Positions 1 through 22,860 of a DNA stretch of 22,860 bases are shown piece after piece. How positions within the stretch are numbered: the stretch's first letter is position 1; the number at the start of each line of letters is the position of its first letter. The stretch is taken from the IMG/VR virus record IMGVR_UViG_3300013372_001220, positions 1-22,860 of that record. One strand, written 5' to 3'. The stretch comes from a virus. The position numbers and the translations under genes were made by a program. The notes below the pieces were generated by a model, which was given only the letters and a program-made list of their open reading frames with translations, made no database searches and was not told the DNA's origin.

Positions 1-666
1 GCCAAGGCGGAAAGCGCAAACGCCCTTAAAGATCTTTCAGCGCGCCTAGAAGCACTCCGCAAGACTTTAAAAGGCTCTTTCCGCGTCAAGGGGGCTACCG
101 CAGCGCAGGCTAAAAAACTCAAAGCGTTGATTGCCGATGCCATTATCCTAAAGAAACTGCCCGAAGGCTTGCGAACCGGCGGAATGAGCCAATTCATTTC
201 CCGCGCGCAGGTTGAAGGAATCGTTGGTTTGACTAGCGCGCGCATGGAAACGGTCTACCGCACCAATGTTGCAAGCGCATACAACGATGCAACCGTCGAA
301 GCGATGGACAAACCCGCCGTACAAACTTGGGCCCCATTGCTCCGGCTAGTCGAAATCCATGATTCCCGCACCCGTGGCGCGCCAAATGGTGTTTACAAGC
401 AAAAAGGAAAGAGCGCAAATGAGGGTTTTCATTGGCAAATGGACGGGTACATTGAAACGGCGCAGCGATTTAGAGAACAAAACCTTGTTCCGCCAAACGG
501 TTTTAACTGCCGTGGCTCGCTTGAACCGTTCACACATGACGATGCCGGCGAATTAGGCTTGCTCGATAAGGACGAAAACATTGATAGGGAGAAACTAAAT
601 CGCTATAACAGCAAAAGGCAAGTTGTGATTGATCGCGGGCTTTATCCCGATGCAGGTTTTAAATGA
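1..666 (+). CDS. Mu F / SPP1 gp7-like head morphogenesis protein (5' truncated)
   Basis: The frame is open from base 1 to a TGA at 664-666, so this is the C-terminal 221 residues of a longer protein that starts left of the window. The C-terminal half has features I associate with the Mu F / SPP1 gp7 minor head family: an RTN-xx-xxYN stretch near residues 85-93, a HDSRTR motif near residue 120, and a C-terminal GFNCRG motif that corresponds to the family's usual HPNCRC-type signature. Family members act inside the procapsid near the portal and are needed for assembly or DNA delivery. The N-terminal visible part is Lys/Ala-rich and helical. The stop codon overlaps the next start (ATGA). The position ahead of a protease/scaffold gene fits the Mu-type head order. 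The family call comes from motif memory, not from a search. Confidence 0.75.
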   Translation, partial: AKAESANALKDLSARLEALRKTLKGSFRVKGATAAQAKKLKALIADAIILKKLPEGLRTGGMSQFISRAQVEGIVGLTSARMETVYRTNVASAYNDATVEAMDKPAVQTWAPLLRLVEIHDSRTRGAPNGVYKQKGKSANEGFHWQMDGYIETAQRFREQNLVPPNGFNCRGSLEPFTHDDAGELGLLDKDENIDREKLNRYNSKRQVVIDRGLYPDAGFK

Positions 667-824
667 CAGAAATGACCCTACAGCAAATCAACAAGGCAAT
701 CCGAGAAGCCAAAAAAGAGCGCGCTGCAATTGTTGCGGCACAAGCCGCATATCTAAAAGCCGTTAAAGATACGCGCAAGGCAGTAGACCTAGCAATGGAA
801 AAGGCACGAAAGGCGAACCAATGA
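663..824 (+). CDS. Small coiled-coil protein, 53 aa, unknown function
   Basis: A 53-codon frame starts at an ATG that overlaps the previous TGA by 4 bases, and its own TGA overlaps the next ATG (821) in the same way. It is therefore translationally coupled on both sides, which supports it as a real gene despite its size. The product is almost entirely Ala/Lys/Glu/Arg-rich and should form one amphipathic helix or coiled coil (for example KAIREAKKERAAIVAA near residues 11-26). It has no membrane segment and no cysteine. Because it sits between a head morphogenesis gene and the modular head proteins, a small virion-associated or chaperone role is possible, but I do not recognise a family. Confidence 0.65.
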   Translation: MTEMTLQQINKAIREAKKERAAIVAAQAAYLKAVKDTRKAVDLAMEKARKANQ

Positions 825-2164
825 AAATTGAAGATAAAGCGTATTTTGCAATGGAACCTAATTTGCAAGGAATGAAAAAGGTTAGGGATGAAATATATCG
901 TTTGGCGCAAATACATTTAGAGTTGTCAGAAAAATCAACTGATAGCCAAAAGAAATATAGAGGATCTGCAATTGCACAAGCGTTGTCGTCTTTTGTAAAC
1001 CGCGCGCCCTATGCCGCTGAAATCGGTATGGAATCTAAAGGATCTGCATATTGGTACAAGAAAGCGGTGCAACTAGCAAAAGAGGGCGCAGCGTATGGCG
1101 TTATTGCTGACAAACTAATTGCAGAAGCGTTATCCATTTACAACAGCCATTCCAAGCCCGTCGAGGACAAAGCGTATTTTGACCGGCGAATTTATCATTC
1201 AACAGGAACATTTCAAACTAAACTAGATAAAGAAACGCGCGTGCCTATTGATGGAACATCTAAGTTTGTAACAGTCGATCCGGCGCAATACATAACGCCA
1301 AGGCGCGTTCGCATTTCGGGCATCAAAGGCGAAATTGAAATTGCGGCTCAACTAAGCGGCGATGAAATAAAAGGGATATCCGCTAAATCTGTAAAGGCAA
1401 CGGCCGCCCGCCAAGGCTCTAAGGCTAAGTTTGCCAATTTTAAAGTTGGTCAAATTGTTAAATACAAGAATCCAAATTTGGATGAAGATCCAAATCAAAA
1501 GTACATTATTAAAGAAGTTAATGGCGACCGTGGATTTATGGAAACGCACGGCGGATATTTTAAAGATGCAACTTTTCCGCCACGGATGCTATATCAACAA
1601 AATGAAATTATGCTTGCTTCCCGCGCAGGAATCAAATCTAGGTTTGCAACAGATACTGATTACGCGCACAAAAACACCATTAAAATAAAAGGCAAGTCAG
1701 ATAAGATTTACGCCTTGATTTATGCAGAAGAAGGCTATGGGGATAATTTAACAGGAATTTGGAATGGTCATGTTCAAAACAACACCAACCCAAAAGTAAA
1801 TGACATAGTGACTATTGGACAATTTAAAACAAAAGAGGCTGCAAAGGCTGCCGCAATAAAAGCGTTAAAACAAGAAGAGCAAAACGCAAATTTTAGCAAA
1901 TCCAAGTTTGCCAACCGTGGCGCGTTTGCAGAAGCGTCATCGTCGCCGGTGCTTGGAAGCCTGTTAGAAAAAAAGGTAATGCCTGAAGGCGGTTGGCGCG
2001 CTGTAGAAACCGATGGCGGCGCGTTGGTAATTGCCTTTGAGGATGGCGACATTGCGGGCAACTTTGCTAGGAGAGCGGCAGAAAATGGTTATAGTGCAAC
2101 TGCGCCAATGGCTATGGCGGGACGATTTTGGAATGTAAAGGTACAAAATGAAAACAAAAACTAA
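821..2164 (+). CDS. Modular protein 1 (447 aa), putative polyprotein of internal head proteins
   Basis: The protein has a 10-residue tag ending EDKAYFA, then five modules of about 70-110 residues. K-A/S-x-F-A/D motifs occur at residues 6-10, 117-121, 201-205, 272-276 and 360-364. Module 1 (11-116) is helical and reappears in the next gene. Module 2 (122-205) is unassigned. Module 3 (206-270) begins NFKVGQIVKYKNP and looks like a small SH3-like domain that I recall as a stand-alone phage or plasmid protein. Module 4 (277-359) is an alpha/beta domain with a Lys/Ala-rich helical end. Module 5 (365-447) carries a GGWRAVETDGGALVIAFEDGD stretch. There are no cysteines, signal peptide or membrane segments. 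The start overlaps the previous stop (ATGA). The neighbours are an F-like head protein and the prohead protease, so packaging in the capsid with cleavage at the motifs is my inference. Adaptor or tether proteins with conserved linkers are the alternative. Confidence 0.7.
   Translation: MKIEDKAYFAMEPNLQGMKKVRDEIYRLAQIHLELSEKSTDSQKKYRGSAIAQALSSFVNRAPYAAEIGMESKGSAYWYKKAVQLAKEGAAYGVIADKLIAEALSIYNSHSKPVEDKAYFDRRIYHSTGTFQTKLDKETRVPIDGTSKFVTVDPAQYITPRRVRISGIKGEIEIAAQLSGDEIKGISAKSVKATAARQGSKAKFANFKVGQIVKYKNPNLDEDPNQKYIIKEVNGDRGFMETHGGYFKDATFPPRMLYQQNEIMLASRAGIKSRFATDTDYAHKNTIKIKGKSDKIYALIYAEEGYGDNLTGIWNGHVQNNTNPKVNDIVTIGQFKTKEAAKAAAIKALKQEEQNANFSKSKFANRGAFAEASSSPVLGSLLEKKVMPEGGWRAVETDGGALVIAFEDGDIAGNFARRAAENGYSATAPMAMAGRFWNVKVQNENKN
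851..1153 (+). repeat. Duplicated module, copy A (101 codons)
   Basis: This 303-base stretch aligns without gaps to 2772-3074. By hand alignment about 83 of 101 encoded residues are identical; the main difference is a six-residue patch (KYRGSA here, QNYEYR in copy B). Similarity stops at the flanks, where this copy is bordered by EDKAYF-type linkers. Confidence 0.9.
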
Positions 2165-3761
2165 TTTTGCAACAACATCGGATGTCCGCAATTTGATTAA
2201 CGCAGTTATGGAATCCTTTCCAAAGGGGCCGGTGCGTGACGGCATCCAAACAAAAATGTTTAATTATTGGGACAACTTAAACGCCGGAAACAACTTGCCC
2301 GAAGGATCTGACCGCAAACGGTTTCATGCCGAAGCCCTCGACAACTATAAAGCAGCAATTCGCATGGCAATAACTTTAGGAAGTAAAAGGGACAGTAGTT
2401 ACGAATTTAAAGTTACCGAATTGGAACGAAAGTTGTCAAAAATCAAAGTAGGCAAAAACGAAATGGCAAAGGTTGAAGATAAGTTTTATGGCAAGCGCGT
2501 TGTGAAGGGAATCTTTGCGAAGGCGAAGTTTGACAAATCAAATTATTACGCTCTTGAAGGAACGGTAGATGGAATGGCCGCAGGTTCAAAAACTGTAGAT
2601 AACATTGAAGAAGCAATGTATTACGGAAACGCAATGCTTGCACACATGAAAAAGCAAAGCCCAAAAGCCAAGGTAACAACGGTTCATATTTACAAAGTTG
2701 TAAATTATGAGCGTGAAAATAAGCCTGTAAAAGTTCTTAATTCCCGCACCGGCTTAAAGGCAAAGTTTGCAATGCAACCTAATTTGCAAGGTATGAAAAA
2801 GGTTAGGGACGAAATATATGCTCTAGCGCAAACGCATTTAAGGCTGTCAGAAAAATCAACTGATAGCCAAAAACAAAATTACGAATATCGCATTGCAACG
2901 GGTTTATCGTCTTTTGTAAGTCGCGCGCCCTATGGTGCTGAAATTGGAATGGAATTTAAAGGATCTGCATATTGGAACAAGAAAGCAATGCAACTTGCAA
3001 ATGAAGGCGCGGCTTATGGCGTTATTGCTGACAAACTAATTGCAGAAGCGTTATCTATTTACAACAGTCATTCCCGCACCGGATCTAAGGCAAAGTTTGC
3101 CAACGGCGGCACAAAGACCGCTGCATTCTTGGCTAAAATTGACAGTAAAAGCAAAGCAATGATCCTTGAAAACATTGCTAAGAATTATGGAATTAGCGCA
3201 CAAGCCGCGCTTGCTGAAATAACAGATAGCGAATCAGAAAACTTGCTTGACTACATGACAGAGCCGGCGCGTAGTGCGGCATCAGTTTTGATGCAGAAGT
3301 ACGGATCATTTTCCCGCAACGGCTTTAAGGCAAGGTTTGCAAAGGAATACATTTTGTGGGCTGTGCCAAAAGGCAAAACGGACACAATGTATTCACAACC
3401 TATAGCGGAACAACTCTACACGGATGCACAAATAAACGAAGTAAAACGCAAAGCAACCGCTGCCGGTTGGCATACTTTTAGAATTGCTGAAATGATGAGT
3501 TTTGAAGATATGACAAACGCTTTTAAGGGCAAGCCCGTTAAAAAACGAAGTTCCCGCACGGGCGTAAAGGCGAGGTTTGCATTCAATTTAAATAAAAAAG
3601 TAACCTATCTAAATTCAGACAATTATCCGCAAAGTTACAAAATCACCGATGCTTTGTTTGCAAAATTAAATTTGCGGGATGGCAACAGTAGAAAATATTT
3701 GGAAGCCGCATTAAAAACAGGCGAGGCGGTAAAAATTTCACGCGTAGAGGCTATTTCATAA
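2148..3761 (+). CDS. Modular protein 2 (537 aa), putative polyprotein of internal head proteins
   Basis: The protein opens with a short tag (MKTKTNFA) and then has six modules. They are separated by KAKFD (125-129) and by four near-identical linkers of the form SRTGxKAKFA at 199-208, 309-318, 389-398 and 469-478. Module 1 (9-124) is helical. Module 2 (130-198) is an alpha/beta domain with many Tyr and Lys residues. Module 3 (209-309) is the paralogue of module 1 of the preceding protein. Module 4 (319-388) is helical. Module 5 (399-468) begins KEYILWAVPKGKTD and resembles a small stand-alone protein family I have seen in phages and plasmids. Module 6 (479-537) is a short basic domain. The start overlaps the preceding gene by 17 bases with an AAAGG Shine-Dalgarno, and the stop overlaps the protease start (TAATG). 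The linkers look like processing or tag sites; a non-cleaved modular structural protein remains possible. Confidence 0.7.
   Translation: MKTKTNFATTSDVRNLINAVMESFPKGPVRDGIQTKMFNYWDNLNAGNNLPEGSDRKRFHAEALDNYKAAIRMAITLGSKRDSSYEFKVTELERKLSKIKVGKNEMAKVEDKFYGKRVVKGIFAKAKFDKSNYYALEGTVDGMAAGSKTVDNIEEAMYYGNAMLAHMKKQSPKAKVTTVHIYKVVNYERENKPVKVLNSRTGLKAKFAMQPNLQGMKKVRDEIYALAQTHLRLSEKSTDSQKQNYEYRIATGLSSFVSRAPYGAEIGMEFKGSAYWNKKAMQLANEGAAYGVIADKLIAEALSIYNSHSRTGSKAKFANGGTKTAAFLAKIDSKSKAMILENIAKNYGISAQAALAEITDSESENLLDYMTEPARSAASVLMQKYGSFSRNGFKARFAKEYILWAVPKGKTDTMYSQPIAEQLYTDAQINEVKRKATAAGWHTFRIAEMMSFEDMTNAFKGKPVKKRSSRTGVKARFAFNLNKKVTYLNSDNYPQSYKITDALFAKLNLRDGNSRKYLEAALKTGEAVKISRVEAIS
2742..2771 (+). repeat. 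Linker repeat 1 (SRTGLKAKFA)
   Basis: A 30-base in-frame direct repeat encoding SRTGLKAKFA, with near-identical bases to the copies at 3072, 3312 and 3552 (pattern TCCCGCACCGGC, then AAGGCAAAGTTTGC). It joins the second module to the duplicated module. Confidence 0.9.
2772..3074 (+). repeat. Duplicated module, copy B (101 codons)
   Basis: This is the second copy of the module at 851-1153, in the same orientation, 1921 bases downstream and inside the next gene. It is bordered on both sides by SRTGxKAKFA linkers instead of the EDKAYF linkers that flank copy A. Confidence 0.9.
3072..3101 (+). repeat. Linker repeat 2 (SRTGSKAKFA)
   Basis: In-frame 30-base repeat; it follows the duplicated module and precedes the fourth module. 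It matches linker 1 at the nucleotide level apart from the variable fifth codon and a few silent sites. Confidence 0.9.
3312..3341 (+). repeat. Linker repeat 3 (SRNGFKARFA)
   Basis: In-frame 30-base repeat with Asn for Thr and Arg for Lys. It immediately precedes the module beginning KEYILW. Confidence 0.88.
3552..3581 (+). repeat. Linker repeat 4 (SRTGVKARFA)
   Basis: In-frame 30-base repeat that precedes the last module of the 537-aa protein. Degenerate relatives in the preceding gene lie at 1406-1435 (ARQGSKAKFA), 1619-1648 (SRAGIKSRFA) and 1895-1912 (SKSKFA). Confidence 0.88.
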
Positions 3762-5011
3762 TGGCCGCATCCCACCAAACGGAAACTACGCCTGACGGCA
3801 AGGTTCGCATTAAGGACTTAGAATTGTTCATGGGCTACGATCCCTCGATTGATGCCGAGGATGACGATGCTATGCAGGAATACGATTCCAAGAAGGTAAA
3901 AGACATTGTTAGCCGCACCAACAAGTTTATTGCGCGCGGCAGCCGCCCCAAACTTGTAATTGAGCATGAAAAAGATGGCAAGCCTAGCAACCCAAAGGCA
4001 GTTGGCGACATTGAAAAAGTGTGGCTTGAAGAACGCAACGGCGTTTCCTATGTCATTGGCGATGTAATTATGCCCAAGGAATCATTTAAGGCATACTTGG
4101 CAACCAACGCTTTCCCGCGTCGATCCGCTGAAATTTGGAAAGACAATCATTTGAGCGAAGTGGCTTTGTTGGGACGGGACACCCCGCGCCGCCCATTGCC
4201 GGACACTTCATTTACAAAACTTGGCGATAAGATTATTTTTGAAAGAAAATTGTCCGCGTTGGACATGACACTTGACTTGAAATCAAAATTTGACGAAATT
4301 GGCGTAGGTGGTGGTTCAAACACCTTCGTCCCATCGTCAGGAATTACAAAGGAAACAAAAATGGCTAAGAAGAAGCGAATGGATGCTGAAGAAGAATTGA
4401 AGCAAAATGCCGCTATGGAATGCGCTGTTGACCCTGACGAGGATGAAGAAAACTTTGAGGGCGACGACCTCGAAACTATGGAAGCCGATGCTGAAGCAAT
4501 GGGCGCGGACGACATGGAAGATGAAATGGCCGAAGATGAAGATATGGAAGTTATGGCTGAAGATGACGACGAGGAAGTAAACGCTTACGGCGGAAAGAAG
4601 AAAATGAAGCAGCCAATGTTTAGCAAGGGCAGCCGATCCGAAAAGGCTTTGTTTGCACAAGTGCAGGCTTTGACCGAAGCAAATAAGGCAATGGAGCGTC
4701 AATTGCGCCTAGAGCGATTTGGCAAGGAAATTGACAACATGGTGCGTGACGGTTTCCGTTGCTCCAAGTTCCGCAACCAAATGGTTGAGGAGTTGGCAGA
4801 CAGCGAAGCCCCACAAGCAAAGGTTTCTTTTTGGAAAGCGACAATGGCGCGCGATCTGACAGGTATGCCAATGTTGGCTCAAATGACTGTGCAAAACGAT
4901 AGTCCAAATATGGGTGATCGTGAAGCAAGCGACCGCGCTGTTCGTGAAGCAGCCGGCGATATGACGAAATTTAAACAACTGTTCAGCAAGTACACAGGCA
5001 AACAAGCCTAA
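3761..5011 (+). CDS. Mu I-like prohead protease fused to scaffold (416 aa)
   Basis: The N-terminal part (about 1-175) looks like the Mu gpI-type serine protease. His69 lies in LVIEHEKDGKP, followed by the typical AVGDIEKVW and beta-rich region. Ser122 lies in FPRRSAEIW, followed by LSEVALLGRDTPRR. His69 and Ser122 are my catalytic candidates. Residues 174-200 are a linker with KSKFD and then GVGGGSNTFVP. Residues 201-416 are scaffold-like: a basic start, a long Asp/Glu/Met-rich stretch (about 204-275), a Lys patch, a KALFA motif (295-299) and a coiled-coil C-terminus. In Mu, protease I and scaffold Z have the same nested arrangement. The start codon overlaps the preceding stop (TAATG). The enzyme should act inside the procapsid, removing scaffold and maturing head proteins; its likely substrates are discussed in the findings. 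Confidence 0.82.
   Translation: MAASHQTETTPDGKVRIKDLELFMGYDPSIDAEDDDAMQEYDSKKVKDIVSRTNKFIARGSRPKLVIEHEKDGKPSNPKAVGDIEKVWLEERNGVSYVIGDVIMPKESFKAYLATNAFPRRSAEIWKDNHLSEVALLGRDTPRRPLPDTSFTKLGDKIIFERKLSALDMTLDLKSKFDEIGVGGGSNTFVPSSGITKETKMAKKKRMDAEEELKQNAAMECAVDPDEDEENFEGDDLETMEADAEAMGADDMEDEMAEDEDMEVMAEDDDEEVNAYGGKKKMKQPMFSKGSRSEKALFAQVQALTEANKAMERQLRLERFGKEIDNMVRDGFRCSKFRNQMVEELADSEAPQAKVSFWKATMARDLTGMPMLAQMTVQNDSPNMGDREASDRAVREAAGDMTKFKQLFSKYTGKQA
4361..5011 (+). CDS. Nested scaffold protein from internal start (216 aa)
   Basis: Codon 201 of the protease gene is an ATG preceded by AAAGGAAA at a normal Shine-Dalgarno distance (4348-4355). The same style of ribosome site precedes the decoration gene (5030) and the capsid gene (5485). 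Translation from here gives a separate scaffold without the protease domain: MAKKKRMDAEEEL, then a very acidic segment, a Lys-rich patch, and a helical C-terminus ending in a basic tail. Nested scaffolds are known for Mu (Z within I) and lambda (Nu3 within C). Scaffold would be needed in large excess over protease, which an internal strong start would provide. The start is inferred from sequence only. Confidence 0.65.
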   Translation: MAKKKRMDAEEELKQNAAMECAVDPDEDEENFEGDDLETMEADAEAMGADDMEDEMAEDEDMEVMAEDDDEEVNAYGGKKKMKQPMFSKGSRSEKALFAQVQALTEANKAMERQLRLERFGKEIDNMVRDGFRCSKFRNQMVEELADSEAPQAKVSFWKATMARDLTGMPMLAQMTVQNDSPNMGDREASDRAVREAAGDMTKFKQLFSKYTGKQA

Positions 5012-5029
5012 TTTTAAAGGAAAAATACA

Positions 5030-5458
5030 ATGGGATCGTATTCAAGCACACCGGCACTACAGGCAACAGGCACAATTCTTCCCTACACTTTTGTGGGCAT
5101 TGGAAGCGGCGACAACACGGGCGCGGCGGCAACTGCTGCTACAACCCCTGTTCTTGGCGTTTCCGATGGTTCAACATTGCAATTTGATAGCGCAAATCAC
5201 GCAACCACAGGCTTGCCGATTACGCTCCAAGGCGGCGATGTTGTTCTAATCGCTGTTACGGCTTCAACCGCCATTGCGGTTGGAGATCGCTTGCAGGCTT
5301 CAACAAGCGGCTACGCAATTAAAGCAGTTGTTACCGCAGGCCCCGCTTTGCGTTGGCAAGGCTTGGTTGCGCTCGAAGCAGTTTCGTCACAAGCGTCAAA
5401 TGTTGTTATTCGTGCATACAAAAATGGTGGAATGGTTTACTACCCAACCACACTTTAA
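5030..5458 (+). CDS. Head decoration / capsid cement-like protein (142 aa)
   Basis: A 142-residue, Ala/Thr/Gly/Val-rich, beta-strand-rich protein without cysteines. The pattern resembles phage capsid cement proteins: an early TGTILPYTFVGIG strand, a GGDVVLIAV segment near residue 65, an AIAVGDRLQASTSGYAI segment near 82-96, and a C-terminal VVIRAYKNGG strand. Such proteins bind the outside of the expanded capsid and stabilise it. Length (about 110-150 aa) and position directly before the major capsid gene fit. The Shine-Dalgarno AAAGGAAA lies 7-10 bases before the ATG. The assignment rests on pattern and context, not on a database match. Confidence 0.65.
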   Translation: MGSYSSTPALQATGTILPYTFVGIGSGDNTGAAATAATTPVLGVSDGSTLQFDSANHATTGLPITLQGGDVVLIAVTASTAIAVGDRLQASTSGYAIKAVVTAGPALRWQGLVALEAVSSQASNVVIRAYKNGGMVYYPTTL

Positions 5459-5484
5459 AACAAACTTACAAAGGAGTATGAAAA

Positions 5485-6513
5485 ATGGCTGAAGTAGGCG
5501 TTGGTGGTGGACTTAATACATTTGTTCCCACTTTTAGTCCGGCAACCGGACAATTGCAAATTGAATTTACGCGTTCCGTAAACCAATTTCCAATTACTCG
5601 TTATGCCCAAATTGTTCCTGTAACCGCTATGAAGGGTTACTACCTCAAGATTGACGAAGAGGAAACTGCCCGATTGGTCAATGTTCAAGATGCCCAATGG
5701 CCGCTTGGCGAGGATCGACCAACCGGAATCAACAGCGATTTTGAATTTGTTGCATACACAACGCAACGCTTCCAAAACTCGTTTAGCATTCCGCAAGAAA
5801 CCGCGCGGCAATCCGCTTGGGACATTGTTGCGAGCCATGCTCGTATTCAAGCCGCCAAGATGATGACGCACCGATCTTCCCGCGCTGCAACAACTTTGAC
5901 TACTTCCGGCAATTATCCAAGCAATGCTTATGTTGCTAGTTCAACAGCGGCTATTGGTGCAGCCATTACAACAACTGATGGCGTACAAAAGTTAATTCGC
6001 TACGCAATGGAACAAATTGTTCAAAACACCGTTGGCGTTGTAACTCCAAAGGACATCATTATGGTGATGAATCCATCAGCCGCGCGCATTATTGCGTCAA
6101 CTGACGGCGTTCGTGACTATGTGAAGAACACACCAATGGCTTTCAGCGCGTTGACGGGCGATGCAACATTCGCAACTTACGGCTTGCCACAAACCTTGTT
6201 TGGTTTGGGCGGCGTGGTTGTTGATGACACCGTTAAGGTAACGACCCGCAAGGGTGCGGCTTCGCCTTCCCGTGGATTCTTCTACGGCACAGCGGCAGCC
6301 CCATCGGTTGTCTTTGTGAGTAGGCCGGGCGGTTTAATCGGCAACGAAGGCCCTTCGTTCTCAAGTTTGACCGTGTTCGCATACGAGGACATGACAGTTG
6401 AAACTTTGGAAGATCCTTGGAATCGCCGTATTAAGGGTTCAGTTGTTGACAATTCCGCAATTGAATTGACCGCGCCACTTTCAGCATTCTACTGTTTAGA
6501 CATTCTTTCCTAA
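5485..6513 (+). CDS. Major capsid protein, HK97 fold likely (342 aa)
   Basis: Size and position after protease/scaffold and decoration genes identify the major head subunit. The N-terminus reads MAEVGVGGGLNTFVP, shared with the linker of the protease protein. There is an early strand region (FTRSVNQFPITRYAQIVPV), a long helix near residues 108-135 containing QSAWDIVASHARIQAAKMM, and a C-terminal beta region with TVETLEDPWNRR followed by the last strands. There is no long delta domain, which agrees with a separate scaffold. AAGGAG lies just upstream of the ATG, one of the best ribosome sites in the window, as expected for the most abundant virion protein. A terminator-like hairpin follows the gene. 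Confidence 0.8.
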   Translation: MAEVGVGGGLNTFVPTFSPATGQLQIEFTRSVNQFPITRYAQIVPVTAMKGYYLKIDEEETARLVNVQDAQWPLGEDRPTGINSDFEFVAYTTQRFQNSFSIPQETARQSAWDIVASHARIQAAKMMTHRSSRAATTLTTSGNYPSNAYVASSTAAIGAAITTTDGVQKLIRYAMEQIVQNTVGVVTPKDIIMVMNPSAARIIASTDGVRDYVKNTPMAFSALTGDATFATYGLPQTLFGLGGVVVDDTVKVTTRKGAASPSRGFFYGTAAAPSVVFVSRPGGLIGNEGPSFSSLTVFAYEDMTVETLEDPWNRRIKGSVVDNSAIELTAPLSAFYCLDILS

Positions 6514-6546
6514 GCAACTCAAAGTTTGCATTCAAAGGGTTGCTTA
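6511..6546 (+). promoter_or_regulatory. Competing hairpin overlapping the capsid stop codon
   Basis: TAAGCAAC (6511-6518), which includes the capsid stop codon, is the exact reverse complement of GTTGCTTA (6539-6546). Pairing here would use up the left arm of the terminator stem at 6534-6543, so the two structures exclude each other. The first arm would also be covered by a ribosome that is terminating on the capsid gene. Confidence 0.45.
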
Positions 6547-6570
6547 GTTTAATCGCTAGGCAACCCTTTT
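6534..6570 (+). terminator. Rho-independent terminator-like hairpin after capsid gene
   Basis: AAAGGGTTGC (6534-6543) pairs perfectly with GCAACCCTTT (6560-6569). The stem can extend inward by five more pairs, two of them wobble, leaving the loop TTAATC, and is followed by TCTTT. It would end or reduce transcription after the major capsid gene. Upstream bases can form a competing hairpin (6511-6546). Confidence 0.7.
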
Positions 6571-6586
6571 CTTTGGAAGGCTATTT

Positions 6587-7072
6587 ATGAATCAACTTTT
6601 GACTAACACCCGCTTGGCTCTCTATGTTGATGAGCGTATTTTAAAAGAACTTGCCACCGATGATAATACGGACGGCACAATTTCTAGTTCAACTACGATT
6701 ACGGCGGCTATCTTGCGCGCCGGTGAAGAAGTTGCTTCTGCGGCTACTCGTTCAAATACCTATTCCACGGTTGACCTAGATACCTTAGCGGCTGCCAACA
6801 ACGGAATGCTTGAAGGCTTGGTTGCGGATTTAGCCTTATGCTTCCTGTTTGAGCGCAGGGGCGGCGATGTTCCCGAAGTCGTTAAGGCTAAGGCTTCTCG
6901 CGCGCAAGCGTCCCTAAGCGATCTGCGGGACGGTAAACGAGTGTTTGCAAACGACACTAACAGAGCCGCCGGACTGCCTAGCGTGGCTGTAATAGCAGTC
7001 CAAGCGCGCGGAAACCTTGGAATGGTTTCTGATTCCGCATTCTTTCCATTTCGTAAGGATAGATTGTCCTAA
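6587..7072 (+). CDS. DUF1320 / Mu gp36-like head-tail connector (161 aa)
   Basis: The protein is mostly helical: an N-terminal NTRLALYVDERILKELATDD stretch, TITAAILRAGEEVASA near residue 40, and a long helical segment with GLVADLALCFLFERRGG. This matches my memory of the DUF1320/gp36 family, which sits after the major capsid gene in Mu-like head modules and forms part of the head-tail connection. The single cysteine lies in the LCFLFERR helix. The start has GGAAGG six bases upstream. The stop codon overlaps the next start (TAATG). Other adaptor families (HK97 gp6-like) have similar helical composition, so the exact family is less certain than the role. Confidence 0.6.
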   Translation: MNQLLTNTRLALYVDERILKELATDDNTDGTISSSTTITAAILRAGEEVASAATRSNTYSTVDLDTLAAANNGMLEGLVADLALCFLFERRGGDVPEVVKAKASRAQASLSDLRDGKRVFANDTNRAAGLPSVAVIAVQARGNLGMVSDSAFFPFRKDRLS

Positions 7073-7590
7073 TGGCTGACATTAACGACATTTTTAAAAA
7101 ATTACAGGCTTCTGATATTGGCTTGATTTTAAAAAAGCAGGCTCAAAAGCGTATTCGTGAACGCGGCGCGGATATTGGTGGGTATGCGCCATTGTGGGCT
7201 GACACCGCTCGCTTAAATGTTGGAACCAAAAAGAAACCTAAGTTCATTGACCACTATCGCAAAGGCGGCGTTCCGCTTTACGATACCGGCAGTATGTTTA
7301 GGGGGTTGACGGCAAAAACTCAAGCAATTGCTGACGGCGTTCGCCTAACGCTAATTGGTTCCGCAATTGCGGCCGCTCAAAGCGCAGGATTTAAACGCAT
7401 GGGTGCGGTAGTCATTCCTTTTACGCGTAGGGCAGTTAGAGAACCGCAACCGCAGCCCCGCAAGATTGCAAAAGAAAACTTACTTGTAAAGCGTGGCGTG
7501 ACCGTTCCGGCGCGTCCAATTTTGGCAATGCCTTTGACGGCTAGAAAAGAAGTGGCGCGGGCTATCGCAAGAGCGATGGGCGCAAGGTAA
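7072..7590 (+). CDS. Mu G-like virion morphogenesis / tail completion protein (172 aa)
   Basis: A very basic alpha/beta protein. It carries a central PLYDTGSMFRGLTAKTQ motif, which I associate with Mu G / P2 S-like tail completion proteins (typically LxDTGxLxxSI followed by strands), plus an N-terminal helical region with KKQAQKRIRERGAD and a C-terminal PARPILAMPLTARKEVARAI helix; an R-P/F-hhG-type end is also family-typical. Members join the tail to the filled head or complete the tail tube. The start overlaps the preceding stop, so it is coupled to the connector gene. Codon use and Shine-Dalgarno context resemble those of the neighbours. Confidence 0.65.
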   Translation: MADINDIFKKLQASDIGLILKKQAQKRIRERGADIGGYAPLWADTARLNVGTKKKPKFIDHYRKGGVPLYDTGSMFRGLTAKTQAIADGVRLTLIGSAIAAAQSAGFKRMGAVVIPFTRRAVREPQPQPRKIAKENLLVKRGVTVPARPILAMPLTARKEVARAIARAMGAR

Positions 7591-7613
7591 TATTCATTAA
7601 GGAGAAAACATAA

Positions 7614-8174
7614 ATGGCAACAGCAGTAGAAGTTTTTGGCCCGTACACAATTTCAGCATTGCTTGCAACTTCAGGAAGCAGCAAGGTTCTTTTAGGTCGC
7701 GGAGATAACGACGACCTTTTTAAACTTGATATTTCATATACATACACCGATGTTTTTACAAACGAATCAGGAACTATGCCTTACGAATCAATCCGTACAG
7801 GCGGTAAAGTGGAGTGTTCTTTTTCGCTTATTGTAATTGATCGCGCCATCGTAAGCGGGCTTTTGGCCGGCATGGACGGCGGGAGTACGGGAACAGTTGC
7901 ACCTATTCCAAAAGTAGGTTCAATTTTAGGCAATGCCGCTGCATCAGGCGCAACTACTGCAACAACCACAACGATTACCGTCAACTATACAGATGGGGCA
8001 ACCGCAACATTTTTAAAGGTTCCGCGTTGTCGATTGCTTTCATTTAAACAAAGCGATTTCGGAAACAAGGCTACACGCATGACCTTTGCTTTTGAAGCAC
8101 TTCCTGCGGTAACTCATAACACAGGCGTAATTGACGCGGCGGGCGAGTTCTATACGATTGGAACCGTAGCATGA
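7614..8174 (+). CDS. Probable major tail tube protein (186 aa)
   Basis: A beta-rich, Gly/Thr/Ser-rich protein of 186 residues with good ribosome site AAGGAG ahead of its ATG. It lies between the tail completion gene and the frameshifted tail chaperone, which is where the tail tube gene sits in lambda-type tails. Features include an early YTISALLATSGSSKVLLGRG segment, LDISYTYTDVFTN near residue 40, and a C-terminal RMTFAFEALPAV strand typical of tube proteins that end with an antiparallel sheet. No membrane segment or cysteine pair is present. The role is based mainly on synteny and composition. Its stop overlaps the chaperone start by 4 bases. Confidence 0.55.
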   Translation: MATAVEVFGPYTISALLATSGSSKVLLGRGDNDDLFKLDISYTYTDVFTNESGTMPYESIRTGGKVECSFSLIVIDRAIVSGLLAGMDGGSTGTVAPIPKVGSILGNAAASGATTATTTTITVNYTDGATATFLKVPRCRLLSFKQSDFGNKATRMTFAFEALPAVTHNTGVIDAAGEFYTIGTVA

Positions 8175-8431
8175 CAAATTCAAATAACGATTTCATTCAA
8201 GAATACGCAGTTGGCGACAAAAATTTTAAAGTGGATTCACTTTTGCTTTTAAGTTTGTTGACGCTATCGGGCGCAATTGAAGATCCAACACCGGCTGCAA
8301 TGATTGATTCCATGCGTAAAGCAATTCGTCCAATTGAGGACGCTGCAAATTTACTAGATGAAGAAGCCTACGCATTGAGCCTTAGAATTATGATGAATAT
8401 GCGCGCTTTGGGAAAAATTGGCGCACCGTAG
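8171..8431 (+). CDS. Tail assembly chaperone, G-like short form (86 aa)
   Basis: A small helical protein with an N-terminal beta stretch (IQEYAVGDKNFKVDSLLLLS) followed by helices, ending in RALGKIGAP before a TAG. Length, position after the tail tube and the slippery sequence near its 3' end match the lambda G / gpG-T type of tail chaperone, which binds the tape measure protein during tail assembly and is not in the virion. The ATG overlaps the previous stop. A -1 slip on GGGAAAA at 8410-8416 would give the longer form listed separately. Confidence 0.7.
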   Translation: MTNSNNDFIQEYAVGDKNFKVDSLLLLSLLTLSGAIEDPTPAAMIDSMRKAIRPIEDAANLLDEEAYALSLRIMMNMRALGKIGAP

Positions 8432-8676
8432 CCATATTTACGGCTGTCTATGGTGCGACTCCGTGGCAAATGCCGCCTGAAGCCGCCTTGGGTTTGATGA
8501 TGAATTTATCAGTAGCAAACGCTTGGAAAACCATCCCAATCGTTCAAGGCATTGGGTTGGTCACAGGCGGCAAAGACACTTTTGCAAATTTTATTCCCTC
8601 ACTTTATGGAAAAACCCCTAGTACAAAAGATCAAATTAGGGCATCACTTGATGAACTAAGGAACACAAAAAGATGA
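8171..8676 (+). CDS. Tail assembly chaperone, GT-like -1 frameshift product (168 aa)
   Basis: After a -1 slip at GGGAAAA (8410-8416, read G GGA AAA) the ribosome continues at 8416 in the frame that reads NWRTVAIFTAVYGATPWQMP and stays open to the TGA at 8674-8676. The product has 82 residues of the short form plus 86 residues of a T-like domain. No good ribosome site precedes the internal ATG at 8470, and the frame is open well upstream of it, which argues for frameshifting rather than a separate gene. In lambda and many siphophages the GT form recruits the tail tube to the tape measure. The TGA overlaps the next ATG (8673). Confidence 0.72.
8410..8453 (+). promoter_or_regulatory. -1 ribosomal frameshift site with candidate pseudoknot
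   Basis: Slippery heptamer GGGAAAA occupies 8410-8416 in the correct zero-frame phase. Nine bases later CCGTA (8426-8430) can pair with TACGG (8439-8443). CCATA (8432-8436) in that loop can pair with TATGG (8449-8453), which would make a compact H-type pseudoknot. Confidence 0.62.
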
Positions 8677-9944
8677 CTGTAAGCCTTTCAACTTTGTATT
8701 CAAGACTTGGAAAATTGATGGGCATTGCCAAGGCTCAAATTGACGCGCGCGCAGCAATCAAGTCTAGGGTTACAACTCTAGACGGCTCTTATGACGCGGC
8801 AAGCCGATATATGTTTACCCCTGTTTTGAATTACTTCTTGAACTTGGGAAAGTCGCAGGATCGCAGTATCACGGAATCAGTTTCGGGAGCGGTTAAAACT
8901 TTGACCGAAATGGTTTATACGGACAATCCAAATATTGCCAAAAGCGCAATTCCGGCGTTGCGTGAACTGAATCGCCAAATGATTGCAGCAACCGCAACTT
9001 TTCCGGCAAACACAATTACCCAAGGCGCGGCTTCTTTTGGCGCAGCAAATGTTGGAACCGGCAAAATTATCTTGCACGGCATCCCTTCCCAAATGTCGCC
9101 TACTGAAACATTGCGCTTTCAATGCGTTAGCGACACAACCACAGGAGCGACCGCAGGGCGCGAGCAATTTACGGTTACGGGTAGCGCGCGCGTATCTGAC
9201 ATTACTAGCGACGAATACCCCGCCGGCAGCGGCGCAAGTGGTTTGATTACAAGCAGCGACTACAACGATGGGCAAAACACAGTAAGCAACGGCGGGTTTG
9301 ATTCTTGGACAGGTGGCTCCCCCGATGGGTGGATAGTTAGTGGAGCAGGAACTGCCCTTACTCAATTAAGTAGCGGAATGTTACGCGGTAGTTCATGCTT
9401 ACAAGCCACAGGATTAACAAGTTATCAAGTAACTCAATCAGGGGTAAACCAACTTGTTGGGCCAAATAAAAGAATTATTTATGGATTTTGGGTGAAAAGA
9501 ATTTCAGGAACAAACACCCGCGATATTGAACTTGAAGTAAACGCAACGGCTACAGGTAGCGCAATTTCTTCCGTAGTTGCTACGGCGGCAGCGGTAACAA
9601 CAAGTTGGCAACTTTTTACAGGTTCGTATCAATTTCCGTCAAATGCCCCCGTTGAAGCCGTTGAACTAAATTTAATTATTCAAGTTGATGCTAGTTGTGT
9701 TTATGCAATTGATGGAGTGTTTTGTTTCTTGCCACAACAATTTGGAGTAAATGGACAATACATTCAAATTATTGGCGGAACTACAGATTGGCGCATTGGC
9801 GACTATGCCACAATTGCAATAACAAACGACTACTACGCAACCGTTTTAAATTACACGGAACGGTTTTTTGCGCCATTCCAAAATGGAATTGAATTGCCAA
9901 CTACTACAGGAACACCAACTATTTTAAATTCGGTAATTCCGTAA
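8673..9944 (+). CDS. Tail-associated protein with carbohydrate-binding-like domain (423 aa)
   Basis: The architecture has three parts. The first is a helical N-terminus (about 1-115). The second is a beta domain with GTGKIILHG and RFQCVSDTTTG. The third is a jelly-roll-like module from about residue 208 (SNGGFDSWTGGSPDGWIV, ending YAIDGVFCF near 350) that follows the pattern of CBM4/9-type carbohydrate-binding modules: an NGxFE-W-xxPxGW start and a Y-x-IDDV-like end. The C-terminus contains GTTDWRIGDYATIAI and closes with NGIELPTTTGTPT. The protein at 17700-19100 has the same layout and is a paralogue. It lies unusually between the tail chaperone and tape measure genes. It could be a minor tail protein, a tail decoration or a receptor-binding protein. 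The start overlaps the preceding stop (ATGA). Confidence 0.6.
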   Translation: MTVSLSTLYSRLGKLMGIAKAQIDARAAIKSRVTTLDGSYDAASRYMFTPVLNYFLNLGKSQDRSITESVSGAVKTLTEMVYTDNPNIAKSAIPALRELNRQMIAATATFPANTITQGAASFGAANVGTGKIILHGIPSQMSPTETLRFQCVSDTTTGATAGREQFTVTGSARVSDITSDEYPAGSGASGLITSSDYNDGQNTVSNGGFDSWTGGSPDGWIVSGAGTALTQLSSGMLRGSSCLQATGLTSYQVTQSGVNQLVGPNKRIIYGFWVKRISGTNTRDIELEVNATATGSAISSVVATAAAVTTSWQLFTGSYQFPSNAPVEAVELNLIIQVDASCVYAIDGVFCFLPQQFGVNGQYIQIIGGTTDWRIGDYATIAITNDYYATVLNYTERFFAPFQNGIELPTTTGTPTILNSVIP

Positions 9945-10411
9945 TGAGCAACTTATCCGTCACAACTACCATTGGCGCGTTCTTTGCAGCCCTTGCCACC
10001 AAAATCAAAACTGATTTAACATGGACAAGCGCAGCAAACCGCGTTTTTATTGTGGACAAATTGCGGCTTCAAGATTCAGCCGTTCCAAACATTCAAATTG
10101 AACCTATTTCGATGGTTCCATTGTCAGAAAATACCGGCGTAGATGTTTGTTTGGTTGAATACAAAATTCATGCCGTTGTAAAAGTTGAATACGATATGGG
10201 CGGGCGTATGACCGAAAGATTGGTAGACGACAAATCTTCTTTCCTTACTGCAAATACTGTTGTGGGTATTCTTGTTGCAATGGCGGACACAACTACATAT
10301 TCACGCCAAATCTTTGTACGCATGGACGGCGGCGCGCATGACGACACGCTAGGTCTAACAACAGCGGCGGCTACATTTCGCTGCAATGTGAGGACATTAG
10401 ACGATGCCTGA
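9944..10411 (+). CDS. Small tail protein, tail terminator-like candidate (155 aa)
   Basis: An alpha/beta protein of 155 residues: an N-terminal helix (TIGAFFAALATKIKTDLTW), then alternating strands such as VPNIQIEPISMVPL and VCLVEYKIHAVVKVEYD, a helix near 95-112, and a last strand region TAAATFRCNVRTLDD. A protein of this size and fold with an early helix and a long sheet is typical of tail terminator or minor tail U-like proteins, but I see no diagnostic motif. The start overlaps the preceding stop (TAATG) and the 3' end overlaps the tape measure start by 8 bases, so it belongs to the tail operon. Confidence 0.4.
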   Translation: MSNLSVTTTIGAFFAALATKIKTDLTWTSAANRVFIVDKLRLQDSAVPNIQIEPISMVPLSENTGVDVCLVEYKIHAVVKVEYDMGGRMTERLVDDKSSFLTANTVVGILVAMADTTTYSRQIFVRMDGGAHDDTLGLTTAAATFRCNVRTLDDA

Positions 10412-11549
10412 CGAATCACTTGGACATATCGACATTCGTTTTCGTGACGATTCTTCTAAGCAAATTGTTTCCCCAAAGGAAATTAGTAAAGAATTGAAAG
10501 CCGTAAACGATGAAGTTGCCAAAGCATTAAAAGAAGCAATTAGAGTAGCAAAGGCAAACAAAGACACCATTGCGGACACAATGAAATCATTGCGTGAGGG
10601 CTATATCCAAGCCAACATGAGCGCGCGCCAAATTTTAGAATACAAACTTAAAACGCTAAACGCCACAAAAGAGGAAATAAAAGAAAGCCTTAGATTTTAC
10701 GATTTGACAAAGGCTAAAGAAGGGCGGCAATCAATCCTTCAAAAAATAATGAATGTTGGCCGCATTGCCCAAGGCGCAACAAAGGGCGGCGGAGTTTCCG
10801 GCGCGGTTAGCGCAGGATCAGAAGCGGCTTCTGTGGCATCGGCGGGCAGCATGGCGGGACTAAGCGCAGTATCAATTGGCGTTGGTGTTGGCGTAGGCAT
10901 TCTTGCTGTTGTTGCAACTACCTTGTATGCGGTTCACAGGGCAACCGAAGCAGTTGTTGCGCGCGTGGGAGAGTTGGCTAGAGTCGATCCCAAAATGGCG
11001 ATGGTCAACGCATTAAACAAAATTGCTGAAATGCGCCGTGATATGCAAGAAGCAAAAATACTTGGCCCGCTGTATGCCGAAGTGATGGGAATTGCCAACG
11101 AAATCAAAGACGCTTTAACGCCAATTTTCTTAATTATCAAGGCTGTTTTGACAGGTGTTTTGTCGGTTGCTTTGCAAGCAATCAAAGCAATTCTTGAATT
11201 TATTGTTCCAATTATTCAAAAAATAGCAAATGCAATTGGACAGCAATTGTTGGCGTTTGTTAATGCCGCCGCTCAAATATCAGCGGTTGGCACAATTATG
11301 GCAACTACTTCATACAATCCAATGGCTGTTTTGTTAGGAACCGTATTGCAAAGTTTGTCAGGAAGCAGCGCGTTTATGAAAACCTTGCAGTCAATGGGAA
11401 ATGCGTTAGTCAACATTTCAGGCATGATTCAAAAAGCAACTAGTGGCCCCGCCGCGTCCAACGCATTCTTCAAGGATATGCTTGATGCTCTTGCAAATTC
11501 TACGGTTGTTCCAATTGCGCCAAGAATATTTAGAGGCCCAACGCCATGA
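10404..11549 (+). CDS. Probable tape measure protein, short (381 aa)
   Basis: The N-terminal 120 residues are a charged coiled coil (VNDEVAKALKEAIRVAKANK and onward). Then come a Gly/Ala/Ser-rich region and a membrane-like hydrophobic segment near residues 145-175 (GVGVGVGILAVVATTLYAVH). A second hydrophobic helical stretch lies near 230-280 (LTPIFLIIKAVLTGVLSVAL, IKAILEFIVPIIQKIANAI). This helical and partly hydrophobic composition downstream of the chaperone is that of a tape measure protein, which sets tail length and enters the host envelope during DNA delivery. At roughly 0.15 nm per residue a 381-aa ruler would give a tail of about 57 nm, which is short for a siphovirus. The stop overlaps the next start (ATGA). 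Confidence 0.6.
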   Translation: MPDESLGHIDIRFRDDSSKQIVSPKEISKELKAVNDEVAKALKEAIRVAKANKDTIADTMKSLREGYIQANMSARQILEYKLKTLNATKEEIKESLRFYDLTKAKEGRQSILQKIMNVGRIAQGATKGGGVSGAVSAGSEAASVASAGSMAGLSAVSIGVGVGVGILAVVATTLYAVHRATEAVVARVGELARVDPKMAMVNALNKIAEMRRDMQEAKILGPLYAEVMGIANEIKDALTPIFLIIKAVLTGVLSVALQAIKAILEFIVPIIQKIANAIGQQLLAFVNAAAQISAVGTIMATTSYNPMAVLLGTVLQSLSGSSAFMKTLQSMGNALVNISGMIQKATSGPAASNAFFKDMLDALANSTVVPIAPRIFRGPTP

Positions 11550-13369
11550 AAATTAGATATACGCCACCAACAACCGGAACTTCAACAGCCTACTACCTTA
11601 CAAACGCAAAGATCACTAAGTTTGCAACAGAAAATCAATTTGAAAGTAACGATTTTAATAGGTCAGGGCGCAAGCATCAGTTTGAGGGTACGGCGGTACT
11701 TATTGGCACAACTTCTACTACTTTAAGTGACATAGCATGGAACCTAAACAAGCCGCGCGGATTGCTTGAAATTGATTTTACGGATACGGGTAACACTTAT
11801 ACAAAAATTGTTGAAGGCAGCGATGGCGCAAACGGGGTTGAAGATGCAAGAAACGGCCCAATTCCTAGCGTTCAAATAACCGAAATTATTGGCGGAACAA
11901 CTTCTGCGGCGGTTGTAAGTTTTAGTTTTACTTATTTTGGTTGCGGCGATACGCGTATTCAACGGTTTGAAATGAATGTTTCACAATCCATAGACCAAGC
12001 CGGCATGGTCAAGATGGTAAAAAACGGAACATTGGTTGTTTCAAATAAATATATAAATAAAAATACGCCTGTTAAATTTGCTACAACTACAACAGTTCCA
12101 ACTGTTCCACCTGACAATGATGTAAAAGACTATGGGGCTTCGCCTGATCTGTATAGAAACCTAGTTGTTGGTAAACCGTTGCCGCGCTTTGTGCGGGTAA
12201 GCCAAAACTTTTCTATGGATTCTTCGCTTCGCACTCTTACTTTTAGCATTGAAGATCAAATGGTTTATAGGGAATTAAGTTATCCCGTGATGATAGGAAC
12301 CGCTTCGTTTTCTTATGAACGAAGCCTTGGATCTGATAACGGTTTGATGGGTACAAAAACATTTAACTGTTCTTATCAAGGCGAAATGGATACGCCGCCA
12401 CAAGACTTGTTAAAGGTTGCTATTGAAGCATCATCCGCAAGAATTGATTGGGCAAACGATTTTATTCAATCCGTTAGCGTTAAAGAACCAAACATTTACG
12501 AAAAAAATGTTGTTGAATTGCAAGTTATCGCATTGGGTTCCGGCGCGGATAAAATTGATCCCAAAGTTATTAGCATGATGTTTACTGACCCGCACCCAAC
12601 CGGATCAAGCGTCAAGTTTTCTTCTGCCTATCCAAGCAACGGCGATTATCTAGCAACTATTGATGGGCTTAAATGGGATCCATGTTTGGTTCCGGACATT
12701 GTTGATGAAATTGTTGATGGCAATACCGATGACGCTAGTACGCTAGGCTTGCGGACAATTACCGTTACGGATTCCGGCGCGCCAATTGAAAGGCCTAATG
12801 ATGCCGATCCTGTTACAACTCCAATAAATCCTGATACGGGAATGCCGGACGACAATTCAATTAAGCATTACGAAGCGGCTACGGATTACGAAACAGAAGA
12901 TTCCGGTTGTGATTTTCTTGAAACCGTTGGCGGAGAATTTGAATATCCGTTTCAATTTCACTTGCCAAAAGTTTACATAACGCAAACCGTCAAAATGATT
13001 TCGACAGTACAAAATTGCCCTATTCCGTGGACTGATACAGGCGAACCTTCTTTAGTATGGAAGCAAAAAATTTCAGTTCGTTCGGCATCCGTTGACGCAT
13101 CCGGCAAACCAATTTATGCAATTGTGGCAACTCGTTCAGCAAAGGTACAAACTTCAAGATCGGAAAATTCATACTTACAATCTGCACCCGTGGATTCTGT
13201 AGCAAGTTTTGCAGCAACTTCGGGAACCGGACAAGGTATGCAACGCCGAGTTTATGCGCCTGCCGTAATTAAGTCGCCGCGTTCTCCATATACGCAAAAC
13301 CTAAGTTACACAACAACAACTGACGACATTACGCAAGGCGATCCACGACGAACAGACTATATTCGATGA
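11546..13369 (+). CDS. Tail tip / distal tail-like protein (607 aa)
   Basis: A long beta-rich protein directly after the tape measure, the place for distal tail or hub proteins. Its N-terminal 140 residues resemble a small tube-like beta domain (KFATENQFESNDFNRSGRKH, later VQITEIIGGTTSAAVVSFSF). The middle contains further sheets with paired motifs such as RTLTFSIEDQMVYRELSYPV. An acidic Asp/Pro-rich stretch with DADPVTTPINPDTGMPDDNS lies near residues 415-435. Four cysteines cluster in the second half. No enzymatic motif is visible. The exact role (Dit, hub or minor tail) is inferred from order only. The start overlaps the preceding stop; three bases separate its stop from the next ATG. Confidence 0.5.
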   Translation: MKIRYTPPTTGTSTAYYLTNAKITKFATENQFESNDFNRSGRKHQFEGTAVLIGTTSTTLSDIAWNLNKPRGLLEIDFTDTGNTYTKIVEGSDGANGVEDARNGPIPSVQITEIIGGTTSAAVVSFSFTYFGCGDTRIQRFEMNVSQSIDQAGMVKMVKNGTLVVSNKYINKNTPVKFATTTTVPTVPPDNDVKDYGASPDLYRNLVVGKPLPRFVRVSQNFSMDSSLRTLTFSIEDQMVYRELSYPVMIGTASFSYERSLGSDNGLMGTKTFNCSYQGEMDTPPQDLLKVAIEASSARIDWANDFIQSVSVKEPNIYEKNVVELQVIALGSGADKIDPKVISMMFTDPHPTGSSVKFSSAYPSNGDYLATIDGLKWDPCLVPDIVDEIVDGNTDDASTLGLRTITVTDSGAPIERPNDADPVTTPINPDTGMPDDNSIKHYEAATDYETEDSGCDFLETVGGEFEYPFQFHLPKVYITQTVKMISTVQNCPIPWTDTGEPSLVWKQKISVRSASVDASGKPIYAIVATRSAKVQTSRSENSYLQSAPVDSVASFAATSGTGQGMQRRVYAPAVIKSPRSPYTQNLSYTTTTDDITQGDPRRTDYIR

Positions 13370-13372
13370 ACC

Positions 13373-15760
13373 ATGAGCATTATCGCCGAAATCAAAAATC
13401 TAAAAACGGGAATTGTTTCCAAGGTTCTTAGACGCACAAAAAAACTAGATGATGTTTTAACAAAAGCGGGCTATGATGTTTCTAAAATAAATACAGTTGT
13501 TACGCCTTTAATTGGCGCAAACAGATACACAACCATAAAAGTTTTGATTGCTTCTAACGGTCTTGGTGGTCTTATGACCGCGCCGTATTCAAAGCAAGCG
13601 GGAAATGACGAAACAAATTTATTTTCATTTACTTTGTACGAATCTTCAGGTGGTGGCGGTCGCCCTGTCGATCCAAACACAAATCAACGAGGCGGCGGAA
13701 CAGTAGTTGTTGGTGGCGGTTTAGAAACCTTTGGCGGCGCAACCGGCGAAGTTAGGCAAGATCAAGCAAGTTTTGCGCCGGCTCCAATAGGTGTATTGTT
13801 AAATACAACTCCCGCAATGGGACGCTATCTAAAATGGTCAAATCTAATTTGCACAAGCATTCAAGAATTAATTCTTTCAGCCGGTGCATCAAAACAAAAG
13901 ATTATGTGGCGGCCTCCAATTGATTCCGAAGCCTACGCACAGCCCGCCGTATTTGTAATTGAATTTGCTGACGCGCGCTACATACTTCAAAATCAAATGC
14001 TTTGTGAGTTAGGTGAAAGCACAGACCCAAATCGAGGAACTTCGCTTGACCAATGGAATATGATTGCTGAAAATCCGTTGCATTTAATACAATCAACGGC
14101 AAAAAATAGCGTAAAAACCGAACCTGATAATAGTCTTTCATACATTTTACAAGCGGGCATGGATATTGATCCCGCTGATCTTGTTGGAGTTTTGCAACCA
14201 AACGCATGGTATTTAGAAACCGCTTACAAACCAAAAGAAATTATTGGAAACATTATTGCAAAATTTAAAGCCGCAAAACTGTGGGGCGACAAAGATGCTA
14301 TTTCGTTTGTTGACAACGGCGTTTCAGATAAATACAGCCCAACAAATCAATTTGATTGCATCAATTTAGACTTGCGAGCGCGCACGGTTGGAGAAGCATT
14401 AGACGAAATTGCGGCGCGTATTGGTTGCGTTTGGGCTTGGGATCGTCGATTGTCTACGCTTGCTTTGCGTGAAGCCAATCCAATTAAAGACGAACCTGTT
14501 TTATTAGCGTGGCTTGAAAAAAACGAAATGTACAGGGCGGCGGGCGGCATTAATAGCCTTTCAATTGATATGCCTGATTCAGTTGTAAGCGTTCACCCTT
14601 TAAAAATGGTAAGTACATACGGCGCGTTTGGTTCAGAAATTATTCAAGATTGGCGCGTGTTTCCTGCTAAAAATGGCGTTGAAGATTTTGCGCCAACAAC
14701 GCCGTTGTATTATGTAAATGAATACCCGCGCAAAAATAAATACAGCAACCGAACAGCATATATAGGTGATCACTTGCCCGCATTTTTGGGCGTTGTTTCT
14801 TCTGATGTCTACGCTTGGTTTGAAAACATTCCAACTATTGATCAATCGGTAGTTGATATTGAACCGTGGAATTATGACGATAATCCTTCCGCTTTGTGGA
14901 ATCAAAAACCGTGGTCATCAACACTTAAAGCGCGCAATAAAGTTTTAAGCGAACGCTATCGAAGGCTTAGGGATTTGGTTTCAGGCAACCTAATTCTTTC
15001 ACGCATTCCGGCTAACGGAGCGGGCGGGCCAATGGATTTAACCCCATCAATAGGCTTTCAATGGGATGAAATTTCCTTTGGATTTGAAACTAAACAGCAA
15101 GTTCAATATCGAATACATGGCGACAAAAAAGATTCTTTGCTGTTGCCGTCTTTAATTTCACAGCCGCGAGTTTCCGCTCTTGGGTTGACACGATGCCGTA
15201 ATGTACTTGGAACGCTCAACATTGAATATCTAAAGCCACGGTCAGGCATTGTCCGAACCTTTATTTGTTCTTTTAATATGCAATTGATTTTAAAAACTGA
15301 TCCAAGTAGCGGTGAAGCAACAATGTGGTTGTATAGGTTTAATGAAGTTCAATTATCCAATTTGCCATACCCAAAGTTTCAAAACGGCGACGAAACAAAC
15401 TCGCTTTCCGGCGCAAGCGGATACGCGCTGAACTTATGTGAACTAATGCCGGCAAATGCAGCCTCGCCCCCAACCGTAAATTTTGATGGTGGACATTTAT
15501 TTTATCCGCCTTCCGGACAATCTTCATCGGCAACTTCCGTAATGCTTACGCCGGTTGGCGGCGGTCAAACAGGTCTAACAATGTGCTACGAAATCATTAA
15601 CGAGGGCGGCGCAACTACATTTTGGATTGCCATACCCAACGGCGTTAAGGTTGCTTGTTCAACCATTCCGCTTACGGGAATCAATGGCAAATGGCAAGAC
15701 ATAGGCATTTCCGGCGTAGGCTTTCCAAGTTCAGTTCCGCTAGTTGATAGGATTATTTAA
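13373..15760 (+). CDS. Tail hub / tip protein (795 aa)
   Basis: The largest protein in the window. Residues 1-90 form a small alpha/beta domain. Residues 91-130 are a Gly-rich flexible linker (SSGGGGRP, RGGGTVVVGGGLETFGG). Residues 135 to about 500 include recognisable hub-like features: WSNLICTSIQELILSAGA, YILQAGMDIDPADLVGVLQP and ARTVGEALDEIAARIGCVWA, the last resembling the domain of phage tail hub proteins that holds a conserved 'I-A-x-x-x-G' helix before the Trp. The C-terminal 200 residues are beta-rich with SPPTVNFDGG-like loops (AASPPTVNFDGGHLFYPP). It probably forms the tail tip to which receptor-binding proteins attach. Its stop codon overlaps the next start. Confidence 0.5.
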   Translation: MSIIAEIKNLKTGIVSKVLRRTKKLDDVLTKAGYDVSKINTVVTPLIGANRYTTIKVLIASNGLGGLMTAPYSKQAGNDETNLFSFTLYESSGGGGRPVDPNTNQRGGGTVVVGGGLETFGGATGEVRQDQASFAPAPIGVLLNTTPAMGRYLKWSNLICTSIQELILSAGASKQKIMWRPPIDSEAYAQPAVFVIEFADARYILQNQMLCELGESTDPNRGTSLDQWNMIAENPLHLIQSTAKNSVKTEPDNSLSYILQAGMDIDPADLVGVLQPNAWYLETAYKPKEIIGNIIAKFKAAKLWGDKDAISFVDNGVSDKYSPTNQFDCINLDLRARTVGEALDEIAARIGCVWAWDRRLSTLALREANPIKDEPVLLAWLEKNEMYRAAGGINSLSIDMPDSVVSVHPLKMVSTYGAFGSEIIQDWRVFPAKNGVEDFAPTTPLYYVNEYPRKNKYSNRTAYIGDHLPAFLGVVSSDVYAWFENIPTIDQSVVDIEPWNYDDNPSALWNQKPWSSTLKARNKVLSERYRRLRDLVSGNLILSRIPANGAGGPMDLTPSIGFQWDEISFGFETKQQVQYRIHGDKKDSLLLPSLISQPRVSALGLTRCRNVLGTLNIEYLKPRSGIVRTFICSFNMQLILKTDPSSGEATMWLYRFNEVQLSNLPYPKFQNGDETNSLSGASGYALNLCELMPANAASPPTVNFDGGHLFYPPSGQSSSATSVMLTPVGGGQTGLTMCYEIINEGGATTFWIAIPNGVKVACSTIPLTGINGKWQDIGISGVGFPSSVPLVDRII

Positions 15761-16074
15761 TGAGCCAAATTTATGTGATGAGAAAAGTTTTGTACATTGC
15801 TGAAACCGCGTTGGTTATTGCGGACGGCGCAAGCGTGTATTTCAAGAGCATTTACATTTCAAACAGTCACAATGCAGCCGTAAAATCAACACTTGCAATA
15901 ACAAGAGGGCAATCATTTTCTGCGGTTGGCGATTACATTGTTTATGAATACAGTTTGGCGGCAGGCGAATATTTAAAGTTAGAAGATATTGCTATTCCCG
16001 TTGGTCATCAGTTGCGCGCGTTTTGCAACCATGATGCAACAACTAGCGTAGTTGGCACAGGAATTATGGAATGA
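15760..16074 (+). CDS. Small beta-rich tail-tip protein (104 aa), unknown
   Basis: A 104-residue protein that is mostly beta strands: YVMRKVLYIAETALVIADGA, VYFKSIYISNSHNAAVKSTL, VGDYIVYEYSLAAGEYLKLE and a final HQLRAFCNHDATTSVVGTG. The pattern of an early strand, SNxHxxAV and a GExL-type motif resembles small head-fibre or tail-tip beta-sandwich proteins. I cannot name a family. It is translationally coupled to both neighbours by TAATG at the start and ATGA at the end, so it is part of the tail tip operon. Confidence 0.55.
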   Translation: MSQIYVMRKVLYIAETALVIADGASVYFKSIYISNSHNAAVKSTLAITRGQSFSAVGDYIVYEYSLAAGEYLKLEDIAIPVGHQLRAFCNHDATTSVVGTGIME

Positions 16075-17177
16075 GTCAGCGGATAGCGGGCTGTTGCTGC
16101 GGCAAATGCGTTAACGCTGCGCTAGGGGTTTGCTGTATTAAATTACCGGCAAGTACCGCAAACTGCCTTGGTGATTGTGAAGGTTTTGATCCTAACGATG
16201 GAACTTCAGTTGGAATAATTTCTAATTACACAACGGCGCAATGTACACAAGCCGGAATTGATTACGGTTTAAATGTTGTATTTACCGTATATCCAAATTG
16301 CGCGCCAATATCAATATGCGATTGCCTTGATTCTGTAACTGAATGCGTTTGTGCAAATCAAAATGGAATTTGGAATGGAAGCAATAACTGCGCCACGGCT
16401 TGCTTAGGTTCGTGCTGCGTTCGTGATTTAAATGGGCAAAGAATAAGTTGCCACGATCTAATGACAGAATGCGATTGTGATGCGCTAAAATCTCCAACTC
16501 AAAACACTTTATGGACTGTTGGCTTAAACTGTCTTAATAGTCCATGCCAAGTTCCATGCGGCCCTGATTTGTGTCTTGGCGGTAACAATGGTCGTGAAAA
16601 CATACTTGTTAGAACAGTTTTCACAAGGACAATTAACTTTACTTTTAATGGGCTTGGCGGTTGTTATCAAAAACTTGTTTCAGACGAAAAATATATAAGG
16701 TTGGACACTATGAATAGGGATGGATATGATTTAATGTTGCGTATATCTCGTTTTAGAAACGGCCCAATAATTAGCGTTGTAAACGAAGTAGAAGAACAAG
16801 GCACAACTGTTGAAAACGAAACATACGGCATTGTAATGACATCAAATTGCATCGATTACGGCTGTATGCCAAATTCATCGTATTCAAATAGTTCTTATGA
16901 AGGGCATGGAGAATTTGGGCCAAGCCACAATGCTTATAAAGGTACATTATATATTACATACGGGGATTTATATTATGTAATAAGAAACTCTTGTTTATTA
17001 CCTTATCAAATAAGTTTGTTGGATTGGTGGACGGACGCAACCGGATCGCCAACTTGCCCTGTTAGTGCTGAATGTCAAGCAAAATTAAATGCTTATAGGG
17101 CGTGGGTTCCGCCTTGTCCATACGGTTCCTCTACAAGAATAGAAACAGGAACTTCATCAAATGGTGGTTGTGCATAA
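16071..17177 (+). CDS. Cysteine-rich tail-tip protein, putative adhesin (368 aa)
   Basis: The protein has 33 cysteines, 25 of them in the first 170 residues. They occur in repeated units: GCCCGKC, GVCCIKLPASTANC, then TECVCANQNGIWNGSNNC, LGSCCVRDLNGQRISC and TECDCDALKSPTQ with a closing NC. The unit (GxCC, then a Cys, then T-x-x-x-C, an x-x-G-x-W stretch, and a last Cys) resembles extracellular Cys-rich repeats that I associate with secreted proteins of environmental bacteria. Such repeats would be disulfide-stabilised and suit the outside of a virion. Residues 175-310 are beta-rich, and the C-terminus ends in a Ser/Thr/Gly-rich tail. A receptor-binding role is inferred from position in the tail tip operon and composition. 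Starts and ends with overlapping codons (ATGA, TAATG). Confidence 0.5.
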   Translation: MSQRIAGCCCGKCVNAALGVCCIKLPASTANCLGDCEGFDPNDGTSVGIISNYTTAQCTQAGIDYGLNVVFTVYPNCAPISICDCLDSVTECVCANQNGIWNGSNNCATACLGSCCVRDLNGQRISCHDLMTECDCDALKSPTQNTLWTVGLNCLNSPCQVPCGPDLCLGGNNGRENILVRTVFTRTINFTFNGLGGCYQKLVSDEKYIRLDTMNRDGYDLMLRISRFRNGPIISVVNEVEEQGTTVENETYGIVMTSNCIDYGCMPNSSYSNSSYEGHGEFGPSHNAYKGTLYITYGDLYYVIRNSCLLPYQISLLDWWTDATGSPTCPVSAECQAKLNAYRAWVPPCPYGSSTRIETGTSSNGGCA

Positions 17178-17683
17178 TGTCAAATAAGGTTTCTCAATAT
17201 TTAAAGGCTGAATTTAACCATGCTTTAAACGGCGCGGTATCGGATGTTGATGCTAAAAAGCGGTTGGATGCTTGCATGACTTGCGAGCATCGAGCAGTTG
17301 AATACAAGGGAATGGTTGATCCGGCGGGCGTTGGATATTGCGCCGGCGGTTGTGGCTGCGGGGCAAACGGTAGAGCGCAATTGCAAATCAAGGTTACTAT
17401 TGCAGGTGCAATTTGTCCAAAAGGTAAATGGGAAAACACTACGCTAACCGTAGGCGGTTCAATTCAAAGCGCAACAGAAGCAATTAGCGGCGTATTTTCA
17501 ACTGCCAAATCTTTTATTTTTAACAAAAAAGAACAAAAACAAAAACCTATAGACATGAAAGAAATACGAAAAATGTCAGCAAAAACAATAAACGAAATTA
17601 CCGCGCGCTTAAACTTGCCGCCAATTGACCCTGCAAAAATTAAGATTACCTTTGGCACAAAGGATTCACCCGAAGGTAAATAA
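17177..17683 (+). CDS. Zinc-finger-like cysteine cluster protein (168 aa)
   Basis: I place the start at 17177, where the ATG overlaps the previous stop (TAATG); a longer upstream frame would run inside the preceding gene. The N-terminal half has RLDACMTCEHR (C-x-x-C), then GYCAGGCGCGANG and GAICPKGKW. This gives seven cysteines arranged like a metal-binding site, a pattern I recall from small phage proteins near tail genes that end in CPxxKW. The C-terminal half is helical and very basic (IFNKKEQKQKPIDMKEIRK), with a final NLPPIDPAKIKITFG segment. It could be a metal-stabilised tail or assembly factor. Function is not known. Confidence 0.55.
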   Translation: MSNKVSQYLKAEFNHALNGAVSDVDAKKRLDACMTCEHRAVEYKGMVDPAGVGYCAGGCGCGANGRAQLQIKVTIAGAICPKGKWENTTLTVGGSIQSATEAISGVFSTAKSFIFNKKEQKQKPIDMKEIRKMSAKTINEITARLNLPPIDPAKIKITFGTKDSPEGK

Positions 17684-17699
17684 AAGGTAGGATAATTGC

Positions 17700-19100
17700 A
17701 TGGCTTTAAATGTCGCAAATTTCACAAGTCGCCTAGGTAACCTTTTCGCATACGCCGAACAGGTAAGAGAATTAAACGCAAGTCTTTACCTAGATTATTT
17801 GACGACTTTAACTACCGATTTTGACGGCAGCGGCTACCAATCAACCATTGCCAATTTGCAGCCTCTTGGAAACATTCAAACAGGAATTGCTAACACAATG
17901 GGTATTGCGGTTTACCAAGGAATCCAAGCAAGCATTACGGATTTTATAATTCAATCCATTCAAAAAACAGAAGGTATTTACGATGGAACCTTGCCAACTG
18001 CGCTAAGAACATTGCGCGATGTTATGGTTGCCAATACAAAGTCGTTTCGTACCGTAAACACTTCTAGCATTACCTATACAGCAACAAGCGGCAATCAAGG
18101 CAACGGAACAATCCTTGTGACGGCATACCGTCCGGCTTCGTCCACGGTTTTCTTGCAGGAAATGTTCCATGAAACAATTAAGGGAGAATGTATCCAAGGC
18201 GGCAATGTTTCAAACTTTGGTTCCGCAACATTTACTTTGACAGGCTTAAATTCGCTTGCCAAAACAAATATGGAATATCCGCGTGGCGATACTGATATTA
18301 CCATTTACGGCGGTAGCGGAATCCGAACAAACATAACTTGCACAAGCGCAAGCGTTACTTCTAGCAATGGAAATTCCGGCGTGTCGCTTTTGTCTAACGG
18401 AGACTTTGAATCATGGAGTAGCAATACCCCTACCAATTGGACTATTGTCACAGGCACAGCGGGAACGCAAGTAACGCAAGGAACCACGCCCGCGCGCGGG
18501 GCTTCTGCGCTGCAATTTGTTGGCGATGGCACAACGCTTACAAGAATCCGCCAATTGATTGCGTCATCAAACGGCGCGCCAACTTCGGTTTCCGCAGAAA
18601 CAAATTACTGCATCATGTTTCAAGCCAAGGTTGCCGCAGCCGCTACCGGAACCGTTCTTGTTGCTTTGCGCGATGCCGCCGGAACAGTTGTTGGGACAGC
18701 GATTACATTAAATTTAGCAACACTTACTACTACCTATGCAATCAAATCCATAGCGTTTAGCGTGGCGCGTGGATCGCTTCCAACAACCCTGTACCTTGAT
18801 ATTTACAGCACAACGGCAATTCAATCCGCTAAGACATTGATGATTGACGAACTGATTTTTGCGCCAATGATTCCTTTGTATTCCGGCGGCCCTTCGGTGA
18901 TTGCATACAGCGGTTCGACCGATTGGAACAAGGACGACAAATTCAGCATTGCGGTAGTTTCTAATACTTCCGATGGCGTTGGCGGTTACGATGGAAAGTT
19001 TATGAAAAGTTTCAAGCGGTGGTGTCAAACTGAAGCCCTTGGAATCTATCTACCTGTTTCCGCAACTCCAACTGAAGCGGATACAAAGATCACTTTGTAA
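17700..19100 (+). CDS. Carbohydrate-binding-like tail protein, paralogue (466 aa)
   Basis: The layout is the same as that of the 423-aa protein at 8673-9944. It has a helical N-terminus (about 1-125), a GNGTILVTAYRP beta domain matching GTGKIILHG, and a jelly-roll-like module from about residue 235 (LSNGDFESWSSNTPTNWTIV, later KTLMIDELIFAP). The C-terminus carries SGSTDWNKDDKFSIAV, equivalent to GGTTDWRIGDYATIAI, and a YLPVSATPTEADTKI ending. The NGDFESW-xxPTNW start is the classic opening of CBM4/9-like modules that bind surface glycans. It closes the plus-strand structural block. Its AAAGGTAGGA ribosome site lies upstream. Divergence from the first copy is high, so this is an old duplication or two acquisitions. 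A fibre or receptor-binding role is likely but unproven. Confidence 0.6.
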   Translation: MALNVANFTSRLGNLFAYAEQVRELNASLYLDYLTTLTTDFDGSGYQSTIANLQPLGNIQTGIANTMGIAVYQGIQASITDFIIQSIQKTEGIYDGTLPTALRTLRDVMVANTKSFRTVNTSSITYTATSGNQGNGTILVTAYRPASSTVFLQEMFHETIKGECIQGGNVSNFGSATFTLTGLNSLAKTNMEYPRGDTDITIYGGSGIRTNITCTSASVTSSNGNSGVSLLSNGDFESWSSNTPTNWTIVTGTAGTQVTQGTTPARGASALQFVGDGTTLTRIRQLIASSNGAPTSVSAETNYCIMFQAKVAAAATGTVLVALRDAAGTVVGTAITLNLATLTTTYAIKSIAFSVARGSLPTTLYLDIYSTTAIQSAKTLMIDELIFAPMIPLYSGGPSVIAYSGSTDWNKDDKFSIAVVSNTSDGVGGYDGKFMKSFKRWCQTEALGIYLPVSATPTEADTKITL

Positions 19101-19439
19101 TTAGCGCACCCGCTTGCGGTGGCATTTACGCTTTCCGCGCAACGGATCTTTTTCAGTTCCACGCAAACTTTTTTGATGGTGTTTAACCATCAAGATATTC
19201 CGCAACTCGTCAGAAAACAGGCAATCGCCAAAGCGCGTTAGTTCCAAGGCTGTGTTTATTGCTTCCAACAAACCGATTAGATCGTTCGCAATGTTTGTTA
19301 TTGCGTATTTATTTTTGAGCGTTGCAATTGCATCTTCTAGCAACTGCACATGGCTAGGTGGTTGTTTAACTGTGGGAAGCGTCCTTGATTCCATTAGGCG
19401 AAGCGTACCAATTAAAAAGACTGCCATGCTTTTCAACAT
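19101..19439 (-). CDS. Hypothetical helical, basic C-terminus protein (112 aa or shorter)
   Basis: The frame runs from an ATG at 19439 to a TAA adjacent to the stop of the opposite gene. A helical core is visible (HVQLLEDAIATLKNKYA, NDLIGLLEAINTALELTRF), followed by a strongly basic tail (GKRKCHRKRVR). Codon choice looks like that of nearby genes. The first ATG lies inside the terminator-like hairpin that ends the minus-strand operon, and no good ribosome site precedes it. Starts at residue 5 or 16 are alternatives. Expression may depend on read-through. I do not recognise the family. Confidence 0.45.
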   Translation of the reverse strand: MLKSMAVFLIGTLRLMESRTLPTVKQPPSHVQLLEDAIATLKNKYAITNIANDLIGLLEAINTALELTRFGDCLFSDELRNILMVKHHQKSLRGTEKDPLRGKRKCHRKRVR

Positions 19440-19446
19440 GGCAGTC
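19412..19446 (-). terminator. Rho-independent terminator of the minus-strand operon
   Basis: Read on the minus strand, GACTGCCATG (19446-19437) pairs perfectly with CATGGCAGTC (19428-19419) around an 8-base loop, and is followed by TTTTTAAT. This 10-pair stem with a T-run is a standard intrinsic terminator for transcripts coming from the 21325-19501 operon. Confidence 0.82.
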
Positions 19447-19500
19447 CACTAGGTTGCACCTACGCAGCATTTCGGGGGCGAACCGCGCCGGCGCAATTGT

Positions 19501-19749
19501 TCAGTATCTTCTTTTAATCCATCGGTTGTTGACATACTCTAGCACGATTTTGTAGATAGTTGCGCCGTGTCGTTCAAAAACTAGGGCAACTTCAAACGCT
19601 TCCGCCCCATCTTTTTTTCGCAAGCGGGCGCACAAATTTTTAATATTGTCCACACATTTAAAATCTGAAACCCGCACAATTTTAGTGTGGCTTGTTCCGT
19701 TGACCATGTATCGAACATGGGCAAACGGCGTTCGCGTCATCCCAATCAT
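19501..19749 (-). CDS. Hypothetical protein, 82 aa, lysis operon
   Basis: A basic alpha/beta protein: FAHVRYMVNGTSHTKIVRV strands, a short helix DNIKNLCARLRKKDGAEAF, then VALVFERHGATIYKIVLEY and a final NNRWIKRRY. The ATG overlaps the TGA of the upstream gene, so it is coupled to it. It is the last gene before the terminator. No membrane segment or signal is visible, so it is not a holin. Family unknown. Confidence 0.6.
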   Translation of the reverse strand: MIGMTRTPFAHVRYMVNGTSHTKIVRVSDFKCVDNIKNLCARLRKKDGAEAFEVALVFERHGATIYKIVLEYVNNRWIKRRY

Positions 19750-20138
19750 TTAAAGTTCCTCTTAAAATCCGCCCATGTTGCATCAAATTTTGTCCACGGT
19801 GCGCCTGCGCGCGCTTCGAGAGCCGCCCGAATCAATCGGTTTTTCATTTCCGATTTGCTCGCAGGCAGTTCAGGGAACAAGGTTTCCGGCTGCGATGCTA
19901 CCCAAACTATAGCGTTGCGCCCCGTGCGCGTTGGCGCGCGCTTGCCGGAATCACGGATGGCTTCCAATTTCTTTAAAGCGGTGAATGCCGGTGAGCAACT
20001 TTGATGCGTCAATTGCAATATGTGCATTGCTTGATCGCAAGTACAGCCGCCAACGCGGTCTATTAGGTCACGCACCCGCGCTTGAATGCGTGAAGTATCC
20101 ACGGAATCAAACGCTTCCTTTGATGTTGTTTGGATCAT
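19746..20138 (-). CDS. Winged-helix-like DNA-binding protein (130 aa)
   Basis: I use the ATG at 20138 because it overlaps the endolysin stop (ATGA), as at every other junction in this operon; a longer reading starts at 20168. The N-terminus reads SKEAFDSVDTSRIQARVRDL, then GGCTCDQAMHILQLTHQSCS, then TALKKLEAIRDSGKRAPTRT and GRNAIVWVA. That is helix, helix-turn-helix and beta-wing in the order of a winged-helix domain. It resembles a small phage HTH family with a conserved HQ-x-x-SA-x-x-x-xL and SGR-A-VW pattern. The C-terminal 50 residues are helical and basic. It may regulate phage genes or control lysis timing. The assignment is from pattern memory. Confidence 0.55.
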   Translation of the reverse strand: MIQTTSKEAFDSVDTSRIQARVRDLIDRVGGCTCDQAMHILQLTHQSCSPAFTALKKLEAIRDSGKRAPTRTGRNAIVWVASQPETLFPELPASKSEMKNRLIRAALEARAGAPWTKFDATWADFKRNFK

Positions 20139-20533
20139 TGGGCAAGCACCTTTTGAATTTTTAACCAATACTTTAGCGTTGCCGGCTTTAAGTAACCACG
20201 CGGCCCGCCGTTATGAATCCTTGCAAGCATCTCCAAAGTAACAGTTTTGCCCTTGGGTGCATAGCGGGCTAGGTATGCCCGCACTACATATTCCGCATAC
20301 TTGGGATCTTTGCAGTCTTGATAGCACCCGCTTATTTTTGAATCTTGCCAATAGCATTCCCAAATCTGAAACGCTCCAAGGGCTTTACCTTGATCGCCTA
20401 CTGCGTTGGGGTTGCCACCGGATTCCACTTGTTTTATGGCAGCAAGCAAGCGCACCATGTCAGATTCCGGCACTTGTGCAAACGCGCTTGTTGCCGCCGT
20501 AAAGGATAAAACCAAAGTTATTAAGTGTTTCAT
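20135..20533 (-). CDS. Secreted lysozyme / transglycosylase-like endolysin (132 aa)
   Basis: Residues 1-19 form a Sec-type signal peptide (MKH, then a hydrophobic stretch LITLVLSFTAATS, and AFA before the likely cleavage site). The mature part has the small lysozyme / SLT pattern. It has a QVESGG motif with the likely catalytic Glu37, GKALGAFQIW at 49-58 (the G-x-x-Q box), CYWQDSK with nearby Cys residues 60, 70 and 74 that could form disulfides, and RIHNGGPRGY at 105-114. Family members cleave peptidoglycan glycan strands. A secreted endolysin can reach the cell wall through Sec without a classical holin; no obvious holin gene is visible nearby. Start and stop overlap both neighbours by 4 bases, so it is one unit of a coupled operon. 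Confidence 0.78.
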   Translation of the reverse strand: MKHLITLVLSFTAATSAFAQVPESDMVRLLAAIKQVESGGNPNAVGDQGKALGAFQIWECYWQDSKISGCYQDCKDPKYAEYVVRAYLARYAPKGKTVTLEMLARIHNGGPRGYLKPATLKYWLKIQKVLAQ

Positions 20534-20871
20534 GGTTTCCTATACATTGAAAAACAGCGTTGCATATCAGACAAATCCAAATGCGCTTCTTCTAAAGTAG
20601 AATAAAGATCGTATTCAAATTCGCCTTGTACCCGTGAAATAAGCGCGCCACCCTCACACTCCCGCAACTTAGTCCGATCTTCAAGGCTTAACTTCTCATA
20701 GGCTTCCTCACAGGCTTTAGCGTTAGTGCAACCGTAACCCATTGGATGCAACCCGCAATCATCATCGGCTTCAACCAAAAGAAGCAAATCGCAAACTTCG
20801 GCGTTGTTGTAAAACTCAAATGTTTCCCAACCCGCATCAAGCACAATGTCAAAATATTCTTGTAAGTTCAT
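20530..20871 (-). CDS. Acidic hypothetical protein with Cys, 113 aa
   Basis: The protein is strongly acidic (EVCDLLLLVEADDDCG; EFEYDLYSTLEEAHLDLSD) with five cysteines and mostly helical prediction. There is no signal peptide or membrane span. It is coupled to its neighbours by ATGA overlaps at both ends (20868-20871 and 20530-20533). Acidic small proteins of phages sometimes mimic DNA or bind host proteins, but nothing in the sequence supports one role. Not recognised. Confidence 0.65.
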   Translation of the reverse strand: MNLQEYFDIVLDAGWETFEFYNNAEVCDLLLLVEADDDCGLHPMGYGCTNAKACEEAYEKLSLEDRTKLRECEGGALISRVQGEFEYDLYSTLEEAHLDLSDMQRCFSMYRKP

Positions 20872-21065
20872 TTGCTATCTTTCATTTGTTTCAAAACATC
20901 TTGCGCCGCTTGCAACTCGCTAATAAGAGAATTATTTTGCATTGCACGGATTGCAGAACCTTTGCCAACAATATAAATTTCTCGGAACAAATCTTTTAAG
21001 CATTCGCCTTCAGCATGACGCTCGTAATAAAACTCAACCATTGCATTTATTTTCTTGTCGTTCAC
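20868..21065 (-). CDS. Small helical protein, 65 aa, GTG start
   Basis: Starts with GTG whose TG joins the TGA stop of the upstream gene (GTGA overlap), the same coupling style as elsewhere in this operon. The product is helical: KKINAMVEFYYERHAEGECL, KDLFREIYIVGKGSAIRAM and a final ISELQAAQDVLKQMKDS. It has no membrane segment. Not recognised. Confidence 0.6.
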   Translation of the reverse strand: MNDKKINAMVEFYYERHAEGECLKDLFREIYIVGKGSAIRAMQNNSLISELQAAQDVLKQMKDSK

Positions 21066-21325
21066 TTAGCACCTTCCTTTGTATATGGAACAAGTTTCAT
21101 AGTCATCATGTCTATGGCCATTGGCGGCAATTTTTTATTGTGTGCAATGTTTTTTGCATTTTGTTTTTTAATATCTTTCAAAATTTCCATTTTTAATTTC
21201 CGAGTCGCAAACTGAAATTGTGGAATGTTTGTAAACACTCCGCAAGCATTTTGTCTATGGTTTTCATTTCTAGCCCACAATTCATAAGCCCATTCTTGCA
21301 ATTCAATTTTTAAGCGTTTTGCCAT
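21062..21325 (-). CDS. Small basic protein, 87 aa, first gene of the minus operon
   Basis: A very basic helical protein (MAKRLKIELQEWAYELWARN; RKLKMEILKDIKKQNAKNI). The start has a strong ribosome site, CTAGGAG, 8 bases upstream, in the same leader arrangement as the divergent gene at 21557. Its stop overlaps the next GTG. An N-terminal 'W-A-x-E-L-W-x-R-N' stretch could be a DNA- or protein-binding helix. Not recognised. Confidence 0.65.
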   Translation of the reverse strand: MAKRLKIELQEWAYELWARNENHRQNACGVFTNIPQFQFATRKLKMEILKDIKKQNAKNIAHNKKLPPMAIDMMTMKLVPYTKEGAK

Positions 21326-21326
21326 T

Positions 21327-21383
21327 TCAATCTCCTAGTAGTGCCGGCAACCCCTGCCGTTGGGAGTCATCGCCCGATGACAT
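21327..21383 (-). promoter_or_regulatory. Leader reading frame, 18 codons (leftward)
   Basis: ATG at 21383-21381 opens an 18-codon frame ending TGA at 21329-21327, one base before the ATG of the 87-aa gene (TGA-A-ATG). It would start at the predicted transcription start, hence leaderless. The peptide ends LLGD. The ribosome site of the gene lies inside its last codons. Confidence 0.3.
21345..21381 (-). promoter_or_regulatory. Leftward 5' leader with two hairpins
   Basis: Read on the minus strand, GTCATCGGGCGATGAC (21381-21366) is a perfect inverted repeat, followed by CGGCA-GGGGT-TGCCG (21359-21345). The first hairpin shares the core TCGGGCGA with the rightward leader but has a different stem. 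A CTAGGAG ribosome site follows. Confidence 0.55.
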
Positions 21384-21387
21384 AAGT

Positions 21388-21415
21388 AAGATAACAGCAT
21401 ATCGGCAATGTGCAA
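21388..21415 (-). promoter_or_regulatory. Leftward sigma70-like promoter
   Basis: Minus-strand -35 TTGCAC (21415-21410), 16-base spacer with CCGATA, and -10 TATCTT (21393-21388). Transcription would start near 21381-21383, where a short leader reading frame begins with ATG. It would drive the minus-strand operon. Confidence 0.6.
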
Positions 21416-21466
21416 GCGATTCTTTAACATTTTTTAGATTTTTTTAATATTTATTAAAGAAACCCC

Positions 21467-21494
21467 TTGCACTATCCGATAGTTGTGCTAGTAA
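21467..21494 (+). promoter_or_regulatory. Rightward sigma70-like promoter with operator-like palindrome
   Basis: -35 TTGCAC (21467-21472) and an extended -10 region TGCTAGTAAT (TAGTAA at 21489-21494) with a 16-base spacer. The perfect palindrome ACTATC-C-GATAGT (21471-21483) lies within the spacer and is a plausible operator. Transcription would start near 21501. Confidence 0.6.
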
Positions 21495-21500
21495 TGTACC

Positions 21501-21560
21501 ATGCTTCGGGCGAAGCAAGCGACTAGCCGCACCGCTAGACAACTAGGAGTATTGAAATGA
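21501..21560 (+). promoter_or_regulatory. Leader reading frame, 19 codons (rightward)
   Basis: ATG at 21501 opens a 19-codon frame whose TGA overlaps the ATG of the 184-aa gene (AAATGA). The peptide ends QLGVLK. Its ATG lies at the predicted transcription start. A similar frame precedes each of the three early genes. Confidence 0.3.
21502..21538 (+). promoter_or_regulatory. Rightward 5' leader with two hairpins
   Basis: TGCTTCGGGCGAAGCA (21502-21517) is a perfect inverted repeat and CTAGC-CGCACC-GCTAG (21523-21538) a second one. Then follows ACTAGGAG, the ribosome site of the 21557 gene. The layout mirrors the leftward leader. Confidence 0.55.
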
Positions 21561-22111
21561 CAACTGCAAAATTTACTCACACAAATTTGACCGCAAGATT
21601 GACAGCAAAGAAAATGGATGTTGCTTTAAATTTATCCGAAGAAACGACAGCGTTTACGGCGGATATCTATATAGATGGCAAGCGAATTGGATCAGCGCAA
21701 AACGATGGTCACGGCGGCAACACTTTTCTTTACATCAATACACCACACAATTTTACGGACATCCAAATGGAGCAAATTGAAATTTGGATTGATGAGCAAG
21801 CAGCAAACGCAGAAAACGCTAAACGAGAAAAGCAAGATGAAGCAAAAATTGCGCGTTGGATTAAGAAACAACTTGCCGCAGATTTTGTAGTGTGGTCATC
21901 AAACGGAAATTGGGTTGCAAATCGTGTTGCTAGAAAAAGTCGTGATGCTGCAAAAGCGATGGCTGTAGTTTTAATTGACCAACCAACAGCAACAGATTTT
22001 AAATTTCCAACTGATTACACAAACACAAATCCAACTCAAGAAGAATTGGAAACTTGGAAAGTAAAAATTGTTGAGGCTAGAAAAGTACAATCAAAAACAC
22101 ATTCAATTTAA
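21557..22111 (+). CDS. Early hypothetical protein (184 aa)
   Basis: The N-terminal half is a small beta domain with FTADIYIDGKRIGSAQNDGH, then GGNTFLYIN. This GKxIGxxxNDGxGG pattern occurs in small phage and plasmid proteins that I remember only as unnamed. The middle is a long charged helix (MEQIEIWIDEQAANAENAKR onward), and the C-terminal part is mixed with VVWSSNGNWVANRVARKSRD. Ribosome site ACTAGGAG lies 9 bases before the ATG. It is the first gene of the rightward early transcript and precedes an annealing-protein-like gene, so a role in DNA metabolism or host takeover is possible. Family unknown. Confidence 0.65.
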   Translation: MTTAKFTHTNLTARLTAKKMDVALNLSEETTAFTADIYIDGKRIGSAQNDGHGGNTFLYINTPHNFTDIQMEQIEIWIDEQAANAENAKREKQDEAKIARWIKKQLAADFVVWSSNGNWVANRVARKSRDAAKAMAVVLIDQPTATDFKFPTDYTNTNPTQEELETWKVKIVEARKVQSKTHSI

Positions 22112-22129
22112 TAAACGATCTTCAACTTT

Positions 22130-22150
22130 CCACCCTTGCGGGGGTGGTTT
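22130..22150 (+). terminator. Terminator-like hairpin after the 184-aa gene
   Basis: CCACCC (22130-22135) pairs with GGGTGG (22142-22147) around TTGCGG, followed by TTTGTTCTTG. The stem is short but GC-rich and the T-run is interrupted, so it may only attenuate transcription into the next gene. Confidence 0.5.
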
Positions 22151-22162
22151 GTTCTTGCTCGT

Positions 22163-22205
22163 CGCAATGATCGCGCCCGCCGATTGCGGGAAACTAGGAG
22201 TATGA
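22163..22205 (+). promoter_or_regulatory. Third early-gene leader with hairpin and 12-codon frame
   Basis: CGCAAT (22163-22168) pairs with ATTGCG (22183-22188). ATG at 22167 opens a 12-codon frame ending TGA at 22203-22205, one base before the next ATG (TGA-A-ATG). The peptide ends KLGV, and ACTAGGAG is read in the same frame as in the other two leaders. Confidence 0.35.
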
Positions 22206-22206
22206 A

Positions 22207-22860
22207 ATGTCTGATATAGAGAAAAAGAATGTGATGGCATCGGCTATTGAACAAGTAGTGATTGGGGGCGATTTGTCGCGTTTGTCATCGGAACAGCGTG
22301 TTTCGTATGTGAACAGTATTTGTAGTTCCCTTGGATTAAATCCAACAACTCGACCGTTTGAGTACATCACTTTAAGCGGCAAACTTACTTTGTACGCAAC
22401 GCGCGCTTGCAGCGAGCAACTGCGGAAACTCAACGGCGTAACAATCTTTCCGCTTGATCGTTCCATGATGACCGAAGTAGGCTTGTATCAAGTGATAGCG
22501 CGCGGCAAGGATGCCACAGGGCGCGAGGACGAATCTAGCGGCGTAGTAACCATTGCCGGCTTAAAAGGCGAAATGCTTGCCAACGCAATGTTGAAATGCG
22601 AAACAAAAGCAAAGCGCAGATTAACGCTTTCAATCTGTGGCCTTGGGTTCTTGGACGAAACAGAAGTTTCAGATATCCCTAACGCAAGACATGAGCCAAC
22701 CAACTACGCCGCAGCCGCGCCGCAAGCGATCAACACCGCCACCAAAAGAGTGGAGCAGGAACAGCCAAAAATTGCTGCGCCTGTTGGAATCGTGGTTGAA
22801 TCGAAACGGGCGGTTGCGGCTAAATTTGTCGAGTCGTCAGCGGTTGAAACACCGCAAGCA
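22207..22860 (+). CDS. Probable phage ssDNA-annealing (RecT/Rad52-like) protein, 3' truncated
   Basis: The frame is open from ATG 22207 to the window end (218 residues visible). Motifs resemble phage single-strand annealing proteins. These are SSLGLNPTTRPFEYITLSGK near 39-58 (the LGLNPxTxPF box), TLYATRACSEQLRKLNGV, a strand with VIARGKDATGRED, GVVTIAGLKGEMLANAMLKC near 112-131, ETKAKRRLTLSICGLGFLDE near 132-151, and the ending TEVSDIPNARHE. I recall this set as a RecT-like or related family that coats and anneals single strands for recombination. The Pro/Ala-rich C-terminus fits a protein-interaction tail. The ribosome site is ACTAGGAG. The stop lies beyond the window. The exact superfamily is uncertain. 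Confidence 0.55.
   Translation, partial: MSDIEKKNVMASAIEQVVIGGDLSRLSSEQRVSYVNSICSSLGLNPTTRPFEYITLSGKLTLYATRACSEQLRKLNGVTIFPLDRSMMTEVGLYQVIARGKDATGREDESSGVVTIAGLKGEMLANAMLKCETKAKRRLTLSICGLGFLDETEVSDIPNARHEPTNYAAAAPQAINTATKRVEQEQPKIAAPVGIVVESKRAVAAKFVESSAVETPQA

Follow-up and report, generated by a model that had tools for sequence, protein, structure and literature searches.

Two adjacent ORFs between the MuF-like and prohead protease genes of a viral sequence (IMG/VR record IMGVR_UViG_3300013372_001220; the 22,860-nucleotide stretch analysed is referred to here as the window) probably encode polyproteins of phage-head cargo, which would be loaded by a tag, cut by the neighbouring prohead protease and injected as freed proteins. 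Each polyprotein would combine a short tag for targeting (E-D-K/R-x-Y-F/G) with several small independent proteins, the modules, joined in series by linkers that end in [KP]-x-x-[FM]. By means of the tag the entire chain would enter the prohead core, and the neighbouring protease would then cut after the Phe or Met of each linker; the same cut would free the protease from its scaffold, remove the tags and, in relatives, also release parts of the portal and MuF proteins. Once freed, the proteins (about 55-120 aa) would remain in the head and enter the host with the DNA, where they would perhaps help to control the cell or deal with its defences, and phages would exchange modules through recombination at the shared linker.

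The genes follow the order portal, MuF, the two ORFs, protease/scaffold and major capsid protein (MCP). The main features of the window are as follows, with (+) denoting the plus strand:

1..666 (+): MuF-like minor head protein (Pfam Phage_Mu_F, E=1.2e-6), its 5' end lost at the window start
821..2164 (+): ORF of 447 aa, predicted polyprotein 1, with a 9-aa tag, five modules and five motif copies
2148..3761 (+): ORF of 537 aa, predicted polyprotein 2, with a 7-aa leader, six modules and six motif copies
3761..5011 (+): ORF of 416 aa, protease/scaffold protein, with two motif copies
3761..4291 (+): putative prohead protease domain, with candidate His69 (3965-3967) and Ser122 (4124-4126), from conservation, structural match and gene order
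4292..5008 (+): acidic scaffold region and helical C-terminal part, from the sequence and predicted helices
5485..6513 (+): probable major capsid protein, from a weak PHROG major-head match and an N-terminal match to the protease protein across clades

A homologous two-gene slot, with both genes variable, precedes the protease gene in about 36 related phage loci. One MAG contig in the genome collection belongs to the same phage group, and neither the protease nor polyprotein 1 had a match among isolated phages. Phage Mu has the same gene order (portal gp29, MuF gp30, protease/scaffold I/Z, major capsid T) and likewise combines protease and scaffold in one gene; unlike the window, it lacks modular ORFs in the interval from MuF to the protease.

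The motif K-[AST]-x-F-[AD] occurs 13 times over three adjacent head genes (5, 6 and 2 copies in the 447-, 537- and 416-aa proteins, respectively), against about 0.25 expected; shuffled versions of these proteins contained on average 0.08, 0.10 and 0.07 matches, and none of 5000 shuffles gave more than 2. All 13 copies were found at the residues listed in a first-pass annotation of the window, which had proposed them as prohead protease sites at module boundaries. As that annotation had also claimed, the motif is absent from every other window protein, and the looser form K-x-x-F-[ADGS] is rare there (KRVFA, KDTFA, KQLFS, KITFG and KEAFD); one extra looser copy, KGIFA, lies at residue 120 of polyprotein 2. 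A search for matches in unrelated proteins, an abundance of which would have counted against the proposal, gave nothing to contradict it. A chance origin of the motif is ruled out by the shuffles and by its absence from the other genes.

That the motif marks module boundaries was borne out by a ~100-aa module present in both ORFs and flanked by the motif each time. The two copies of this module, M6 (848-1150 and 2769-3071), are 82% identical over ~100 aa, with a dN/dS of 0.25. The predicted parts of the three proteins are listed below, with related loci given by their L numbers and a slash marking the predicted cut; except where another basis is given, sites are predicted from the motif:

821..847 (+): candidate N-terminal capsid-targeting tag MKIEDKAYF, from tag conservation; predicted to be lost at the first cut
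836..850 (+): predicted cleavage site KAYF/A
848..1180 (+): module M6, first copy, with a second tag-like sequence, PVEDKAYF, at its end; also in L010, L011 and L041
1169..1183 (+): predicted cleavage site KAYF/D
1181..1432 (+): module M7, linker ARQGSKAKF, from a relative in L024 and the linker DNA
1421..1435 (+): predicted cleavage site KAKF/A
1433..1645 (+): module M39, linker SRAGIKSRF, without relative in the sampled loci
1634..1648 (+): predicted cleavage site KSRF/A
1646..1909 (+): module M40, without relative in the sampled loci
1898..1912 (+): predicted cleavage site KSKF/A
1910..2161 (+): module M0, the near-universal final module of polyprotein 1, its cluster present in 36 loci
2157..2171 (+): predicted cleavage site KTNF/A
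2169..2531 (+): module M9, with tag segment VEDKFYGKRVVKGIFAKAKF at its end; also in L006 and L008
2472..2492 (+): candidate internal targeting tag VEDKFYG, from a tag in essentially every ORF2
2520..2534 (+): predicted cleavage site KAKF/D
2532..2768 (+): module M10, linker SRTGLKAKF, with relatives in L014, L021 and L031
2757..2771 (+): predicted cleavage site KAKF/A
2769..3098 (+): module M6, second copy, linker SRTGSKAKF, from homology to the first copy
3087..3101 (+): predicted cleavage site KAKF/A
3099..3338 (+): module M18, linker SRNGFKARF, with free-standing relatives
3327..3341 (+): predicted cleavage site KARF/A
3339..3578 (+): module M11, linker SRTGVKARF, with relatives in L008 and L044 (ORF2) and L017 (ORF1)
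3567..3581 (+): predicted cleavage site KARF/A
3579..3758 (+): module M41, last of polyprotein 2, without relative in the sampled loci
4280..4294 (+): predicted cleavage site KSKF/D at the protease/scaffold junction, from F177 conservation
4643..4657 (+): predicted cleavage site KALF/A within the scaffold, from conserved residues

The looser KGIF/A at 2505-2519 may be another cleavage site.

Across the related loci, 217 module instances fall into 80 clusters (families), mostly of 55-125 aa, and modules recur in differing orders, positions and phages and in either ORF; relatives of M10, for example, come first in ORF2 of L014 and last in ORF2 of L021 and L031. Among 72 related polyproteins, 63% of 2652 internal homology-block ends are no more than 10 aa away from a site, compared to 23% of random positions, and the right-hand block ends peak exactly at the F of the motif. 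Module pairs that could be compared are under purifying selection, with dN/dS values of 0.07-0.59 (M11, 0.07 vs L008; M9, 0.24 and 0.59 for the copies in L006 and L008); a value below 1 wherever dS was measurable rules out pseudogenes or decay. Pfam searches found no domain in either window polyprotein and nothing of note among 73 relatives, and comparison of the modules to Pfam, PHROGs and NCBIfam gave nothing convincing and no significant family annotation; weak matches to AP2, acylphosphatase and thiolase fell under the cut-offs and were discarded. A literature search, with subscription papers and preprints outside its scope, found no published description of such cargo arrays. Should the cargo reading be correct, candidate injected proteins could be recognised from sequence by the signal alone, and about 80 essentially unannotated families (55-125 aa) would become predicted virion cargo, a library for anti-defence or host-takeover screens.

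The motif recurs in the head genes of related phages; its window form is one clade's version of a broader signal, [KP]-x-x-[FMY]-[ADGSKE], which in relatives reads S-R-P-G-x-[KP]-x-x-[FM]. In those relatives it also marks the portal and MuF proteins, in addition to the protease/scaffold junction and the interior of the scaffold. At the junction F177 is nearly invariant and is followed by A, D, G or S (the F is missing in L083 and L071, which read KVRNAE and KVQNAE), and within the scaffold K295, A296, L297, F298 and A299 are invariant in 14 relatives. The annotation had placed the cut after F-A/D; a cut between F and A/D is most likely, since any of several residues (A, D, K, G, S, E) can follow F, since the sequence following F177 matches the MCP N-terminus, (M)AEVGVGGGLNTFVP, after its Met in all clades, and since free versions of M18 start Met-Ala where the polyprotein reads Phe-Ala. 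These free-standing proteins of 70-73 aa are found on Pseudomonas-group plasmids, with one in Variovorax phage V45v66; a reading of M18 and M11 side by side on a Stutzerimonas plasmid was rejected, as translation gave M18 alone. In SPN3US and phiKZ, the prohead protease cuts portal, capsid and ejection proteins at A-x-E, repeatedly within long propeptides (PMC10052503). The short-motif cutting of head proteins predicted here is similar, but the SPN3US/phiKZ fragments are discarded propeptides, whereas those of the window look like products and their content is shuffled. A protease specificity for Phe or Met before the cut would also depart from the Glu rule of T4 and the phiKZ relatives.

The putative protease gene adjoins the major capsid gene and is fused to a scaffold with an acidic/helical tail. 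Its His69 and Ser122 are invariant in 15 diverse sequences, down to 49% identity, and are candidate catalytic residues. The models of the protease are of low confidence (mean pLDDT 54-57). Their top structural match was T4 gp21 (5jbl; Z 5.8 and 5.5 over about 102 aa), with the next matches at Z 4.3 and 3.8; gp21 is the sole match above background, and the resemblance in predicted fold is weak. Plain Foldseek with these models gave no significant match (E 0.44), and a sequence search of solved structures revealed no protease relative. The assignment to a Mu I-like family was not supported: neither the window protein nor its relatives gave any Pfam match, PF10123 included, and hhalign against seven Mu I relatives yielded a probability of 2.3%. 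The core of the first-pass interpretation, that prohead protease sites split two polyproteins, the protease from the scaffold and the scaffold internally, is nonetheless well supported by sequence comparison; its cut register and its protease family are not.

Full-length MuF proteins of relatives have a motif-like site (KPETFA, EKPDTFA, MPDRFD) ahead of the conserved FWEA region; the KPETFA site of close relatives falls outside the window because the window begins inside the MuF gene. No insert was found in the MuF of these close relatives (that of the window is cut off at its 5' end). In a distant marine clade, MuF is either empty, with a single DKATYAK site in L099, or carries inserts of 270-278 aa between two motif copies (L100, L106 and L108), the proteins being elsewhere about 81-82% identical. 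Paired sites around an insert imply that it would be released. The L108 insert is an ART-PolyVal domain (E=1e-17), and a toxin domain on MuF was seen in this marine clade only. With the modules lacking any significant family annotation, this insert from a distant clade is the one support for a cargo function. The distant relatives also show a Portal_Mu match. MuF polymorphic toxins carry cargo domains on the MuF head protein and are predicted to enter the host with the DNA (PMC5576092, PMC3482391). The marine relatives likewise place cargo inside MuF; the accessible text of those reports describes a fused toxin and no release by a prohead protease, whereas in the marine relatives a site pair brackets the cargo, and most of the predicted cargo is in separate polyprotein genes.

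One alternative is that the ORFs are never cut and encode long multi-domain internal or scaffold-associated proteins, in which the motif serves as a flexible linker or as the place where scaffold or capsid binds. Multi-domain polyvalent proteins, found on mobile elements and predicted to be packaged and injected, offer a precedent, as some are processed (P1 DdrB) and some stay uncut, for example the N4 virion RNA polymerase (PMC5512222). We consider this unlikely. The signal also stands between the protease and its own scaffold and recurs inside that scaffold; where it brackets MuF inserts, uncut cargo would mean an interrupted structural protein; the sequence after the junction site is that of the mature MCP N-terminus; and a plain linker would not require, in every clade, an aromatic residue or Met with a small residue after it. 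The cut-polyprotein reading shares with polyvalent proteins the ART-PolyVal domain of a distant relative. Processing of polyvalent proteins is predicted to involve zincin-like metallopeptidases within the chain, in contrast to the separate prohead protease and repeated signal of the window, and the several known effector domains per chain that define them were not found in the window polyproteins, whose modules match no Pfam domain.

All 34 complete proteins that end in M0 carry a candidate capsid-targeting tag, E-D-[KR]-[FA]-Y, at the N-terminus; 106,196 aa of other ORFs gave 0 matches. The tag occurs in essentially every intact polyprotein, adjoining a predicted site; the lone apparent exception among ORF2 proteins is L023, which reads VEDGFYFGK. 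From this locus, MKIEDKAYFA and VEDRFYFGKGRKERF are candidate tag peptides. In T4, the internal proteins IPI, IPII and IPIII (8-20 kDa) reach the prohead core via a targeting sequence of ~10 residues, which is removed by the prohead protease; they are injected, and IPI is active in the host arms race (PMC9026906). The leaders of the window, of 7-9 residues ending in F, are similar in size and place, but most ORF2 proteins carry the tag internally or C-terminally, unlike known N-terminal targeting sequences. In T4 each such protein has its own gene and gp21 cleaves after Glu, whereas the window has one tag for up to six tandem proteins, each predicted to be cut free at a signal ending in Phe or Met. 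If true, this would be a polyprotein strategy of tailed phages, with one signal importing many capsid passengers that are cut apart in equal numbers, and would supply a compact, transferable tag and cut site with which proteins could be loaded into phage heads.

At the DNA level, 436 kb of sequence contain 73 copies of the 12-mer TCC CGC CCC GGC, all of them on the coding strand and in frame within polyprotein genes, and 70/87 linkers (distinct contexts) contain it exactly, compared to about 2 expected from background codon use. A second alternative, which we rate as slightly less probable still than that of uncut proteins, is that the linker is kept as DNA, a recombination hook for cassettes, with the protein motif as a by-product. 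However, the window group and the marine clade encode the K/P-x-x-F part with other codons, and this part occurs at protease, scaffold, portal and MuF sites that lack the DNA repeat. Tag codons are nearly as uniform as the linker 12-mer, and shared descent therefore accounts for part of the uniformity. The two roles of the linker, as DNA hook and as cleavage site, may go together. A fuller, more tentative version of the cargo reading is a cassette system in which TCCCGCCCCGGC / S-R-P-G-x-[KP]-x-x-F would be both recombination hook and cleavage signal, one E-D-K/R-x-Y-F tag would load the set, and the at least 80 families would form an open pool of injected host-takeover or counter-defence proteins. 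If so, the locus would be a clear case of modular exchange at a repeated linker.

Cutting by a host protease or by one from a later infection stage, which would fit a Phe specificity differing from that of T4 gp21 and SPN3US gp245 (both after Glu), is very improbable, as the site is present in the neighbouring protease's own junction and scaffold and the sites are restricted to head genes of the same operon.

The genes of the 22,860-base viral metagenome record stand in the following order:

MuF-like minor head gene (Pfam Phage_Mu_F match), within which the window starts
447-aa ORF (polyprotein 1)
537-aa ORF (polyprotein 2)
416-aa protein (protease and scaffold)
decoration-type protein
major capsid protein
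tail genes

The motif K-[AST]-x-F-[AD] was found 13 times in the window, exactly at the positions listed in the first-pass annotation, and is confined to the 447-, 537- and 416-aa proteins; shuffles of these three gave an expected count of ~0.25, and a motif search of all other window proteins yielded no copy. Both ORFs contain a module of ~100 aa, the copies of which are 82% identical and are flanked by the motif in both cases.

Via the protease protein, 45 related loci were found on viral contigs, mostly at 54-97% identity, and a "marine" clade (33-45% identity) was added through a profile search; "marine" and "freshwater" are used as labels for two groups of relatives and not as established habitats. 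Searches of isolated phages gave no match to the protease or to polyprotein 1. Freshwater-type relatives preserve the slot of two genes between MuF and protease, with gene lengths of about 100 to 540 aa, and their boundary signal reads S-R-P-G-[QAE]-[KP]-[EDA]-[RTKM]-[FM], with A, D, K, G, S or E as the next residue; that of the window group is S-R-T-G-x-K-A-K-F-A. The first-pass pattern is thus the form that this wider signal takes in one clade.

Modules are shuffled at this signal. In 72 polyproteins, 63% of 2652 internal homology-block ends (from blocks ending inside both proteins compared) lay within 10 residues of a signal, compared to 23% for random positions; these figures are descriptive and carry no p-value, because ends drawn from related proteins are not independent of one another. 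Right ends peaked exactly on the Phe, whereas those on the left peaked where the linker starts. Splitting the polyproteins at the signal yielded 217 module instances, grouped into 80 clusters; many clusters (e.g., the M3, M7, M11 and M13 families) vary in order, neighbours and ORF. M10 and M18 occupy differing positions within ORF2, and M0 is the last module of polyprotein 1 in 36 loci. Purifying selection acts on the modules, dN/dS being 0.07-0.59 wherever dS was measurable.

M18 was also found outside polyproteins: Pseudomonas-group plasmids encode it as a separate protein of 70-73 aa, and Variovorax phage V45v66 has it as an ORF of its own. The small conserved M18-family protein of Pseudomonas and Stutzerimonas plasmids (L160:2549-2770, L161 and L162:2579-2791) carries the sequence EHLLDYMVEPQRSATSxLMQR; its genes often sit amid unannotated small genes, and the family is common to a phage and the present polyproteins.

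A second element, the tag E-D-[KR]-[FA]-Y, stays while the cargo changes completely. It stands at the start of 34/34 complete polyprotein-1 chains, and a regular expression matched it in 40 of the 41 other polyproteins (the exception reads VEDGFYFGK), with exactly one copy in 38 of the 41; 106,196 aa of other ORFs gave 0 matches. In most ORF2 proteins the tag lies between two predicted sites (ATFK-VEDRFYFGK-GRKERF) and would thus be excised. By analogy to the targeting peptides of T4 internal proteins, which are removed (PMC9026906), and to the N-terminal signal of P1 DarB, it may be read as a candidate capsid-loading signal, although its internal position is unlike both precedents.

The linker is encoded by nearly invariable codons, TCC CGC CCC GGC, in freshwater loci. 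Across 436 kb this 12-mer has 73 copies, all of them on the coding strand, in frame and in polyprotein genes; the single copy beyond the listed genes falls in the second polyprotein of locus L035. It is exactly present in 70 of 87 linkers from different protein contexts, whereas background codon use would give about 2. The codons of orthologous tags are almost equally uniform, indicating that recent descent contributes to linker uniformity. The simplest reading of these sequences is that modules would be exchanged along with their linker, possibly through recombination over short homology.

The protease protein had no match in Pfam, PHROG or NCBIfam. Its candidate catalytic residues, His69 and Ser122, are invariant in 15 diverse sequences. 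The AlphaFold models were poor (pLDDT 54 and 57); for both of these low-confidence models the best structural match was T4 gp21 (5jbl; Z 5.8 and 5.5), with unrelated rows below it at Z 4.3 and 3.8, and plain Foldseek with the protease model returned nothing significant. Although the gene order is that of Mu, comparing profiles with Mu I relatives gave no significant match. Its position, its conserved residues and a weak similarity of fold make this protein a probable prohead protease, but not an established member of the Mu I family.

The cut had previously been placed after F-A/D. The sequence after F177, at the protease/scaffold junction, is [ADGS]-E-[IV]-G-V-G-G-G-x-N-T-F-[VI]-P, and the N-terminus of the major capsid protein is (M)-A-E-[VY]-G-[VI]-G-G-G-x-N-T-F-[VI]-P; the marine clade shows a joint shift of both to A-P-G-G or S-P-G-G forms. 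Given a cut after F, the scaffold would bear the N-terminus that the capsid protein has once its Met is removed. M18, where it occurs as a free protein, begins M-A-N in place of the window's F-A-N, and K and E are among the residues found after F, which makes this position unlikely as a recognised P1. Together, these observations point to a cut at F|A/D, one residue ahead of the earlier position. The first-pass observation is confirmed and its interpretation supported at the core, with corrections to where the cut falls, how wide the motif is and which family label the protease bears.

The signal was also observed in other head proteins. In the protease protein, F177 is nearly invariant, the next residue being A, D, G or S, and the scaffold's K-A-L-F-A does not vary among 14 relatives. 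The relatives' MuF carries, at one place, K-P-E-T-F-A, E-K-P-D-T-F-A or M-P-D-R-F-D, and K-[DA]-[RK]-F-A precedes the C-terminal part of the portal in many of them. Sites occur both filled and empty: the marine-clade MuF of locus L099 has one D-K-A-T-Y-A-K only, and in those of L100, L106 and L108 two copies of this site exactly bracket an insert of 270-278 aa, the proteins being otherwise collinear and about 81-82% identical. In L108 the insert matches ART-PolyVal (E=1e-17), an ADP-ribosyltransferase of the polyvalent-protein type. Among the window's own close relatives, a portal C-terminal extension after S-K-K-K-F-S is present in L008 (portal of 624 aa) and absent in L006 (portal of 510 aa).

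Marine-clade MuF inserts between two KATYAK-like sites (L108:4869-6704, also L100, L106, L107 and L109) each open with a C-G-A-x...G-F-Q-P-G-N-T-C segment. The form C-G-[IVA]-G-x-G-G-F-Q-P-G-N-[KTD]-C, which may be a cargo leader or a metal-binding segment, recurs directly after K-x-x-F sites in three places, namely the portal, MuF and another cargo ORF, the third of its kind, and was located in:

portal C-termini of L014, L016, L017, L024, L034 and L041
ORFs before MuF in L099, L100, L101, L106 and L108

Judged from sequence, the polyproteins appear to work like the T4 internal-protein system. The tag would mediate their import into the prohead, where the protease would become active, release itself from the scaffold and cut at each Phe/Met of the signal; the freed proteins of 55-125 aa would be kept in the head, injected, and act on the host. 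This last step is suggested by precedent (T4 IPI and Alt; P1 Dar proteins), by the ART insert and by the module shared with plasmids. Unlike the T4 internal proteins, those described here are in a tandem, exchangeable, polyprotein form, of which no description was found in the accessible literature searched.

Elsewhere in the window, the tail region encodes a Cys-rich 368-aa protein (16071-17177) with repeated CC...DC...C-x-C blocks, unusual for a phage virion protein. Two long proteins (8673-9944 and 17700-19100), alike by eye in their start/end segments and middle, look like paralogous tail-associated proteins. On the minus strand, 20135-20533 encodes a possible lysis enzyme of 132 aa, whose start resembles a signal peptide and which contains a stretch (IKQVESGGNPNAVGDQGKALGAFQI) similar to lysozyme/transglycosylase.

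Follow-up and report, generated by a model that had tools for sequence, protein, structure and literature searches.

The window, by which we mean the whole stretch of DNA analysed here (22,860 nucleotides; IMG/VR virus record IMGVR_UViG_3300013372_001220, positions 1 to 22,860), carries a head-gene region with the following genes and features:

821-3761, + strand: two genes (447 and 537 aa) that are strings of small modules
3761..5011, + strand: prohead protease-scaffold fusion, 416 aa, tentatively assigned from a structure-model match and the invariant His69 and Ser122
4280..4297, + strand: candidate self-cleavage site K-S-K-F↓D-E, protease residues 174-179, which resembles the module-joining sites of the two upstream genes (the arrow marks the presumed cut)
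4301..4333, + strand: GVGGGSNTFVP, protease residues 181-191, putative mimic of the capsid N-terminus, identified by its match to the capsid protein and its conservation
4348..4355, + strand: internal Shine-Dalgarno-like sequence AAAGGAAA, 5 nt before an in-frame ATG (4361)
4361..5011, + strand: predicted scaffold-only product, 216 aa, beginning MAKKKRMDAEEE, from the putative internal start
5030..5458, + strand: 142-aa head protein between the protease and capsid genes, matching PHROG 673 (annotated head scaffolding protein) at E 3e-10
5485..6513, + strand: major capsid protein, HK97 fold, 342 aa, assigned from VIA-align and PHROG 1005
5485..5529, + strand: capsid N-terminal segment MAEVGVGGGLNTFVP, with the GVGGGLNTFVP copy at 5497-5529

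The protease-scaffold gene and its neighbours

The 416-aa protein has a predicted protease fold at about residues 4-163 and a scaffold-like C-terminus at about residues 290-416. The top structural match of the protease model is T4 gp21 (Z 7.8, rmsd 3.6, 116 aligned, residues 4-139); herpesvirus assemblins match it at Z of about 4-5.4, and Foldseek paired it with T4 gp21 at E 0.22. These comparisons of a predicted model are suggestive of a gp21/assemblin-like fold for the first 140 residues. The putative catalytic residues H69 (in IEHE) and S122 (in RRSAEI) are invariant in our family alignments A5 and A7. The window protein gave no significant match to Pfam or PHROG protease families, and two members of its family matched a PHROG head maturation protease weakly (E 0.024).

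The hallmark of a nested scaffold, an internal in-frame start with a ribosome-binding site between the protease and scaffold parts, is present in this gene. In 122/131 unique relatives the equivalent Met is preceded, at a distance of 4 to 11 nt, by a Shine-Dalgarno core, as against 28% of other internal Met codons, and the amino acids encoded by this site vary among the relatives (KGK, KRK, KKE, KET, TKD) while a purine-rich AAGG-type sequence persists. Because the Shine-Dalgarno sequence and ATG are conserved through differing amino acids, the sequences indicate that a scaffold-only product is likely to be made from the internal start. The internal ATG lies 10 codons downstream of the capsid-like segment, and the scaffold-only product would therefore lack that segment, which would be a feature of the full-length protease product.

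Structural modelling places the capsid protein in the HK97 fold, with VIA-align matches to 3bjq (Z 20.8, rmsd 4.4, 280 aligned, residues 19-342) and to HK97 Prohead II (Z 15.3, rmsd 4.0, 234 aligned), and 17/25 relatives matched the PHROG 1005 major head protein (best E 7e-7). Since the 3bjq alignment covers residues 19-342, the shared segment falls within the N-terminal stretch just before the aligned part. AlphaFold left both copies unplaced, with pLDDT of about 32-41 for the capsid N-terminus and in the 30s for the protease linker, and sequence searches of solved structures with three family alignments (A1, A2 and A6) returned chance-level matches only. The 142-aa gene is kept in relatives, in most of which a profile search found it, and its position suggests that the product is possibly a decoration protein. 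Gene neighbours include Mu F-like and Gp36-like proteins. Elsewhere in the window, 20135-20533 on the - strand encodes a protein of about 131 aa that is likely a lysozyme (Destabilase, E 1e-8; SLT transglycosylase, E 3e-6).

A near-copy of the capsid N-terminus at the protease-scaffold junction

The capsid protein begins with MAEVGVGGGLNTFVP (residues 1-15), and a near-copy of this sequence sits where the protease and scaffold halves of the fusion protein join, within the linker peptide DEIGVGGGSNTFVP. GVGGGSNTFVP in the protease (residues 181-191) and GVGGGLNTFVP in the capsid protein (residues 5-15) are identical at 10/11 positions; in 150 shuffles the best 11-mer averaged 5.5 identities and reached at most 8. 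The best ungapped BLOSUM62 segment between the two proteins scored 63, as against 31.6 +/- 4.0 and a maximum of 53 in the same number of shuffles. The motif GVGGGxNTFVP, which an earlier note on this DNA had described as common to the protease linker and the capsid N-terminus, is thus real; the protease residue numbers given there, 177-192, were one too high, the correct ones being 176-191 (K176-F177-D178-E-I-G-V-G-G-G-S-N-T-F-V-P191).

The two copies also agree in register. F177 of the protease aligns with Met1 of the capsid protein and D178 with capsid residue 2, where the mature protein would start if Met is lost, and the similarity of the two segments extends back to capsid residues 2-3. 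Phe stands exactly 14 residues before the invariant Pro of the protease copy in 73% of genomes, and the capsid Met1 stands 14 residues before its own Pro in 91%.

The motif pair is kept in four clades

Scans of IMG/VR gave 45 relatives at first and then more distant sets, adding up to about 330 protease relatives; we examined the best 80 of each scan, and these yielded 132 unique genomes with both genes. These fall into four clades by protease-domain identity, with consensus segments as follows:

Clade A (that of the window), 41 genomes: protease FDEIGVGGGLNTFIP, capsid MAEVGIGGGLNTFVP
Clade B (L156 type), 8 genomes: protease TFSEVAPGGSNTFVP, capsid MAEVAPGGGNTFVP
Clade C (L201 type), 18 genomes: protease CFEAAPGVGNVFVP, capsid MADANIGGGLNTFVP
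Clade D (L321 type), 64 genomes: protease FDMGTVGGGLSTFVP, capsid MAFTVVGGGLSTYIP

The motif is present in both proteins in 131/132 of these genomes and in all four clades, at identities that fall to about 50% for the capsid protein and about 33% for the protease; the sole genome without the pair (L045) has a frameshifted protease gene. Clade C was first met through a capsid pattern that contained part of the motif, and its retrieval was biased to that extent. The protease patterns that retrieved clade D and most of clade A lacked the motif, so neither copy was selected for in most clade-D loci. Across the 131 genomes the conserved residues are G, N or S, F or Y, V or I, and P, and two residues of the motif, a Gly and the final Pro, are fully invariant. 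In the protease alignment of clades A-C (A5), no residue between K157 and L315 is invariant other than G183, N187, F189 and P191.

Searching GenBank phages by tblastn with six queries (two window proteins and four relatives) gave no match at E 0.01, and the group is therefore without named relatives in that collection. One relative (L167, OMJK01000020.1) sits in a contig of a Nitrospiraceae bacterium assembly, which hints at Nitrospiraceae as a possible host.

Specificity, codon usage and co-variation

We searched all open frames of at least 50 codons in the window and 20 further long records (869,540 residues) for a degenerate version of the motif. All 42 of its 42 matches fell in the protease or the capsid protein, with a single match to each in every genome, and no third protein with the motif was found in these 21 records. 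A weaker echo, noticed earlier in the 795-aa tail protein, does occur in the window (VVVGGGLETFGG from residue 111, including GGGLETF); it is absent in 6/6 alignable relatives of that protein, and we attribute this would-be third copy to chance.

Codons at the matched residues are identical in 33% of cases, as against the 36% expected from codon usage. Because codons match no more often than chance, the motif appears to be kept by selection at the protein level. We rejected a recent duplication or gene conversion, for which codon identity is not above expectation and there is no DNA repeat at the site; a repeat search of 3700-6600 found other pairs only and none linking the two copies.

When changes were counted on a tree of the protease domain and the capsid core, the two copies co-varied at one or two positions but not at others. 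The N/S position shows one change in the protease and two in the capsid protein on this tree, including a joint change from N to S on the branch to 60 clade-D genomes (at a node of low support, 0.42), and its state is concordant in 130/131 genomes. Phe became Tyr seven times in the protease copy, and 21/23 such genomes also have Tyr in the capsid copy. The V/I, T and x positions change mostly independently in the two copies, with almost no joint events. Lengths and flanks differ by clade: a residue between the glycines and N is missing from both proteins in clade B but from the protease alone in clade C; in the latter (L201) the protease reads PGVGNVFVP while the capsid protein retains GGGLNTFVP, and in clade A the capsid residues before GGG vary with the protease unchanged. 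A within-clade permutation of motif pairs gave p 0.0005 but ignores shared ancestry, which may explain its signal, and we therefore set it aside in favour of the tree count. The expectation that the copies would co-vary across relatives is hence borne out by the single joint N to S event and by Tyr, and not by V/I, T or x. The free change of one copy beside a constant partner, which had been named as evidence against a link, is seen in the flanks and at conservative positions and not in the core.

Upstream modules and a presumed cut after F177

The two genes before the protease are built from modules whose joins follow the pattern S[RKC][PTS]G....[RKTM][FM]↓, in the window S-R-[PT]-G-x-x-[KR]-F. 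Compared across relatives (461 site pairs), a given module is found behind different partners, with the junction falling directly after F or M, and in clade A modules have been shuffled among positions and between the two genes. P1' of these sites is mostly A, D or G, and Val in 1/169. The pattern suggests that the module joins are a processing site, and the two genes have the look of polyproteins, with exchangeable units of head-internal or ejected cargo that the prohead protease would process.

KSKF↓D just before the capsid-like segment and its counterparts in relatives (KEKF↓D, PARF↓A, KAKF↓G) resemble these sites, whereas GGGLNTF↓VP does not. Phe precedes the segment in 123/131 unique genomes when one-residue shifts are counted, the exceptions being Asn in three (L091 type), His in four (L307/L314 type) and Thr in one (L209). 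L091, L093 and L103 have Asn in place of the presumed-cut Phe (KVRN↓AETGVGGGSNTFVP), and their upstream module-joining sites keep F. A cut at Phe is thus not required, because the three Asn and four His genomes still keep the motif. The earlier suggestion that a cut at KSKFD would leave a scaffold fragment starting like the capsid protein therefore holds in part: the register, the frequency of Phe and the likeness to the upstream sites agree with it, but the internal start is probable, a scaffold-only product from it would lack the motif, and Phe is replaced in some genomes.

Discussion

Taken together, our analyses suggest that a single contact or a single cutting site probably serves both proteins in head assembly. 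We tentatively favour the former, with a probability of roughly 0.45 for the reading that the segment at the protease-scaffold junction mimics the capsid N-arm and docks the protease product in the procapsid. The observations on which we build are the joint conservation of the two segments, their exclusivity to two proteins, their register, the selection at the protein level and the signature of an internal start; from these we infer binding, a cut after F177, what the scaffold-only product does and release on maturation. Both peptides would bind the same place in the procapsid. That place could be a groove on the adjacent capsid subunit or, if N-arms contact one another homotypically, the arm of the partner. 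JBD30 likewise has an HK97-fold capsid, and its N-arms extend to the adjacent capsomer and hook onto one another at pseudo-twofold axes (PMC11445458). The full-length product alone would carry the mimic and so would anchor and space the protease in the shell, and the scaffold-only product, made without it, would not compete. A cut after F177 would release the protease domain, and the remaining fragment would begin like the mature capsid protein; on expansion the capsid protein's own arms would take over the sites. It is unlikely, in our view, that the self-cut instead serves to expose an arm that imitates the capsid protein and, during maturation, competes with the genuine N-arms or acts as their template. 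The weak co-variation within clades and the clade-C protease, which differs from its capsid version, count against a mimic, and so does the replacement of the junction Phe by Asn or His in seven unique genomes and by Thr in one.

The earlier note had proposed a shared assembly contact or an N-arm mimic. Conservation in four clades, confinement to two proteins and the common register speak for that proposal, beside which stands a shared cleavage site that it had not considered. The motif would then be the prohead protease's own substrate, for example with a cut after the aromatic residue in [NS]-x-[FY]↓[VI]-P, so that the enzyme would cut itself between its protease and scaffold parts and trim the first 7 to 14 residues from the capsid protein. 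We regard this as possible though somewhat doubtful. Self-cleavage and removal of the capsid N-terminus are the usual prohead protease cuts, the capsid segment lies outside the 3bjq-aligned part, the conserved core has a length of 8 to 9 residues, and a clade-level change in both substrates would track protease specificity. Known systems lend it weight too, as the capsid protein, protease and ejection proteins of SPN3US share the AXE cleavage motif (PMC7411985) and in 80alpha cleavage falls between F and A of the motif shared by the capsid and scaffold proteins (CP and SP) (PMC5744158). Against it, the presumed sites in the same genomes are of another kind (S[RKC][PTS]G....[RKTM][FM]↓[ADG]), with Val at P1' in a single case of 169, and one similar to them, KSKF↓D, is already found 12 residues upstream. 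Moreover, the similarity stretches for about 12 residues to one side of the putative cut but barely continues on the other, and neither of the two fully invariant residues would lie at P1 or P1'. We favour the mimic over a protease site because the shared stretch is long, reaching back to capsid residues 2-3 and with an invariant Gly and Pro near the ends of its core, and because the upstream module-joining sites differ from it in sequence.

We consider it quite improbable that a further partner (the portal, the 142-aa head protein or a chaperone of the host) recognises both peptides and coordinates folding or delivery. A common chaperone was suggested by the authors of the 80alpha study for the shared CP/SP N-terminal sequence (PMC5744158), and the 142-aa gene, lying between the protease and capsid genes, is conserved with both; it is a candidate partner only, and the two proteins that alone carry the motif have to come together in any case. 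Least credible, and already disfavoured, is the absence of any shared function, the likeness being left over from an old partial duplication or due to independent convergence on a Gly-rich linker. Gly-rich linkers are common, the tail protein has GGGLETF apparently by chance, and several motif positions vary independently within clades, but G, N/S, F/Y, V/I and P are kept in 131 genomes and include the sole invariant residues of a variable linker, and both the joint N to S change and the confinement of every genomic match to the two proteins speak against such an origin.

The closest precedent is 80alpha, in which CP and SP share an N-terminal motif whose scaffold copy is essential for assembly even when uncleavable (PMC5744158). 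That motif is also shared with ribosomal protein L27 and is cut by the host protease Prp (PMC5744158). Both phages thus have capsid and scaffold proteins with a common short motif in or next to the N-terminus; in 80alpha it is at both N-termini and a host enzyme cuts it, whereas here the second copy lies within a fusion of protease and scaffold that the phage itself encodes, immediately ahead of the putative internal start. SPN3US resembles our phage in having one short sequence in both protease and capsid protein (PMC7411985), but AXE is 3 residues long and recurs in other cleaved head proteins, whereas the window motif spans 9 to 11 residues and occurs in two proteins only. The window gene is laid out like I/Z of Mu and C/Nu3 of lambda: these are prohead protease-scaffold genes with a nested scaffold, and they share with it a long protease and scaffold product, a shorter scaffold-only product (predicted here) and Mu-type gene neighbours. 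They differ in that the window protein has no significant Pfam or PHROG protease match, and we know of no N-arm copy in the Mu I/Z or lambda C/Nu3 proteins. Encapsulins dock a cargo enzyme inside an HK97-fold shell by a short linear targeting peptide, an analogy to the proposed mimic in the way it works and not in membership; to our knowledge, no such peptide copies the shell protein's own N-terminus.

How prohead proteases enter procapsids in the right number and find their substrates is only partly known. The peptide shared by protease and capsid protein marks a contact or a cutting site by sequence alone, one that point mutations can test, and it is not specific to the window phage, being kept across a large set of uncultivated phages. 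As a docking element it would offer a handle for addressing cargo to HK97-type shells.
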